Shown here one piece after another: positions 1 through 64,000 of a DNA stretch of 64,000 nucleotides (positions are counted from its first letter, which is position 1; every line of letters starts with the position of its first letter). The DNA lies in the NCBI RefSeq assembly GCF_000215935.2, contig NZ_AFNU02000004.1:62001-126000 (forward strand), in the 5' to 3' direction. The translations under genes and the position numbers were made by a program. The notes beneath the pieces are model-generated. The model had not been told where the DNA came from. It saw only the letters and a program-made list of their open reading frames with translations, and did not search any database. The DNA comes from Haloplasma contractile SSD-17B. GTDB taxonomy: Bacteria; Bacillota_I; Bacilli_A; Haloplasmatales; Haloplasmataceae.

Positions 1-41
1 ATACCAACACGCAAACCTACTGGACTAACTTTTTGACCCAC
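1..41 (-). CDS. rpsC: 30S ribosomal protein S3, N-terminal fragment (runs off the window)
   Basis: Only the first 13 codons are inside the window. They read GTG then GQKVSPVGLRVG, the usual S3 start. The start is GTG, preceded at 49-58 by a strong ribosome binding site (AAGGAGGG on the minus strand). It follows rplV by about 20 bases, as in the standard S10 operon order. S3 binds 16S rRNA in the head of the small subunit at the mRNA entry channel. Confidence 0.9.
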   Translation of the reverse strand, partial: MGQKVSPVGLRVG

Positions 42-61
42 GGTGTATCCCTCCTTTTCAA

Positions 62-394
62 TTATTTTTCAGTCACTACAACTGTAATATGACTTGTACG
101 TTTGTTTATTAATCCTGCACGACCTTGTGCGCGAGGACGGAATCTTTTTAATGTAGGTCCTTCATTTACATAGGCTTCTTTTATATATAATTGATTAGGA
201 TCTATGTTTAAATTATGTTCAGCATTTGCAATTGCAGATTTTAGAACTTTTTCAACTATAGGAGAGGCCTTCTTAGGAGTTAGCTTTAAAATAGCGAATG
301 CTTCTCCAACCTGCTTCCCTCGAATTAAATCAGCTACTAGTCTTACTTTACGAGGAGCAACACGAACTGTTTTTGCTATAGCTTTAGCTTCCAT
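62..394 (-). CDS. rplV: 50S ribosomal protein L22
   Basis: This 110-residue protein has the usual L22 length. It opens with [20 protein letters not shown], and the C-terminal half carries the conserved [12 protein letters not shown] segment that forms the beta-hairpin lining the peptide exit tunnel. It sits between rpsS and rpsC in the S10 operon with short spacers, so it is translated from the same long mRNA. Nothing unusual is visible. Confidence 0.97.
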
Positions 395-415
395 TCTTAA
401 ATCCTCCTCTCAACG

Positions 416-694
416 TTATCGTTTCGCTTTTTTGTCTTTTTTATCATGCCCATGGTAAGTACGTGTAGGTGCAAATTCACCTAATTTATGTCCTACCATA
501 TCTTCTGTTACATATACAGGAACATGTTTACGTCCGTCATACACAGCAATTGTGTGTCCCATAAATTCAGGGAAAATTGTTGAACGACGAGACCATGTTT
601 GAATTACTTTCTTTTTGTCAGCTTTGTTCATTTCTTCTACTTTTTTCATTAAGTGTTCATCACAAAAAGGTCCTTTTTTAAGAGAACGTCCCAT
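416..694 (-). CDS. rpsS: 30S ribosomal protein S19
   Basis: The 92-residue product begins [19 protein letters not shown] and contains the family pattern [20 protein letters not shown], followed by a lysine-rich tail. S19 sits in the head of the small subunit and contacts S13 and the A-site tRNA. A clear AAAGGAGG-type binding site precedes the ATG. It lies between rplB and rplV, the usual order. Confidence 0.97.
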
Positions 695-752
695 TAAAGT
701 TCCTCCTTTCGCCTCCTAGGGTATTTCCTAACGTTTGGTAACGTTCGTAGCG

Positions 753-1589
753 TTATTTTTTCTCATTACGACGACGAACAATATATTTATTAGACGCTTT
801 TTTCTTATTACGTGTTTTAAGACCAAGAGTTGGTTTACCCCATGGACTCACTGGTGACTTACGTCCGATTGGAGTACGTCCTTCTCCACCACCATGAGGG
901 TGATCGTTAGGGTTCATTACAGAACCACGTACAGTTGGTTTGATACCTTTCCAACGTTGACGTCCTGCTTTACCTACGTTTACTAGCTCATGATATTCAT
1001 TTCCTACTACACCAACAGTTGCTCTACATGTAGCAAGAATTTTACGACTTTCTCCAGATGCTAAACGCACAAGAACATAGCGTTCCTCACGTCCTTGAAT
1101 TTGAGCAGATGCTCCAGCTGAACGTACTAATTGTCCACCTTTTCCTGGTTTCATTTCAATATTATGAATCATAGTACCAACAGGGATGTTTTTAAGTGGC
1201 ATAGCATTTCCTACTTTAATATCCACTTGTTCTCCTGAGTAGATTTCCATTCCTACTTTTATCCCTTTAGGAGCTAGAATGTATCGTTTTTCTCCATCCG
1301 CATAGTTTATTAAAGCGATGTTAGCAGAACGGTTTGGATCGTATTCGATCGTAGCAACACGCCCAGGTACACCATCTTTATTACGTTTGAAGTCAATTAT
1401 ACGATATTTACGTTTATGTCCCCCACCGTGGTGACGAACCGTAATTTTACCTTGGTTATTTCGACCAGATTTTTTGTTTAATGGTGCCAGTAATGACTTT
1501 TCAGGTGTGTCAGTAGTAATTTCAGCATTTGTTAATGTAGTCATATTACGACGACCATTTGTGGTTGGTTTATACTTTTTAATTGGCAT
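753..1589 (-). CDS. rplB: 50S ribosomal protein L2
   Basis: The 278-residue product has full family length (B. subtilis L2 is about 277). It shows the N-terminal OB-fold region, the [12 protein letters not shown] motif near residues 50-65, and the C-terminal [14 protein letters not shown] segment with the conserved histidine near the peptidyl transferase centre. L2 is a primary 23S rRNA binding protein needed for subunit joining. An AGGAGG site stands directly before the ATG. Confidence 0.97.
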
Positions 1590-1629
1590 CTAACTTACCT
1601 CCTTTTACGTTAGATATACGTTTGTAAAT

Positions 1630-1914
1630 TTATACTTCGAATATCTCGATTGAGTTACCTTCTTTTAGTTTAACAATAGCCTTTTTTACAGCAGGCGTGT
1701 ATCCTTGATAGCGACCAACGCGACGTTTTTTAGGTTTAACATTCATAATGTTTACCTTTTCTACTTCAACATCAAAACGTTCTTCAACAGCATACTTAAC
1801 TTCTAATTTATTTGCATTACGATCGACCTCAAACGTATATTTGTTTTCAGCCATCATATCAGAAGACTTTTCTGTGATTATTGGGCGCTTTATAACATCT
1901 CTAGAGTCTCTCAT
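1630..1914 (-). CDS. rplW: 50S ribosomal protein L23
   Basis: The 94-residue product matches L23, with the [11 protein letters not shown] start and a [14 protein letters not shown] segment. L23 lies at the tunnel exit and docks trigger factor and SRP. Its ATG shares one base with the TAA stop of rplD (TAATG), so translation of the two genes is probably coupled. A 40-base spacer separates it from rplB. Confidence 0.96.
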
Positions 1915-2537
1915 TATGCAAGCACCTCCTCAATTTTACTAACAGCATCTTGAGTCATAACCAGTTTGTTATAATTTAAAATATCTAGTACATTAATTTT
2001 ACTTGCAGGTAATGTGATCGCATTCGGGATGTTACGTGCTGATAACATAACATTCACATTTTCTTCTCCTGTAACAATTAATGTTTTTTCGTTTGATACT
2101 AAATTCTTTAATACTTGAACCATTTCCTGTGTTTTAGGAGATTCAAAAGTTAAAGAATCAAGAACAACAACGCTATCTTCATTTACTTTCGTTGATAACG
2201 CTGAACGTAAAGCTAAACGACGAACTTTTTTATTTAAACGGTACGAATAACTTCTTGGAGTAGGTCCGAATACAACTCCTCCTCCACGCCATTGAGGTGA
2301 ACGGATTGATCCTTGTCTAGCGCGTCCTGTTCCTTTTTGACGCCAAGGTTTTCTACCTCCACCACGAACTTCCGTACGCGTTTTTGTTTTATGAGTTCCT
2401 TGACGTAATGATGCTCTTTGCATAATAACAGCATCGTATAACACTTGTTGATTTGGCTCAATTCCAAATACTTCTTCCGCTAATTGAATATCACCAACTT
2501 GCGTACCACTTTGATTGAATAATGCAACTTTAGGCAT
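1914..2537 (-). CDS. rplD: 50S ribosomal protein L4
   Basis: The 207-residue product is a normal-length L4 with the conserved loop [20 protein letters not shown] and the [17 protein letters not shown] tunnel extension. L4 binds domain I of 23S rRNA and lines the exit tunnel. In E. coli it also represses its own operon through the S10 leader. Whether it does so here is not known, although a structured leader lies upstream of rpsJ. Confidence 0.97.
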
Positions 2538-2569
2538 TTGTGGTCCTCCTTTCTTGTAAGACTCCTCTA

Positions 2570-3202
2570 TTATTTGTTACCCTTAATAGCGCTCTTGATC
2601 ATAACTAATGATTTTTTAGCACCAGGTACATTCCCTTTAACTAATAATAAGTTACGGTCTGTATCCACTTTTACGATTTCAAGGTTTTGAATCGTTACTC
2701 GTTCACTTCCCATGTGACCTGCTAATTTTTTCCCTTTGCGAACATGCATTGGGTCAACTGGTCCCATAGAACCTGGTCCTCTGTGATATCTAGAACCATG
2801 TGACATTGGTCCTGTAGAGAAATTATGACGTTTAATAGGTCCTTGGAAACCTTTTCCTTTAGAAGTTCCTGTTACGTCAATTGTATCTCCTGCTTCAAAG
2901 ATATCAACTTTAACCTCTTGACCAACTTCAAAATCCGCCATTTCATTTCCGCGAATTTCTTTTACGTAGCGCTTAGGTCCTGTTTCTGCTTTTTTAGCAT
3001 GTCCAATTTCCGCTTTTGTCTTTAGTTTTTCACGAATGTCCGCGAATCCTAATTGAACACTATCGTATCCATCAACATCAGCTGTTTTCTTTTGTAATAC
3101 AACATTTGGCGCTGCTTCAACAACAGTTACAGGAATTAAATCACCATTTTCACCGAATACTTGTGTCATTCCAACTTTTCTACCTAAGATTCCTTTGGCC
3201 AT
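2570..3202 (-). CDS. rplC: 50S ribosomal protein L3
   Basis: The 210-residue product starts [16 protein letters not shown] and contains the family signature [17 protein letters not shown] and the glycine-rich HRGPGSMG loop reaching toward the peptidyl transferase centre. It is an early-assembly 23S rRNA binding protein. The glutamine in that loop region, which PrmB methylates in some bacteria, was not examined. It sits second in the operon behind rpsJ with a strong binding site. Confidence 0.97.
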
Positions 3203-3229
3203 GAGTTACACCTCCTATATTATCTTTTA

Positions 3230-3538
3230 TTATAATTTAATTTCAATTTCTACACCTGATGGCATTTCTAGGTGAATCAATGAATCAACAGTTTGTGGAG
3301 TAGGTTCCACGATGTCAATTAAACGCTTATGAGTACGCATTTCGAATTGTTCACGAGAATCTTTGTACTTGTGAACAGCACGTAAGATTGTGTAAACTTG
3401 CTTTTCTGTTGGTAATGGGATTGGCCCCGAAACAGTAGCACCTGTTTTCTTTGCGCTCTCAACAATTTTTTTGGCAGATTGATCAATTAGTTTATGATCA
3501 TATGCTTTTAAACGAATTCTAATTTTTTGATTTGCCAT
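3230..3538 (-). CDS. rpsJ: 30S ribosomal protein S10 (NusE), first gene of the S10 operon
   Basis: The 102-residue product begins [19 protein letters not shown] and carries the conserved THKRLIDI and GVEIEIKL segments. S10 belongs to the head of the small subunit and also acts as NusE, pairing with NusB in antitermination. It is the first gene of a minus-strand operon rpsJ-rplC-rplD-rplW-rplB-rpsS-rplV-rpsC. A good sigma-A-type promoter and a leader of about 130 nt lie upstream. Confidence 0.97.
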
Positions 3539-3672
3539 TTATTGTTCCTCCTTTCGCCTATTTTTAAAATAGACTTGCTCCATGAAAATTACCTGATTAC
3601 ACCATTTTGCCAAAACAATGCACCCGGGTGTGTCAGCAACCTTTCACTTCACAGCCTTCTGCAGTCATAGAC
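3539..3672 (-). promoter_or_regulatory. S10 operon leader with hairpins
   Basis: Between the predicted transcription start (about 3672) and rpsJ lies a GC-richer leader of about 134 nt. It holds a hairpin at 3600-3620 (nine pairs including wobbles, three-base loop), a palindromic CACCCGGGTG at 3621-3630, and the rpsJ binding site next to the start. The S10 operon is autoregulated through its leader in E. coli. A similar role here is inference. Confidence 0.55.
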
Positions 3673-3678
3673 CTAACT

Positions 3679-3707
3679 ATTATACTACAGTTGGTGTGGG
3701 TATTCAA
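3679..3707 (-). promoter_or_regulatory. Promoter of the S10 operon
   Basis: On the minus strand, TTGAAT (3702-3707) and TATAAT (3679-3684) are separated by exactly 17 bases. This is close to the sigma-A consensus, and the predicted start gives a leader of about 130 nt before rpsJ. Confidence 0.75.
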
Positions 3708-3709
3708 GG

Positions 3710-4710
3710 TATAATCTAACTTTTTTTTAGTTTTTTGATTTGATTAATAGAATTAATATCTCCATTAATATTTGCAACTTATATATTTAAACATATATTA
3801 AGTGTTAAGTCAAACTTTACTCACTATTTTATTATGGTATTTTTTTGTAATTTTATTAATCATGAATAGATATTTATACAAAAATATAAAAAGGAGCGAT
3901 TAGCATCCATTACTCTTGAACGATTTATTATTAACTTGTGATGATTTTACAGAAACTTTACCGATTTAATGTACCTGAGTTTATATAATTAAAATCGAAT
4001 GCAAGTAAGTAGACGTAGATATCATTAAGCGATTTTATAATCAATTGTCATATGATTTAATAATATTTGATACGATTATTATTCGTAAACTAATTTTAAA
4101 AAAATTAATTTATTTGTGTAGAATTAAGTGTTGATCACTATTAAATTATTTAATAATTCAAATAAAATAGTATTGACCATAAAAAAACTACTACCTATTA
4201 TACAGGTCAGTCCGTATCGACTGTGGATAACTAATATTTAATTTTAATGTGTTTACTAGTACTAACCTTGTAGAATAATCGTGCGAACCAAATTATATTA
4301 TGAATAAACTAATTATAGCTTATAGCTACTAACTGTTTAATTTATGCATTAAACTATTTTGATTTATGTCGAATAGAAAGCAACGATGTGTCAACCAATT
4401 ACATATCGAACTACTTCGGTGCTTTTTTAACAAACACGCTAAGTGAGCTAGACCTTATTTAATTAACTATATATAATAATAAAATATTGTATTAACTAAA
4501 TTAGTGTACTCTGTAGTTCTATTAATGCTATAAAAAAGCGCAAAGATAATAGAACTCGTTTTGAACTTAATCGTGAGCAATCTAGTAGATTACTCTGTCC
4601 ATGATACCATCCTACGTTAACCGAACTAAATGATACGATTCTATTTGGGTCCGTCGTATTTAGATTTATATTAAACATTATGTAGCTAATACTAAGTTAT
4701 TTTATTAAAA
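3710..4710. other. Gene-free intergenic stretch between rpsJ and tuf
   Basis: About 1 kb of very AT-rich sequence with no recognisable gene on either strand. The longest open frame (4496-4678, minus, 60 codons) has no binding site and a composition unlike the neighbours. A single perfect DnaA-box sequence (TGTGGATAA, the complement of TTATCCACA) lies at 4222-4230. I saw no tRNA, known small RNA or repeat array. It may be a decayed region or may hold an unrecognised RNA. Confidence 0.5.
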
Positions 4711-4741
4711 TAAAAAAACCAAGATCAGATGATCTTGGTTT
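4711..4741 (-). terminator. Terminator after tuf
   Basis: A hairpin with 10-base arms, AACCAAGATC and GATCTTGGTT, around a four-base loop lies 22 bases past the tuf stop. It is followed on the minus strand by a run of T. It ends the str operon before the long gap. Confidence 0.85.
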
Positions 4742-4762
4742 TAATTTTTATCGTATTAAGGA

Positions 4763-5947
4763 TTACTCCACAATTTCGATTACGTTACCTGCACCTACTG
4801 TACGTCCACCTTCACGAATTGAGAATTTAGTTCCTTGCTCAACTGCGATTGGCTTTTGTAATTCAACAACCATTTCAATGTTGTCTCCAGGCATAACCAT
4901 GTCAACACCTTCTGGTAAGTTAATTGTACCAGTAACGTCAGTTGTACGGAAGTAGAACTGAGGTTGGTAGTTATTGAAGAATGGCTTATGACGTCCACCT
5001 TCTTCTTTTGATAAAGCATAAACTTGTGCTTTAAATTTAGTGTGTGGATTAACAGTTCCAGGTTTAGCTAAAACTTGCCCACGCTCGATATCTTCACGAG
5101 AAACACCACGTAATAAAGCTCCAATATTGTCTCCTGCTTCAGCGTAATCTAATAATTTACGGAACATTTCGATTCCAGTTACAGTCGTTGTCTTAGTATC
5201 AACTAAACCAATGATTTCAACTTGGTCACCATTGTTTAATTGTCCACGCTCAACACGTCCTGTAGCAACTGTTCCACGTCCAGTAATTGAGAATACATCC
5301 TCAACTGGCATTAAGAACGGCTTGTCAGAATCACGTTCTGGAGTAGGGATATACTCATCTACAGCAGCCATTAATTCAGTGATTTTTTCTACCCATTGCT
5401 CTTCACCGTTTAATGCTCCTAAAGCTGATCCCATGATTACAGGAACATCGTCACCTGGGAAATCATACTCAGATAATAAGTCACGAACTTCCATTTCTAC
5501 TAATTCTAATAGCTCTTCGTCGTCTACCATATCACATTTGTTTAAGAATACAACTAGACGAGGTACTCCTACCTGACGTGATAATAAGATATGCTCACGA
5601 GTTTGTGGCATTGGTCCATCTGCAGCAGATACTACTAGGATTCCACCATCCATTTGTGCAGCACCAGTAATCATGTTCTTAACGTAGTCAGCATGTCCTG
5701 GGCAGTCAACGTGTGCATAGTGACGTTCTTCAGTTTGGTATTCAACATGTGCAGTTGAGATTGTGATTCCACGTTCACGCTCTTCAGGTGCACCATCAAT
5801 TTCATCATATGCCATTGCTTTAGCATTTCCACCAGCTGATAATACCGCAGTAATTGCAGCTGTTAATGTAGTTTTTCCATGGTCAACGTGTCCTATTGTA
5901 CCAATGTTAACATGTGGCTTTGAACGATCAAATTTTTCTTTAGCCAT
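4763..5947 (-). CDS. tuf: Elongation factor Tu
   Basis: The 394-residue GTPase delivers aminoacyl-tRNA to the ribosome. Visible motifs are the P-loop GHVDHGKT near residue 19, DCPGHADY (G3) near residue 80 and NKCD (G4) near residue 136, followed by beta-barrel domains 2 and 3 ending in [14 protein letters not shown]. Length is normal for Bacillota. It is the last gene of the rpsL-rpsG-fusA-tuf cluster, has its own promoter in the fusA-tuf gap, and is closed by a strong terminator, consistent with high expression. Confidence 0.98.
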
Positions 5948-5989
5948 CGTTAATTCCTCCTTAAAATAAGTTATTTTTTAACAATTTTT

Positions 5990-6018
5990 ATTTTACATTA
6001 CTACTTACTTTATTGCAA
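5990..6018 (-). promoter_or_regulatory. Likely internal promoter for tuf
   Basis: On the minus strand, TTGCAA (6013-6018) and TAAAAT (5990-5995) are separated by 17 bases. They lie in the 107-base gap between fusA and tuf. A separate tuf promoter would allow EF-Tu to be made in excess of EF-G. Confidence 0.5.
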
Positions 6019-6054
6019 GCAATAAATTAAACATTATAAGTTTACTTAATATAA

Positions 6055-8124
6055 TTAAGCGTTTTTCTTAATTATTTCTTCAGATATTGATTTAGGTACT
6101 TGCTCATAGTGATCAAATTGCATTGTAAATGTTCCACGACCTTGTGTGTTAGAACGTAATGCAGTAGCATATCCGAACATTTCACTTAATGGTACAAATG
6201 CTTTAACTACTAATGCATTTCCTCTACTTTCTTGTCCTTCCGGACGTCCACGACGAGACGTGATATCTCCAATTACAGTCCCTAGATATTCTTCAGGAAC
6301 TACAACCTCGACAGCCATTAATGGCTCAAGGATAACTGGATTACATTTCTTAGCTGCATTTTTAAGTGCCATTGAGGCAGCTATTTTGTATGCCATCTCA
6401 CTTGAATCTACATCATGGTATGATCCATCGTATACGGCAGCTTTTATATCAACTAATGGATATCCTGCTAAGACACCATTGTCTAATGATTCTTCTAGAC
6501 CTTTTTGTACTGATGGAATATATTCACGAGGTACAACTCCACCAACAACTTCGTTTTTAAATTCGAATCCAGCACCTTGGTCATTTGGTTCAAAACGAAT
6601 CCAAACGTGTCCATATTGTCCACGTCCACCAGACTGACGTACGAATTTACCTTCAACTTCTGCTGATTGTCGGAACGTTTCACGGTATGATACCTGAGGA
6701 GCACCTACATCAGCTTCTACTTTGAATTCACGTCGTAATCGGTCAACAATGATATCTAAGTGCAGTTCACCCATACCTGATATAATTGTCTCTCCAGTTT
6801 CACGATCTGTTTCAGTACGGAAAGTTGGATCTTCTTCAGCTAACTTAACTAATGCAATACCCATTTTGTCTTGATCTTTCTTAGACTTCGGTTCAATGGC
6901 TACAGAGATAACTGGTTCTGGGAATTCCATTGACTCAAGGATAACTACATGATCTTGGTCACACAGTGTATCTCCTGTTGTTGTATTTTTAAGTCCTACT
7001 GCAGCAGCGATATCCCCTGCGTACACTTGACTTATTTCTTGTCGTGAGTTTGCATGCATCTGTAAGATACGACCAAGTCGTTCACGTTTATCTTTAGTAG
7101 AGTTTAAGATATATGAACCTGCTTCGATTGTTCCTGAATACACACGGAAGAATGTTAATTTACCAACAAATGGGTCAGTAGCAACTTTAAATGCTAGTGC
7201 TGAGAATGGTTCACTATCATCAGCATGACGCGCTACTTCTGTTCCATCTTCTAAAGTTCCAGTAATGGAAGCAATATCAGTTGGTGCAGGTAGGTAATCA
7301 ATAACTGCATCTAATAAAATCTGAACTCCTTTGTTTTTAAATGCTGATCCGCATAGTACAGGGTAAAATTCTACATTACATGTAGCTTTTCGGATTCCAG
7401 CTTTTAGTTCATCAACTGTAATCTCTTCACCCTCTAGATACTTCATCATTAATTCTTCATTTGTTTCACAAACAGATTCTACTAATGATTCACGTTCTAT
7501 TTTTGCATCCTCTAAATATTCTTCTGGAACATCAACAATGTCAATTTCAGTACCTAAATCGTTATTATACATATAGGCCTTCATCTCAACTAAATCGATA
7601 ATTCCATTAAACTGGTCTTCAGCACCAATTGGTAACTGAATAGCATGTGCATTAGCACGTAGACGATCGTGCAATGTCTTTACTGAGTAAGAAAAGTCTG
7701 CACCAATCTTGTCCATTTTATTTACAAATACTACACGTGGTACACCGTATGTTGTAGCTTGACGCCAAACTGTTTCAGTTTGAGGTTCAACTCCAGATTG
7801 AGCATCTAGTACGGCTACAGCACCATCAAGTACACGAAGTGAACGTTCAACCTCTACAGTGAAGTCTACGTGTCCTGGTGTATCGATGATGTTAATACGA
7901 TGGTCATTCCATTGACAAGTAGTTGCCGCAGATGTAATTGTAATTCCACGTTCTTGCTCTTGCTCCATCCAGTCCATCTGTGAAGCACCTTCATGTGTTT
8001 CACCAATTTTATGGATTCTTCCTGTGTAATATAGAATACGCTCAGTTGCAGTTGTTTTACCTGCATCGATATGAGCCATGATTCCTATATTACGGGTCTT
8101 TTGTAATGGAAAGTCTCTACCCAT
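6055..8124 (-). CDS. fusA: Elongation factor G
   Basis: The 689-residue translocase matches EF-G in length and domain order. It has a G domain with AHIDAGKTT near residue 17, DTPGHVDF near residue 81 and NKMD near residue 135, then domains II-V including the GELHLDII and GRGQYGHV segments. EF-G moves tRNAs and mRNA through the ribosome after peptide transfer and acts in recycling. It lies between rpsG and tuf, 48 bases after rpsG. Nothing in the sequence marks it as a second-copy or resistance-type paralogue. Confidence 0.98.
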
Positions 8125-8172
8125 ATTAAGCCTCCTATCGTGTGTCTATTATTATTTTTAATTCTTATTAGA

Positions 8173-8643
8173 TTACCAACGATAGTGTGCAAATGCTTTA
8201 TTTGCTTCAGCCATTCTATGCGTATCTTCACGTTTCTTAACTGAAGATCCTACATTGTTTGACGCATCAATAATTTCGTTAGCAAGTCTTTCTTCCATTG
8301 TTTTTTCATTTCTTAAGCGTGCATATTGAGTTAACCAACGTAACCCTAAAGTTACACGGCGTTCAGGTCTAACCTCAACTGGTACTTGGTAGTTCGCACC
8401 ACCGATACGGCGAGCTTTTACTTCAAGTACTGGCATAATGTTTTCAAGTGCACTTTCAAATACTTCTATTGGATTAGTATTTGATTTTTCTTCTATTTTA
8501 TTAAATGCTCCATATAAAATATGTTGAGCAGTTCCCTTTTTCCCGTCAACCATAATACTATTGATTAAACGTGAAACAAGTTTTGAATTATACATTGGAT
8601 CTGGTAATACATCTCTTTTAGGTACTTTACCCTTACGAGGCAT
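8173..8643 (-). CDS. rpsG: 30S ribosomal protein S7
   Basis: The 156-residue product starts [16 protein letters not shown] and contains the [19 protein letters not shown] segment and the terminal [15 protein letters not shown] typical of S7. S7 nucleates assembly of the 16S 3' domain and represses the str operon in E. coli. A strong binding site precedes the ATG. It lies between rpsL and fusA. Confidence 0.97.
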
Positions 8644-8702
8644 ATTGTTTCCTCCTTTCGCATGTTTATACTATAAATTATACCAATTTATGTTATGCTA
8701 AA

Positions 8703-9116
8703 TTATTTCTTTGGTCGTTTTGTACCGTACTTAGAACGTCCTTGCATACGTCCTTCTACTCCAGTTGTATCTAATGTACCACGAACGATGTGATAACGTA
8801 CTCCTGGTAAGTCTTTTACACGACCACCACGAATTAATACAACACTATGTTCTTGTAATTTATGTCCGATCCCTGGTATATAAGCAGTAACTTCCATACC
8901 ATTTGTTAAACGAACACGCGCAAACTTACGTAATGCAGAGTTTGGCTTCTTAGGTGTCATTGTACCAACACGTGTACATACTCCACGTTTTTGTGGTGAG
9001 AATAATTTAGTTCTTTTTTTCTTTAAACTGTTATAACCAACATTTAAATGTGGTGAATCGGTCTTTTTCGTTTTCTTAGTACGACCTTTACGTACTAATT
9101 GATTAATCGTAGGCAT
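8703..9116 (-). CDS. rpsL: 30S ribosomal protein S12
   Basis: S12 sits at the decoding centre. The start is placed at ATG 9114-9116 ([12 protein letters not shown]), giving 137 residues, because AAAGGAGGAAA lies just upstream. A longer frame beginning 12 codons earlier would swallow that site. The conserved [17 protein letters not shown] loop has lysine at the classical streptomycin position, so the genotype looks sensitive. It is the first gene of the str cluster. In B. subtilis an L7Ae-like gene sits between rpoC and rpsL, and none is present here. Confidence 0.96.
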
Positions 9117-9144
9117 TTTGTTTCCTCCTTTCTTATATAAAACT

Positions 9145-9224
9145 AAACCCACATATCCAGGCGTTTTATTTTGGGTTTAAAATCATGTTTTGCAGCCAAT
9201 GATTTTCATTAACCACAAAACATG
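9145..9224 (-). promoter_or_regulatory. Folded leader of the str operon (two hairpins)
   Basis: The rpsL leader RNA can form a 19-pair stem with a three-base loop at 9184-9224. Its base is a perfect nine-pair stretch (CATGTTTTG with CAAAACATG), and the middle is held by G-U wobbles. A second stem pairs 9145-9151 with 9172-9178 (AAACCCA and TGGGTTT). There is no U run, so it does not look like a terminator. A ribosomal-protein autoregulatory element is the likeliest reading. Confidence 0.6.
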
Positions 9225-9247
9225 TGTTTTCTACAAACGCAAGGACA

Positions 9248-9276
9248 ATTTTATCAACATTTCAGTAGAATGTCAA
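9248..9276 (-). promoter_or_regulatory. Promoter of rpsL-rpsG-fusA(-tuf)
   Basis: On the minus strand, a perfect TTGACA (9271-9276) and TAAAAT (9248-9253) are 17 bases apart. They lie immediately after the rpoC stop. No terminator was seen between rpoC and this promoter, so readthrough from rpoBC may add to expression. Confidence 0.8.
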
Positions 9277-9287
9277 TATATTTTTAG

Positions 9288-12200
9288 TTAAATTTCCATT
9301 ATGTTTAAATCTTCATCTTCTAGAAACTCTTCAGGTTCCTCTTGTGGGATTGGATCAACACGCTTTGCTTTAAGTGTTCCTGTACCAGCTGGGATTAATT
9401 TACCAATAATTACATTCTCTTTTAATCCCATTAACTTATCGACCTTACCTTTAATTGCTGCATCAGTAAGAACACGTGTTGTTTCCTGGAACGATGCTGC
9501 AGATAAGAACGAATCTGTTTCAAGTGCAGCTTTCGTAATACCTAATAACTGTGGTTTAGCCGTTGCTGGCGTTTTACTTTCAACCATAGTCTTTTTATTA
9601 ACATTAACATAGTCGTGGACTGATATTAAAGCACCTGGTAATAAATCAGTATCACCTGGTTCAACTACCTTTACTTTAGAAAGCATTTGTCGAAGAATAA
9701 TCTCGATATGCTTATCCTGAATGTCTACCCCTTGTGCACGGTAAACTTTCTGTACTTCTTTGAGGATATATTGTTCTACACTGTCAACATCTTTGACTCG
9801 AATTAGTTCCTTAGGTGAAATCGGACCTTCTGTAATCAATTGTCCAGCTTCAATTTCATCTGAAACCTCAACAATTGGTTTGATCCCATATGGTGTCATA
9901 TAACTTTTTTCTTCAAGTTCACTTTTGACAATAACTTCAAATCGATTTTGTTTTTCAATGATATCTGCTACTTTACCATCAATTTGAGAAATGATTGCTT
10001 GACCTTTTGGATTTCTAGCCTCAAATAACTCTTGAATACGTGGTAAACCTTGTGTAATATCAGAACCGGCAACTCCACCTGTATGGAATGTACGCATGGT
10101 CAACTGTGTACCTGGTTCACCTATTGATTGTGCAGCCATAACTCCAACTGCTTCACCAACCTCAACAATTTCACCAGTTGCTAAGTTACGTCCATAACAT
10201 TTCTTACAAACACCGAATTCTGCCTCACATGTAAGTACATTACGGATTTGTATATTGGTTACACCACTGTTTTCGACTAATTTAGCCGTATCATCTGTAA
10301 TATATTCATCTTTTTCTATAAGTAGTTCATCAGTATTAGGATGGTAGACTGGTTTAGAAGCGTAACGACCTGCTATACGTTCAGCTAATGTCTCAATTAG
10401 GTCTTTACCTTCTCTAATTTCTTTCACATCTACACCTTTGTCTGTAAAGCAATCATCAATTCGAATGATGACATCTTGAGATACATCAACTAAACGTCTC
10501 GTTAGGTAACCCGAATCGGCTGTTTTTAATGCTGTATCGGCTAGACCTTTACGCGCACCGTGGGTTGAGATAAAGAATTCTGAAACGGTTAGTCCTTCAC
10601 GGAATGAAGATTTAATCGGTAATTCAATAGTCTCACCTTTCGGATTGGCCATTAAACCACGCATTCCGGCTAACTGTAAGAAGTTAGAGGCATTACCACG
10701 TGCACCTGAATCAGACATCATCCAAATATGATTATCTTCAGGAAGTGCGCGCATTGATATTAATTTCATTTCTTCTTTTGTTTCTTCCCATTCTTTTATA
10801 ACCTTACGATAACGTTCTGCATTAGTTAAGTATCCACGTTGATATAGATTATTAATTTTATCTACCTTTGTTTGCGTTGTAGATATTTTTTCGTGTTTTT
10901 CATTAGATACTACTACGTCAGTGATCCCAACAGAAAATCCTGCTACTGTTGAGTATTTAAACCCTAAATTCTTCATTTTATCTAACATTACTGAAGTTTC
11001 TGATATCTTAAAGTTATTAAAGATCTGTAAAATAATATTACTCAATGCTTTTTTCTTTAATGGTGTTTCAATTTCTTTATTTTTAGTAAACTCTCTTATA
11101 TCCTCGAAACGAGAAACAAAGTGACGCTCCGGAGTTTGAACTTCTAAGTTTTCTTTTGATGCATCGTTAATATATGGGAACGTTGAAGGTAGCATTTCAT
11201 TAAAAATCAATTTACCTAACGTTGTAACCAAATATTTAGTGCGTTGTTCTTCTGTAAATCTAGCATCCTTAACATTTCCTGCGTAAACTGCAATACGAGT
11301 ATGTAATTCTATATATTCATTTTCATATGCCATTATAGCTTCATTTAAACTCTTATATACGTTTCCTTCACCTTTAAGACCAGGTCTTTCAATTGTTATA
11401 TAGTAATTTCCTAGTACCATATCCTGAGATGGTGTAACAACTGGTTTCCCATCTTTTGGGTTCAGAATGTTATTTGATGCTAACATTAGTAATCTAGCTT
11501 CTGCCTGTGCTTCGTGTGATAATGGAACATGGACCGCCATTTGGTCACCATCAAAGTCGGCATTAAAGGCTGGTGTTACTAGTGGGTGCAACCTAATTGC
11601 ACGTCCCTCTACTAATTTAGGTTCAAATGCTTGAATACCAAGTCTATGTAGAGTAGGTGCACGGTTTAGTAGTACTGGATGTTCTTTAATTACATCTTCA
11701 ACAACATCCCAAATACTATCATCTAAACGCTCAATTTTCTTCTTTGCACTTTTAATATTTTGTGCTATTTCTCGTTCTATTAATTCTTTTATTACGAATG
11801 GCTTAAATAATTCGACAGCCATTTCTTTTGGTAATCCACATTGATACATACTTAATTCAGGTCCTACTACGATTACAGAACGACCTGAGTAGTCAACACG
11901 TTTACCTAGTAGGTTTTGTCTAAATCGACCTTGCTTACCTTTTAGCATGTGAGACAATGATTTTAATGGACGATTTCCTGAACCTGTTATGGCTCTACCT
12001 CGTCTACCATTATCAATCAGGGCATCGACTGCCTCTTGTAGCATTCGTTTTTCATTTTGAACAATTAGGTTTGGAGCCCCATTATCCAATAATTTCTTAA
12101 GTCTTGTATTACGATTAATTACACGTCTATATAAGTCATTTAAATCAGATGTAGCAAAGCGTCCACCTGGTAATTGGACCATCGGTCTTAATTCCGGTGG

Positions 12201-12902
12201 TATAACCGGAAGGATTTCCATAATCATCCATTCTGGTTTATTATCCGAGTTTTTAAAGGACTCAACAACTTCAAGACGTTTGATAATTCGAGTACGTTTT
12301 TGTCCTGATGTGTTTTTCAGTGTGCTTCGCAGTTCGATAGCTTCTTGTTCGAGGTCAATATTCTCTAGCAATTTCTTAACTGCTTCTGCACCCATTCCAA
12401 CTTTAAATGTATTTCCATATTGACGTCTGTATTCTAATAATTCATGTTCACTTAATAATTGTTTTGAATCAAGCGGAGTGTTTCCTTTTTCAATTACAAC
12501 GTATTGAACAAAATACATAACTTTTTCTAAGTCTCTTGGAGACATATCTAAAAGTAGGCCCATTCTACTTGGAATACCTTTAAAGTACCAAATATGAGCC
12601 ACAGGGGCTGCAAGCTGTATATGACCCATGCGTTCGCGGCGTACTTCTTTTTTAGTAACCTCTACACCACATCTGTCACATACAACTCCCTTATAGCGTA
12701 TCTTTTTGTATTTTCCACAATTACATTCCCAGTCTTTTGTAGGACCGAAAATACGTTCACAAAACAGTCCTTGCTTTTCTGGTTTCTGTGTTCTATAATT
12801 TATTGTTTCATGTTTCTTAACTTCACCGTAAGACCATTCTCTTACTTTTTCAGGTGACGCTAATCCGATCTTCATAAACTCAAAAGTATTGATATCAACC
12901 AA
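9288..12902 (-). CDS. rpoC: RNA polymerase beta-prime subunit
   Basis: The 1204-residue product is normal length for Bacillota (about 1199 in B. subtilis). The N-terminal zinc site uses Cys60, Cys62, Cys75 and Cys78. The catalytic NADFDGDQM motif, which holds the active-site magnesium, lies near residue 450. A second Cys cluster ([13 protein letters not shown]) and the trigger-loop region ([16 protein letters not shown]) follow. The start is a TTG with GGAGG eight bases upstream. It lies 52 bases after rpoB and is presumably co-transcribed with it. Confidence 0.98.
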
Positions 12903-12954
12903 GGTTATGACCTCCTAGTAAAAAGGTTAATATGATAAATACACACTATTCCTA

Positions 12955-15900
12955 TCACGATTTTGATTTTTCTTGTTCTTTATTTTCTAAATCAACCATT
13001 GGTGTTTCGTCTAATAAACTTTCACGAAGTTGAATTTCATCATTTGCTTCGTTTGTAATCTTTACATCTAGTCCTAATGATTGAAGTTCTTTTATAAGAA
13101 CTCGGAACGATTCAGGAACACCTGGTTCCGGAATTGATTCTCCTCTTACAATGGCATTATACACCTTAACACGACCAACCATATCATCTGATTTAACAGT
13201 TAAGATTTCTTGAAGTGTATAAGCTGCACCATACGCCTCTAATGCCCAAACTTCCATTTCTCCGAAACGTTGTCCACCAAATTGTGCTTTACCACCAAGT
13301 GGTTGTTGTGTAACGAGTGAATAAGGACCAATCGAACGGGCATGTAGTTTATCATCAACCATATGTGCTAGTTTGATCATATACATGACACCTACTGAAA
13401 CTTTGTTATCAAATTTACTTCCTGTTCGCCCATCGAATAACACTGTCTTAGCATCGTCATCCATACCAGCTTCTTTAATTAAAGCCATTAAGTCTTCATT
13501 CGTTGCCCCATCGAATACTGGTGTAGCAACATGTATTCCTAATTTTTTAGCAGCCATTCCTAAGTGAATTTCTAGAATCTGACCAATGTTCATTCGTGAT
13601 GGCACACCAAGTGGATTTAACATGATATCTACTGGAGTCCCGTCAGGCATATATGGCATATCCTCTTCTGGTAGTATTCGAGAGATAACCCCTTTATTAC
13701 CATGTCGACCAGCCATCTTATCTCCTACTGAGATTTTACGTTTTTGTACAATGTATACACGAATTACCTCATTGACACCCGGTGCCATTTCATCACCATT
13801 TTTTCTACTGAAGTATTTTACATCGTGTACAATTCCATTTCCACCATGTGGTACTTTTTTAGAAGTATCTTTAACCTCACGTGCTTTTTCTCCGAAAATA
13901 GCGTGTAAAAGTCGTTCTTCCGCGGATAAATCAGTTTGTCCTTTAGGCGTTACTTTACCAACAAGGATATCTCCTTCTTTAACTTCAGCACCAATACGAA
14001 TTATTCCCTTTTCATCTAAGTTTTTAAGGGCTTCTTCCGGTGCATTAGGTATATCTCTTGTAATTTCTTCTGAGCCTAGTTTGGTATCTCTTGCTTCCAC
14101 TTCGTATTCTTCTATATGAACCGATGTATATACATCGTCTTTAACTAGACGTTCACTCATAATGATTGCATCCTCATAGTTATATCCATGCCATGTCATG
14201 AAGGCAACCGTTACGTTACGACCTATTGCAAGTTCTCCATCTTCCATTGAGAATCCATCGCATAGGGTATCTCCTGCTTCAATTTCCTCTCCAAGTGCTA
14301 CAATCGGTTTTTGATTATAACAAGTTCCTTGGTTTGAACGAGCAAATTTAATAAGTGGGTATTCGTCTAATTTATTATCTTTTGTACGAATCTTAATAAT
14401 TTTTGAATCAACGTATTCAACAACGCCATCATGACGTGCTAATACAGCTACACCTGAATCCCGTGCTGATTTATATTCAACACCAGTTCCTACAAACGGT
14501 GCTTCAGGAATTAATAATGGAATAGCCTGACGTTGCATGTTCGCACCCATTAAAGCACGGTTTGAATCATCATGCTCTAAGAATGGAATCATAGAAGTCG
14601 CGACTGATACAATCTGTTTTGGAGATACATCAACAAAATCAACTTCTTCAGCTGGAATCATTAAGTTTTCACCACGACGTCTCGCAACTACTTTATCATC
14701 TACGATTTTATATCCATCTAGGTTAATATTTGCCTGTGCTACAACATAATTATCTTCTTTGTCTGCCGTTAAGTACTCATAGTCATCTGTAACCATAAGT
14801 TTTTCTTTATCTACTCTTCGATATGGTGTTACGATAAATCCAAATTCATTAACTTTAGCATAAGAAGATAACGAGTTAATTAATCCAATATTAGGTCCCT
14901 CAGGTGTTTCGATAGGACACATACGTCCATAGTGAGAGTAGTGAACGTCACGTACTTCCATTTGAGCTCGTTCACGCGTTAAACCACCAGGTCCTAATGC
15001 AGATAATCGTCTTTTATGTGTTAGTTCTGCTAATGGATTGGTTTGATCCATAAATTGTGAAAGTTGAGAACTTCCAAAGAACTCTTTGATAGAGGCAGTC
15101 ACTGGTCGAATATTAATTAGAGATTGAGGAGCTAATTTTTCAGTTTCCTGAATTGACATACGTTCTCTAATTACTCGTTCCATACGTGTTAGACCGATTC
15201 TAAATTGATTTTGTAATAATTCTCCCACTAATCGTAAGCGTCGATTACCTAGGTGATCAATATCATCTAAATAACCAAACCCATTAAGAAGATTATTATA
15301 GTAACTTACAGATGCAATGATATCTGAGGTTGTTACATTTTTGCGTTCTTCTTCTTGATTGTTACCAACAAGAGTCTTTGTATATACGTTACCCTCATCA
15401 TCAAAAAGATTAATCTTTGCAATTTGGATATATGTTGGTTCCTCTTCTAAGGAATCATGAACATTAAGCTTTTTAAGGTTTAACTTATGTCCAATTCCTA
15501 AATAACTTAATTGGTCTGCTATTTCTTGGGTTATTTGCTTGTTTTCCTCGGCTTGTATAAAGATTGTTCCTGCCGGTAAGAATAGGTTACCATCTTCATC
15601 AATTAATTCTTTATATGTATCTACCGTTTCATAAATTAGAGATTTAATAATGTATTTAAACATATTCAGTTCATCAACATCTACATTTTCAATTTCTAAG
15701 TCAATGTATTCTCTACCTAACGTTTCGAATAATTTTCCAATTGAATTAAACATTCTAAACGATAGTAAGTTTTGATTTAACTCATAGTTGTTGATCTTAA
15801 ATACTGTTTTTAGTTCATCCAAATTGTACACATCTTTAGTTTCCATAAAGTCGTATACATTTTGCAAACTCTCAAGTGCAATATCAGATGCATGTTCAAA

Positions 15901-17559
15901 TATTTGTTTGCACATATATATAATATTTAATAACTCAAGTTCTTCACTTGAATCTTCTTTTAAAATTTCTTCTATAGCTAACTTTGCATCATTTAAAGAA
16001 TTCTTTGTTTCAGGAAGAACTTCTAATAAATTCTTAACATTCTCTAAGTTGTTTATAATACGAATATCTTGATTTAATAGGAGACTTACTTCGCTGTTAT
16101 ATTTACCTTTTAAGTCATTTATCGCTTTAACTTTAGTAAAATCATGATTTAGTATACTGTCTTTCAATGCATAATACTCATCTGGTAAAATTTTACCTCT
16201 TAATAACATAAATTCAAAGATTTCTTTAAATTCAGTTAAGAATTCAATGAATAGCATAAGTTGTAATGGATCTTGATCTTGTACACTCATACGATTAACG
16301 TCTAAATCAGTTAAGAAGCGTCTTACTTTTGTTAAATTATCAGTACCCATTACAATTGAATTCGCATCTTCAACAATATTCTCATTATCTTCGCTCGTCA
16401 TAATATCAGTTCTGACTTGCTCATTTTCTTTTATTACCTCTTTAATAAAGGTAGCTAATGTGTTTACATTTTCCTTAGCTAAAATATCACTTAGTGATTG
16501 AATTGATTCTACAAATAAATGTTTTAAATTTTGATGAGCAGTTTCAAATGCATTTATCACATTAGATGCTTTAGCTGATATCTCATCTTTTTTAGGAATA
16601 ATAATATCTTCAAAATACTTAGTATATTCTGGTGTTACCTTTTCGATGTCTACCGTAATATCATCTGTAATAACTAAGTTTTCGGCAAGATATTTACCAA
16701 CTAAACGATCAAATATATTTAACTTCTTGTTAAATTTAAAACGTCCTACTGCAGCAAGATCATATCTTTTTGGATCGAAGAATCTAGCTGTGAATAGACT
16801 TCTTGCACCTTCGACAGTAGGTGGCTCACCAGGACGTAATTTTTCGTAAATTTCAAACAGTGCAAGTTCACTATTTTCAGTTTGATCTTTATGTAGTGTG
16901 TTATGTAGATAATCATCATTTCCAAGCACATCTAAGATTTGTTCATTAGTAGACATTCCTAATGCACGCAAAAGAACAGTGATTGGTATTTTTCTTGTTC
17001 GATCAACACGCGTATATAAAATATCCTTCGCATCGATTTCAAATTCTAACCAAGCACCTCTAGTTGGTATAACTTGTGCTGAAAACTTTTCTTTACCTGT
17101 CTTTTTATCGATATCTCTACTATAATAAACACCTGATGACCTTACAAGTTGAGAAACGATAACACGTTCAGATCCATTAATAATGAATGTACCTGTTGGT
17201 GTCATTAATGGGAAATCGCCCATAAATACATCTTGTTCAATTACTTCATCTTTCTCTTTGTTTTCAAGACGCGCTTTTATTTTTAATGGCGCTGAGTAAG
17301 TTGCATCTCTGTCTTTTGCTTCACGTAACCCATATTTTGGTTCGCCTAATTCATATCCAACAAAGTGCAATTCTAAGTTTTCACTGTGGTCTTTGATCGG
17401 TGAAATTTCTTTAAACATCTCCTGTAGACCTTTCTCAAGAAATGTTTCATAAGATTTTGTTTGGATTTCAATTAAGTTTGGTAACTCTAAGTTACTCGCT
17501 ATACGAGAGTAGTTACGTCTAGTTCGTTTTTTTCCATAAGGTACTAGCTTTCCGTTCAA
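12955..17559 (-). CDS. rpoB: RNA polymerase beta subunit with a large insertion
   Basis: RpoB forms the catalytic core with RpoC. The start is a TTG at 17557-17559 behind AGGGGTGGAT, as in B. subtilis, giving 1534 residues against the usual 1180-1200. Flanking parts align well: the N-terminal lobe, GRFKFNKKL near residue 275, [11 protein letters not shown], the rifampicin region [20 protein letters not shown], and the C-terminal [11 protein letters not shown]-type clamp region. The excess is one block, roughly residues 298-651, inserted after LAENLV. It is acidic, rich in Asn, Leu and Glu, and looks helical. No domain in it is recognised. The frame is open throughout, so it is not a frameshift artefact. 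Confidence 0.97.
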
Positions 17560-17638
17560 GAGATCCACCCCTTACATAAGTTTTAGTATTAGGTGCCTTT
17601 TTACCTTTGAAATTTTCATTATATTTTGGCATTTTATA

Positions 17639-17667
17639 ATAATAACATAGTGCTTTCAATAAGTCAA
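17639..17667 (-). promoter_or_regulatory. Promoter of rpoB-rpoC
   Basis: On the minus strand, TTGACT (17662-17667) and TATTAT (17639-17644) are 17 bases apart. They lie between the methyltransferase stop and rpoB. Confidence 0.65.
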
Positions 17668-17673
17668 GACTAA

Positions 17674-18273
17674 TTATGTTTTATTACTTTTAAGTACATA
17701 ATAGCCTTTATCTCGACAAATCACGTCACAGTTACCATATAGAGCTTCCATTTTATTTTTAATTGATGGTGCGCCCTGCTTCTTCTGAAGTACAATCCAT
17801 ATTGAACCGTCATCATTTAGGTAATCTATTGCATCCTCTATTATATTTAATACGATTTGTTTACCTGCTCTAACAGGAGGATTCGATATAATCACGTCAT
17901 ACTGTTGCGATATATTTTCATAACGATCACTATAGAATGCACACACATTAGAAACATCATTTAATATACTATTTTGTTTAGCAAGTCCAACTGCTCTTAG
18001 GTTTACATCGACTAAGTGAAATGTTTTAAGAGAAAACTCTTTAGCTAAACTAATACCTATCGGTCCATAGCCACACCCCATATCAAGGATGTTAGTATCT
18101 TTTTCCTCTAAGACAATCGACTTAATAAGTACCCTTGAGCCGTAATCTATTTCTTTTTTAGAAAAGACACCATGATCTGTAATAAACTTAAGCCAGTTGT
18201 CCCTCAGTTTAAATTCAAACTGTTTGGGATTACTTTCCATTTCTAAATTATTAGTATAATAATGTTTCCCCAT
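17674..18273 (-). CDS. Class I SAM-dependent methyltransferase, RsmC/YbxB type
   Basis: The 199-residue protein carries the SAM-binding motif I (ILDMGCGYGPIGISLA) near residue 80 and the catalytic NPP motif (IISNPPVRAGK) near residue 133. It resembles the small RsmC-like 16S rRNA guanine-N2 methyltransferases, called YbxB in B. subtilis, which occupy the same place between rplL and rpoB. The binding site AGAGGTG lies before the ATG. The exact target base cannot be told from sequence. Confidence 0.88.
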   Translation of the reverse strand: MGKHYYTNNLEMESNPKQFEFKLRDNWLKFITDHGVFSKKEIDYGSRVLIKSIVLEEKDTNILDMGCGYGPIGISLAKEFSLKTFHLVDVNLRAVGLAKQNSILNDVSNVCAFYSDRYENISQQYDVIISNPPVRAGKQIVLNIIEDAIDYLNDDGSIWIVLQKKQGAPSIKNKMEALYGNCDVICRDKGYYVLKSNKT

Positions 18274-18490
18274 TTTTATACACCTCTCAGATTTAATTTA
18301 GCTAAAAAGTTCTCATCTACAAACGAAAACACATAGTCAAGCTAAATACGTATCACCTAAGCAGTTAGTTCATCACATTATTATTGCGATTTTATTACCA
18401 AATGTATACATGTATAATTCATTTTTTATTTATAAATGGTTTTTAAACTGCTTTTTTTGTCGAAATTTAACACATTTGACAATTAACCGT

Positions 18491-18530
18491 AAAAAACCTG
18501 AGGAGTAATTCTATGACACTCCCCAGGTTA
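18491..18530 (-). terminator. Terminator after rplL
   Basis: On the minus strand AACCTG-GGAGT pairs with ACTCC-CAGGTT across a loop of about 12 bases and is followed by six Ts. It lies 24 bases past the rplL stop, so the methyltransferase must be transcribed from its own promoter or by readthrough. Confidence 0.8.
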
Positions 18531-18553
18531 TATTATCGGTTAATGATAACTAA

Positions 18554-18919
18554 TTATTTAACTTCTACAGAAGCTCCAGCTTCTTCTAACTTACTTTTAA
18601 CTTCTTCAGCTTCTTCTTTAGATACTTTTTCTTTAACAGGTGTAGGTGCTCCGTCTACTAATCCTTTAGCATCCTTAAGTCCTAATCCAGTGATTTCACG
18701 AACCACTTTGATTACACCAATCTTCTTAGGTCCCGCACTATTTAAGATTACATCAAATTCAGTTTGCTCAGCTTCTACAGCTCCAGCAGCAGCAGCAGCT
18801 ACAGGGGCAGCAGCAGTTACACCAAATTCTTCTTCGATCGCTTTTACTAGATCGTTTAATTCTAATACTGTCATATCTTTTAATGACTCTATAATTTCAG
18901 CAGCAGTTAATTTTGCCAT
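18554..18919 (-). CDS. rplL: 50S ribosomal protein L7/L12
   Basis: The 121-residue acidic protein has the N-terminal dimerisation helix, an alanine-rich hinge around residues 38-48, and the C-terminal factor-binding domain with [20 protein letters not shown]. Several copies bind L10 to form the ribosomal stalk that recruits EF-Tu and EF-G. It lies 53 bases after rplJ and is followed by a terminator. Confidence 0.97.
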
Positions 18920-18972
18920 TTTAATTTCCTCCTTTAGAAATTTAAATTATTTTTTTATTTTTTTTAACTCAA

Positions 18973-19491
18973 TTATTCAGCGTCGTTTTCTTCTACTTCT
19001 TCTCCGTCTTTTTCAGATATAGCTTTAACAGCATATGCAAAGTTTCGGATAGGAGCTTGTAATACGCTTAGTAACATAGACAACATACCATCACGGTTCG
19101 GTAATGCAGCTACTTCTTTAATTTGTTCAATTGACGCAATATTTTTCTCAATAAATCCACCTTTTAATTCTAACTCTTCATGGTCTTTTGCGAAATCATG
19201 AAGAATTCTAGCAGGAGCAACCGCATCATTTTCACTAAATGCTATTGCGTTTGGACCTGTGAATAAATCTGATAAACCTTCAAATCCAGCTTGGTTAGCG
19301 GCTCTTCTTGAGATATTGTTTTTAATTACTTTAAATTCAATTCCTTCTTCACGTAGTTTTTTACGAAGTTCAGTTACTTCTTCTACCGTTAAACCACGGT
19401 AGTCAACAACTACACAAGATAAAGAATTCTCAAATTTTTCAGTAACTTGATCGACTAATTTAATTTTACTTTCAATTACAGCTGAGCTCAT
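18973..19491 (-). CDS. rplJ: 50S ribosomal protein L10
   Basis: The 172-residue stalk base protein has the N-terminal rRNA-binding region ([20 protein letters not shown]), [10 protein letters not shown] near residue 80 and a C-terminal helical spine that binds L7/L12 dimers. TAGGAGGTG precedes the ATG. The upstream RNA is an L10 leader followed by an attenuator, so expression is probably set by free L10-L12 complex. Confidence 0.97.
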
Positions 19492-19536
19492 CAGTACACC
19501 TCCTAAAAGAAATTTACCGTAGAGAATATTTATAAT

Positions 19537-19571
19537 ATAAAAATACCCTCATGCCAGTAGACATAAGGGTA
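19537..19571 (-). terminator. Attenuator in the rplJ leader
   Basis: On the minus strand TACCCTTATG-type and CATGAGGGTA arms form a hairpin (19544-19571) followed by a T run, about 45 bases before rplJ. Its position directly behind the L10 leader suggests a regulated terminator rather than the end of the upstream operon. Confidence 0.7.
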
Positions 19572-19642
19572 TATTAGTTTCAAAACTATATATACAAACC
19601 TAGGTAGGAAATTAAGTCTTTTGACACCTACTGTCTACGGCG
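19572..19642 (-). promoter_or_regulatory. L10 (rplJL) leader RNA
   Basis: The minus strand reads CCGTAGACAGTAGGTGTC, then a short loop, CTTAATTTCCTACCTAGG. This is the conserved core of the ribosomal L10 leader found in many bacteria. The L10(L12)4 complex binds it to repress the operon. The attenuator hairpin follows directly. Confidence 0.85.
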
Positions 19643-19677
19643 TTACTATTCAATTATTTTTTGTAATCTTTACAAAA

Positions 19678-20370
19678 TTATACAATTGATTCTGTATCTA
19701 ATTTTACTCCAGGACCCATCGTAGATGATACGGATACATTCTTCATGTAAGTCCCTTTAGCAGAAGCTGGTTTTAATCGAACCATAGTTTCAGTAATTGC
19801 ACGTAAATTTTCTAATAGTTTAACACTATCAAATGAAATTTTACCAATAGGTACATGAACGTTTCCAGCTTTGTCTACACGATATTCTACCTTACCAGCC
19901 TTAATTTCTTCAACTGCTTTTGTTACATCCATAGTAACAGTTCCAGTCTTAGGGTTAGGCATTAAACCTTTAGGTCCTAAAATACGTCCTAAACGTCCTA
20001 GTTGTGGCATCATATCTGGTGTTGCAACGATTACATCAAAGCCAAACCAACCATCTTGGATTTTCTCGATATATTCAGCATCACCAACGTAGTCAGCACC
20101 AGCTTGTTCAGCTTCTTTAGCTTTCTCACCTTTAGCAATCACTAAAACAGTACGTGTTTTACCAGTACCATGAGGTAAAACCATTGCACCACGGATATTT
20201 TGATCCGCCTTACGAGGATCTACTCCTAAACGAAATGCAACTTCTACTGTAGCGTCGAATTTCGCAACACTAGTTTTCTTTACTAGTTCTATTGCTTCTT
20301 CAACTTGATATAATTTAGTTTTATCTACTTGTTTAATAGCTTCAGTATATTTTTTTCCTCTTTTAGCCAT
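19678..20370 (-). CDS. rplA: 50S ribosomal protein L1
   Basis: The start is placed at ATG 20368-20370 ([17 protein letters not shown]), giving 230 residues, because AGGAGGTG lies directly upstream and the family starts there. Motifs include [13 protein letters not shown] and the signature [20 protein letters not shown]1 forms the mobile E-site stalk and is a translational repressor of its own operon. An L1-site-like hairpin lies in its leader. Confidence 0.96.
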
Positions 20371-20386
20371 TATTACACCTCCTAAA

Positions 20387-20412
20387 ATGTGGTAAACGGA
20401 ATCTCCTCCCAC
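20387..20412 (-). promoter_or_regulatory. L1-binding-site-like hairpin before rplA
   Basis: On the minus strand GTGG-GAGGA and TCC-GTTTA-CCAC form an outer GTGG/CCAC stem, an asymmetric loop and an inner GGA/TCC stem, just upstream of the rplA binding site. A near copy precedes rplK. L1 represses this operon in many bacteria by binding an mRNA mimic of its rRNA site. Confidence 0.65.
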
Positions 20413-20458
20413 AATTTAGGTTGTAATTTATTTCATGTCTACAACCTAAACTTGTAGA

Positions 20459-20884
20459 TTAGTCCTCTACAACGATTCCCATGTTTCTTGCAGTACCTTC
20501 GATTATTTTCATAGCAGCTTCAACATCATTTGCATTTAAGTCTGGCATTTTAGTTTCAGCAATTTCGCGAACTTGATCGCGTGTAATTGTTGCTACTTTG
20601 TCAGTCTTAGGGTTTGAAGCGCCACTTTTAATACCAGCTACTTTCTTAAGTAAGTCTGAAGCTGGTGGAGTCTTTGTGATGAACGTAAATGAACGATCTT
20701 CATAAACAGTGATTACAACAGGAATGACATTTCCCATCATTTCACGTGTGCGTTCATTAAACTCAGAACAAAATTGTTGAATATTTACACCTGCTTGACC
20801 TAATGCCGGTCCAACTGGTGGTGCAGGATTTGCTTTACCTGCTGGAATTTGTAATTTTACTACATTTGTAACTTGCTTTGCCAC
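20459..20884 (-). CDS. rplK: 50S ribosomal protein L11
   Basis: The start is a GTG at 20882-20884 (read as [17 protein letters not shown]) behind GAGGAGGTGTG, giving the standard 141 residues. An upstream in-frame extension of 20 codons does not match the family. Motifs include [16 protein letters not shown] and [14 protein letters not shown]11 binds the GTPase-associated region of 23S rRNA and is needed for the stringent response. It is first in the L11-L1 operon. Confidence 0.96.
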
Positions 20885-20910
20885 GTGACACACCTCCTCT
20901 TCGTCCGTGA

Positions 20911-20944
20911 TGTGGTAAAATGGATTGGTTATTAATCCTCCCAC
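20911..20944 (-). promoter_or_regulatory. L1-binding-site-like hairpin before rplK
   Basis: On the minus strand GTGG-GAGGAT ... ATCC-ATTTTA-CCAC repeats the arrangement seen before rplA: outer GTGG/CCAC, inner GGAT/ATCC, one-sided A/U-rich bulge. It lies 26 bases before the GTG start, in the position of the known L1 regulatory site of the L11 operon. Confidence 0.7.
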
Positions 20945-20973
20945 TTAAAAAGCATAGCTGCAAATACGCTAGC
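20945..20973 (-). terminator. Terminator after nusG, overlapping the rplK start region
   Basis: On the minus strand AGCATAGCT pairs with AGCTATGCT across about 10 bases and is followed by TTTTTAAG. It would end the rpmG-secE-nusG transcript. It lies directly downstream of the rplK -10 element, so the rplK start point should fall inside it. Confidence 0.65.
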
Positions 20974-20979
20974 TATGCT

Positions 20980-21008
20980 ATAATACCATCATTGTAATTT
21001 AAAATCAA
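20980..21008 (-). promoter_or_regulatory. Promoter of rplK-rplA
   Basis: On the minus strand, TTGATT (21003-21008) and TATTAT (20980-20985) are 17 bases apart, between nusG and rplK. Confidence 0.55.
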
Positions 21009-21024
21009 GTATTTTTTTATTTTT

Positions 21025-21567
21025 TTAAATGACAACTTCATCCACTTGATCAAACTCTAGCTCAACTGGAGTTTCACGTCCAAATAAATCAACTAAAACT
21101 GTCATTGTCGTTTTAATAGGATCAATTGATTCTATCGTACCAACCTGACCAGCGAAAGGACCTTCTTTAATTTTTACTTCGGACCCTACTTCAACATCGA
21201 TATCTAACTCGACTCTAGCCATTCCTAACTTTTTAAGGATTGGTTCGATTTCACCATCTTGTAATGGTACTGGTTTGGCTCCTCCACCACTTGATCCTAA
21301 GAACCCTGTCACTCCTGGTGTATTACGGACAACGTACCATGATTCATCCGTAACAACCATTTCTATTAATACATATCCTGGGAATACTTTTGAAGTCTTT
21401 TCTTTCTTTTTACCGTTTTTAACTTCTACTTCTTTTTCTTCCGGTACAATGACTCTATAAATTATGTCCTGCATTCCCATTGTTTCAATACGTTTTGTTA
21501 AGTTTTCTTTTACTTTATTTTCATATCCAGAGTATGTGTTCACTACATACCATAATTTGTTATCCAT
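21025..21567 (-). CDS. nusG: Transcription termination/antitermination factor NusG
   Basis: The 180-residue protein has the NGN domain (WYVVNTYSGYENKVKENL at the N terminus, VFPGYVLIEM and WYVVRNTPGVTGFLG) and the C-terminal KOW domain (GSEVKIKEGPFAGQVGTIES near residue 130). NusG binds the clamp of RNA polymerase and affects pausing, termination and coupling to ribosomes. It follows secE by 17 bases in the standard secE-nusG pair, with GGAGG before the ATG. Confidence 0.97.
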   Translation of the reverse strand: MDNKLWYVVNTYSGYENKVKENLTKRIETMGMQDIIYRVIVPEEKEVEVKNGKKKEKTSKVFPGYVLIEMVVTDESWYVVRNTPGVTGFLGSSGGGAKPVPLQDGEIEPILKKLGMARVELDIDVEVGSEVKIKEGPFAGQVGTIESIDPIKTTMTVLVDLFGRETPVELEFDQVDEVVI

Positions 21568-21584
21568 TAAAATGCCTCCAAGTG

Positions 21585-22223
21585 CTATAGTGCAATATTA
21601 TTATAGAACCAATCTTTTAATCCAGTAAGTCCTTGATCAAGCGCTAAGAACAATAGTGACATAAAGATTACAAATGTAAACACTTTAATTGAGTGTTCTT
21701 TCATTATTTTAGCTGTAGTCCACGTTACTTTTCTCATTTCTTTTAACGCCGGCTTTATAATTTGCCAGAACGCTTGAATAAAACAGAAAATAATTAAAAT
21801 TACTAAAATAATATTTATAATTAAATCTGTATGTGTTCCTAATATTTCAGGTAAAATCAGTATATTCATGTCTAATAATACTTTTACCGTCAATAATGCT
21901 ATTGCAAATACAAACCAAATTATATTATCAACACTAATTTGTGCCGCATCTTCGTTTTTAGAAAGTGAAAACTTTGTTTCTTCTGCCTTTAGAAAAATTT
22001 GATCTAATTCTTTAGAGAAAGCAAAAAACACTAGAATAACTCCTACGATTGCTGCAGCTAAAGATGCTAAAAACGTTTGGGTAGTTCCTTCTAAGAAGTC
22101 AAATGTTAATACATCGAATGAAATTAAAAATGCGATTACGATTCCCGCTAGCCCCACAATAGCAGCAAAATATTTTAAAAACATTCTTAGTCCTTTATTT
22201 TCTAATAGATTGTTTGCACTCAT
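21585..22223 (-). CDS. secE: Preprotein translocase subunit SecE with a long N-terminal membrane extension
   Basis: The last 55 residues (about 158-212) are a standard SecE: an amphipathic helix with LKEMRKVTW followed by a membrane helix. This fits its place before nusG. The start is ATG 22221-22223 behind GGAGGAATTG, giving 212 residues where most Bacillota SecE have about 60. The extra 150 residues hold four predicted membrane helices (about 15-36, 51-70, 101-120 and 132-152) with a charged cytoplasmic or external segment at 71-98. I recognise no known domain in the extension. The frame is continuous from the start codon, so it is not a chance readthrough. Confidence 0.88.
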   Translation of the reverse strand: MSANNLLENKGLRMFLKYFAAIVGLAGIVIAFLISFDVLTFDFLEGTTQTFLASLAAAIVGVILVFFAFSKELDQIFLKAEETKFSLSKNEDAAQISVDNIIWFVFAIALLTVKVLLDMNILILPEILGTHTDLIINIILVILIIFCFIQAFWQIIKPALKEMRKVTWTTAKIMKEHSIKVFTFVIFMSLLFLALDQGLTGLKDWFYNNIAL

Positions 22224-22235
22224 CACCAATTCCTC

Positions 22236-22385
22236 CTATTTTGTTTCTTTGTGTATTGTATGTTTTCCACATTTTTTACAGAACTTTTTAATTTCTAATC
22301 GTTCACGATCATTATGTGTATTCTTATTACTTGTGTAGTTACGCGATAAGCATTCTTCGCATGCTAGTATAACTTTTTTTCTCAT
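22236..22385 (-). CDS. rpmG: 50S ribosomal protein L33
   Basis: This short gene encodes 49 residues beginning [19 protein letters not shown] and ending in [14 protein letters not shown]. Both CxxC pairs of the zinc-binding form of L33 are present. It lies between sigH and secE, as in B. subtilis. The stop is 12 bases before the secE start. The binding site is weak (GGAG about 19 bases upstream). Confidence 0.95.
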
Positions 22386-22428
22386 AGTCGGACATTCCAA
22401 CTCCTTATTTTTGTGTCTAACTTATATT

Positions 22429-22457
22429 AAGATACCAAATTAATGTTTATCTGTCAA
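22429..22457 (-). promoter_or_regulatory. Promoter of rpmG-secE-nusG
   Basis: On the minus strand, a perfect TTGACA (22452-22457) and TATCTT (22429-22434) are 17 bases apart, between sigH and rpmG. Confidence 0.6.
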
Positions 22458-22488
22458 TAGTCTGAGTGCATACATAAAATCAATAGTA

Positions 22489-23079
22489 TTAATTATCTAA
22501 ATGCGTGTAGAGTTTCTTTTTCACTCTACTGATTGCTGCGTACACTGCTTTTGTTTCTCGATTAATTTGTGTGGCAATTTCATTAGCAGTTAACCCTTTT
22601 AACATCCACTTGAATACTAGTCGTTCTAGACCCTCTAGATGTTTATACGTCTTTTTACAGCAATAATCAAAATGGTTCTCTGCAATAATCATCTCTTCTA
22701 CTGTATGATTTTTACTAAGTTGCTGATTAACTTTAATAAAATCTCTACCTGGTTCTTCTAAAGAAATACTGTGATTTATGATTTTATGTTTTTTTCTGTT
22801 GAAGTTTCTTATACATGTTAGTAGATGATTATCTATACATACATTAAGAAACGTAAAGAATTTCACTTTTCGATGTTTTACATATGTTTTTGCTGCTTTT
22901 AATAGTGCGATTCGTGCTTCTTGAACAAAGTCGTCTTTAAGATTTAGTGGGATCCTAAGCTTTCTTACCTTAATATGTATAATAGGCTCATACATCTTAT
23001 GTAATTCTTTATAAGCTGAATGATCGCCACTCTGGATTTTTAAAACCAGTTTTAGTGCCTCTTTTTCATCAATTTGCAT
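22489..23079 (-). CDS. sigH: RNA polymerase sigma factor, SigH-like (sigma-70 family)
   Basis: The 196-residue product has a region 2 (MYEPIIHIKVRKL, DDFVQEARIALLKAAKTY, KFFTFLNVCIDNHLLTCIR) and a region 4 helix-turn-helix (LTANEIATQINRETKAVYAAISRVKKKL), with no region 1 or full region 3. It sits where B. subtilis has sigH, between rlmB and rpmG. There SigH drives the start of sporulation. It is somewhat shorter than the B. subtilis protein (about 218). The assignment rests mostly on synteny and on the SigH-like layout of region 2. Confidence 0.8.
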   Translation of the reverse strand: MQIDEKEALKLVLKIQSGDHSAYKELHKMYEPIIHIKVRKLRIPLNLKDDFVQEARIALLKAAKTYVKHRKVKFFTFLNVCIDNHLLTCIRNFNRKKHKIINHSISLEEPGRDFIKVNQQLSKNHTVEEMIIAENHFDYCCKKTYKHLEGLERLVFKWMLKGLTANEIATQINRETKAVYAAISRVKKKLYTHLDN

Positions 23080-23110
23080 CCCCGCGTTCTCCTTTTAAAC
23101 CTTCTATTTT

Positions 23111-23839
23111 TTACAGAGATCGTTGACTGTATATCTCATACATTAAAATCCCTGCTGCAACCGAAGCATTTAAAGAAGATATTTTCCCTTTCATAGGTAA
23201 TTTTACAAGAAAATCACAATTATCCTTAACTAATCGACTAATACCTTTTCCTTCATTCCCTATTACCAAGGCTAAAGGAAGTTTATAATCAGAGTTTTTA
23301 TAGGTAACACTCGTATCCAAATCAGTACCTGCTATCCATATACCTTTTTTCTTTAACTCTTTAATTGTACGGGTAATGTTGGTCACTTTTGTAACCTTCA
23401 CATACTCTATAGCGCCACTTGATAGTTTTGCTACTGTAGCATTTAAACTAACTGATCGGTTTTTTGGAATAATGATTCCATGAACACCACAAGCATCCGC
23501 TGTCCTCATTATTGCACCTAAGTTATGTGGATCTTCAAGGCCATCTAATATCAAAAGAAAAGGATCTTCATCTTTTTTTACAGCATCATTTAAAATTTCA
23601 TCAATACTATAATAGTTATACGGCTCTACTTTTGCAATAATTCCTTGGTGATTCCCTTTAACTAGTTGGTCTAATTCTACTTTATCAACAAATTTAAATG
23701 AGATTCCATTTTGTTTTAATTCTTTTGTAAAGGACGCTTCTTTTTCCTTGTTTCTTTTATTTAAATAAACCTCATGAACACGATGTTTTGCCTTTATTGC
23801 TTCCTGAATTGTATTCTTTCCATAAATGTAATCTGCCAT
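23111..23839 (-). CDS. rlmB: 23S rRNA (guanosine-2'-O-)-methyltransferase RlmB, SPOUT family
   Basis: The 242-residue product has the N-terminal substrate-binding domain (YIYGKNTIQEAIKA) and the SPOUT methyltransferase knot with the three family motifs: LEDPHNLGAIMRTADACG, LVIGNEGKGIS and LNASVAAGILMYE. RlmB methylates a 23S rRNA guanosine near the peptidyl transferase centre. The ATG at 23837-23839 is chosen over an upstream TTG because it gives the family start and does not overlap mrnC. YacP, usually next in B. subtilis, is absent. Confidence 0.92.
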   Translation of the reverse strand: MADYIYGKNTIQEAIKAKHRVHEVYLNKRNKEKEASFTKELKQNGISFKFVDKVELDQLVKGNHQGIIAKVEPYNYYSIDEILNDAVKKDEDPFLLILDGLEDPHNLGAIMRTADACGVHGIIIPKNRSVSLNATVAKLSSGAIEYVKVTKVTNITRTIKELKKKGIWIAGTDLDTSVTYKNSDYKLPLALVIGNEGKGISRLVKDNCDFLVKLPMKGKISSLNASVAAGILMYEIYSQRSL

Positions 23840-23843
23840 AACT

Positions 23844-24233
23844 TCACCACTTTTCAACTATGTTTATTGAAGTATCTACTATATAATCTAGTCGTTCTTG
23901 CTGCTTTGTAAGATATAAATACCCAATTAAAGCTTCGTATGATGTACTATGCTTGTACGTTAGGATATCCGTATTTCGTCTGTTCGATTTAACTTTTGCA
24001 TTTCGCCCACGTTTAACAATGTTTTCCTCTTCTTCTGTTAGAAAATTTTCTTCCCTAAAATATTTAATAATAAGCGATTGGGATTTGGCACTAACATAAC
24101 GTGTTGATTGCTTATGTAGCGCCTTACCCTTAGTATATCCGTTATCGATTAAATATTTACGTATACACAAATCATAATAGGAATCACCTATATATGCAAG
24201 TGTTGTACCATTCAACAATGTATAATCATTCAT
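23844..24233 (-). CDS. mrnC: Mini-ribonuclease 3
   Basis: The 129-residue protein is a stand-alone RNase III catalytic domain without a dsRNA-binding domain. The acidic catalytic motif TLAYIGDSYYDLCIRKYL lies near residues 11-28, and a second acidic motif (YEALIGYLYL) near residue 104. Mini-III matures 23S rRNA in B. subtilis. It lies between cysS and rlmB, four bases from each. Its stop is TGA, which shows TGA is a normal stop here. Confidence 0.93.
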   Translation of the reverse strand: MNDYTLLNGTTLAYIGDSYYDLCIRKYLIDNGYTKGKALHKQSTRYVSAKSQSLIIKYFREENFLTEEEENIVKRGRNAKVKSNRRNTDILTYKHSTSYEALIGYLYLTKQQERLDYIVDTSINIVEKW

Positions 24234-24236
24234 AAG

Positions 24237-25580
24237 TTAAATTATAATTCCTTTTTCTTTTAACTTGTCACGAATTTGATCAGCAGTCTCAAAGTCTTTA
24301 TTAAGTCTAGCCTCTTCGCGTTTTTCAATTAATTCACGGTGTTTATCTGTTAAACGAGGGATTTCATAGTTAATTCCAAAAACATCTAATAGCGTATTTA
24401 GTGTATTTAGATTAGTGGTTAATGTCTTAGTCAATTCATCATCTAGCTTTTGTCTTACTGATTTATTAATTTCTTTTACTAATTTAAAGATTACTGTCAT
24501 AGCGTTAGAAGTATTAAAGTCATCATTCATCGCTTCCTCAAACTCAGCCATTAGGTCAACATTATAAGCATCATTGTTGTCTAATAAACGCTCACGGTCT
24601 AACTTGAGTTGTAGATTATATTTTGCTTTATATATTTTCTCTAATTCCTTATTTGTACTAGTAACTACTTCATCCGTGTAGTTTACTGGCTGACGATAAT
24701 GTGTCGATAGTAAAAATAATCGTAGCACCCGGTAATCATGTTTTTTAAGGAATTCTTTTGTTATAACCGTATTACCAATTGATTTACTCATTTTTTCCTC
24801 ATCAATTGTTAATCGTCCGTTATGAATCCAATATCGTGCTAGTTTTGTACCGGCAACAGCCATCGATTGTGCTATCTCATTTTCATGATGTGGAAATTTT
24901 AGATCCGAACCGCCACCATGAATATCAATTTCATCACCCAATACATCATGGATCATCGCAACACATTCTGTATGCCAACCTGGTCTACCTTTACCCCAAG
25001 GTGAATTCCAGTTAATCCCATCACTCGTTCTTTTCCACAGGGTAAAATCAAGTGAATTTTCTTTTTTGTCGTTTTCCGTTATACGAGAGCCGACTTCTAA
25101 ATTTTTTGTTTCTTGATTCGATAACTCACCATAATCGTCTAGTTTACCTACTCTGAAATATACATCACCATCAACAACGTATGCAAACTCGCGTTCGACT
25201 AATGTCTCTATGAACTCTATAATCTTTGGCATATATTCTGTTACTTTAGGATTGTGATCGAAAGGGAGACACCTTAGTGTTTGAACATCCTCTAAAAAGG
25301 CCTCTGTGTATTTTGTAGCAATGTCTTTTTCACTCGTGTTTAGTTCTTTTGCTTTGTTAATAATTTTATCATCTACGTCTGTAATATTAGAAACAAAGCT
25401 AACGTCATATCCAAGGTGTAATAAGTACCGGCGAACAACATCAAAAAATACAACTGGACGCGCATTTCCAATGTGTATATAGTTGTATACCGTAGGACCA
25501 CATACATACATCTTTATATGATCTTTATTCTTAGGTATAAATTCTTCGTTTTTATTCGTTAACGAATTATATAATTTCAT
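24237..25580 (-). CDS. cysS: Cysteinyl-tRNA synthetase
   Basis: The 447-residue class I synthetase has HIGN at residues 36-39 and KMSKS at 263-267. Zinc ligands typical of CysRS are visible: Cys27 in MYVCGPTVY, Cys206 in GWHTEC and the HHENE motif near 231. It charges tRNA-Cys. It precedes mrnC and rlmB. No T-box leader is visible in the 190 bases upstream. The serine acetyltransferase gene cysE that lies between gltX and cysS in B. subtilis is absent. Confidence 0.97.
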   Translation of the reverse strand: MKLYNSLTNKNEEFIPKNKDHIKMYVCGPTVYNYIHIGNARPVVFFDVVRRYLLHLGYDVSFVSNITDVDDKIINKAKELNTSEKDIATKYTEAFLEDVQTLRCLPFDHNPKVTEYMPKIIEFIETLVEREFAYVVDGDVYFRVGKLDDYGELSNQETKNLEVGSRITENDKKENSLDFTLWKRTSDGINWNSPWGKGRPGWHTECVAMIHDVLGDEIDIHGGGSDLKFPHHENEIAQSMAVAGTKLARYWIHNGRLTIDEEKMSKSIGNTVITKEFLKKHDYRVLRLFLLSTHYRQPVNYTDEVVTSTNKELEKIYKAKYNLQLKLDRERLLDNNDAYNVDLMAEFEEAMNDDFNTSNAMTVIFKLVKEINKSVRQKLDDELTKTLTTNLNTLNTLLDVFGINYEIPRLTDKHRELIEKREEARLNKDFETADQIRDKLKEKGIII

Positions 25581-25744
25581 TTTTTCACCTCAATTAACAA
25601 TGCATTGTAATTTTATTTTGTACTCTTTTTCTACAAAATGCAAGGTTTTTCATTGTTTTTCATTTTCTCAAATGTATTGATTAATCCTTTGTTTTTTAAT
25701 GATTTTAAAGCTAAATCAATCATACCTTGTCACATGTTCTTTTT

Positions 25745-25768
25745 AAAAAGGCCGCTACTTGGCGGCCC
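25745..25768 (-). terminator. Terminator after gltX
   Basis: On the minus strand GGCCGC and GCGGCC pair around a six-base loop and are followed by TTTTTAAAAAG, within five bases of the gltX stop. cysS is therefore probably transcribed on its own. Confidence 0.85.
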
Positions 25769-25772
25769 ACTA

Positions 25773-27218
25773 TTATAATGTTTTAATAACTTGATTTAGT
25801 CTCTCAATGATTGTAAGCTTACCTAGCAATTCAATGGATTTTGGTAGGTCAGGACCATGCATTTTTCCTGTAGTAGCTATTCTTACTGGCATAAATAACA
25901 TTTTACCTTTGACCTTTATATCCTTGCCAACCTGTTTAATTAATTGCTTAATCGTACTTTCATCAAATGTAGCTATTTCTGTGACTTGATCTTTAAAATA
26001 TTCTAGTGTTTCTTTAACTCCATCTTGTTTGAGAAAATCTTGACCTGTTTCTGAAACAACGAAGTCCTCAGCAAAAAATTCATCATACAATTCGACAATT
26101 TCTTTTCCATATGACATACGATCATGGAATAATTCAACCAATTTTTTAATCCATTCTGGATTTCTTTCATCTGTAATCCTTGCCTCAACAAGGTGTGGCA
26201 TGGATAGTTCAATCATTTCTTCTGTTGACAATGCTTTAATATAACGATTGTTAATAAACGCTAGTTTATCTTTATCAAATTTGGCAGGCGATTTTGATAG
26301 TCTATTTTCATCGAATTGATTAATTAATTGTTCATGACTGAGTATTTCTTCTTCACCTTCAGGTGACCATCCCAATAATGAAATAAAGTTAAATAATGCC
26401 TCCGGTAAGTACCCTAGTTTAGCATATTGTTCAATAAATTGTATATATGATTCATCACGCTTAGAAAGTTTTTTACCATTTTCATTAACAATTAAAGTCA
26501 TATGACCAAACGTCGGAGCATCCCAACCAAATGCATGATAAATCCCCATCTGCTTTGGTGTGTTCGTAATATGTTCCTCACCTCGCATAACATGAGTGAT
26601 TTCCATAAGCTGATCATCAATTACTACAGCAAAGTTATAAGTAGGGATCCCGTTCTTTTTGACGATTACCCAATCTCCAATATCTTCTGAAGAAAAACTT
26701 ACTTCTCCTTTTACCATATCAGTAAATGTATAAACTTCATTTTCTGGTACTTTAAAACGGATTGTGTACTCTCCTCGTGCTTCTAGTTCTTTTTTCTCAT
26801 CTTCATTGGCATGAAAGCATCTTCTAGAATAGTGGTATTTATCTGATCCGCTTTTGATTAACTCTTCACGCTCTTGTTCTAGCTCTTCCTCTGTACAGTA
26901 ACATTTATATGCTAGCCCTTTCTCAAGTAGAAGGTCTGCATACTTTTTATAAATATCCAATCGCTCTAATTGACGATAAGGACCAAACCCTCCATCTTTA
27001 TCTGTGGATTCATCCCATTCAATCCCTAACCATTTAAGGTAGTTTAACTGTGATTCTTCTCCACCTTCAACATTTCGACCAATATCCGTATCTTCAACTC
27101 GAACAATAAAACTTCCACCATGTTTTTTAGCAAATAAATAATTAAATAATGCAGTCCTTGCATTTCCTATATGTAAGTGTCCTGTTGGACTGGGTGCATA
27201 TCTAACGCGTACACTCAT
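25773..27218 (-). CDS. gltX: Glutamyl-tRNA synthetase
   Basis: The 481-residue class I synthetase begins [20 protein letters not shown] (HIGH-type motif at about 16-19) and carries the KLSKR motif near residue 251. A cysteine cluster (CYCTEEE) lies near residue 108. It charges tRNA-Glu, and in most Bacillota also tRNA-Gln for later amidation. It lies upstream of cysS as in B. subtilis. Confidence 0.96.
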
Positions 27219-27316
27219 GTTATTTTACCTCCTGTATCAGTGCTTCATTTTTTATTATTTAGATGAATAAAGTAAACGTAATACGATATTCTCCAATCTA
27301 ATTCTTTATTTTTCTT

Positions 27317-27325
27317 ATTATATCA
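27317..27325 (-). promoter_or_regulatory. Extended -10 element upstream of gltX
   Basis: On the minus strand TGATATAAT matches the extended -10 pattern TGnTATAAT about 90 bases before gltX. The -35 region is weak. Confidence 0.45.
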
Positions 27326-27392
27326 ATTACATATTTTAACATACTTTATTCGATTACAACAGAATTTATTATTTAAAATAAAAATTTTACAA

Positions 27393-28646
27393 TTAAATTA
27401 CAAAATCATTATATTTTCCTAATAGTTGTTCATCTGCTTCTACATAGACCTTTATTCCATTGTCCTCGTAGGAATAATCGATTAGTGTCGCTTGTTCTTT
27501 TAAAACATTAAATACCTGTCCTTCTGTGTATGGAATTAACATATTTATTTTACGATAATGCTCAAACAAATGTGTCTCTAACAACGATATAAGGCTGTCT
27601 ATATTGATATTCTTTTTAGCTGATATATGGATGCCTTCACTACTTACGATGTCATTCTCAGCTTGATCAATCTTATTATACACTTTAACGACCGGAGTAT
27701 CTTTTACACCTAGTTCGGTAAGTACTTGATTTGTCACTTGTTCTTGTTTTGTGTGATTTGAATTTGAGCTATCAATGACATGTAATATTAAATCTGCTTC
27801 AATCACTTCCTCTAGAGTAGAACGGAACGCCTTAATTAAATGGTGTGGAAGTTTACTTACAAAGCCTACTGTATCAGTGACTAAAAATCGCTTATTATTC
27901 TCTAATATAATTTTTCTAGTTGTTGTCTCGAGAGTAGCAAATAACATATTGTGTGAGAACACTAACTTTTCTTCTTCATTTTTACTGTACCCTATTAGTG
28001 AATTTAATACCGTAGATTTCCCTGCATTTGTGTATCCGACTAATGCAACAACTGGTATTTTATTTCGCTTTCTTAAAGATCTTTGTATTTTACGCTTTTC
28101 AGCAATTTCCTTGAGTTTCTTATTTAGAAAGTCAATTTGTGATTCAATCCTTCTTCTACTTAATTCAATTTTTTTCTCACCTGGTCCTCTACTACCAATT
28201 CGTCCTTCTTGACGTGAAAAGTCATCATGTAAACTAGAAAGTCTTGGCAATAGATACCGGAGTTGAGCAATTTCAACCTGCAATATTGCTTCCTTTGTCT
28301 TCGCGCGTCTTGCAAATATATCAAGTATTAGCGTAGTTCGATCAATTACTTTGCATGGAATCTCTTCTTGAATATTCCGTAATTGTGTTGGTGTTAACTC
28401 ATCATTAAAAACAACCGTATCAATCTCATCACTTAGCACGTATTGTTTGATTTCAATGAGTTTCCCGCTTCCTATGTAGGTTGCAGCTACAATCTGAGAT
28501 AAATTTTGAGTAACAACATCCTTTACCTCTAGCTCACAACTCACTGCTAAATTCTCTAATTCTTCCATAGTATAAATAAATTCTTGATCACTACTATATT
28601 GATTGGAGTTAACTCCCACTAACAGTACTCGTTCAAGTTCGTTCAC
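27393..28646 (-). CDS. hflX: Ribosome-associated GTPase HflX
   Basis: The 417-residue protein has the HflX N-terminal domain, the glycine-rich linker (GRIGSRGPGEKKIELSRRRI near residue 145-165) and a G domain with GYTNAGKST (G1), DTVGFV (G3) and NKID (G4). HflX binds 50S subunits and splits or rescues stalled ribosomes in E. coli. The start is a GTG with GGAG eight bases upstream. It stands alone between gltX and the ribonucleotide reductase, an order not seen in the B. subtilis template. Confidence 0.93.
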   Translation of the reverse strand: MNELERVLLVGVNSNQYSSDQEFIYTMEELENLAVSCELEVKDVVTQNLSQIVAATYIGSGKLIEIKQYVLSDEIDTVVFNDELTPTQLRNIQEEIPCKVIDRTTLILDIFARRAKTKEAILQVEIAQLRYLLPRLSSLHDDFSRQEGRIGSRGPGEKKIELSRRRIESQIDFLNKKLKEIAEKRKIQRSLRKRNKIPVVALVGYTNAGKSTVLNSLIGYSKNEEEKLVFSHNMLFATLETTTRKIILENNKRFLVTDTVGFVSKLPHHLIKAFRSTLEEVIEADLILHVIDSSNSNHTKQEQVTNQVLTELGVKDTPVVKVYNKIDQAENDIVSSEGIHISAKKNINIDSLISLLETHLFEHYRKINMLIPYTEGQVFNVLKEQATLIDYSYEDNGIKVYVEADEQLLGKYNDFVI

Positions 28647-29170
28647 ATCATCATCTCCGTCTATTTGAAGTTTTGTTTACCCTTAGTCTTTTTAGGATAT
28701 ACGTTTTCTCAATTGTATTTTACTTTTTATCTTAATCTAAACTTATTATTAGAGGTTAAGTATTCATTTCTAAAATTGTTCTAAACATTTTCTAATATCT
28801 TTATTATATTCATAATACCACACTCTATTAGTATTTTATAGTAAAGAATTCCCGTTCCCAATTCTGTTTTGTAAGTGAAATCATCAGTCTATTGTTTCAT
28901 CTTTATTTCAACTTTTTTATATCTCTACTAATAACACTTCTGTCATTTTTTAGTATTTTCTAAATTATGAATGAACTTTTCGCAAACTGTGTTTTTATTT
29001 AAATGTATATAGATTCTTTACACATTCTTTTAAATTAAGGTCCATATTAATAAGAGTTGATATAACTATTATTTTAATGGCTCATTCAATTATAGTTTCG
29101 TGTTAACATTACTATAGTGATTACATAGGTATAATACATAACTAGCAGTGTTACAAGGAGTAGTCCAATC
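28647..29170. other. Gene-free stretch upstream of hflX
   Basis: About 520 bases of AT-rich sequence without a supportable long gene. It must contain the hflX promoter on the minus strand. Near its right end a plus-strand TATAAT (29130-29135) lies about 35 bases before a candidate small gene. Confidence 0.5.
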
Positions 29171-29245
29171 TTGAGTCGCGATTCATTTTATAAAACAAGA
29201 GAGTTCATGACACAGCTAGCAACCGATTTATTTTACACAGCGTAA
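29171..29245 (+). CDS. Candidate small protein of 24 residues
   Basis: A TTG codon preceded by AAGGAG (spacer about 10) opens 24 codons reading MSRDSFYKTREFMTQLATDL and four more residues, then TAA. A TATAAT lies upstream at 29130-29135 and a strong hairpin terminator begins five bases after the stop. The promoter-site-frame-terminator layout is what supports it. The sequence matches no family I recognise. It could equally be a leader remnant or chance. It is convergent with nrdJ and divergent from hflX. Confidence 0.3.
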   Translation: MSRDSFYKTREFMTQLATDLFYTA

Positions 29246-29249
29246 AATA

Positions 29250-29295
29250 AAAACGCAATTTAATGGCTTTTACCATTTAATTGCGTTTTATTATT
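29250..29295. terminator. Bidirectional terminator between the small gene and nrdJ
   Basis: Arms AACGCAATTTAATGG and CCATTTAATTGCGTT pair over 15 positions with a single mismatch around a six-base loop. T-rich tails follow on both strands. It can end nrdJ (minus) and the small plus-strand transcript. Confidence 0.8.
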
Positions 29296-29350
29296 TGTTT
29301 CGTATATCAATGTCCTCTTCACGAGTAACATAATAATTAATGGTCAATTC

Positions 29351-31909
29351 CTATAATCCACATTTTAATTGTGCATTACAGTTTGTACACGTATTACATC
29401 CACCAATTTCTTCAACTGTTCCTTCTAAACAGATTGGGCAAATGTCTCCAATATCAACACCGATATTCTTGTTTGCCTTTGTACGTGGTGGGTTAATATC
29501 AGCTTCATTCTTCTGTTTAGAATCGTGTTTTGACTCTTCAACTTGAAGACCTAGCTCTCTTGCATCAATCTGTTCCTCTTTTTTATCGTCCATCTTAAGC
29601 GTTAAGACTTGAGCATCTCGTGAACCATCTACATAAACAGTTCCACCTTTAGCTCCCCCCTTATATAGACGTTCATATACCGCTTCAACATCTGTTACTG
29701 TAAAGTTTCTAGGAGCATTAACGGTCTTTGAAATTGAAGAATCTATCCACCTTTGAATCACACATTGGACATCAGCATGTTCCTCTGGTTTAAGTTCCAT
29801 CGCACTTACAAAAGTATCTGGTAATGTTTCTTTTGTATATTCTGTATTTAAGGATAAGAATTCATCAACAATCTTAGCATTAACCTCTATAAACTTACCA
29901 AGTCGTCCACTTCTGTAATAAGTAAAGGCAAAGTAAGGTTCTAATCCCGTTGAAACTCCAACCATTGTACCAGTAGAACCTGTAGGAGCAATCGTTAACA
30001 AGTGTGAATTTCTTATACCATATGTAAGAATTCCATCCTTTATAAATCGTGGCATACGTTTAATATATCCTGACTGTACAAATTGATCACGACTTCCCTT
30101 GCTCTCTAAAAATGGGAAACTTCCTTTTTCTTTAGCTAATTCAATTGACGTTTCATATGCTGTTGTTGCTATAAATTCAAATAATTGATCAACTAGTTTA
30201 TTTCCTGATGCTGAGCCATAGCGTTCCTTACACCAAATTAATAAATCATGAAGACCCATAACTCCCATACCGATTCGTCTTTCACCTATCGCCTGATCCT
30301 TATTTTCTTCTAAAAAGTAAGGTGTTGAATCAATTACATTATCTTGCATTCTTACACCAGTCTGAATTGTGCTTCTTAGTTTTTCCCAATCTACTCTACC
30401 TGTATTTCTATTCACCATGTTTGCTAAATTTACTGCAGCTAGGTTACAAACTGAGTATGGAGATAATGGTTGTTCACCACATGGATTCGTTGCAACTACC
30501 TTCTGATTATATCCTTTAGCATTTGTCATATCATTCGCATTGTCAATAAAGAATATACCGGGTTCTGCTGAATAGGTTGCACATATATTGATAAGGTTCC
30601 ACAGTTCCTTTGCCTTAATACGCTTATAGGTTGTTACCTTATATCCCATCTCTTCCCATTCGCGAACGTCCCCTACTTGATGCCACTGACTGTCATAAAA
30701 AGCTTTCTCTTCTTCTGTGTAGTGAGTGATATCAGGGAACCTAAGGTCATACCACCCATCATTATCTACTGCTTCCATAAACTCTTTTGTAATCGTAACA
30801 GAAATATTTGCACCCGATAAAAACTCAGGATTATTTACTTCATATGTTCCGCCGTCTCTTAAGCACTTTCTAGCTTTCTCAACAATTGAGTCACTAAACG
30901 GTGACGGTGTATATTCATCAGCTACTTCAATAATATTTGAGTACATTCGCTCTTCTTCATCTGTAAGTGGTACAAATCTTAGTTTTTCCTTTGCAAGTTT
31001 TATAATGTCTTCATCATTTAATTGTTCGATTAGGAATTGTAGGATACGAGGATTCTGCATTTTTGAGATAATAAATTCAAGAATATCAGGATGCCAATCT
31101 GCTAACATGATCATTTGAGCACCTCGTCTTGAACCACCTTGCTCAACTAAATGCGTTAGCTGAGATAAATCGTTAAGCCAGCTAACTGCACCACTTGATT
31201 TTCCACCTACACCCTTAGCAAGTGCATTTTTAGGTCTAAGCGTCGAACCACTCGTACCTACTCCGCCACCTCTTGACATTATTTCCATGACTTGTTTACG
31301 GTGATCACTAATACCACCTCTAGAATCTTCAATAAAAGGCATTACAAAACAGTTAAAGTACGTTACTTCTGTATTGCTTCCTGATCCATATAATACTCGT
31401 CCCGCAGGAACAAAGTTTAGTTGTTTTAGTTCATCATAAAACTTTTTTGTCCATTCTTTACGCTTTTCTTCACTTTTCTCATTCTTTGCAAGATTGAAAG
31501 CCACACGTTTTGCTATCTGTTCATAGTAGATTTCAAGTGGTTTGTCAATTGAGTCAAGTTTTCTCTTAATCATACCCGTTTCAATCTCTTTAGGATCTTC
31601 AAGTGATCCTCTAAACTCTTCATCTACTAATATAGATGCTGTTTGTTCTTTGTAATCAAGCTCAATTACTTTACCAATACCTCTTGCCGGAAACTTAGGG
31701 TCATCTTTAACAATAACTAATACAATATCCCCTTCATCAAGTGATTTAAGATTTATATCTTTTTGTGCATATCGATCAAGCATTACCAGCCTAGATACAC
31801 CTTCGTGAGTTATTTTCATATTTTCTTCAATCTTATATAGGTGAGGGAAATAAAGTTCAATGCTTTTATTTAATTTCTGAATATAATCTTGATCATAATT
31901 TACCGCCAT
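29351..31909 (-). CDS. nrdJ: Adenosylcobalamin-dependent (class II) ribonucleoside-diphosphate reductase
   Basis: The 852-residue enzyme reduces ribonucleotides to deoxyribonucleotides using adenosylcobalamin. It has the class II catalytic barrel with NCFVMPF near residue 176, GGGVGTSGSTLRPKN, the active-site NPCGEQPLSPYSVCNLA (finger-loop cysteine), and a barrel-end APTGSTGTM motif. The C-terminal tail holds six cysteines (824, 827, 838, 841, 844, 850), including the redox pair that re-reduces the active site. An N-terminal ATP cone is not evident. The cobalamin riboswitch upstream supports the B12 assignment. The start follows GGGAGGAAT. Confidence 0.95.
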   Translation of the reverse strand: MAVNYDQDYIQKLNKSIELYFPHLYKIEENMKITHEGVSRLVMLDRYAQKDINLKSLDEGDIVLVIVKDDPKFPARGIGKVIELDYKEQTASILVDEEFRGSLEDPKEIETGMIKRKLDSIDKPLEIYYEQIAKRVAFNLAKNEKSEEKRKEWTKKFYDELKQLNFVPAGRVLYGSGSNTEVTYFNCFVMPFIEDSRGGISDHRKQVMEIMSRGGGVGTSGSTLRPKNALAKGVGGKSSGAVSWLNDLSQLTHLVEQGGSRRGAQMIMLADWHPDILEFIISKMQNPRILQFLIEQLNDEDIIKLAKEKLRFVPLTDEEERMYSNIIEVADEYTPSPFSDSIVEKARKCLRDGGTYEVNNPEFLSGANISVTITKEFMEAVDNDGWYDLRFPDITHYTEEEKAFYDSQWHQVGDVREWEEMGYKVTTYKRIKAKELWNLINICATYSAEPGIFFIDNANDMTNAKGYNQKVVATNPCGEQPLSPYSVCNLAAVNLANMVNRNTGRVDWEKLRSTIQTGVRMQDNVIDSTPYFLEENKDQAIGERRIGMGVMGLHDLLIWCKERYGSASGNKLVDQLFEFIATTAYETSIELAKEKGSFPFLESKGSRDQFVQSGYIKRMPRFIKDGILTYGIRNSHLLTIAPTGSTGTMVGVSTGLEPYFAFTYYRSGRLGKFIEVNAKIVDEFLSLNTEYTKETLPDTFVSAMELKPEEHADVQCVIQRWIDSSISKTVNAPRNFTVTDVEAVYERLYKGGAKGGTVYVDGSRDAQVLTLKMDDKKEEQIDARELGLQVEESKHDSKQKNEADINPPRTKANKNIGVDIGDICPICLEGTVEEIGGCNTCTNCNAQLKCGL

Positions 31910-32194
31910 CTCGTATTCCTCCCAAAAAATTTTTAAATTTTATCGTTTTAAAGTTAAGTTTTTATTACTATAACATGTACTGCCTATTATTAATAGTTAT
32001 AAGTAGATTCTAAATTAAGTAAACGTTACACTTCTGTTCTAGTATCATTGTGTCTAGTCATAAGTATGTGTGATTTCATTAAACTAATCTTGAAATAACT
32101 TGTCCTTTAGGAAACGGACCTCCTTCCACGTACAGAATTATAGGCTTCTCTGGTTTTTTTCGTTCTTTACAAACACTTCTATTTGTTTATTCAT

Positions 32195-32223
32195 AAATAA
32201 ATACCTCGCAACGAATACGAGGT
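32195..32223 (-). terminator. Expression-platform hairpin of the cobalamin riboswitch
   Basis: On the minus strand ACCTCG and CGAGGT pair around nine bases and are followed by ATTTATTTAT. It lies just downstream of the aptamer. The U run is broken, so its strength as a terminator is uncertain. About 285 bases of leader separate it from nrdJ. Confidence 0.5.
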
Positions 32224-32249
32224 ACAACAGGTGAAATTTAAAATTAATG

Positions 32250-32430
32250 ATCTTTCTCATTCCCAGGAGAAAAATTGAAGTGATTTGTTAGGTAGGTCTA
32301 CTGGCTCATGGATTAACCTACTGTGACACCTTCCCGCCTTGATAAGCAGTGGTTTATTGTCAGTTCGTCCTCATTTACAGTTGCTGGGACAGCTTAGGAA
32401 TTACACCTAATTCCCTATTAAACATACGTT
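32250..32430 (-). promoter_or_regulatory. Cobalamin (AdoCbl) riboswitch
   Basis: The minus strand carries the conserved core in order: AATAGGGAATTAGGTGTAA, the L5 region TCCCAGCAAC, ACCACTGC, GGGAAGGTG and GAGCCAGTAGACCTACC. A hairpin downstream (about 32252-32275) has CTGGGA in its loop (32261-32266), perfectly complementary to TCCCAG in L5 (32384-32389). This is the L5-L13 kissing pair of this riboswitch class. It lies between the promoter and nrdJ, which encodes a B12-dependent enzyme. Confidence 0.93.
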
Positions 32431-32465
32431 CCTAATTATCGTTTCAATTAATAACCTATACTCTT

Positions 32466-32494
32466 ATTATAGATTATCATGGTTTAGAATTCAA
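32466..32494 (-). promoter_or_regulatory. Promoter of the riboswitch-nrdJ transcript
   Basis: On the minus strand TTGAAT (32489-32494) and TATAAT (32466-32471) are 17 bases apart. The start should fall about 30 bases before the riboswitch core. Confidence 0.75.
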
Positions 32495-32677
32495 TAAGAT
32501 AATTTCAAAGTTTATCGTATTGAGGTGAATTTTGAAGTTCTTTGTTAAATAACATAGATAATTAAGGTTACTCACATTGTTAATAAAAAATACTCAATTT
32601 TAATACACTAAATAGTCAACTTATGCTCCCTTCTATCATATATCTTTTAATAGTAATAAAACTAAAGGGTGATAAAA

Positions 32678-34729
32678 ATGTATGATAATTTTTCGCATCA
32701 AGCACGACAAATAATTGTAAGAAGTCACAAGTATGCCCTAAATTACGATGAATATATAGTGGGGACCGAGTTTCTATTACAATCTCTATTTAATGAACTT
32801 AACAGCAGTTGTTATATCCTACTAAAAGAGCACGATATAACAGAACAAGAACTCATCAAGGCCTTTAATGATATTATTGTGTTTCGAAAAAATATTCCTG
32901 GCTTAATCATTTATACCAACAAGTTTAAGGAAATACTGGAGAAAGCAGGTGAAATTGCAACTCTAACGGATTCTGACTTAGTTTATGAAGAGCATATTTT
33001 TTATGCTTTGTTAAAAACAGACCACACAATTGCAAAAGTTGTATTGACTAAATTAAATATAGATATTAATCACCTATTAGAAGAAATAGAGGATGTTATG
33101 GATTGGGAATTTGAGGCACCAGATTCAGACATCGATCAGTTTAGTTTTGTTGAAGATATTACCGAATTAGCTCATAAAAGAAAACTCTTACCTTTAATTG
33201 GTAGGGAGGATACTTTAAATCGTATTAAATATATTCTAAACAAGAAAAATAAACGTAATGTCATTCTCATAGGTAATGCAGGCGTTGGTAAGACTGCTAT
33301 AGTTGAAGGTTTAGCTCAGCTTTTAATAAAAGAAAAAATAAACAAACGTATTTTATCTTTAAATATTAACTCCTTAATTGCAGGAACTAAATATAGAGGA
33401 GACTTTGAGGAGCGATTAGATAATTTTATAAATGAAGTGAGAAATCGAGACGATGTCATTATTTTCATTGATGAATTGCACAATATTGTTGGTGCAGGGG
33501 GAAATGATGGAGCACTTGATGCAGCTAACATTTTAAAACCTGTCCTTGCCCGTGGCGATATAAATTGCATTGGCGCTACGACTTCAGATGAGTATTATAA
33601 ACACCTAGCTGATGATCATGCGTTTACTAGACGTTTTCACCCTATTTTTATCGACGAGCCATCCGTCACGGAATCGAAAGAAATTCTCTATGGTGTTAAA
33701 GATCGTTTTGAAAGTTTTCACAATATTTATGTTTCTGATACTGTGATTGATTATATTGTTACGAAGGCTGATCGCAATATTGTCAATCGGTATTTTCCTG
33801 ATAAGGCAATTGATATATTAGATGAGGCTTGTTCTATTGCGAAGAGTCGAAATATGACTCACCTTTCGAATAAAATAATCGATGAAGTCATAAAAATTAT
33901 GAATAATCAATCGCTAGATTATGAGATTCCAAGTTCTTTGAACTTTTATCCATTCTTAGAAAAATATTATCTTCGTTATATTACAAATGTACGGCATGGT
34001 CATAAACCTATCGTATCGGTATTATGTGAATCGAATGGTGAGCATGAACTAGAAAATTTTGTAGATGATATACAAGATATCTTTAGTATTAAACATGAAG
34101 CGATTAAAACCATTAACCTAAACAACTTTGGGGATGATCATACTATTTCAAACCTTATTGGAGCACCACCGGGTTATGTGGGTTTCGAAAATACGAATAC
34201 TTTAACTAAATTTGTCCATAAGTACTCGCGTAGTTTAATTATATTTAAGAATATTGGTAGTGCAAGTTATAAGATTGAACAATTAGTTCGTGACATTATA
34301 AATACTGGATATGTGGAGGATTTTGGTAACAATAAAACTTTTTTCACAAACTGTATCATACTTGGAACTAGCGAACATAAAGACAAACGTATTGGCTTTA
34401 TTAATCAAAAAGGAAAACAGTCAAAACTTGATCATTACCATTTTAATGAAACCATAATCCTGGAGGATTATCGTTCTGTCAACCAAAATAAAGATTACTT
34501 TAAACATGTACTAGAAGATTACATTTCATCATTTAAAAATAATGGATTGAACATTCGCTTTAGTAGTTATAATCAATTTGTTGAAGCCCTATGTAAGAAG
34601 GTTATTACAATTAATGAGTTCGAAGATATATTATTTAATATATATAAAGACCGTCATAAGCAGTACCACACGCTTGAGTTTAAAGTGGATTCAAAACAGA
34701 ACAGAATTATTCTTAGTAAAAAAGACTAG
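32678..34729 (+). CDS. clpC: Reduced ClpC-like AAA+ unfoldase with a degenerate second ATPase domain
   Basis: The 683-residue protein has two ClpC N-domain repeats (about 1-60 and 75-140) and an intact first AAA+ domain: Walker A GNAGVGKT at 199-206, pore loop KYRG at 238-241, Walker B IIFIDE at 261-266 and arginine finger RRF at 318-320. The M-domain that docks MecA is missing. In the second AAA+ domain the Walker A site is replaced (CESNGEHE near 450), the Walker B site reads LIIFKNIG near 520, and the sensor-2 GAR motif is gone. The second pore loop GAPPGYVGF (495-503) and a ClpP-docking IGF (572-574) remain. The start is ATG with AAAGGGTG upstream. radA follows, as in B. subtilis, but ctsR, mcsA and mcsB are absent. 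Confidence 0.9.
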   Translation: MYDNFSHQARQIIVRSHKYALNYDEYIVGTEFLLQSLFNELNSSCYILLKEHDITEQELIKAFNDIIVFRKNIPGLIIYTNKFKEILEKAGEIATLTDSDLVYEEHIFYALLKTDHTIAKVVLTKLNIDINHLLEEIEDVMDWEFEAPDSDIDQFSFVEDITELAHKRKLLPLIGREDTLNRIKYILNKKNKRNVILIGNAGVGKTAIVEGLAQLLIKEKINKRILSLNINSLIAGTKYRGDFEERLDNFINEVRNRDDVIIFIDELHNIVGAGGNDGALDAANILKPVLARGDINCIGATTSDEYYKHLADDHAFTRRFHPIFIDEPSVTESKEILYGVKDRFESFHNIYVSDTVIDYIVTKADRNIVNRYFPDKAIDILDEACSIAKSRNMTHLSNKIIDEVIKIMNNQSLDYEIPSSLNFYPFLEKYYLRYITNVRHGHKPIVSVLCESNGEHELENFVDDIQDIFSIKHEAIKTINLNNFGDDHTISNLIGAPPGYVGFENTNTLTKFVHKYSRSLIIFKNIGSASYKIEQLVRDIINTGYVEDFGNNKTFFTNCIILGTSEHKDKRIGFINQKGKQSKLDHYHFNETIILEDYRSVNQNKDYFKHVLEDYISSFKNNGLNIRFSSYNQFVEALCKKVITINEFEDILFNIYKDRHKQYHTLEFKVDSKQNRIILSKKD

Positions 34730-34762
34730 TAAAATGTCGAAATTTTAGTATACATAGTTTAT

Positions 34763-34784
34763 AATAATAGTACTTACTATTATT
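34763..34784 (+). promoter_or_regulatory. Inverted repeat directly before the radA binding site
   Basis: Perfect nine-base arms AATAATAGT and ACTATTATT flank a four-base loop. GGAGG follows at once and TATAAT (34760-34765) overlaps the left arm. It could be an operator or a hairpin controlling translation. Confidence 0.4.
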
Positions 34785-34799
34785 GGAGGTATATTAAAT

Positions 34800-36179
34800 A
34801 TGGCAAAAGCAAAAACAGTATTTTTCTGCAGTGAATGTGGAAATGAATCCTTAAAATGGGTAGGAAAGTGTCCAGGGTGTGGTAGTTGGAATACAATGGT
34901 AGAAGAACCTAAGAAACCAAAGAGTACAACAAACGGTCTCTTTCAAAAAGAACATTCGCACAAGCCAAATAAAATAACAACTATAAATACTGATGATGCT
35001 ATAAGATATCATACCTCATATCAGGAGTTTAACCGCGTGCTCGGTGGTGGCATTGTTCGTGGCTCTTTAGTCTTAATAGGAGGGGACCCTGGAATTGGGA
35101 AATCTACTCTACTATTACAGGTCGCGGCTAATGTTGGTACAAAAGATACTGTACTATATGTAACAGGAGAAGAATCAGAGCAGCAGATTAAAAACCGTGC
35201 AGAACGATTAGGGTTAACTCCTGATCAACTATACATATATTCAGAGAATAACACGCATGATATCATAAAGCACATTGAACTTTTGAATCCATCTCTTGTA
35301 ATTGTGGATTCTATTCAAACTGTATTTGTACCTGATATTACGTCAGCACCGGGTAGCGTGTCGCAGGTTCGTGAATGTACATCGAATTTTATGCGTTTAG
35401 CAAAGACAAAACAGATACCAATTTTTATAGTCGGGCACGTAACTAAGGACGGTGCAATTGCAGGTCCAAGAGTTTTAGAACATATGGTAGACACTGTTTT
35501 GTATTTTGAAGGAGAACGGTATAACACGTATCGAATACTTCGTGCGGTTAAGAACAGATTTGGGTCGACGAATGAAATTGGAATCTTTGATATGAAGGAA
35601 AAGGGTCTAGAAGAAGTTCTCAACCCTTCCGGCGTATTTTTAGAAGATCGTTCATATGGCTATGCTGGCGCTTCTGTCGTAGCAGCAATGGAAGGAACTA
35701 GGCCCGTTTTAGTAGAAATCCAATCTTTATTATCACCGACCTCTTTTGGGAATCCAAAACGTATGAGCCAAGGCATTGACTATAATAAATTATCATTATT
35801 AATAGCAGTTTTAGAGAAACGATTAGGTCTTCTTTTGCAAAATCAGGATGCCTATATTAAAGTTACTGGCGGTGTGAAATTAGTTGAGCCAGCTGTTGAT
35901 GTCGCAATTCTTTGTAGCATTGTATCTAGCTACAAAGATCAATCGTTGAGTCCTTATGATATATTCATTGGTGAGGTTGGTTTAACTGGTGAAATTAGAC
36001 GTGTTGCACGAATTGAAGAACGTATAAAAGAAGCGCATAAAATGGGATTTAAACGAGTTTTTATACCAGCTAAGAATAAAAAGTCATTATCGCTTAACCT
36101 TAAGGATTTTACCATTGTTGGTGTTAATGATATTGAAGAACTTGTAAAGAACGCGTTCGAAAAGCAAAATGATTTTTAG
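34800..36179 (+). CDS. radA: DNA repair protein RadA (Sms)
   Basis: The 459-residue protein has the N-terminal C4 zinc finger (Cys10, Cys13, Cys24, Cys27), a RecA-like ATPase core with Walker [11 protein letters not shown] at about 94-103, the RadA-specific KNRFG motif at 251-255, and a C-terminal Lon-protease-like domain. RadA helps branch migration during recombination. It follows the clpC-like gene by 70 bases. The disA gene usually next in line is absent. Binding site TTGGAGGT. Confidence 0.96.
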
Positions 36180-36296
36180 ACTGTCTTCATAGTATGCTAA
36201 GCAGGATAAAGGTACTCATATATATAACTATACGTTGCTTACATAATAAAGTGTCGTCCTAATCAAAACATTTTAACTGCTTAATGAGGTGTAGGT

Positions 36297-36824
36297 ATGA
36301 ATATTTCTTTTATTCCCATTGATCACAATAATTTAAATGATTGTATGCTTCTTGCGAAATGGCATAATGATCCTGAAATTAAACATTTAATTAATCCTAA
36401 TTTTCATGAAGGCGAACCAATCCTTCTAAAGGCTGATTTTTTTATGAATAAAGAGAACAATAATCCCTATTTGGAACAATATAATTTCTTTATCACAGTC
36501 GATGATACCTTTATTGGGGATATTAATATTGTTGGCAATCCTGACTTTTTAGTTAAGCAAGATGGTAATTCTGTATGGCTTGGTATTACGATAGGTGATA
36601 AGGAGTTTCGCGGAAAGGGAATTGGTACGGTTGCTATGAATTATATTGAAGACTTTTCTCGTGAATTGGGTTTTAAACGCATTGAATTAGGTGTCTTTGA
36701 ATTTAATAAACGTGCCATTCACTTATATAAGTCATTAGGATATAAGCATTTTGCTACTCATAAGAATTTCACCTATCATGATGGGCGTTGGTATGATGAC
36801 AAACGCTATGAAAAGTATCTATAG
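36297..36824 (+). CDS. GNAT family N-acetyltransferase
   Basis: The 175-residue protein has the acetyl-CoA binding loop in EFRGKGIGTVAMNYIE near residue 103 and the C-terminal NKRAIHLYKSLGYK motif of the RimJ/RimL-like branch. The substrate cannot be told. It has its own binding site (GAGGTG) and a terminator just past its stop, so it is probably a single-gene unit inserted between radA and glpX. Confidence 0.85.
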   Translation: MNISFIPIDHNNLNDCMLLAKWHNDPEIKHLINPNFHEGEPILLKADFFMNKENNNPYLEQYNFFITVDDTFIGDINIVGNPDFLVKQDGNSVWLGITIGDKEFRGKGIGTVAMNYIEDFSRELGFKRIELGVFEFNKRAIHLYKSLGYKHFATHKNFTYHDGRWYDDKRYEKYL

Positions 36825-36828
36825 ATAA

Positions 36829-36872
36829 AAGAATCCCAATGTAGGATAGAACTTACATTGGGATTCTTTTTG
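36829..36872 (+). terminator. Terminator after the GNAT gene
   Basis: AGAATCCCAATGTA and TACATTGGGATTCT are perfectly complementary arms around a nine-base loop, followed by TTTTT. Confidence 0.9.
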
Positions 36873-37055
36873 TATGAAAGTTAAACCTCTTAAAGTGTGT
36901 ATTCAATAGAATAAAAAGTAAATTAAAAAGAAATACTAAAACAGGATTTTATATCGTTTTATTTTTGACGTTCCCTCTTCCCAAAATACATTCTCTATGC
37001 TATTCTATACCTATCAAACATATTAACTGCTTTATAAAGTAAGGAGGAATTAACG

Positions 37056-37310
37056 ATGAGTCAAGATAACATTACGATGAAGTGTGGTTGTGAATTTGAA
37101 AGTGGTAAGGCTGTTGCAGATAAGGTGCGCAAAAAGGGTGCTGATCAGATGCCAATGCCAACTAAAGCAAAGATACACTGTACATGCAATCATGATATTG
37201 AGATGGACACATTAGTATATCAGTGTTCACATTGTAAAATGACGTATGCTGTAACACCGTGTTCTGCATCTGAGCATAAATTTATTGTACCTGCAGGCTA
37301 TGATTATTAG
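37056..37310 (+). CDS. Small cysteine-rich protein of unknown function
   Basis: The 84-residue product has seven cysteines and several histidines: CGC at 10-12, HCTC at 41-44, CSHC at 57-60, Cys69 and His74. This suggests one or two zinc or Fe-S sites. There is no signal peptide or membrane helix. A very strong binding site (AAGGAGG) and a private terminator suggest an independent, well-translated gene. I do not recognise the family. It lies between the GNAT gene and glpX, both unrelated. Confidence 0.75.
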   Translation: MSQDNITMKCGCEFESGKAVADKVRKKGADQMPMPTKAKIHCTCNHDIEMDTLVYQCSHCKMTYAVTPCSASEHKFIVPAGYDY

Positions 37311-37316
37311 TCATCT

Positions 37317-37347
37317 AAACTGTCTTTTTTAGAGACAGTTTTTTTTA
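37317..37347 (+). terminator. Terminator after the cysteine-rich protein gene
   Basis: AAACTGTCT and AGACAGTTT pair around a seven-base loop and are followed by a T run. Confidence 0.9.
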
Positions 37348-37721
37348 TTGTCAATATTCATTGTATTAGTAGTAAGTTAATTACCCTATTTTTTATTCTA
37401 AGCTCTGTTAGCGATTCATGTTGCTATAGGATTCATTTACTTTCGATTTTTTATAAATAATACATAAATTAATCGTGTTTAAAGTGGAAATCTGTCGTAA
37501 ATGCGTTACTAACTATTCTAAACTCTTACTATGAATAACAGATGCTCTGTTTATACGTTTTTATAACAACACATTTACTAACAAAGCGTTATTTTTAATA
37601 ATCCATTCTAAATATCAAATAATAAAAATAATACCATATAATTTAAAAATACCTTCATTCGTAATATTCTTAAGGGATATGTAATGTTCTAGTAACGACA
37701 GTAGCACTATATGCTATTTTC
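37348..37721. other. Gene-free stretch before glpX
   Basis: About 370 bases of AT-rich DNA. I see no gene, riboswitch or hairpin of note apart from the glpX promoter at its right end. Confidence 0.5.
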
Positions 37722-37730
37722 TGTTATAAT
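37722..37730 (+). promoter_or_regulatory. Extended -10 promoter for glpX
   Basis: TGTTATAAT fits the extended -10 pattern TGnTATAAT, 71 bases before the glpX start. No good -35 is present. Confidence 0.5.
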
Positions 37731-37801
37731 GATTTTGTTAAAAATATACCAGACATATAAAATGTTTATATAATATAAATTATAAAGTGGAGGAACAAAA
37801 G

Positions 37802-38812
37802 ATGAAACGAGAGTTAGCCTTAGAGTTTTCAAGAGTAACAGAAGCTGCAGCACTTGCTGGGTACAAATGGTTAGGTAGAGGTGATAAAATTACAGCCGAT
37901 GATGCTGCTGTTCGTGCGATGCGAAGAATGTTAAACAAAGTGGATATTGATGGAGAGATTGTAATCGGTGAAGGTGAAATTGATGAAGCCCCTATGCTTT
38001 ATATCGGTGAAAAAGTTGGAACCAATAATGGACCAGAGGTTGATATTGCGGTTGATCCAATTGAGGGAACAAGAATGACTGCCATGGGACAAAATAATGC
38101 TATTGCTGTACTTGCAGTTGGTGAAAAGGGTTCATTCCTAAAGGCACCTGATATGTACATGGAAAAGCTTATTGTTGGACCTAATGCAAAGGGCACTATT
38201 GATTTAAACTTACCAATTATGGACAATTTAAAGAATGTTGCGAGTACACTAGGTAAAGACTTAAAAGATCTTACTGTTATTACACTTTCGAAGCCACGAC
38301 ATAATAAAGTAATACAAGAAATGCAAGCAAGTGGAATTCGAGTGTTTGCAATCCCTGATGGTGACGTTGCTGCATCTATTTTATCCTGCATGCCATTCAG
38401 TGAAGTAGATGTTCTTTATGGAATTGGTGGAGCACCAGAGGGTGTTGTTTCTGCTGCAGTCGTACGTGCCTTAGACGGTGACATGAATGGTCGTCTTCTC
38501 TTAAGAAATAGTGTTAAGGGAGACACAGATGAAAATAACTATATTGCCAAGATAGAAGCAAAGCGCTGTAAAGAAATGAATATTGAACCTGATAAAGTAC
38601 TTAAATTAGATGAAATAGCTAAGAGCGATAATGTTATCTTTTCAGCAACTGGTATTACAAAAGGTGACTTACTAGAAGGTATTACACGAAATGGAAATAT
38701 TGCACAGACAGAAACACTTTTAATCAGAGGTAAAACTCGAACAATACGTAGAATAAAATCTACTCACTATCTTGATAAAAAAGATCCAGAGATTAAGAAA
38801 ATAATTTTATAA
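37802..38812 (+). CDS. glpX: Fructose-1,6-bisphosphatase class II (GlpX)
   Basis: The 336-residue product has GEGEIDEAPM at about 56-65 and the metal-binding DPIEGT at 85-90, both diagnostic of GlpX. It hydrolyses fructose-1,6-bisphosphate in gluconeogenesis. The start is the ATG at 37802 behind GTGGAGG. An in-frame ATG five codons earlier overlaps that site. It precedes ispD with a 45-base gap, so the three genes glpX-ispD-ispF may form one transcript. This is not its place in B. subtilis. Confidence 0.95.
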   Translation: MKRELALEFSRVTEAAALAGYKWLGRGDKITADDAAVRAMRRMLNKVDIDGEIVIGEGEIDEAPMLYIGEKVGTNNGPEVDIAVDPIEGTRMTAMGQNNAIAVLAVGEKGSFLKAPDMYMEKLIVGPNAKGTIDLNLPIMDNLKNVASTLGKDLKDLTVITLSKPRHNKVIQEMQASGIRVFAIPDGDVAASILSCMPFSEVDVLYGIGGAPEGVVSAAVVRALDGDMNGRLLLRNSVKGDTDENNYIAKIEAKRCKEMNIEPDKVLKLDEIAKSDNVIFSATGITKGDLLEGITRNGNIAQTETLLIRGKTRTIRRIKSTHYLDKKDPEIKKIIL

Positions 38813-38857
38813 AAATAGCACATTTATAGATGTTGCAAAGTAGGTGATGGGAAACTT

Positions 38858-39553
38858 ATGAATTATGCAATTATATTATTAGCAGCAGGTACTGGGTCTA
38901 GAATGAACCTTGGTTATAACAAGATGTTAATGAAAATAAAAAATACACCATTAATCTCATTAACCGCATCTACATTTTTTAAAGACCCTAAGTGTAAGCA
39001 AATCATATACGTAACAAATTCATTAGAAATGAACGATATAGAAGCAATTTTAAAAGAACAGCATTTATGGGATGAGCGTTGCATAATGGTTTCTGGTGGT
39101 AAAGAACGACAATACAGTGTTTATAATGGCCTTTCTGTTGTAAATGAAGCAATATCGCTTGTACATGATGGTGCAAGACCATTTGTAACAAATAAGATGA
39201 TATCGGAATTAATTAAACAAGCTAGTACTCATGGCTGTGCTATTCCGGCTGTGAAAGTAAAAGATACAATTAAGTTAGTACATAACAAATTTGTGACAGA
39301 AACACTTCCTAGAAAATACTTATATGCAGTTCAAACACCTCAGGCATGTGTAACGAAAGCTTTACTTAGTGCACATGCATTAGCAAAAGAAGACGATTAT
39401 TTAGGAACAGATGAGGCTAGCTTAATCGAGCGTTATAGTGAGTATTCAGTTTTTACCGTAGACGGATCTTATGATAATATAAAATTAACGACAAAGGAAG
39501 ATATCAAAGTTGCGGAAGAAATTATAAAACATCGATCAACGATCAAGTACTAA
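38858..39553 (+). CDS. ispD: 2-C-methyl-D-erythritol 4-phosphate cytidylyltransferase
   Basis: The 231-residue protein starts MNYAIILLAAGTGSRMN, the nucleotide-binding glycine-rich loop of the family, with a lysine in the following NKMLMKI. VHDGARPFV lies near residue 104. IspD makes CDP-methylerythritol in the MEP isoprenoid pathway. ispF follows. The two are adjacent in B. subtilis too. Confidence 0.95.
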   Translation: MNYAIILLAAGTGSRMNLGYNKMLMKIKNTPLISLTASTFFKDPKCKQIIYVTNSLEMNDIEAILKEQHLWDERCIMVSGGKERQYSVYNGLSVVNEAISLVHDGARPFVTNKMISELIKQASTHGCAIPAVKVKDTIKLVHNKFVTETLPRKYLYAVQTPQACVTKALLSAHALAKEDDYLGTDEASLIERYSEYSVFTVDGSYDNIKLTTKEDIKVAEEIIKHRSTIKY

Positions 39554-39601
39554 CGGTTAATAGATTATAATAATAAAACTACAATAAAAGAGGTGATTAA
39601 G

Positions 39602-40081
39602 TTGAATTTTAGAATTGGACATTCAACAGACATTCATCGTCTAGTTGATAACAGAGACTTAATTCTTGGTGGTGTTAAAATTGATCATGAGAAAGGGCTA
39701 CTTGGTCATAGTGATGCGGATGCATTACTACACGCTATTACAGAGGCTATTATTGGTGCATTAGGTAAAGGTGACATCGGAACTCACTTCCCCGATACTT
39801 CAAGTGAGTTTAAAGATGTTGATTCCAAGATTTTATTAAAAAATACTATGAAGCTAATGATTGATGAAGGCTATAGAATTAATAATATTGATAGTACTAT
39901 TTTTGCGGAACGTCCTAAGATGAAACCTCACATTGAATCTATGAAACAGGTCATTACTGAACTATTACAAATCCCTCTTAATGATTTAAATATTAAGGCT
40001 ACTCGTGGTGAAAAATTAGGGTTTATCGGAAACGAAGAGGGAATTGCATGTGAGGCAGTTGTATTACTCATAAAAAAATAG
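39602..40081 (+). CDS. ispF: 2-C-methyl-D-erythritol 2,4-cyclodiphosphate synthase
   Basis: The 159-residue product has the zinc ligands of the DxH motif (STDIHRL), GLLGHSDADALLHAI near residue 35 and ATRGEKLGFIGNEEGI near the C terminus. It carries out the fifth MEP step. The TTG at 39602 is preferred as start because AGAGGTGAT lies six bases upstream. An earlier in-frame GTG is inside that site. A terminator follows the stop. Confidence 0.95.
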   Translation: MNFRIGHSTDIHRLVDNRDLILGGVKIDHEKGLLGHSDADALLHAITEAIIGALGKGDIGTHFPDTSSEFKDVDSKILLKNTMKLMIDEGYRINNIDSTIFAERPKMKPHIESMKQVITELLQIPLNDLNIKATRGEKLGFIGNEEGIACEAVVLLIKK

Positions 40082-40097
40082 TAACGTTTTATTTAGA

Positions 40098-40132
40098 GGA
40101 GCGTATATTGGTATATTTGCGCTCTTTTTTTA
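40098..40132 (+). terminator. Terminator after ispF
   Basis: GAGCG and CGCTC arms with additional A-T pairs (TATA region) form a hairpin followed by seven Ts. Confidence 0.85.
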
Positions 40133-40183
40133 TTTATCATTTTTTAAACTAATAAACGATCAAATTAATAAACCAATATCATA

Positions 40184-40212
40184 TTAACTATGACTTTAGG
40201 ATGTGGTATAAT
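40184..40212 (+). promoter_or_regulatory. Promoter of the cotH-VTC-DUF4956 cluster
   Basis: TATAAT at 40207-40212 is preceded by TG (extended -10, TGGTATAAT), with a weak -35 TTAACT (40184-40189) at 17 bases. Confidence 0.6.
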
Positions 40213-40247
40213 ACATCATAGATGAAACCGTTTTATAGGAGGTGCTT

Positions 40248-41744
40248 ATGTATAAAAAAACTTATCTACTTTTCCTTATATGTACAATTTTTCTATTAAG
40301 TTCATGTCGTACTGTTAATCAAGAAAATTTTAACTTAAGAGATGAGATTAATCTAAACAAGCAATATGACAAAGAGGCTTATTCGGCAATTGATTTAGAT
40401 GCTAATGAAGACTTTCATCGCCTGTTTAATGATTCAATTGAACATGAAATAATCATTGAAATTTCAGAAAGAGAATGGAAAGGATTATTACAGGATTTAA
40501 AGGAATATAGTAGTAAATTTCAACATGAGTTAAAAAACAGCAAATATAGAATAGCAAAGTTAATCTATAAAGATGAATACGGTACAATTGAAGTTGATGA
40601 TATAGGTTTTAGAACCAGAGGGAATACTTCTAGAGTTTATCCTCAGAATGATGACGGTTCATTCAATATGTCACATTTTAAAGTAAAATTTGATGAAACC
40701 TTTCACTATGGTAAAGAAACAAAACAATATAAAGCACTTGATGAAAGGAAAGTCTTTGATGTTGAAGAACTAAATTTTAAATGGAATCGAAATTATGACT
40801 CAACTTATATAAGTGAACTATATTCATACGAGTTGTTCCACAAAGTAGGAATCATGTCCCCTGAATCCTCATTAACTAAATTCAGCATTAAAATAGGAGA
40901 TGATCTTACTTATTTTGGTATTTATACTGTTTTTGAACCCATTGATAAAGACTTTTTAACCAAGCGATTGGGGAAGGATCATAACGACGGTAACTTATAT
41001 AAATGTCTATGGCAACAGTATGGTCAACCGCTTCTGACCCCTGATTATCCACAGGCTGCAATCGGAATCAAAGATACATCCATTAATTATAGACCTACTT
41101 ATGATTTAAAAACAAATAAAGATGATGCGAATCATAGGGCACTAAGAGCATTTATTAGACAAATTAATGCATTGGATGATGCTCAATTTAAAATTTATAT
41201 TGATGATCACTTTGAAGTTGATTCCTTTTTACGGTTTCTAGCTCTAGGTGTATTAATAGGAAATCCAGACGATTATAGAGGTCTAGGAAACAATTATTAC
41301 TTATATCAGAAAAGTAATTCTAAATTTGAAATGATTCCTTACGATTATGATCATAGTCTAGGGCAAGGGTGGGGAGGAGAACCAGCATTTTCAAATTATA
41401 CGATTGATACGGATATATACGACTTTGGAGAATATAATTATAGTCATCCATTGTCAGACCGTATACTGAATATTACTGAATACCAGGAGAAATATGAAGA
41501 GTATTTAAAAATGTTCACAGAATACAGGAATGATATTTTTACATATGATAATTTTTTTGATAAGTACTTACAGCAATATAATTTATACAGTGATGACCTG
41601 CCTAATGACTTAAATAACGCTCCCAAATTTGATGTCAGGAATTCTAACTGGTACTTTAAGGAAAAAATAATGAACATTAAAGGACAGCTGGATTATTATG
41701 GTTCACATAATGAAAAGCGAGGCGATTTACTTGGTCGAGACTAG
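40248..41744 (+). CDS. CotH-like protein kinase family lipoprotein
   Basis: The 498-residue protein opens with a lipoprotein signal (hydrophobic stretch, then LLSSC with Cys20). The rest matches the CotH family: RGNTSRVYP near residue 125, FGIYTVFEPIDKDFL, GNPDDYRGLGNNYYLY near residue 343 and the metal-binding YDYDHSLG near residue 368. CotH kinases are atypical kinases, and B. subtilis CotH phosphorylates spore coat proteins. Here the neighbours are a VTC-type polymerase domain protein and DUF4956, a module common outside sporulation. Start ATG behind AGGAGG. Confidence 0.88.
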   Translation: MYKKTYLLFLICTIFLLSSCRTVNQENFNLRDEINLNKQYDKEAYSAIDLDANEDFHRLFNDSIEHEIIIEISEREWKGLLQDLKEYSSKFQHELKNSKYRIAKLIYKDEYGTIEVDDIGFRTRGNTSRVYPQNDDGSFNMSHFKVKFDETFHYGKETKQYKALDERKVFDVEELNFKWNRNYDSTYISELYSYELFHKVGIMSPESSLTKFSIKIGDDLTYFGIYTVFEPIDKDFLTKRLGKDHNDGNLYKCLWQQYGQPLLTPDYPQAAIGIKDTSINYRPTYDLKTNKDDANHRALRAFIRQINALDDAQFKIYIDDHFEVDSFLRFLALGVLIGNPDDYRGLGNNYYLYQKSNSKFEMIPYDYDHSLGQGWGGEPAFSNYTIDTDIYDFGEYNYSHPLSDRILNITEYQEKYEEYLKMFTEYRNDIFTYDNFFDKYLQQYNLYSDDLPNDLNNAPKFDVRNSNWYFKEKIMNIKGQLDYYGSHNEKRGDLLGRD

Positions 41745-42450
41745 GAAAGGACAACTAGCCTACCGGCATGAAGAAAAATACTTAATCTCTTTAAAGGATT
41801 ATACTATTCTAAAAAATAGAATTAAGTCACTCTTAAAGATAGATAAAAATACAGGTCTAGTCGGTCATTATCATATTAGAAGTATTTACTTTGATGATCG
41901 GCATCATAATTGTGTTTATGATAATCTCGCGGGTATTCATACACGTTTCAAGTATCGAATACGCTATTACAGTCATGATCCATCATTTATCAAACTTGAA
42001 AAGAAAGCAAAAGATAATCACTATAATCGAAAAACATCATTTAGACTGAACAAAAAACAATTAGATTGTTTACTCAAAAATGATTACCTTTTTTGTAATA
42101 AACTAGATGATCCGCTTGCGAATGAGTTTTTCCACCAGGTAAAAGCTAGAGGTTTTTCACCAAGTCTAGTTATTGATTATGATCGTGAAGCCTATACTTT
42201 AAATTTTAATGATATTCGTATTACATTTGATACAAATATTAGCTATAGGGAAGTAAATGATTCTTTGAATACAATAGATTTCGGTTATGTCTCTTATCTT
42301 GATATAAAACATATTATTCTTGAAATTAAATATTTTGATTTTTTACCCAATTATATTAGAAAAGTGTTTAAGCAATCAACAATGACACGGACATCTCTTT
42401 CTAAGTATGTTATGTGTTATCTTTCAAAAAATGGAGAGGAACTATTATGA
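41731..42450 (+). CDS. VTC-domain (polyphosphate polymerase-like) protein
   Basis: The protein matches the VTC domain of polyphosphate polymerases: YRHEEKYLI near the N terminus, HIRSIYFDD, HTRFKYRIRYY, KLEKKAK, LVIDYDREAY and a final ILEIKYFDFLP. These form the basic and acidic residues lining the tunnel barrel. The start is uncertain. TTG 41731 has GAGG eight bases upstream, while in-frame ATGs at 41698 and 41710 lack a site. It overlaps the 3' end of cotH, and its TGA stop overlaps the ATG of the next gene, so the three are translationally linked. Product and direction of catalysis are inferred from family. Confidence 0.85.
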   Translation: MVETRKGQLAYRHEEKYLISLKDYTILKNRIKSLLKIDKNTGLVGHYHIRSIYFDDRHHNCVYDNLAGIHTRFKYRIRYYSHDPSFIKLEKKAKDNHYNRKTSFRLNKKQLDCLLKNDYLFCNKLDDPLANEFFHQVKARGFSPSLVIDYDREAYTLNFNDIRITFDTNISYREVNDSLNTIDFGYVSYLDIKHIILEIKYFDFLPNYIRKVFKQSTMTRTSLSKYVMCYLSKNGEELL

Positions 42451-43114
42451 TGAGTAAACTACAGTTTTTACAGTCACAACAACCTGTTACTAATTTAAAT
42501 GAATTATTTAATAAGGTACAATTAAATTCAATCTCAACTTATGAGTTAATTGCAGGTATGTCTATATCGTTTATATTAGGATTATTAATCTTTATTATTT
42601 ACCGAATTACGTTTAAGGGGACCGTGTATAGTTACACCTTTAACCTTTCATTACTGTTATAACAGCCTTAATTATTATGACCATAAGTTCAAATCTAGTA
42701 TTGTCTCTTGGTATGGTAGGGGCACTCAGTATAGTTCGTTTTAGAACAGCTATAAAGGATCCTATTGATATTGTATATATTTTTTGGAGTATTTCAGTAG
42801 GTCTCGCAATTGGCTCAAATCAATATTTGATAGGTTTTGTAGGGAGTAGTTTCTTAGCACTTATACTTATACTCTCTAATCTTATTCGCATTAAATCAAA
42901 GTCAGTAATTCTAATTATAAATTATGACTATACTTACGAAGATGATGTTAACAGCTGTATAAAACGTATAAAACACGCTATAAAGTCTAAACATACAACT
43001 AATAATCAAGTCGAGTTGACACTTGAGATTAAGCAAATTAAAGATGACATCTTACGCGCGTTAAATGATGCTTCATTTGTACACAATACATCTCTGTTGC
43101 AATATGATGAATAA
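42447..43114 (+). pseudogene. DUF4956 membrane protein split by a frameshift
   Basis: Frame one (42447-42662) gives an N-terminal part with one membrane helix ending YRITFKGTVYSYTFNLSLLL and a TAA. The -1 frame is open from 42644 and continues the family sequence without loss: ITVITALIIM, then LGMVGALSIVRFRTAIKDP, which is the DUF4956 signature, to the stop at 43114. The two frames overlap over 42644-42659. No separate start with a binding site exists for the second half, and no classical slippery heptamer is seen. This is either a genuine frameshift, a sequencing error or recoding. The family usually accompanies CotH and VTC genes. Confidence 0.8.
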
Positions 43115-43333
43115 AACTGTTTACAGTGATTGTGTAGTTAGTAAAAACTTAAAACAGAGGAGTGTCTACACTTCTTCTCATTAGGCAATTAGCATATAAA
43201 TCATTTATATTGCACTGTTTCGTTAATACCATTAAAATAAGCGTAAAATTAAGTTATGATAGACGATAGAGATCGTAGTTTATTCGTAAGACTAATTACA
43301 GTAACATCATTAATTAATAGTTTAAAAAACAGA

Positions 43334-43367
43334 AAAACCTTTGTCATTGGTCAATGACAAAGGTTTT
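43334..43367. terminator. Bidirectional terminator between DUF4956 and lysS
   Basis: AAAACCTTTGTCATTG and CAATGACAAAGGTTTT pair over 16 bases with a two-base loop. T runs flank both sides, serving the convergent genes. Confidence 0.9.
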
Positions 43368-43379
43368 TTATTTTAAAAA

Positions 43380-44891
<1,512 letters not shown>

Positions 44892-44967
44892 TTACATTAC
44901 TACTTTATTGAATTGCATTACTACTATCATAACATATATTATTACAATTTAATATTTATTTTTAATT

Positions 44968-45402
44968 TTATCGCTCGATAACCGTAGTTCTTAGTAGTCT
45001 GTCATGCGTCGCATCTTGTTTTAAGATGAAAACTGTAAAATAATCGATAAAAATACCTATAATCGTCGAATAAAAGATTAGTTTGAACAGAGAGCGGAAG
45101 AGAATTCTCCCGAATGTAATTCTCCCTGAAATGGGCTCTATTTTTAATCCCATCATATATTTACCAAACGTTGTTTCTGCGAGGCTTGGTAAATATATGA
45201 ACGTAAGACCAAATAGGATAATAAGCAAGCTAAAATTAAGAACCATTTTAACAACATATTTAGGACCTGTTTTCACTTGATATAATCCTAACAGTTCTTG
45301 TAGTAGATAAATTAGTATTAGCCAAATAAAAAGTACAACTACTAACATGATTCCATCAATTAATAATGCGTACATTCGTTTCTTACGCATGCTCTTATCC
45401 AT
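44968..45402 (-). CDS. RDD family membrane protein
   Basis: The 144-residue protein begins with the charged RKKRMYALLIDG element of RDD proteins, followed by three predicted membrane helices (about 13-35, 55-75, 105-125). The function of most RDD proteins is unknown, and some act in ion or antiporter functions. The start is ATG behind AAAGGGTGG. It lies between dusB and lysS, 19 bases after dusB in the direction of transcription, so it is probably co-transcribed. Confidence 0.75.
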   Translation of the reverse strand: MDKSMRKKRMYALLIDGIMLVVVLFIWLILIYLLQELLGLYQVKTGPKYVVKMVLNFSLLIILFGLTFIYLPSLAETTFGKYMMGLKIEPISGRITFGRILFRSLFKLIFYSTIIGIFIDYFTVFILKQDATHDRLLRTTVIER

Positions 45403-45420
45403 AATTACCACCCTTTTTTA

Positions 45421-46416
45421 TTAATTACTTTTAATATATTCCGTTAAATAATCCTCATACTCATCTAGTAATACATTAATTTCCTTGAGATCCGTCATTG
45501 TATTGATTTTTCGTTTTACATTATTAGCTCCATGTAGTCCTTTTATATACCAGGGTATATGGCTTCTCATTTCTAGTATCGTTTGCTTTTCACCCTTTAA
45601 ATCAATTAATTTTTGCATATGTTTTTTAGCAAGCACCATCTTTTCATGGTGTGTTGGATCATCAATTAAAATCCCCTTCTCTAGGTACGTGACAATCTTT
45701 CGAATTAACCATGGATTACCGAGTACTGCTCTCCCAATCATCACTGCATCCACATTGGTATCTTCTAATAATCGTTTAGCATCTTGTGGAGTTTTTACAT
45801 CACCATTCCCTATTACAGGAATTGTTTTTATTTCTTTTTTGACATCTTTAATGATATCCCAGTCTGCCGTTCCTTCATACATTTGAGAACGTGTTCTACC
45901 ATGTATCGCAATAGCTTTAGCACCTGCCTGCTCACATTTCTTTGCTATATCCATTGCATAAATATGATTCTTATCCCAGCCCGTTCGCATTTTTACGGTT
46001 ACAGTTTTGTCAACAGTATCGACAACTCTCGCTACTATCTCATAGATTTTATCTGGTTCTAGCAATAATTTTGCGCCTGCATCTGATTTGGTAATTTTAG
46101 GTACAGGACAACCCATATTAATATCAATCATTTTTGCATCACAATGCTGATCAATAATTTTTGCACCTTCAACAATTGTATCGATATCTCCACCGAACAC
46201 TTGCATGGCTACTGGTTGTTCTTCATCATCTACTCTTAACATTTTCCAAGTTTTTTCATTGTTATATACAAGTGCCTTGTCGCTCACCATCTCAGCATAG
46301 ATAAGTCCTGCACCCATTTCCTTACAGATTGTTCTAAAGGCTACATTACCTATACCAGCCATAGGGGCTATTACCACTTGATTATCTATATTTATGTCAT
46401 CTATTTTCCACTTCAT
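45421..46416 (-). CDS. dusB: tRNA-dihydrouridine synthase DusB
   Basis: The 331-residue flavoenzyme reduces uridines in tRNA. It has the FMN-binding start IAPMAGIGNVAFR, AMQVFGGD, the catalytic cysteine Cys103 in NMGCPVPK, HGRTRSQMYEGTADW and IGNGDVKTP. It lies upstream of the RDD gene and lysS. In B. subtilis the orthologue (yacF) directly precedes lysS. Binding site AAGGTGAT. Confidence 0.95.
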   Translation of the reverse strand: MKWKIDDINIDNQVVIAPMAGIGNVAFRTICKEMGAGLIYAEMVSDKALVYNNEKTWKMLRVDDEEQPVAMQVFGGDIDTIVEGAKIIDQHCDAKMIDINMGCPVPKITKSDAGAKLLLEPDKIYEIVARVVDTVDKTVTVKMRTGWDKNHIYAMDIAKKCEQAGAKAIAIHGRTRSQMYEGTADWDIIKDVKKEIKTIPVIGNGDVKTPQDAKRLLEDTNVDAVMIGRAVLGNPWLIRKIVTYLEKGILIDDPTHHEKMVLAKKHMQKLIDLKGEKQTILEMRSHIPWYIKGLHGANNVKRKINTMTDLKEINVLLDEYEDYLTEYIKSN

Positions 46417-46588
46417 TATATATCACCTTATTTATTATTTTACATAGTTTTATAAATAATAGCAATTTATTATGTCATATTTTAGGTTTTTTTACTATTT
46501 TTTATAAAAATGTATTTTTTTAGTCGAGCAAATTACAAGAAAAAGGAAGATATAAAAGAGTTTAATGTTTCTTTCATATCTTCACCTA

Positions 46589-47134
46589 TTATTTTAAATT
46601 CATACTGCATACAATTTTATTATCGAAGGTTTTAATGCTTATGACTTCGTTCTCATATAATGCATAAGTATTTGGGTTTCCACCTTTAGGCATCGATATT
46701 GATCCTGGGTTAAGTATGATTATGTTTTCTTTTTCTTCCAACTTCAATTTATGCGTATGTCCTGAAACTAAAATGGTTCCTGATTCTACCTTTGGTAATT
46801 GATCAGGTCAAAACTTATGACCGTGAGTTAAGAAGAAATGGTAATCATCTAATAATAGGTGCGAATGATCTTGCATCATCTCAAATTCTAGCACCATCTG
46901 GTCAACCTCACTATCACAGTTTCCCCTTATCGATATGATGCGTTGACTATATTGGTTTAGTAGTTTTTCTACTTCACTGGGATTATACGTCGAAGGTAGG
47001 GGGTTGCGGGGTCCATGATAGAGAATATCCCCTAGTACAATGAGTTTATCTGCTCCCTCTTTATTAAAAACCTCTATCATTTGAATCGTATCGTTTAATG
47101 AACCGTGAATATCAGAAACAAACATTACTTTCAT
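46589..47134 (-). pseudogene. YfcE-like metallophosphodiesterase interrupted by an in-frame TGA
   Basis: The full frame is 182 codons, the usual length for YfcE-type phosphodiesterases. The first 108 residues carry SDIHG (Asp8, His10), VLGDILYHG, RGNCDSE and HGHKF. Codon 109 (46808-46810) is TGA, and the frame then continues without loss of homology through VSGHTHK, LNPGSISMPKGGNPNTY to a TAA. The family has Gly at this place (HGHxFGP), so a GGA to TGA change would explain it. As read, the protein loses the last metal-binding GHTH motif and should be inactive. A normal binding site precedes the ATG. Confidence 0.85.
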
Positions 47135-47175
47135 TATAATCAGTCCTTCTTCGTTATCATTTATAGATTGTTTAT

Positions 47176-48162
47176 TTAAAAAATAGATCTAAATGATGTC
47201 ATTCTCGTTGTATCTCGCCAATCTTTTCCTGTACTGTACGATACATCTGGAATACTTATACTTAATTCTTCTTTACTTTTTTCATCCTTAATATATTGAT
47301 TAATTATATTAAATTGAGAGGTAGCCTCTTCTGTCCCCTTACTATACATATCTAGAAATGATGTGTTATGTGTTTCTTCAGGATATACAGGATGACTCCA
47401 CTTTCTGTTTTCTAAGTTTAGATAGTCAACTTTATTACGAACATTTTTATAGTAGAACATCGTTCTAAAAACAAGCGCACCTTTACGATTAAAGATTAAA
47501 TCCACTATAGAGGCCAACATTTTCTTAATCCCATGTCGATCATAAATGACTTTGAAATAAGATTTAAAGTCTTTTGTTGCATCAATAAACACCTCGCCAA
47601 AATCTTTAACATCATAAACCTTTTCAAGCGTCTTATTAAAAAATGGTATAAACACATCCGGCATCGATTTATATTTAAGAATCTCATGATACACTTTAAA
47701 TCGACTTGGTTTATTTTCATTCCAACGTTCCTTTATAAAAATTGAATCAATTGCACGTTCTAAACGTAGATGATTACCACGAAATTCACGAGTTTTATGG
47801 TCAGTCTTATCATACTCTCCCGTTACATGAAAAATATAAGGATGAGCATTACGATCTAGCGCATGATGACAAACAAAACCTAGCATGTAAACATATAGAC
47901 GTTCATCATAGTTAAATTTAATATAATTGAATGCCTCTATAAAAAAATCTCTTACTTTATTAACATGCATCATAGAACCTACTTTTGGTCCTCGTTTTTG
48001 TTTCCTAGTCGGTTGAAAATCATTGTAAAAAAATACATCGGGACCTTGAGCACCTAAGTAAAATAAATCTTCGTGATTTTTAATTAATTCGGATAACTTT
48101 TTATCCTCTAACTTTTCACATACATCCTTTGCAAATGTAGCATGTGTTACGATATCTGGCAT
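47176..48162 (-). CDS. Zinc-dependent phospholipase C-like protein
   Basis: The 328-residue product belongs to the zinc-dependent phospholipase C family (PF00882 type). It has PDIVTHATFAKDV at the start, FYLGAQGPDVFFYN near residue 38, HVNKVRDFF and FVCHHALDRNAHPYIFH near residue 97, giving the His and Asp ligands of a trinuclear zinc site. No signal peptide is present, so it is probably cytoplasmic and its substrate is unknown. Start ATG behind GAAGGTG. It lies 42 bases upstream of the phosphodiesterase pseudogene. Confidence 0.8.
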   Translation of the reverse strand: MPDIVTHATFAKDVCEKLEDKKLSELIKNHEDLFYLGAQGPDVFFYNDFQPTRKQKRGPKVGSMMHVNKVRDFFIEAFNYIKFNYDERLYVYMLGFVCHHALDRNAHPYIFHVTGEYDKTDHKTREFRGNHLRLERAIDSIFIKERWNENKPSRFKVYHEILKYKSMPDVFIPFFNKTLEKVYDVKDFGEVFIDATKDFKSYFKVIYDRHGIKKMLASIVDLIFNRKGALVFRTMFYYKNVRNKVDYLNLENRKWSHPVYPEETHNTSFLDMYSKGTEEATSQFNIINQYIKDEKSKEELSISIPDVSYSTGKDWRDTTRMTSFRSIF

Positions 48163-48209
48163 ACTTTTCACCTTCTTTACACGAATTAAATACTTATAAG
48201 TATAAACTA

Positions 48210-48218
48210 TGCTATAAT
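48210..48218 (+). promoter_or_regulatory. Extended -10 element for the MFS transporter gene
   Basis: TGCTATAAT matches TGnTATAAT about 75 bases before the transporter start. The -35 region is weak. Confidence 0.45.
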
Positions 48219-48291
48219 AAAATTACTAAACTTATTATACAATATTATTTGTTAATTTAATACAAATATGATGAAAGTGAGTGATTTCTCA

Positions 48292-49614
48292 ATGTTCAAG
48301 CGTTTATTAAAGAATTTTAATGAAACTGAACGAAGTTGGATTATGTATGATGTTGCAAACTCGGCTTATACATTAACGTTTGTCACTGTTTTTTTTCCGA
48401 TTATGTTTAAGCAAGTTGCCTTAGAATCAGGAGTTGAATCTGCTAGTGCAACAGTGATTTTATTAAAGGCTACATTCTGGTATGCGCTAATTGTAGCCAT
48501 TCTTTCTCCACTGCTTGGAAACTTAGCGGATTATAAAGGACATAAGAAGCTATTTTTTAAACTATTTTTATTTACAGGATTAATCTTTGGTGTTTTATTA
48601 TCCTTACCAATGATTCCATGGCAGGTATATTTAGGTATATATATTATTGCAACTGTTGGTTATTCAGGCGCTAACATCTTTTATGATTCTTTCCTTACTG
48701 ATGTAACCGATGATGAGCATTATGATGTTGTGTCAGCTAATGGATTTGCATGGGGATATATAGGTAGTACTATTCCCTTTATACTAGGACTTCTCGTATT
48801 TGCAGCACAAAAATTTGGTGTGATTGACATGCAAGCAAAATATGCAATAGCGATCGCCTTTTTTATCTCAATTATATGGTGGGGGTTCTACTCACTCCCA
48901 ATCATTAAAAATGTTGACCAGAGACACTATATTGAAAAACCTAAAAAATGGTTCATTATTGGCTTTATTAATGTATTTAAAACGATTGTTTCTCTTTTTA
49001 AAGACCCCAAAGTACTAGTATTCTTGTTTGGATATTTCTTATATATCGATGCCGTAGGAACAATTATTAAATCAGCTGTTAATATTGGTCATGAATTAGG
49101 GGTAACAGATGACATTACGCTTGTAATCATTGTTTTATTAGTTCAGTTTATAGCATTCCCTTGTGCACTTATTTTCGGTAAGTTAGCTAAGAAAATAGGG
49201 GATGTGACCATGCTATCAGTTGGAATTATTATCTATATCATTATTTGTACTTTTGGTTTCTTTATTGATAGTAGAACTGATTTAATGATTTTTGCAGGGT
49301 TAGTAGGAACAGCACAGGGTGGTGTACAAGCAGTAAGTCGTTCTTATTTTGGTAAACTAATACCTAAAGAACGCTCTGGAGACTACTTTGGTTTCTTTAA
49401 TATATTCGGTAAGTTTGCTGCTATATTAGGTCCAATCATCATGGCATATACTATTGATTATTATTCATTTAACAGGGGAATGGATAGTTCTGAGTCTGTT
49501 AAATACGGAATATTAGCCCTTGTTCCACTTTTAGTTATTGGTCTAATTCTCCTGTTGATATCATCAAAAATTAAATCAAGAAAAGAAAATTTAAAAGATT
49601 TAGATTTGTTATAG
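48292..49614 (+). CDS. MFS transporter, UMF1/Atg22-like family
   Basis: The 440-residue membrane protein has about 12 predicted helices and the Atg22-like features: NETERSWIMYDVANSAYTLT at the N terminus, LSPLLGNLADYKGHKK between helices 2 and 3, and GTAQGGVQAVSRSYFGKLIP in the second half. Yeast Atg22 exports amino acids from the vacuole, but the bacterial substrates are unknown. The start ATG at 48292 has AAAGTGAGTGAT upstream. Earlier in-frame ATGs at 48268 and 48271 lack a site. Confidence 0.82.
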   Translation: MFKRLLKNFNETERSWIMYDVANSAYTLTFVTVFFPIMFKQVALESGVESASATVILLKATFWYALIVAILSPLLGNLADYKGHKKLFFKLFLFTGLIFGVLLSLPMIPWQVYLGIYIIATVGYSGANIFYDSFLTDVTDDEHYDVVSANGFAWGYIGSTIPFILGLLVFAAQKFGVIDMQAKYAIAIAFFISIIWWGFYSLPIIKNVDQRHYIEKPKKWFIIGFINVFKTIVSLFKDPKVLVFLFGYFLYIDAVGTIIKSAVNIGHELGVTDDITLVIIVLLVQFIAFPCALIFGKLAKKIGDVTMLSVGIIIYIIICTFGFFIDSRTDLMIFAGLVGTAQGGVQAVSRSYFGKLIPKERSGDYFGFFNIFGKFAAILGPIIMAYTIDYYSFNRGMDSSESVKYGILALVPLLVIGLILLLISSKIKSRKENLKDLDLL

Positions 49615-49625
49615 TAAACATATAC

Positions 49626-49657
49626 AGGACCTTACAGTTTGTAAGGTTCTTTTTTTG
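49626..49657 (+). terminator. Terminator after the MFS gene
   Basis: AGGACCTTAC and GTAAGGTTCT pair (one G-U) around a short loop and are followed by seven Ts. Confidence 0.85.
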
Positions 49658-49735
49658 TGCTATTAAATTAAACAAACATAACTAATCAAAAAAATGTTAT
49701 AATATAATACAGAAACCATAGAAAAAGGTGATAAC

Positions 49736-50296
49736 ATGAACCGTATAATATTAGCAAGTCAGTCTCCACGCAGAAAAGAATTATTAACTATGTTAGGTTA
49801 TGACTTTACTGTACAGAAAAGTGATGTTGATGAGACGGTTTCAGAATCTATGCCTACAGATGATGTTGCCGTCTACTTAGCTGAGTTAAAAGGAGAAGCT
49901 GTATTAAAAAAATTCCCCGGTAATATTGTGATTGCAGCTGATACAGTCGTTATTAATAATGACTCAATACTAGGCAAACCTAAAAATGAAGATGATGCCC
50001 TTGAAATTTTAAAAACACTATCTGGGCAAGAACATAAGGTAATCACTGGGGTTGCGATCTTAACTGATGATAAAATGATATCATTTAGTAGTAAAACTAC
50101 TGTATCATTTTATGATTTAAGTGATTATGAGATCAAACAATATATCGACTCTAAAGAGCCTATGGATAAAGCAGGAGCTTATGGTATACAAGGTTTAGGT
50201 GGGTTATTTGTAAAAAACATTAATGGCGACTTTTATAGTGTCATGGGACTACCGATTGCTAAGTTAAATAAAGAATTAAAACGTTTCTTATCATAG
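49736..50296 (+). CDS. maf: Maf family nucleotide pyrophosphatase
   Basis: The 186-residue protein starts with the Maf signature ILASQSPRRKELLTMLGYDF and has VIAADTVVINN (catalytic Asp) near residue 65 and DKAGAYGIQG near residue 144. Maf proteins hydrolyse nucleotides including dTTP, UTP and modified bases, and B. subtilis Maf affects septation. The SRR-type signature fits the dTTP/UTP subgroup. ATG behind AAGGTGAT. Confidence 0.93.
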   Translation: MNRIILASQSPRRKELLTMLGYDFTVQKSDVDETVSESMPTDDVAVYLAELKGEAVLKKFPGNIVIAADTVVINNDSILGKPKNEDDALEILKTLSGQEHKVITGVAILTDDKMISFSSKTTVSFYDLSDYEIKQYIDSKEPMDKAGAYGIQGLGGLFVKNINGDFYSVMGLPIAKLNKELKRFLS

Positions 50297-50309
50297 TACT
50301 AGTGAAGTA

Positions 50310-50350
50310 AAAAGAGATATTACACTCAATCAGATTGTAATATCTCTTTT
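50310..50350. terminator. Bidirectional terminator between maf and hslO
   Basis: AAAAGAGATATTACA and TGTAATATCTCTTTT pair over 15 bases around an 11-base loop, between two convergent genes. Confidence 0.9.
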
Positions 50351-50362
50351 TCTTTTTATAGG

Positions 50363-51241
50363 TTATGCTTTTGCTTCTTCAAGTAATGCTATTAATTCTT
50401 CTCGATCAAAATGGTATTTATCCTTACAGAAATGACATTCTGTTTCAGCTTGTCCATCTTCCTCTATAATAGTTGTCAATTCGTTTTTACCTAAACTAAT
50501 TAGACCTGCCGCAAAACGTTCTTTACTGCACTTACATGTATATGCTATTTGCATTTGATCTAAAATACGGTACCCTTCATTTTGACATATTTCCTTTACA
50601 ATATCCTCTGGTGTATAGCCATCTGCAACCATTGATGATACAGACTTAATCTTCCCTAAGTTCGTCTCAATTTTTTTAATTGTTTCCTCAGTTGCTCCAG
50701 GCATTACCTGAATAATAAAACCACCTGCTGCTGAAACAGAGTTGTCTGGTTCAACCAACACTCCACACCCTACAGACGAAGGAGTTTGTTCTGAACGTGT
50801 AAAGTAATAAGTAAAATCCTCACCCAGCTCACCACTGATTATAGGCACACTACTATGAAAATAGTCTCGCATTTTCAAGTCTTTTATTACATGTATTTCT
50901 CCATTTTTACCAACAGCCTTAGCAACATTCAATTTTCCATTATCATATTGATAATGAACCAATGGATTCTCAACATAACCCCTTACTTCTCCTCTGGCAT
51001 TTGCATCGACAGTAATCAACCCAATCGGTCCATCACCCTTAATTCGAATAGTGATGTTTTCTTCTCCTTTTAACATTGATCCCATCATTGATCCAACGAT
51101 GAGTGTTCGACCAAGTGCAGCTGTCGCTGTAGGATACGTATGTTGATTTTCCCACGCCCTATTAACTGTTTCTGTTGCAGTACATGCTAGTATACGAATT
51201 GTATCATTGAACGCTAAACTCTTAACAATGTAATCATTCAT
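50363..51241 (-). CDS. hslO: Redox-regulated chaperone Hsp33
   Basis: The 292-residue protein matches Hsp33. It has an N-terminal chaperone domain and a C-terminal redox switch with CKC (236, 238) and CHFC (269, 272), the zinc-binding cysteines that form disulfides on oxidation. Hsp33 holds unfolding proteins during oxidative stress. It sits downstream of ftsH in the direction of transcription, as in B. subtilis, although coaX is missing between them. Confidence 0.96.
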   Translation of the reverse strand: MNDYIVKSLAFNDTIRILACTATETVNRAWENQHTYPTATAALGRTLIVGSMMGSMLKGEENITIRIKGDGPIGLITVDANARGEVRGYVENPLVHYQYDNGKLNVAKAVGKNGEIHVIKDLKMRDYFHSSVPIISGELGEDFTYYFTRSEQTPSSVGCGVLVEPDNSVSAAGGFIIQVMPGATEETIKKIETNLGKIKSVSSMVADGYTPEDIVKEICQNEGYRILDQMQIAYTCKCSKERFAAGLISLGKNELTTIIEEDGQAETECHFCKDKYHFDREELIALLEEAKA

Positions 51242-51429
51242 TTTTATCCATCCTTTTTACTGTCTGATTTACTCATAAATGCATTAAAAACCTATATTAA
51301 ATTTTCTTTAGAGCCATATTAATTGATGCAATATAAGTTCATTCATTTATTATCTTATTACTGTTCTTTCTTAGTATACAATTTAATTTAAATAATAGTT
51401 TTTTCGTCACTTAAACGAACACTCACTAG

Positions 51430-51476
51430 AAAATCCCTTGATATAGTCTGTAAGAAATACAGAAATCAAGGGATAT
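51430..51476 (-). terminator. Likely terminator after ftsH
   Basis: ATCCCTTGAT and ATCAAGGGAT are perfect 10-base arms around about 22 bases, ending in TTTTC on the minus strand. It lies about 20 bases past the ftsH stop. Confidence 0.7.
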
Positions 51477-51493
51477 ATTTTTAGTTAAGTAAT

Positions 51494-53503
51494 TTATTCT
51501 TTGTCTTCTTCTTCACGTTTCTTATCGTAATAATCTTCAGGTAGGTCATCTTTTCTTAATTCATTTACTTCTTCTTTAACTTTAGCTTCTTCTTCTTTTT
51601 CTCTTGCTTTCTTTTCTTCCCACCATGAAATCTTACCATTATCTACTAATTCATCAATATCCTCTTTAGTTAATGTTTCTACTTCAACTAGTGTAGAAGC
51701 AATAAGTTTAACTAAATCAAGATGTTTATTTAACACTTCTTTAGCTCGTTCATAACATTGGTCAATGATTGTACGTACTTCCTGATCGATTTCATGAGCT
51801 AATGTGTCCGAGAAGTTTTTATCTTTTACATAGTCTCGACCCAAGAATACATCTCCACCTTGATGTTCATATTGAACCGGTCCTAGGTTAGACATACCAT
51901 ACTCAGTAACCATTGCACGAGCAATCTTAGTCGCTTTTTCGAAGTCATTATGTGCACCAGTCGTAATTTCACCAAAGATAATTTCTTCTGATACGCGTCC
52001 TCCAAGCAACCCAGTAATACGATCTACTAAGTCTTGTTTTGTACTTAAGAAGCGGTCTTCCTCTGGCAGCATTAATGCATAACCACCTGCTTGACCTCTA
52101 GGAATAATTGTTACTTTATGTACAATTTCTGCATTTTCTAATTTTAAACCAATAACAGCATGCCCTGCTTCATGATGAGCAATAACATTTTTCTCTTTCT
52201 TACTAATTACACGAGACTTTTTAGCAGGTCCCATCATAACACGGTCAATTGCTTCGTCAATATCTTGCATTTCTATTAGTTTTCGATCTTCTCTAGCAGC
52301 CAGTAACGCAGCTTCATTTAATAGGTTTTCAAGTTGCGCTCCACTAAACCCTGGCGTACGCTTTGCTATTTCAGATAACCTTACTGTTGGTTGTAATTTT
52401 TTATTTCTAGCATGTAACTCAAGAATTTCTTCTCGACCTCTAACGTCTGGGTTAGGAATCGTAATTTGACGGTCAAAACGACCTGGTCTTAGTAACGCCG
52501 GGTCTAATACGTCAGGTCTGTTAGTTGCAGCCATAACGATGACTCCAGAATTTGCCCCGAATCCATCCATTTGTGTTAATAATTCATTAAGTGTTTGTTC
52601 ACGCTCATCGTGTCCTCCACCAAGTCCTGCACCACGTTGACGACCTACTGCATCAATCTCATCAATAAAGATAATACAAGGAGCATTTTTCTTAGCATTT
52701 TCAAACATATTACGAACACGACTCGCACCTACACCAACAAACATTTCTACAAAGTCAGAACCTGAAATTGAATAGAATGGTACACTCGCTTCGCCAGCAC
52801 ACGCACGTGCTAATAAAGTTTTACCTGTACCCGGAGGTCCAACTAATAGGACACCCTTCGGTATACGAGCTCCCATTTCATTATATTTTTTAGGATTTTT
52901 AAGAAAGTCAATAATTTCCACTAGTTCTTCTTTTTCTTCTTTTTGACCCTTAACATCATCAAATGTTACATCTTTTGACTTATTAAGTTTTGCTCTACTT
53001 TTTGCAAAGTCGAAAGCTTTATTGTTTCCACCTGCTTGTTTCATAAACATATACATAATGACACCAACTATTGCAAGTGGGATTAGCCATGATAAGATCA
53101 TCCAGAATCCACTCATAGAACGCGCTTCTGTCGGTCGATTAACCACAAATTCATTGCCTTCTATATCATCTGTTCTATATGTATTACTTAATGCATATAA
53201 CTCATCAATTTGCTCTTGTCCCATTACAGATGTCGTGTATTCTTTATCATCTTTTAGTAACCCATTAATGAATCGAATATCGTTATTCTCACCTGTACCA
53301 GGAGTAATATTTACATTTTTAACATTACCTTCTTCAAGTTGTTGAATAAATTCATTGTAAGTAAAATCTTCGGGTTTTGTACCACCCTTGTAGAAATATA
53401 ATAATAAGCCTCCTATAACAACAAGAATGATTAAGTATAAAGCTATATCACTCCAACCACTACCTGGCTTCTTTTTTGGATTTCTTCTCTTTACTGTAGC
53501 CAT
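51494..53503 (-). CDS. ftsH: ATP-dependent zinc metalloprotease FtsH
   Basis: The 669-residue membrane protease has two membrane helices (about 19-38 and 133-154) around an extracytoplasmic domain, an AAA+ domain with Walker A GPPGTGKT at 222-229 and Walker B IIFIDE near 277, the second region of homology ([19 protein letters not shown]), and the zinc site HEAGH at 444-448. The tail is acidic and charged. FtsH degrades membrane and regulatory proteins and in Bacillus affects sporulation. It follows hpt by 18 bases. Confidence 0.98.
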
Positions 53504-53521
53504 ATTATTTTTTATCCTCCT

Positions 53522-54064
53522 TTATGAGTATACTTCTTCTTTTAAAACCCCTACATATGGTAAATTACGATAAAATTCATATTCACCATAATCTAGCCCA
53601 TAACCAACTACAAACGCCTTAGGAATCGTAAACCCTATATAATCTGCCTCAATATCTACAATTCGACCCTCAGGCTTATCGAGAAGCGTAACAACTCTTA
53701 CGCTAAGTGCTCCCCTGCTTTCAAATAGTGATATAACTTCTTTTAAAGTACGACCTGTATCAACAATGTCCTCAGCAATAATGACGTGACGTCCTTTTAC
53801 GGATGTTGATAAGTCTTTTAAGATTCTTATTTCACCACTAGACTGAGTACCACCGTGATAGCTTGATACATCCATATAATCAATTTGTATATAGGCTGAT
53901 ATATTTTTAGCTAAGTCACCTATAAAAGGAACGCATCCCTTTAATAACCCCACAACTAATGGTTTCTTATTCTTGTAGTCTTCTGAAAGAACTGATCCTA
54001 ACTCTTTACACTTTTCACGAATTTGTTCTTCAGTTACTAGAATCTCTTTAATATCATTATGCAT
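53522..54064 (-). CDS. hpt: Hypoxanthine-guanine phosphoribosyltransferase
   Basis: The 180-residue protein has the PRPP-binding loop VIIAEDIVDTGRTL near residue 94, MDVSSYHGGT near residue 64 and the C-terminal FVVGYGLDY. It salvages hypoxanthine and guanine. The ATG at 54062-54064 has GGAGGTAG upstream. A longer frame begins nine codons earlier. It lies between tilS and ftsH, the standard Bacillota order. Confidence 0.95.
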   Translation of the reverse strand: MHNDIKEILVTEEQIREKCKELGSVLSEDYKNKKPLVVGLLKGCVPFIGDLAKNISAYIQIDYMDVSSYHGGTQSSGEIRILKDLSTSVKGRHVIIAEDIVDTGRTLKEVISLFESRGALSVRVVTLLDKPEGRIVDIEADYIGFTIPKAFVVGYGLDYGEYEFYRNLPYVGVLKEEVYS

Positions 54065-54092
54065 GCTACTACCTCCGTGTGTTATGGTCAAG

Positions 54093-55466
54093 TTATAACG
54101 TTTCTATTTTTATATACTGTTCTTGGTCTAACGGAAGATCTGTATAGGCTTGTTTTAGTCCGAATACCCATATGATGTCTCCTGCTTGATTAACCAACAA
54201 CGGCCAGTTATCACGTTCATATCTTGGAATTTTATGATCAATAAATAGGTCTTTTAGTTTCTTATGACCTGATTTTATTTTAATTTTATCTCCATTTTTA
54301 CGTGTACGAATATATAAAGGCCATTCTATGCTATTATAACATAAAATCATAGTTTTGTTATTCCTTTTTTTAATATCTGTAGTAAAATTTACAGAAATTT
54401 CTAAATTGGAATTAATTTGATAGTTTCCTTCTGGTTTGATTCTAATTATCGCAATGTCCTCGTGTGTTTTTTCTGAATCGTTACACTTTTTAAGTATGAG
54501 CCTGTCATATGCTTTTATGCATTTAAAGTCATTACCTAAGTCTAGTTCCATATTTGGCTTTTTATTTCCTATCATATTTATTATTATATTACTCTTATCA
54601 TAACTTAATTCTAAATTGTTGCTTGTTATTTGATTTATAGCATAAAAAATCAAACTGCGTTGAATTGAAATGTGATTCTTTTTTATTTGTTTTATGCTTA
54701 AAATCAGTTCCTTATTGTCATAGTGAATTTTACAGAGTTCATAACGCTCATAAGCAACTGATTCAACGAAGTCATTCACTTCTTCAATATATGTTCTTAG
54801 TTGAATTAACTTATGATTTAGTCTTGGTTGAATTTCTTTCAACTCTGGTATCACTCTGTTTCTAAGTTTATTTCGAGTATATTTATTTGATTTATTAGAG
54901 GAATCGATTGCATAGGGAATATCAAACTCATAACAATAATTTATTATCTCACTTTTCTTAATATTTATCAAGGGACGTACTATTTTTATATGGTTATCAA
55001 ACTCTGTTATTTGTTTCATACCTGTATATCCTTCTAAAGTACTTCCCCTTATAATTCTAAATAAGATTGTTTCAACTTGATCGTCTTCATGGTGTGCAAG
55101 CAAAATTTTATTTGAATTTGTCTCACGTGCGATCTTTTTAAAAAAATTATAACGATAGTCTCTTGCTTGGTCGTGAAAATTACCTTCCTGTTTTATAAAA
55201 AAATCTGTTTTATAAAATGAAATATTATGAATTTCACAGTAGCGCTTGATCAACATTTCTTCCTGTATATTTTCATTGCCTCTCGTTTTGTGATTAACGT
55301 GGGCCACATTTAGTTTAAGGTTTTTTACCTCATTCTTAATTTTAATGCGCTTTAGAAGGTCTAGTAGAGCCATTGAATCTGGTCCTCCTGAAACTGCGAT
55401 TGTGAGGACATCATTTGATTCAATTATATTTAGTTCTACTATTTTTTTGTACAATTTGTTTTCCAT
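54093..55466 (-). CDS. tilS: tRNA(Ile)-lysidine synthetase
   Basis: The 457-residue enzyme converts cytidine 34 of tRNA-Ile(CAU) to lysidine, changing both its codon and amino acid identity. The ATP-pyrophosphatase loop SGGPDS is at 26-31 and HHEDDQVETILFR near residue 125. A substrate-binding C-terminal domain follows (NGDKIKIKSGHKKLKDLF). The ATG at 55464-55466 has GGTGAT upstream. Upstream in-frame codons are hydrophobic and do not match the family. It precedes hpt. Confidence 0.94.
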   Translation of the reverse strand: MENKLYKKIVELNIIESNDVLTIAVSGGPDSMALLDLLKRIKIKNEVKNLKLNVAHVNHKTRGNENIQEEMLIKRYCEIHNISFYKTDFFIKQEGNFHDQARDYRYNFFKKIARETNSNKILLAHHEDDQVETILFRIIRGSTLEGYTGMKQITEFDNHIKIVRPLINIKKSEIINYCYEFDIPYAIDSSNKSNKYTRNKLRNRVIPELKEIQPRLNHKLIQLRTYIEEVNDFVESVAYERYELCKIHYDNKELILSIKQIKKNHISIQRSLIFYAINQITSNNLELSYDKSNIIINMIGNKKPNMELDLGNDFKCIKAYDRLILKKCNDSEKTHEDIAIIRIKPEGNYQINSNLEISVNFTTDIKKRNNKTMILCYNSIEWPLYIRTRKNGDKIKIKSGHKKLKDLFIDHKIPRYERDNWPLLVNQAGDIIWVFGLKQAYTDLPLDQEQYIKIETL

Positions 55467-55720
55467 AATCACCATCACCATATTCAGTATATTCATAGTA
55501 AATAGCAAGAACACGGTCCTTTATACCATTTATTATATTTTCATTTATTTTATCATTTTTTAGTCCATATATCTATGCTTTATTTAGAGAGTTATGTATC
55601 TTACTGCTTTTTTATTAATATAGTTAATCTTTATAGCAGTATACTCTTTTAAATTAACCAAATAGTGTTTACTTATCACTATTATGATTGTTATCTGCAA
55701 TTTACAGATTGTTTTACATA

Positions 55721-55747
55721 GAAAAAAGTCAAGCAGAAGCTTGACTC
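55721..55747 (-). terminator. Terminator after spoIIE
   Basis: On the minus strand AGTCAAGC and GCTTGACT pair around TTCT and are followed by TTTTTT. Confidence 0.9.
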
Positions 55748-55753
55748 TATACA

Positions 55754-58120
55754 CTATGCAGACTGAACAGCATCTTTAGTTTTTGGATTTACTTTTAAAA
55801 CGATTGCAGTCATGTCATCAGGTATCGTTTCACCATAATCATTATATGCCATCTTAATTATATCATTTGCAATTTGCATCGGTGCATTCTTGGGAATTTT
55901 AGCTAAATCCCTTTCAAACTTTTTATCGCTACTGTAATGTTCATAAGCACCATCACTTATAATTACAATTACATCATTCACTTTTATATCAATATTGAAC
56001 CCGTTAACTTGTTTTGCTTCTCCTATCATAACGTTTTCATTATTTATTTTTATAACTCTATTCCCTCTTACAATAAAACTAGGTGCAGCTCCTAACTTAT
56101 AAAATTCGACACTTCCCAAACTCTTATTAATGGTTACATAATCAAGTGTTGAGTAGCGTTCACTATATTCTTTTAAATCAAGCAACGAGTTTATTGTTGA
56201 TACAGCGGTATAGTCCCCTGCTCCTGACTTTAGCATCTGGTTTAATAGCTCTAACGTACTCTTACTTTCCTCATGAGCGGCGAATCCTGATCCCATTCCG
56301 TCACTTAATGCGATAACTGTATTTCCATTATGGAGTTCATGTACTAGGTAGTTATCACCACAAACTCTAGAACCACCTTTTCCTACATACTTAACACCAA
56401 AATCAATTTCATACATTTGTTTAGATATAATACGAATCTTGTTTAGGCCTTTGCTTTTGGTATAACTCATCAGTTCTAAATCTTCCTTTAAGAACCCCGT
56501 TATAGTTGGAATTAATATCTTCACCGTCTCAGTTTCCGTTAATTCTTTTACTCCAATTTCAATGTCAACTTGATTTGCTTTCAAACTATTCTGTTTAAAG
56601 TAAACGAGTGTAACTCCAATTTTTCTAAGTTGATCTTTTATACGTTCAACTTTTATATCATCATCTTCAAAGTCATTACTAACTTCTATCGCATATTGTT
56701 GTAAAATTTTCGCCATTCCACTTAAAGAGTCCTGGAATTGGAATGGATTTGATCTCCCTCTTTTACGTCTATTATTTGGATTTAATATCTCATACTTTCC
56801 ATTTAACTCTACCGTGGTTTCAACTAACTCCGTAGCATGTAGACAATACATACTGAATAAATCTAAAAATCTCTTCTTAGTATCATATACGTAACGTCCC
56901 TCTTTCAATAACGTTGTGAAATAGTTATACGTTTTGATATGTTTACTATTTAGACATGTATCCTTCTTAATACATCTTTTACAATGCTTATTAATGACTT
57001 CATCAATGGCCTCATCTAGTTTTATTAATTCATCATTTGATTCTGATGCCTTATTACTAAATGTTTCAAACAATTCAGCAAAGTGTAATAAGCGGTTTGA
57101 CATCTCTTCTCGTACATTCTCAACATATGATCGGTAATATTTTGCCTCCTCATATTTTGGAACTAACAAATTTGAATACTTTTTTATGATTCTCGGTGCT
57201 ACAATGAAGTAAAGAATAGTCGCTGCTAGAACACTTATATAGATGTCTATAATACTCCCTCTTACAATTAATAATTCTTCTAGTACTGCAGGTATAATTA
57301 GAAAATACAATGTTCTCATATTAATTCTATCTTTCTTAAATAAAATGGAGCCTATTCCTATAAACGGTATAATTTCAACGCTATCGTAAGTTAAACCTGT
57401 ATACTTTAAGATAAAATAAATGATAAATGTATACGTAAGTGTGTACATTTTATCAGATAACAATCCAAATATCATGACCGATAATATACTGAAAATAAAT
57501 CCGATATTATAGTTGCCAATATTAATAAGGTATAATCCTATACTAATATTTACGGCTGCTAGTAATATAGCATGTATTTCTTCTCTAAATAGTACTTGAG
57601 TTTTACTCTTATTAAAATCATATATGTCAATAACTTGAAAATATATGTTTGACATAACATAATCGACTACTATAATGAATAAAATAAAATAAGGATTAAT
57701 AAATGTTTCATTTATTATATTTAATATTAAATATGAAGTAATAGCGGATGCAATTACTAACATAATATTTTGGTTTTTACTTAGATTAAATTGAGCAATA
57801 AAGATTAGAAAAATTAAACTTACAGAAGTGGCTAAAAAAATTAGGTTTCCAAATAGTAGGCTACCTAATGTAATAAGTACCATAGTAATTAATCCAATTT
57901 TTTTATTTACTTGTATGATTGTAGCAAGTAATGGAATGATGAAGATAGTACCTATATTACTTGTTCCCCCAATATGAAAACTACTTGTTAGAAATACCAT
58001 TGAAAAGATTAATGATATTAATAACGTTTTTCCTAGTTGCTTTACGCGATCTTTCGTTTTTGTATTGTTACCTAACTCTTTATTAATCTTTTTGTTAAGT
58101 GTTAAAAGTGTATTATCCAT
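55754..58120 (-). CDS. spoIIE: Stage II sporulation protein E (membrane PP2C phosphatase)
   Basis: The protein (788 residues from ATG 58118-58120, close to the 827 of B. subtilis) has about ten membrane helices in residues 30-320, a central regulatory region and a C-terminal PP2C phosphatase with ALSDGMGSG and IISDGAYEH metal-binding motifs. SpoIIE dephosphorylates SpoIIAA to activate sigma-F in the forespore and binds FtsZ at the polar septum. A Cys-rich patch (CKRCIKKDTC) lies near residue 395. A TTG 12 codons earlier is an alternative start. A dedicated promoter with an unusual spacer lies upstream. Confidence 0.92.
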   Translation of the reverse strand: MDNTLLTLNKKINKELGNNTKTKDRVKQLGKTLLISLIFSMVFLTSSFHIGGTSNIGTIFIIPLLATIIQVNKKIGLITMVLITLGSLLFGNLIFLATSVSLIFLIFIAQFNLSKNQNIMLVIASAITSYLILNIINETFINPYFILFIIVVDYVMSNIYFQVIDIYDFNKSKTQVLFREEIHAILLAAVNISIGLYLINIGNYNIGFIFSILSVMIFGLLSDKMYTLTYTFIIYFILKYTGLTYDSVEIIPFIGIGSILFKKDRINMRTLYFLIIPAVLEELLIVRGSIIDIYISVLAATILYFIVAPRIIKKYSNLLVPKYEEAKYYRSYVENVREEMSNRLLHFAELFETFSNKASESNDELIKLDEAIDEVINKHCKRCIKKDTCLNSKHIKTYNYFTTLLKEGRYVYDTKKRFLDLFSMYCLHATELVETTVELNGKYEILNPNNRRKRGRSNPFQFQDSLSGMAKILQQYAIEVSNDFEDDDIKVERIKDQLRKIGVTLVYFKQNSLKANQVDIEIGVKELTETETVKILIPTITGFLKEDLELMSYTKSKGLNKIRIISKQMYEIDFGVKYVGKGGSRVCGDNYLVHELHNGNTVIALSDGMGSGFAAHEESKSTLELLNQMLKSGAGDYTAVSTINSLLDLKEYSERYSTLDYVTINKSLGSVEFYKLGAAPSFIVRGNRVIKINNENVMIGEAKQVNGFNIDIKVNDVIVIISDGAYEHYSSDKKFERDLAKIPKNAPMQIANDIIKMAYNDYGETIPDDMTAIVLKVNPKTKDAVQSA

Positions 58121-58156
58121 ACGATCCCGCTTCTCCTCCCTTGTATAATCATCCAA

Positions 58157-58190
58157 ATTATAAACGAATGTTTCTTACTAATATTGTCTA
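58157..58190 (-). promoter_or_regulatory. Possible long-spacer promoter of spoIIE
   Basis: On the minus strand TAGACA (58185-58190, five of six to TTGACA) and TATAAT (58157-58162) are 22 bases apart. B. subtilis spoIIE and spoIIG use sigma-A promoters with 21-22-base spacers that need Spo0A. No clear Spo0A box (TGTCGAA) was found. Confidence 0.4.
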
Positions 58191-58205
58191 ATTTTCTGTG
58201 AACAA

Positions 58206-58250
58206 CAAAAAAATACCAAAACTATTATTTTATTAGTCTTGGTATTATTT
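58206..58250. terminator. Terminator after divIC
   Basis: AATACCAAAACTA and TAGTCTTGGTATT pair (one wobble) around nine bases. T runs flank both sides. It separates the rqcP-yabP-yabQ-divIC unit from spoIIE. Confidence 0.8.
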
Positions 58251-58311
58251 TTTTTCTATATTTTATATGATTTGTCTTTTCAATGTATTTTTTGTCGGTT
58301 TATAAGCATCT

Positions 58312-58644
58312 TTATTCCTCTGGAAGAATAAAGATTAACTCATTCTCCTTTGATACATTAAATTTTTTTCTTGCTAATTTTGCAAGGTAAGCCTCATCAT
58401 CTTCATATTTATTAATGTCTTTTTTTAATGCTTCTCTTATTACTCTCTGCTCATTTAGATCTTGCTTTAAATCTTCTACTAATGTTTGTTTATCTTCTAG
58501 TTCTCGAACCTTTTTCACAATTTCTGTTCCGAGCGTTCCGAACAACCCTAGGTAAATGATTGATAAAAATATGACTCGACGTATTTTAAACTTTTTAATG
58601 TTATTTCTACCAACTTTGATCAGTTTGAAATTGTTTCTTTGCAT
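58312..58644 (-). CDS. divIC: Cell division protein DivIC (FtsB-like septum initiator)
   Basis: The roughly 110-residue protein has a basic cytoplasmic start, one membrane helix (about residues 24-44), a coiled coil (LEDKQTLVEDLKQDLNEQR ...) and a conserved end (EAYLAKLARKKFNVSKENELIFILPE). DivIC pairs with FtsL and DivIB in the divisome. Its 5' end overlaps the yabQ 3' end, so translation is coupled. The exact ATG (58642-58644 or 58648-58650) is uncertain. Order yabP-yabQ-divIC-spoIIE is as in B. subtilis. Confidence 0.92.
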   Translation of the reverse strand: MQRNNFKLIKVGRNNIKKFKIRRVIFLSIIYLGLFGTLGTEIVKKVRELEDKQTLVEDLKQDLNEQRVIREALKKDINKYEDDEAYLAKLARKKFNVSKENELIFILPEE

Positions 58645-59269
58645 CTCCATCACCTAGCTTATTCTTTTTCTGCATCTTTATCTGTCTTTTCTTTTCTTTT
58701 TTATTTAACTTCTGTTCTCTTCTTTTTTTCTTTTTTAGTAAAACTTCTTCCTTTTTTTGTTTCTTTTTAATCTTTTTTTCTTCCTTTTTCTTTGCTCTCT
58801 TCTTTTTTCGTTCCTTTTTCTTTATTTTGTGCTTTACACGTTTCTTTATGAACCAAGATTTAAATTTAATAAATCGTTTCTTCAGCATTGTATAAATAGT
58901 CATATATGGTTCAATAAATCCCCAATATAGAGATTTTTTTATCATCATAAAGATTTTTTTTACTAAATATTGAAGTGGTTCAATTCGTTTCTTATAATAG
59001 TCATCAGCAAAATAATGATAAATCAAAAACCCAAACATAAAGAGGAAGTATGTATATAACGGTATAATTGCATGATTAATTTTATACATAAACCTGAAGA
59101 CTACGAGTGCTTGTATTACAAAAAATAGAACATCAATTATGGATCGTATTATTTTGTTCAGTTTTGAGCTAACAAAGTGAAAGAGCAGGTCATAGGTTAC
59201 CCCTAAATATACACCGATAAGTAGTGATGAAATGAATACTCTATATTGTTCAATTAAATTCATCATCAT
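58607..59269 (-). CDS. yabQ: YabQ-like spore cortex membrane protein with a lysine-rich tail
   Basis: The 220-residue protein has three predicted membrane helices (about 12-30, 44-61, 66-87) and GVYLGVTYDLLFHF, as in YabQ. YabQ localises to the outer forespore membrane and is needed for cortex formation. Residues 141-204 are almost entirely Lys, Arg, Glu and Gln, an extreme basic tail. It sits after yabP and overlaps divIC by about 38 bases. No clear binding site precedes the ATG triplet, so translation may depend on yabP. Confidence 0.82.
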   Translation of the reverse strand: MMMNLIEQYRVFISSLLIGVYLGVTYDLLFHFVSSKLNKIIRSIIDVLFFVIQALVVFRFMYKINHAIIPLYTYFLFMFGFLIYHYFADDYYKKRIEPLQYLVKKIFMMIKKSLYWGFIEPYMTIYTMLKKRFIKFKSWFIKKRVKHKIKKKERKKKRAKKKEEKKIKKKQKKEEVLLKKKKRREQKLNKKEKKRQIKMQKKNKLGDGDAKKQFQTDQSW

Positions 59270-59278
59270 ATTATCGAA

Positions 59279-59602
59279 TTATTTGAACAGTTTATTTATA
59301 AAACTTTTCGGGGCATCACCATGCTCTTCATGATCATAATATTCAATTGCAGTTACATACCCAGCAATTAAAATTTCACCTTTATCAATGCTGAGATTCA
59401 TCATTTCTAAGTCTTGTCCACTTATAGTCATGTAACCTAGTATGGTTTCCAGTACAAATTCTTCACTATTTAAACTCTCAATCTTTTTTACGCCCGTTAT
59501 TTCGATTGATTTTCGATCACGGATCATCATGTGATGGTTTTGATTACGATTACTAGTTTCAGTCTGTATAAAATCTTGATTTAGATACTTTGATTCATCC
59601 AT
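59279..59602 (-). CDS. yabP: Sporulation protein YabP
   Basis: The 107-residue soluble protein matches YabP: NHHMMIRDRKSIEITGVKKI near residue 22, VLETILGYMTISG and LSIDKGEILIAG near residue 70. The family (YabP/YqfC) is found in spore-formers and, like YabQ, is expressed in the mother cell under sigma-E in Bacillus. It lies between rqcP and yabQ. Its binding site is AAGGGGGAA. Confidence 0.92.
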   Translation of the reverse strand: MDESKYLNQDFIQTETSNRNQNHHMMIRDRKSIEITGVKKIESLNSEEFVLETILGYMTISGQDLEMMNLSIDKGEILIAGYVTAIEYYDHEEHGDAPKSFINKLFK

Positions 59603-59722
59603 TTATATTCCCCCTTAGAAATATGTAACTAAAAATATATGCTTCATTCAAGTATATTAATTTATACACCTATATATGCATTTATGAGAGGGAATATTGT
59701 AATTATTTATATAAACTTAAGT

Positions 59723-59971
59723 TTACTCTTCTGATATAATTTCATACATGTTCTTTGCATCCTCTTTTTTAGTTGAATCCATTAGATCAGTAATTTTTAC
59801 AATTACTTTTTTATTACCAAATGTAATTTCTAACACATCACTAATTGCTACTTTAGAACTTGATTTTGCTACTTTACCATTAACTAATATTCTACCATTA
59901 TCTGCTACTTCTTTTGCTAATGTTCTTCTCTTTATTAATCGTGATACTTTCAAAAATTTATCTAGTCTCAT
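59723..59971 (-). CDS. rqcP: RqcP / S4-domain RNA-binding protein (YabO, Hsp15 family)
   Basis: The 82-residue protein is a single S4 domain: [45 protein letters not shown]. In B. subtilis RqcP works with RqcH in ribosome quality control, adding alanine tails on stalled 50S subunits. The start ATG at 59969-59971 has GGAGTG upstream. An in-frame GTG three codons earlier overlaps that site. It is first in the yabP-yabQ-divIC unit, as in B. subtilis. Confidence 0.93.
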
Positions 59972-60038
59972 TCTAGTCACTCCTATTATTTTTTAGATTT
60001 GTTTAAAATTTAAATTCTCTTGTTACCTACAACTTAAA

Positions 60039-60536
60039 TTACTTAAGAATCTTATCATAACAGTTGAATGGATCCTTTAAGCCACCCATATATATTTCTC
60101 CACAGAACTGATAGTTTAAGTGTTTAAATAGTGCATTCATTCTTGAATTTTTTGAATTGGTATCTACTTTCACATAATTTAAGCATTCTTTGTTAGCCTT
60201 AGTTTCTGCAAACTGTACGAGATTAGTTCCCACTTTTCTCCTCCTGAACGCTTTTCTTACTGCAAAGCGATGAATGACTAAAGCTTTTTGATCAAGTCTC
60301 CATTTAGCATCTTTATACTCGATGTTTTCATCACTGTTGAGAGATATCACTCCTGCTATGTTGTCTTCTAAAAGGTACACATACAATGAATCGTTCATAA
60401 TATCCTGTATGAAGTGTTTCTTAGCTGGATAGGATTCACTCCATTGTTTATTTCCTTCATTTTCTAAATCATCCACTGTTTCAGAAATAATCTCCATGAT
60501 TATGTTTATGTCCTCATACTGTGCTCTTCTAATCAT
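60039..60536 (-). CDS. GNAT family N-acetyltransferase
   Basis: The 165-residue protein has MIRRAQYEDINIIMEII at the N terminus, an acetyl-CoA loop FRRRKVGTNLVQFAE near residue 117, and DTNSKNSRMNALFKHLNYQ, all typical of GNAT enzymes. The Q/RxxGxG/A loop reads RRRKVG. The substrate is unknown. It stands alone between rqcP and the flavoprotein gene on the opposite strand. Confidence 0.83.
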   Translation of the reverse strand: MIRRAQYEDINIIMEIISETVDDLENEGNKQWSESYPAKKHFIQDIMNDSLYVYLLEDNIAGVISLNSDENIEYKDAKWRLDQKALVIHRFAVRKAFRRRKVGTNLVQFAETKANKECLNYVKVDTNSKNSRMNALFKHLNYQFCGEIYMGGLKDPFNCYDKILK

Positions 60537-60696
60537 CTACCGATCAGCCTTTCTTCAGACTATTTCCATATTATAGATATAACTTAACATTATTATATCA
60601 TACCTCGATTTGGTTTTCATAGTAATCTCTGTTGTATTTAATTTTAATAGAAGCATTTATTGGATGGTATCAAAACTAATTATGCGATATATCTTT

Positions 60697-60731
60697 ACAT
60701 TATTTACCATTAAATAATGTCATGTTATAAT
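60697..60731 (+). promoter_or_regulatory. Promoter with inverted-repeat operator for the flavoprotein gene
   Basis: TGTTATAAT (extended -10, 60723-60731) is preceded by TTTACC (60703-60708) at 17 bases. A perfect inverted repeat, ACATTATTT and AAATAATGT with a six-base gap, covers 60697-60720 and so overlaps the -35 element. This is the placement of a repressor site. Confidence 0.5.
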
Positions 60732-60761
60732 TAACGTATCTGTGTTTAGGAGGGTAAATAT

Positions 60762-61439
60762 ATGAATATAACTTGTATTTCTGCATCAAACACAAAACTG
60801 ATGGGAGGAAATAGCGCTTCAACTAAAGTATGTGAACTTGTTAAGAACATGATTACAGACGACTGTAATAGAACTAACCTCTCTATTGATGTCGTACCAC
60901 TTATGAGCTACGATTTAAGACCTTGTGATCTTTGCGGCCACTGTGGTGAAGATAGTAAGTGCATCTACAATGATGGATTTAATTTACTTTTTCAGAAAAT
61001 CATAAAATCCGACCTTATATTTCTAGTCGTTCCTTTTTATTCAGTAATTCCATCAAAATTAACAATTCTATTCGAAAAACTTAATGAAGTCTTATATTGT
61101 AACTGGGTAAATGATCATCAGTATGTTCCACCGTTTAAAGATATTCCTATTGGAATCATTGGACATGGGGGGATGCCACAAGGCGATAAGGTTTTAAATT
61201 ATTACCATGAACATCTTATTTCGCCTGTTGCGCGTACATTGAAATCTTTATCATTTAACGTACTTCCACACAATGAAGAGTTCCCTAATGGGATTGCGTT
61301 CGGTTTAGAGAATGAACATAGTATAAAAGTTGATATACCCGATAATTTAAAGTTGCCTGAGATTGTACATAACTACGAAATGATAAAAGATACTATTCAA
61401 CCATTTGTTAAGCAAGTAATACAAGATACTATTAAATAG
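60762..61439 (+). CDS. Iron-sulfur flavoprotein-like NAD(P)H-dependent oxidoreductase
   Basis: The 225-residue protein has a flavodoxin-like fold start (MNITCISASN, GGNSAST) and the compact motif Cys55-x2-Cys58-x2-Cys61-x5-Cys67, the spacing of 4Fe-4S ligands in iron-sulfur flavoproteins (Isf). FMN binding is likely through PFYSVIPSK near residue 96. Such proteins pass electrons from NAD(P)H or ferredoxin to oxidants. A strong GGAGGG site precedes the ATG, and a palindrome overlaps the promoter, suggesting regulation by a repressor. Confidence 0.83.
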   Translation: MNITCISASNTKLMGGNSASTKVCELVKNMITDDCNRTNLSIDVVPLMSYDLRPCDLCGHCGEDSKCIYNDGFNLLFQKIIKSDLIFLVVPFYSVIPSKLTILFEKLNEVLYCNWVNDHQYVPPFKDIPIGIIGHGGMPQGDKVLNYYHEHLISPVARTLKSLSFNVLPHNEEFPNGIAFGLENEHSIKVDIPDNLKLPEIVHNYEMIKDTIQPFVKQVIQDTIK

Positions 61440-61568
61440 ATAAACTAATCAATTATTTCTCAGTCTGTCTAAAAAGTAATCGCTTATGATCTATTAGTTG
61501 TCTGAATATAATATGACTCTTTATTTTTCTTTTATTAACGGTATTTAATTAATAATATAGTAAATATA

Positions 61569-61597
61569 TTGCTATTCTAGATAAGGTGTCATATAAT
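61569..61597 (+). promoter_or_regulatory. Promoter of the THF riboswitch-folT transcript
   Basis: TTGCTA (61569-61574) and TATAAT (61592-61597) are 17 bases apart, about 60 bases before the riboswitch. Confidence 0.7.
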
Positions 61598-61658
61598 AGA
61601 GTTATGGTAGCGCTTTTGTCTATTTTTACCAATATTATTGGCGAGCGCTCTATATTAC

Positions 61659-61772
61659 GCAGAGTAAATGAAGTGCGTTAAGTGCTGTAGGATGGGATGT
61701 TGCCTACGGACGAAAAAGGACTGATTATTGATTGATCAGATTCCTTTGCGATACTTTGTTGCGTCCGCTGCA
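61659..61772 (+). promoter_or_regulatory. Tetrahydrofolate (THF) riboswitch
   Basis: The core is present in order: GCAGAGTA, GTGCGTTAAGTG, ATGGGATGTTG, GGACGAA, GTTGCGTCCGCTGC. GCAG and CTGC close P1. The arm between GGACGAA and GTTGCG is longer than in the best-known examples, with an extra stem near 61717-61745. It lies between a promoter and folT and should lower folate uptake when THF is plentiful. Confidence 0.9.
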
Positions 61773-61842
61773 TTAAAACAACTCTTAGATCTGTTTTTCT
61801 GTTGTGGACTTCTGTAAAAATCATATACGGAGGTCTTTTGTT

Positions 61843-62361
61843 ATGGGAAGAAATCATGATTACACATTTAAACTAGTTTTAGCTGCAATAATGGGATCAA
61901 TAGCTGTTATTCTTAAGTTTGTAAGTCTAGAGACTGCTCTCTTTCGAGTTACATTTTTTGACATTCCTGTCATCTTTACAGGAATATTCCTTGGTCCATT
62001 TTTTGGTGGCGCTGTTGGATTTATAGCTGATATTGGACTAATGTTATTTAAGGGTTATCCACCATCACTAATGACATTATCTAGTGTATTATGGGGGGTC
62101 ATCCCAGGTATGATGTTTTATTTTAAGAAAAAAGATAAAAAGCCTAATATCATTCTATTTATTTTTACGATTATAATAACTTCTGTTATTTGCTTTTCTA
62201 TTAACACTTATCAACTTTATCTTTGGTTTGGTGAAGGATCATATGCACAATTACCAATACGTTTGATTGTTATGATTATTAAAATACCTTTACAAATATC
62301 AATTATTTACACATTATTCTACGTTACTCGCGTTATACATACAAATATATATTCCAACTAA
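61843..62361 (+). CDS. folT: ECF transporter S component, FolT-type folate carrier
   Basis: The 172-residue integral membrane protein has about six helices, with FFDIPVIFTGIFLGPFFGGA near residue 38 and the GYPPSLMTLSSVLWG segment typical of the FolT subgroup of energy-coupling factor S components. It binds folate and works with the shared EcfA-A'-T module, not in this window. The THF riboswitch supports folate as substrate. The start at 61843 (MGRNHDYTFK) follows GGAGG. A longer frame begins 13 codons upstream. Confidence 0.9.
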   Translation: MGRNHDYTFKLVLAAIMGSIAVILKFVSLETALFRVTFFDIPVIFTGIFLGPFFGGAVGFIADIGLMLFKGYPPSLMTLSSVLWGVIPGMMFYFKKKDKKPNIILFIFTIIITSVICFSINTYQLYLWFGEGSYAQLPIRLIVMIIKIPLQISIIYTLFYVTRVIHTNIYSN

Positions 62362-62389
62362 AATTTATAGCATTGTACCATAAATTTTT

Positions 62390-62418
62390 AAACACCTTGA
62401 ATCATAGTGAGGTGTTTT
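62390..62418 (+). terminator. Terminator after folT
   Basis: AACACCT and AGGTGTT pair around a 12-base loop and are followed by TTTCTCT. Confidence 0.8.
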
Positions 62419-62436
62419 TCTCTTATATATATATAT

Positions 62437-62480
62437 TAAAAACCCTAGGTTTCACTGTAATATAGTGGAATCTAGGGTTA
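62437..62480 (-). terminator. Terminator after the SPFH gene
   Basis: On the minus strand AACCCTAG and CTAGGGTT arms with further pairing (ATTCCACT with AGTGAAAC, partly mismatched) form a hairpin followed by TTTTAATAT. Confidence 0.8.
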
Positions 62481-62501
62481 ATTTATTATATAATGATTCG
62501 T

Positions 62502-63431
62502 TTATTCTTCTTCCGATACTTCTGTAAAGTTTGCTTCTTCATTCGTTGTCTTTACCATTTCCGCTGCACTTGTTAATAAGCTACCTAAGTTTTGAATTTC
62601 TGATGGAATTATTAGCTTAGTTGCCTTACCATCTGCTGCTTTAACAAATGCTTCATATGATTTAAGTTTCAAGATTGCTTCTGTAGGAGCAGCTTTATTT
62701 AATAATTTAAGTCCTTCTGCTGTTGCCTGTTGAACTTGTAAGATTGCTTCTGCTTCCCCTTCAGCTCTACGAATTTGTGATTCTTTATCTGCTTCAGCTC
62801 GTAAGATTGCAGAACGTTTATCTCCTTCAGCAATTCTAATTGCTGATTCACGTTTACCTTCTGAGGTAAGAATTGCGGCACGTCTTTCACGTTCAGCACG
62901 CATTTGTTTCTCCATAGCTTCTTGAATATCTCTTGGTGGTAAGATATTCTTAACCTCTACACGACTAACTTTAATCCCCCATGGGTCAGTCACTTCATCT
63001 AAAATAATACGCATCTTCGAATTAATTACATCTCGTGATGTTAATGTTTCATCTAATTCCAATTCACCAATTATGTTACGCAATGTAGTTGCTGTCAGAT
63101 TTTCAATCGCAACTAACGGCCTAGCTACTTCATACGCAAATAGCTTGGGTTCTGTTATTTGAAAAAATACAACCGTATCAATTTGCATCGTAACATTATC
63201 ACGTGTGATTACTGGTTGAGGTTGAAAGTCTACCACTTGTTCCTTTAATGATACTCGTTTTGCAACCTTTTCAATCAATGGCCATTTCCAGTGTAAACCT
63301 GATTGCCATGTTGCTTGGTACTGTCCTAATCGTTCTAGAATAAACGATTCAGATTGTGGAACAATTCTAAAACCAGCTGCTGCTAATAATACAATAAAAA
63401 CTACGAAACCAATTATAATGTATGGTCCCAT
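62502..63431 (-). CDS. SPFH/Band 7 membrane protein (paraslipin/QmcA type)
   Basis: The 309-residue protein has one N-terminal membrane helix (about 3-22), an SPFH domain (IVPQSESFILERLGQYQATW, VITRDNVTMQIDTVVFFQI, ATTLRNIIGELELDETL) and a long helical tail with repeated charged heptads (KRESAIRIAEGDKRSAILRAE). Family members form oligomers on the membrane and organise lipid microdomains or regulate proteases such as FtsH. It follows an NfeD-like gene, the classic pair. Confidence 0.9.
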   Translation of the reverse strand: MGPYIIIGFVVFIVLLAAAGFRIVPQSESFILERLGQYQATWQSGLHWKWPLIEKVAKRVSLKEQVVDFQPQPVITRDNVTMQIDTVVFFQITEPKLFAYEVARPLVAIENLTATTLRNIIGELELDETLTSRDVINSKMRIILDEVTDPWGIKVSRVEVKNILPPRDIQEAMEKQMRAERERRAAILTSEGKRESAIRIAEGDKRSAILRAEADKESQIRRAEGEAEAILQVQQATAEGLKLLNKAAPTEAILKLKSYEAFVKAADGKATKLIIPSEIQNLGSLLTSAAEMVKTTNEEANFTEVSEEE

Positions 63432-63538
63432 TTAAATTCCTCCTTTTGTATTTTACAATTTTATTATTTCCCTTTTTTAAAACAAATATATCAGTTGGTT
63501 CATTAGTGCCAATAATCCCTAATTTAATTTTTATAACT

Positions 63539-63982
63539 TTACTGTTCTGATGATTTTTTAACTACAAGCTTGACACCACTTATAGCTGTAATTTCTACAA
63601 TAGTTTCAACTTCTATAGTAGCACCATCATACGACTTAGCAGTCCAATATTTACCGTTTATTCTTACTTCACCATAGTTAAATTCCTCTATACGTTTCGT
63701 TACAATTGCTCGTTTTCCTACCAAAGATTCAACATTCGTTTTTATGGTACCAACCTTTAATTTTTTGATTGCAATATCTCGCGTAAATACTAATAAGATA
63801 ATTGATGTCACTAAGAAAACGGCGATTTGCAATGGAATATTATCAGGAAAAGCCATTGCAACAAACATGGTCACAAATGCTCCTAACGAAAACCAAACAG
63901 TAACTAGGCTAAATGTTAAAGCTTCTATTATAAATAATAGAATTCCAAGTATTAGCCAAACAAGTGCAGCCTCTTCTGGCAT
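63539..63982 (-). CDS. NfeD-like membrane protein with C-terminal OB fold
   Basis: The 147-residue protein has two to three membrane helices (about 8-27, 30-43, 50-68) followed by a soluble OB-fold domain (VGKRAIVTKRIEEFNYGEVRINGKYWTAKS). The family name NfeD covers short forms without the protease domain, always linked to SPFH proteins as here. GAGGTGG precedes the ATG. The gene ends 107 bases upstream of the SPFH start. Confidence 0.88.
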   Translation of the reverse strand: MPEEAALVWLILGILLFIIEALTFSLVTVWFSLGAFVTMFVAMAFPDNIPLQIAVFLVTSIILLVFTRDIAIKKLKVGTIKTNVESLVGKRAIVTKRIEEFNYGEVRINGKYWTAKSYDGATIEVETIVEITAISGVKLVVKKSSEQ

Positions 63983-64000
63983 GGTTCCACCTCACTTTTT

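What the first reader, a model, noticed from the sequence alone, without database searches (positions are those of the whole stretch)
21585..22223. SecE with four additional membrane helices
A normal SecE of about 55 residues is fused behind an N-terminal region of about 150 residues with four predicted helices. Bacillota SecE normally has a single helix, and even E. coli SecE has only three. The start has a strong binding site, so the extension is translated. It may replace or anchor another Sec component in this lineage.
Basis: partly seen in the sequence, partly recalled or inferred. Interest (0 to 1): 0.6.

Follow-up and report, generated by a model that had tools for sequence, protein, structure and literature searches.

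The report
SecE with two extra membrane helices
A small essential part of the bacterial protein-export channel, usually crossing the membrane once or three times, crosses it five times in one odd bacterial family, and the added piece is well conserved, so it probably does something.

Summary
It is the genome's only SecE, in the order rpmG-secE-nusG, with AGGAGG 8 nt before the long start. All 6 genomes of the family Haloplasmataceae that hold the locus have five hydrophobic segments; the other 2 of 8 lack secE and nusG from the assembly. This excludes a sequencing error or a start near residue 150.

Of 93 non-redundant SecE loci read, 49 have one segment, 1 two, 37 three and 6 five. Segments 3-4 plus the core match the three-segment SecE of related Bacilli (hhalign 98.9%). 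Only segments 1-2 are new. Segment 2 is the most conserved stretch among the relatives. Whether segments 1-2 copy 3-4 is unresolved.

SecY, SecG and YidC are present, so none of these is replaced; SecDF was not found. Most likely it is a working SecE with a second accessory hairpin at the edge of the channel, by analogy with E. coli; its partner is unknown. It is a new variant of a known subunit.

The parts
21585..22223 (-). secE, 212 aa, single copy in the genome
22232..22237 (-). AGGAGG ribosome-binding site, 8 nt before the ATG
22098..22172 (-). TM1 (residues 18-42), first helix of the lineage-specific hairpin
22014..22085 (-). TM2 (residues 47-70), most conserved segment among the relatives, with small residues at 57 (A/S) and 61 (G)
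21978..22013 (-). short cytoplasmic helix after TM2 (residues 71-82; KELDQIF in the window, KQIDKFF in most relatives)
21858..21932 (-). TM3 (residues 98-122), first helix of the accessory hairpin shared with three-segment SecE
21762..21827 (-). TM4 (residues 133-154), second helix of the shared accessory hairpin
21606..21755 (-). canonical SecE core: amphipathic helix plus TM5 (residues 157-206)
22236..22385 (-). rpmG (ribosomal protein L33), upstream neighbour
21025..21567 (-). nusG, downstream neighbour

Best explanation
This is a bona fide SecE subunit. Its C-terminal amphipathic helix and last transmembrane helix clamp SecY as in other bacteria (inferred from homology). TM3-4 are the accessory N-terminal hairpin also present in three-segment SecE of related Bacilli (shown by profile comparison). 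TM1-2 are a second hairpin specific to the family Haloplasmataceae (shown within the sample). Adding two helices keeps the N-terminus inside and leaves the core the right way round (inferred from loop charges and SecE's known orientation). The second hairpin probably packs beside the first at the edge of the channel, near the lateral gate by analogy with E. coli SecE TMH1-2, through its conserved TM2 face. There it would steady the channel or hold a membrane partner (inferred; partner unknown).
For: SecE models pass their curated cut-offs and the copy is unique in the genome. Gene order is rpmG-secE-nusG. Five segments in 6 of 6 family genomes that hold the locus (G005 and G007 lack nusG too). 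Hairpin 2 against the hairpins of 25 three-segment SecE: hhalign probability 98.9, P 1.1e-17. Among 392 phylum genomes the family profile matches over its whole length only in the five family genomes sampled; every other listed match begins at profile position 74 or later. Segment identities among the five relatives: TM2 0.80, TM5 0.73, TM3 0.61, TM1 0.60, TM4 0.59; extension dN 0.19-0.46 against dS 1.09-1.86 in the 10 pairs without the window. The TM1-TM2 loop is neutral or net negative and the N-tail net positive in all six. In E. coli the accessory SecE helices form a tilted hairpin that reaches SecY TMH8 and the lateral gate (passages of PMC6776908).
Against: The E. coli accessory hairpin did not align with the Bacilli or family profile, only the core did, so the placement by analogy may not carry over. 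The loop after TM2, expected inside, is not clearly positive (window K+R 4, D+E 7). The window protein has W-T where its relatives have W-P.
Confidence: 0.6

Rival explanations
1. TM1-2 are a docking platform that makes up for the missing SecDF, for example by holding a lineage-specific membrane protein that helps late steps of export.
For: No SecDF match in the 98.8% complete genome while 12 of 14 control genomes ring. The extension is nearly as conserved as the rest of SecE, which fits a binding role.
Against: Lactococcus lactis is not among the control genomes with a SecDF match, and its SecE has one segment (recalled), so loss of SecDF does not need a long SecE. The extension has no large outer domain like SecDF.
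Confidence: 0.12
2. TM1-2 arose by tandem duplication of the accessory hairpin and act as a second copy of it. (A statement on origin; compatible with the best explanation.)
For: Same layout twice: hairpin followed by a short cytoplasmic helix (H53-75, H77-88 and H138-160, H162-174). Weak likeness TKxxL...LGI...AFS (hhalign P 0.019 against hairpin 2, 0.0064 against the three-segment hairpins).
Against: hhalign probabilities are only 2.4 and 5.9 %. 6, 2 and 2 of 60 block-shuffled profiles score as high. Scored by the hairpin-2 model, the six hairpin-1 sequences are equalled or beaten by 3 to 76 of 180 control hairpins, 2-3 of these being the window SecE's own.
Confidence: 0.3
3. The extension is a lineage-specific ornament with no role beyond membrane anchoring, as the two N-terminal helices of E. 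coli SecE are non-essential.
For: E. coli TM1-2 are called a non-essential region in the title of a paper of 2000 in the reference list shown (not read).
Against: TM2 is more conserved than TM5 of the core among the five relatives (0.80 against 0.73), which a free anchor would not need.
Confidence: 0.15
4. Artefact: a separate gene joined by a sequencing error, or translation that really starts near residue 150.
For: Inner ATGs exist at 119, 163 and 174.
Against: The same fused frame occurs in five other genomes. No inner ATG has more than 4 of 6 matches to AGGAGG, against 6 of 6 before ATG1.
Confidence: 0.01

Closest known systems
Three-segment SecE of Bacilli relatives (e.g. Candidatus Izimaplasma, L084)
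   Same: Accessory hairpin directly before the SecE core; hairpin 2 and core alignable
   Different: No TM1-2; 3 segments instead of 5
Escherichia coli SecE (127 aa, 3 TM)
   Same: Core aligns (hhalign 58.3% with the family profile); N-terminal accessory helices
   Different: One accessory hairpin only; it did not align with the Bacilli or family hairpins
One-segment SecE, Bacillus type (solved in PDB 5eul, 7xha)
   Same: Core matches profile positions 163-216, E 2.9e-9 and 2.5e-9
   Different: Lacks all four N-terminal helices

Membership tests
SecE (PF00584 / TIGR00964) | Score over the curated cut-off | tested here: met
   33.9 bits against 22.7; 38.5 against 27.55
SecE (PF00584 / TIGR00964) | Gene directly upstream of nusG, single copy | tested here: met
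SecE (PF00584 / TIGR00964) | Amphipathic helix with E-x-(K/R)-K-V-x-W(-P) followed by one TM (motif recalled) | tested here: met
   EMRKVTW then TM5 at 177-195; P is T in the window but P in all five relatives
SecE (PF00584 / TIGR00964) | Binds and stabilises SecY | not testable with these tools
   No complex prediction or experiment; SecY is present in the genome
Three-segment SecE | Accessory hairpin homologous to that of the class | tested here: met
   hhalign probability 98.9, P 1.1e-17
Three-segment SecE | Exactly three membrane segments | tested here: not met
   Five segments
E. coli-type accessory hairpin | Hairpin homologous to E. coli TM1-2 | tested here: inconclusive
   Only the core aligned; a single E. 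coli sequence was used

The most novel reading that the evidence does not exclude
The second hairpin is a built-in translocon partner: a domain that in this family takes over a task that other bacteria give to a separate membrane protein (such as SecDF, not detected here), so that the Haloplasmataceae channel is a SecYEG with an enlarged SecE at its lateral gate.
Probability: 0.12. Interest if true: 0.7.

Novelty: new variant of a known kind. Interest (0 to 1): 0.42.

Why it matters
The role of the accessory helices of SecE is an open question: passages of PMC6776908 call it largely unclear and describe the pair in some Gram-negative bacteria. A lineage that added a second hairpin, and keeps its TM2 at least as strictly as the TM of the core, is a natural case in which such helices matter enough to be conserved. 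The survey also shows that a three-segment SecE is common in this part of the Bacilli.

Tried and rejected
Internal duplication was tested with hhalign, with single hairpins against 180 control hairpins from 64 frames of the same genome (three of the 180 are the window SecE's own hairpins, which my filter failed to remove), and with 60 block shuffles for each of three targets. There is a hint but no proof, so I do not claim it.

A free-standing relative of hairpin 1: no listed match of the family profile is confined to positions 1-100 in 392 phylum genomes at E <= 0.001. Plasmids (protein mode) and viral contigs gave no match.

Other long SecE frames in the class: G315 (260 aa frame, L107) and G212 (213 aa, L113) have three segments behind a long charged N-terminal part. 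The second SecE match in G034 (22.3 bits) lies in an ORF next to an ABC-transporter ATPase and reads as its permease, so chance.

Structure: two AlphaFold2 jobs of low confidence. Foldseek has no match at E <= 0.001 and the VIA-align rows all have Z <= 6.3; no SecE appeared; not used.

Monophyly of the five-segment SecE on a NusG tree: the window's own NusG falls outside the other five with weak support (80/30). Holding the six together is not rejected (p-AU 0.199).

Literature: 'SecE' with 'Haloplasma' gave 0 papers. 'SecE' + 'five transmembrane' + 'SecY' gave 4 papers, of which I saw only the listing and abstract starts. 'Not found in print' rests in this open-licence library only. Of PMC8082313, PMC3087755, PMC6776908 and PMC5766551 I saw passages, not the whole text.

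Full report
What is there. The coordinates hold a 212-codon gene on the minus strand, ATG at 22223 and stop at 21585. It lies 12 nt after rpmG and 17 nt before nusG, in the usual ribosomal-protein neighbourhood. Residues 157-206 match SecE in Pfam and NCBIfam over the curated cut-offs, and it is the only SecE match in the 3.4 Mb genome.

Is the extension real? Yes. An exact AGGAGG sits 8 nt before the first ATG. Inner ATGs at 119, 163 and 174 have 3, 4 and 3 of 6 matches; GTG 65 has 5 of 6, but a start there would still include TM3-4. The taxonomic order of the window holds 8 genomes in one family here. Six carry the gene, all with long frames (216-246 aa) and five hydrophobic segments. The other two (G005, G007) have neither a SecE match nor a nusG match, so that piece is missing from their assemblies. 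Named relatives with the same proteins are Inordinaticella fortuita, a MAG of Haloplasma contractile, an uncultured Haloplasmataceae bacterium and a Bacilli MAG, so the lineage is taken to be Haloplasmataceae. The window's own genus is unnamed here.

How unusual is it? SecE was read in 116 loci, 93 of them non-redundant, including E. coli, one Ignavibacteriales and seven Bacillaceae: 49 have one segment, 1 has two, 37 have three and 6 have five. The loci are the best-scoring ones of the searches plus 30 genomes chosen to cover the class families, so this is a spread, not a random sample; segments were counted with a simple hydropathy scan. Of the 395 class genomes searched, 364 have SecE, but frame lengths were listed only for the better matches. 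Of 392 phylum genomes searched with the family profile, 125 match; the family's five match over essentially the whole length, and every other listed match starts at position 74 or later.

Which helices are new? The hairpin TM3-4 with the start of the core aligns with the accessory hairpin of 25 three-segment SecE of the class (hhalign probability 98.9, P 1.1e-17). TM1-2 do not align significantly with hairpin 2 or the three-segment hairpins (probability 2.4 and 5.9 %, P 0.019 and 0.0064), and 6, 2 and 2 of 60 shuffles reach the observed scores. The likeness TKxxL...LGI...AFS and the repeated hairpin-plus-short-helix layout are hints of duplication, no more. So the make-up is two new helices, two shared ones and the core.

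History. On a tree of NusG, a gene outside the trait, 36 three-segment rows form one group (support 99/92), with five of the six five-segment rows beside it (97/86). Seven one-segment rows of family f11 lie next, and the window's own row falls outside with weak support (80/30). Holding all six five-segment rows together is not rejected (p-AU 0.199). The simplest reading is that the accessory hairpin was present in the common ancestor of the three- and five-segment groups and the second was added in Haloplasmataceae; one gene of 180 residues cannot settle it.

Selection. Mean pairwise identity over all 15 pairs is 0.48 for residues 1-95, 0.54 for 96-154 and 0.59 for 155-212. Without the window, TM2 reaches 0.80 and TM5 0.73; with it both are 0.68. 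TM2 keeps small residues at 57 and 61 in 6 of 6 sequences, a pattern often used for helix packing (recalled). dN is below dS for the extension in all 15 pairs, though dS is near saturation in many of them.

Topology. The N-tail is net positive and the TM1-TM2 loop neutral or negative in all six, which fits N-inside. The loop after TM2 has mixed charge and does not decide by itself. With five segments and an inside N-terminus, the core keeps the orientation known for SecE (recalled).

Other Sec parts in this genome. SecY (PF00344, E 4.5e-103), SecG and YidC are present. SecDF gave no match, with 12 of 14 control genomes ringing. Lactococcus lactis is not among those 12, so a genome without this match is not unique. 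SecDF could not be tested in the relatives.

How it works, as far as can be said. The core will clamp SecY as in other bacteria (homology; PDB relatives 5eul and 7xha by sequence). In E. coli, passages of PMC6776908 report that the accessory helices form a tilted hairpin whose outer loop reaches SecY TMH8 and the lateral gate, and that their role had remained largely unclear. A passage of PMC8082313 says the two N-terminal TMs likely stabilise an early insertion state. By analogy TM3-4 should sit there and TM1-2 beside them or against a further membrane partner. That step is inference: no complex was modelled, the single-chain models are weak, and the E. coli hairpin did not align with these.

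Verdict. A real, conserved five-segment SecE, not found described within the searches made: a new variant of a known subunit, moderately interesting because the extra part is conserved and its role testable.

Noticed in passing
whole genome G000: No SecDF (PF02355) match in a 98.8% complete genome that has SecY, SecG and YidC.
   Followed up: partly
22489-23079: SigH-like sigma factor gene upstream of rpmG; it scores well below the sigma-H model cut-offs (best 87.3 bits against 212).
   Followed up: no
3554-3660: S10-Clostridia ribosomal leader match on the minus strand, just over its gathering score (39.2 against 35.1).
   Followed up: no
32274-32474 and 61658-61772: Cobalamin and tetrahydrofolate riboswitches.
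   Followed up: no
L107, L113, L070: Three-segment SecE of class family f21 carry long charged N-terminal tails (L107: roughly 130 aa) before the hairpin, another kind of SecE extension.
   Followed up: no

Follow-up and report, generated by a model that had tools for sequence, protein, structure and literature searches.

A ClpC variant of Haloplasma contractile and related families with one intact ATPase domain and a second domain that keeps its pore loop without its nucleotide site

The window analysed here, a stretch of 64,000 nucleotides from contig NZ_AFNU02000004.1 of Haloplasma contractile SSD-17B, carries a gene that, judged by its N domain, first ATPase domain (D1), pore loops, ClpP-docking tripeptide and locus, is a ClpC by descent. 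Because it lacks both a catalytic second domain (D2) and the M-domain, we regard it as a ClpC variant rather than a typical member of the family. The protein is probably a functional ClpCP unfoldase that lacks the M-domain and is powered by D1 alone, in which D2 serves as a non-hydrolysing ring for substrate grip and ClpP docking. With slightly less assurance, we also consider it likely that the ClpCP of the whole clade runs on the D1 ring alone, its D2 having been converted once, in the ancestor of at least five families, to a nucleotide-free ring maintained under selection.

Results

The gene and its N-terminal half

The 683-codon frame, which an earlier note made from the sequence had described as open, runs without interruption from the ATG at 32678 to 34729 on the forward strand, with an in-frame GTG alternative start three codons upstream at 32669. 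Pfam matches in this frame comprised Clp_N, AAA, AAA_lid_9 and a partial AAA_2, and the closest PDB entries by sequence were the ClpC proteins of S. aureus and B. subtilis. Among the NCBIfam models, ClpB, ClpA and similar families matched, all far under their cut-offs, which places the protein outside every curated family; it is thus not a ClpB (TIGR03346, 372 bits against a cut-off of 1232) or a ClpA (TIGR02639, 339 bits against 993). The features of the gene and of its N-terminal half are as follows.

32678..34729, + strand: ClpC-like gene with a dead D2, 683 amino acids plus stop, ATG at 32678 (Pfam and PDB matches)
32678..33097, + strand: Clp N domain, two Clp_N repeats, about residues 1-140 (PF02861; ClpC N-domain PDB entries; helical repeat in the AF2 model)
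33155..33862, + strand: intact D1 AAA+ module, about residues 160-395 (Pfam AAA and AAA_lid_9; motif table)
33272..33295, + strand: D1 Walker A, GNAGVGKT (motif table)
33389..33400, + strand: D1 pore-1 loop, KYRG (motif table)
33458..33475, + strand: D1 Walker B, IIFIDE (motif table)
33629..33637, + strand: D1 arginine finger region, RRF (motif table)

The two-repeat N domain typical of ClpC scored above the PF02861 cut-off, and D1 carried everything expected of a catalytic ClpC domain (Walker A, the KYRG pore loop, Walker B and the RRF finger), which bears out the initial view of an intact first AAA+ domain. The segment from D1 to the position of the D2 P-loop spans 72 amino acids, against 151 in the reference ClpC of Clostridium (L109), indicating that the M-domain characteristic of ClpC has been lost, as had also been proposed.

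An erased nucleotide site in the second domain

D2 motif positions were read from an alignment with 30 ordinary relatives of the ClpC/ClpE type, yielding the following features.

33863..34726, + strand: D2 pseudo-ATPase module and C-terminal lid-like region, residues 396-683 (AF2 of D2 alone; PDB fold matches)
34031..34054, + strand: erased D2 Walker A position, SNGEHELE instead of GPTGVGKT (alignment and motif table)
34157..34186, + strand: retained D2 pore-1 loop, IGAPPGYVGF, residues 494-503 (G495, G499, Y500 and G502 invariant in 46/46)
34232..34252, + strand: erased D2 Walker B, SLIIFKN, with KN for DE (K in 34/45 and N in 40/45 members)
34307..34351, + strand: retained beta-hairpin before sensor-1, residues 544-558 (D548 invariant; AF2 strands E545-547 and E553-555)
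34391..34399, + strand: ClpP-docking tripeptide kept as IGF, residues 572-574, in a loop modelled as disordered (G573 in 44/44 and F574 in 38/44; loop pLDDT <50)

The Walker B motif of the relatives, S-V-I-L-(F/L)-D-E, is replaced by SLIIFKN, their sensor-1 MTSN by GTSE, and their RPEFxNRIDE and GARPLRR motifs are gone, so that D2 lacks the Walker A/B motifs, sensors and finger of a catalytic ClpC domain. The earlier note had reported the loss of Walker A, Walker B and sensor-2; all three are indeed replaced, sensor-1 and the arginine finger have disappeared as well, and no alignment placed a functional Walker A/B pair in this domain. GAPPGYVGF and IGF, which are invariant or nearly so among the 30 relatives and which the note had singled out as kept, are both in place, providing the D2 GYVG pore loop and the [ILV]GF docking tripeptide expected of a ClpC (the latter drifted in family f5).

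An AlphaFold2 (AF2) model of the full protein (pLDDT 82) showed the N domain, D1, and a D2 with AAA+ strand-helix order, with the IGF loop disordered (pLDDT <50), and a Foldseek search with this model returned ClpC, ClpB and ClpA structures. When D2 was modelled alone (pLDDT 82), its best PDB folds were ClpA, ClpC and ClpB, with E of about 1e-15 and TM of about 0.5-0.57. The input alignment held ordinary ClpC rows that bias D2 towards the ClpC fold, and the model thus shows that D2 is compatible with a ClpA/ClpC-like fold rather than constituting independent proof of it.

Distribution and origin of the clade

The 60 relatives that were searched included seven Haloplasmataceae genomes besides H. 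contractile, among them Inordinaticella fortuita and several MAGs. Six of these seven, I. fortuita 4B included, encode the Haloplasma-type protein, with 51-57% identity; the remaining one (G007), a fragmented MAG, yielded only a contig-edge fragment of it, and the total for the family is 7/8 when H. contractile is counted. A class-wide survey of 395 genomes, whose matches were then fetched and aligned, raised the number of dead-D2 ClpC sequences to 46, distributed over five families (f1, the Haloplasmataceae, f3, f5, f16 and f21). All D1 motifs are kept wherever the sequences cover them, while Walker A2, Walker B2, sensor-1, finger-2 and sensor-2 are lost throughout, and the KN substitution for the Walker B2 DE is strikingly uniform. 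These putative single-motor enzymes are short, at about 550-690 aa. The recurrence of the pattern in 46 sequences from five families means that it reflects neither chance nor one broken genome, and sequencing error or a dying gene was rejected in view of several independent assemblies from five families, open frames and low dN/dS.

A tree was built on the N domain plus D1, leaving D2 without influence on the grouping; in it the 45 dead-D2 sequences long enough to enter (of 46) formed one clade with support of 99/100, which points to a single ancestral loss of D2 function, inherited vertically within this clade. The gene neighbourhood, with its flanking genes listed below, was in agreement with this tree.

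29351..31909, - strand: nrdJ-like gene for a class II ribonucleotide reductase, transcribed divergently from clpC (conserved neighbour that marks the clade)
34800..36179, + strand: radA, downstream neighbour in Haloplasmataceae (also 3' of clpC in Clostridium, L109)

The dead-D2 clpC is divergent from nrdJ or hflX in 39/46 members, an arrangement that no other fetched ClpC gene of the class shows; being a character independent of the tree, it agrees with a single origin. The Haloplasmataceae share the gene order nrdJ / clpC - radA - GNAT, and since clpC is followed by radA in Clostridium (L109) as well, the Haloplasma gene sits at the orthologous clpC-radA locus, from which ctsR-mcsA-mcsB are absent. 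radA was considered as a clade-wide neighbour and discarded, as flanks of up to 1.5 kb contained none outside the Haloplasmataceae; the upstream hflX/nrdJ is the wider clade marker.

Several further elements were noted around these loci. A cobalamin riboswitch (RF00174, 101.6 bits, 32274-32474, - strand) lies upstream of the B12-type reductase gene (29351-31909), within the spacer that separates this nrdJ-like gene from the clpC variant. Three adjacent genes at 40242-43114 (+ strand) resemble, by sequence reading, a CotH-type spore-coat kinase, a VTC-domain polyphosphate polymerase-like protein and a DUF4956-like membrane protein. In family f5, a transposase-like frame (OrfB/TnpB type, by sequence reading) occupies positions 92-1399 (- strand) of L131 (G011), directly upstream of the dead-D2 clpC, and may explain the missing hflX neighbour there.

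The sampled tree contains at least five losses of catalytic D2 residues, one of which (L188) amounts to no more than a Walker B E-to-D change. Additional class members with an eroded D2 were L182, L184, L188 and L189 (f18), L187 (f10), L183 and L191 (f19), and L167 and L173 (f13); the two f13 proteins lack the pore loop and keep LGF or MGF, and f18 lacks the pore loop and keeps the P-loop. D2 erosion is thus recurrent in the class and proceeds by different routes.

Conservation and selection

The NG86 method was applied to sequence pairs, with pairs of saturated dS counted as uninformative. Close pairs from several families (dS 0.1-0.8) gave dN/dS values of 0.01-0.09 for D1 and of 0.03, 0.08 and 0.08 for D2, and more distant pairs reached up to about 0.3 for D2, with 0.37 for L162-L163; constraint on D2 is weaker than on D1 but far from neutral. 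Within D2, conservation is highest in the pore loop, with an invariant GYxG and a mean column entropy of 0.66 bits over its 9-mer against 2.14 for D2 overall. Four of the six invariant columns of D2 and the tail fall inside this 9-residue loop, for which the one-window probability is 1e-5 (~0.003 across all windows). The conserved glycines and tyrosine of the loop could be partly structural.

The tripeptide glycine G573 is invariant (44/44) within a variable, disordered loop whose adjacent columns are near saturation. Outside f5, 28 of 31 readable members have [IVLM]GF and the remaining three IGY. Within f5 the tripeptide has drifted in 9/13 members, to TGF, AGF, KGF, VGL or LGI, suggesting that ClpP docking may be weakening or doubtful in this family. 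The frames of L016 (G009), L162 and L163 end 0-2 residues past the tripeptide, with the whole D2 lid lost, and those of L017, L138, L141 and L164 end 4-18 residues past it; five of these seven short-tailed members keep [IV]GF, and L017 and L141, both of f5, do not.

The repeated loss of D2 ATPase motifs in the class, the members that end just past the tripeptide and the faster evolution of D2 relative to D1 would all fit a domain in decay, in which the kept motifs reflect inertia before domain loss. We consider this explanation very unlikely, in view of one ancestral loss carried through five families with open frames and low dN/dS, of pore-loop columns that stay invariant amid saturated D2 neighbours, and of the other eroded lineages (L167 and L173 of f13; f18) that did lose the pore loop, which indicates that retention was not inevitable. 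In close relatives the frame is unbroken and the gene is under strong purifying selection, and selective retention, which the earlier note had preferred to a dying gene, is the dominant signal across the 46 sequences.

Partner proteins

The genome search that had been suggested for ClpP, a second ClpC, MecA and McsB recovered the first of these and none of the other three. H. contractile encodes a single ClpP, whose Ser and His regions are intact as expected, a ClpX adjoining tig, and a separate ClpB. A PF07724 search found no second ClpC in this genome, and its other AAA_2-family proteins were ClpB, ClpX, Lon and a RarA-like clamp-loader-type ATPase only (Lon and RarA-like being names given from length and sequence), with no ClpE or ClpA among them. 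MecA was absent from the eight Haloplasmataceae genomes, the control in B. subtilis being found. CtsR was not found in 10 genomes nor McsB in 13, H. contractile included in both cases and the positive controls found; the queries were the Clostridium (L109) proteins, as the Pfam models missed controls (CtsR in B. subtilis, McsB everywhere). Beside the gene itself, ctsR, mcsA and mcsB are absent, as had already been pointed out from the sequence. Three extra divergent ClpP-family proteins of ~240-260 aa were observed on contigs 29, 32 and 50 of the 'Haloplasma' MAG B5_bin.1 (G001); these are perhaps prophage head-maturation proteases.

This inventory bears on two further explanations. Pex1/Pex6, where one of the heteromeric AAA+ rings is inactive, offers a precedent for a mixed hexamer in which another Clp ATPase would supply subunits with a live D2; with no second ClpC, ClpE or ClpA found and only ClpB, ClpX, Lon and the RarA-like protein present, such a hexamer seems extremely improbable. 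ClpP, for its part, was found in 45/46 carriers, the exception being an 82%-complete MAG, against only half of the sampled relatives. This distribution speaks against a ClpP-independent chaperone or disaggregase powered by D1, its D2 being no more than a structural remnant, as do the separate ClpB of H. contractile and the invariant glycine of an IGF motif that survives in four families. The tripeptide drift in f5 and the N domain and D1 being by far the best-conserved part would accord with such a chaperone, which we nevertheless judge improbable.

Discussion

The preferred reading, a ClpCP unfoldase driven by D1 alone, would operate as follows. The protein, as the sole ClpC of its genome, would assemble as a hexamer whose only ATP-driven motor is the D1 ring, presumably sufficient for unfolding, while the D2 ring, predicted neither to bind nor to hydrolyse ATP, would stay as a passive second ring. 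The tyrosine loops (GYVG) of D2 would lie along the channel and keep hold of the substrate from one D1 stroke to the next, and the IGF loops would dock the hexamer on ClpP, at least outside f5. Since the M-domain is gone and MecA was not found, there would be no repressed resting state and no MecA control; a mutation in the M-domain of S. aureus ClpC renders that protein hexameric and MecA-independent (PMC12521514). The result would be a constitutively assembled, low-force ClpCP, probably acting on unstructured or weakly folded substrates, alongside a ClpXP that would handle the stable ones.

A motor consisting of D1 only is plausible because of published work on ClpE and ClpA. A Walker-B2 mutant of ClpE retained partial ClpP-dependent degradation of FITC-casein and CtsR, though not of aggregated MDH (PMC13125188). 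It shares with the Haloplasma protein, as far as can be read from the latter's sequence, D1-only ATP hydrolysis together with a kept D2 pore loop and ClpP docking; however, the point mutant should still bind nucleotide in D2, whereas the natural protein lacks the entire D2 nucleotide site and the M-domain. E. coli ClpA is likewise an M-domain-free two-ring unfoldase, one that docks ClpP by an IGL-type loop and uses D1 as an auxiliary back-up motor, but its principal ATPase motor is D2 (PMC9663308), the domain that is catalytically dead in the Haloplasma protein.

The same studies can be read in the opposite direction. ClpE mutants without D2 hydrolysis lose most of their activity (PMC13125188), which, by analogy, would count against an unfoldase powered by D1 only. 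With D2 as the principal motor of ClpA (PMC9663308) and ClpE Walker-B2 mutants so strongly impaired (PMC13125188), threading could be too weak, and the protein might instead be a ClpP-docking regulator whose N domain and D1 bind or remodel substrate and whose IGF ring opens the ClpP gate, or competes with ClpX, without processive unfolding. The retention of IGF in some members where the lid is lost would suit this role. A pure gate-opener, however, needs neither pore loops nor D1 catalysis, and the pore loops of D1 and D2 and all D1 catalytic motifs are kept; we consider such a regulator unlikely.

Pex1/Pex6 and NSF are AAA+ motors with two rings, one of them a non-catalytic scaffold, but these are eukaryotic type II AAA proteins, not Clp/Hsp100, and work without ClpP. 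Pex1/6 is also covered in PMC4490564. With the ClpC of B. subtilis and S. aureus and ClpC1 of M. tuberculosis, the Haloplasma protein shares the N-D1-D2 order, the D1 motifs, the KYRG and GYVG loops, an IGF-type tripeptide and radA adjacency; it differs from them in having no M-domain and no D2 Walker A/B, sensors or finger, and in a genome in which CtsR, McsB and MecA were not found. ClpI of Actinomycetota is, similarly, a divergent ClpC-like unfoldase class defined by bioinformatics (PMC10149685). That study described a subset of ClpC-like sequences with short M-domains and altered LGF regions, and its aligned actinobacterial ClpC orthologs have strongly conserved Walker motifs (PMC10149685), whereas in the Haloplasma clade the D2 Walker motifs are erased and the tripeptide is kept. 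No matching description of an inactive or degenerate D2 in ClpC was found in the open-access literature, subscription papers lying outside the search.

If the preferred reading is true, these bacteria possess a natural single-motor, double-ring Clp protease, in which a machine believed to depend on two motors works with only the weaker of them. The clade would then represent a long natural experiment, in which D2 catalysis is gone while the pore tyrosine and, in most members, the ClpP contacts are kept. The independent D2 losses in the same class supply contrasts in which the pore loop, and not only the nucleotide site, disappeared, and the small size of the single-motor enzymes makes them handy for structural work. 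The clade lends itself readily to testing what a non-hydrolysing ring adds to grip, processivity and docking, and whether D1 by itself can power a ClpP protease in cells.
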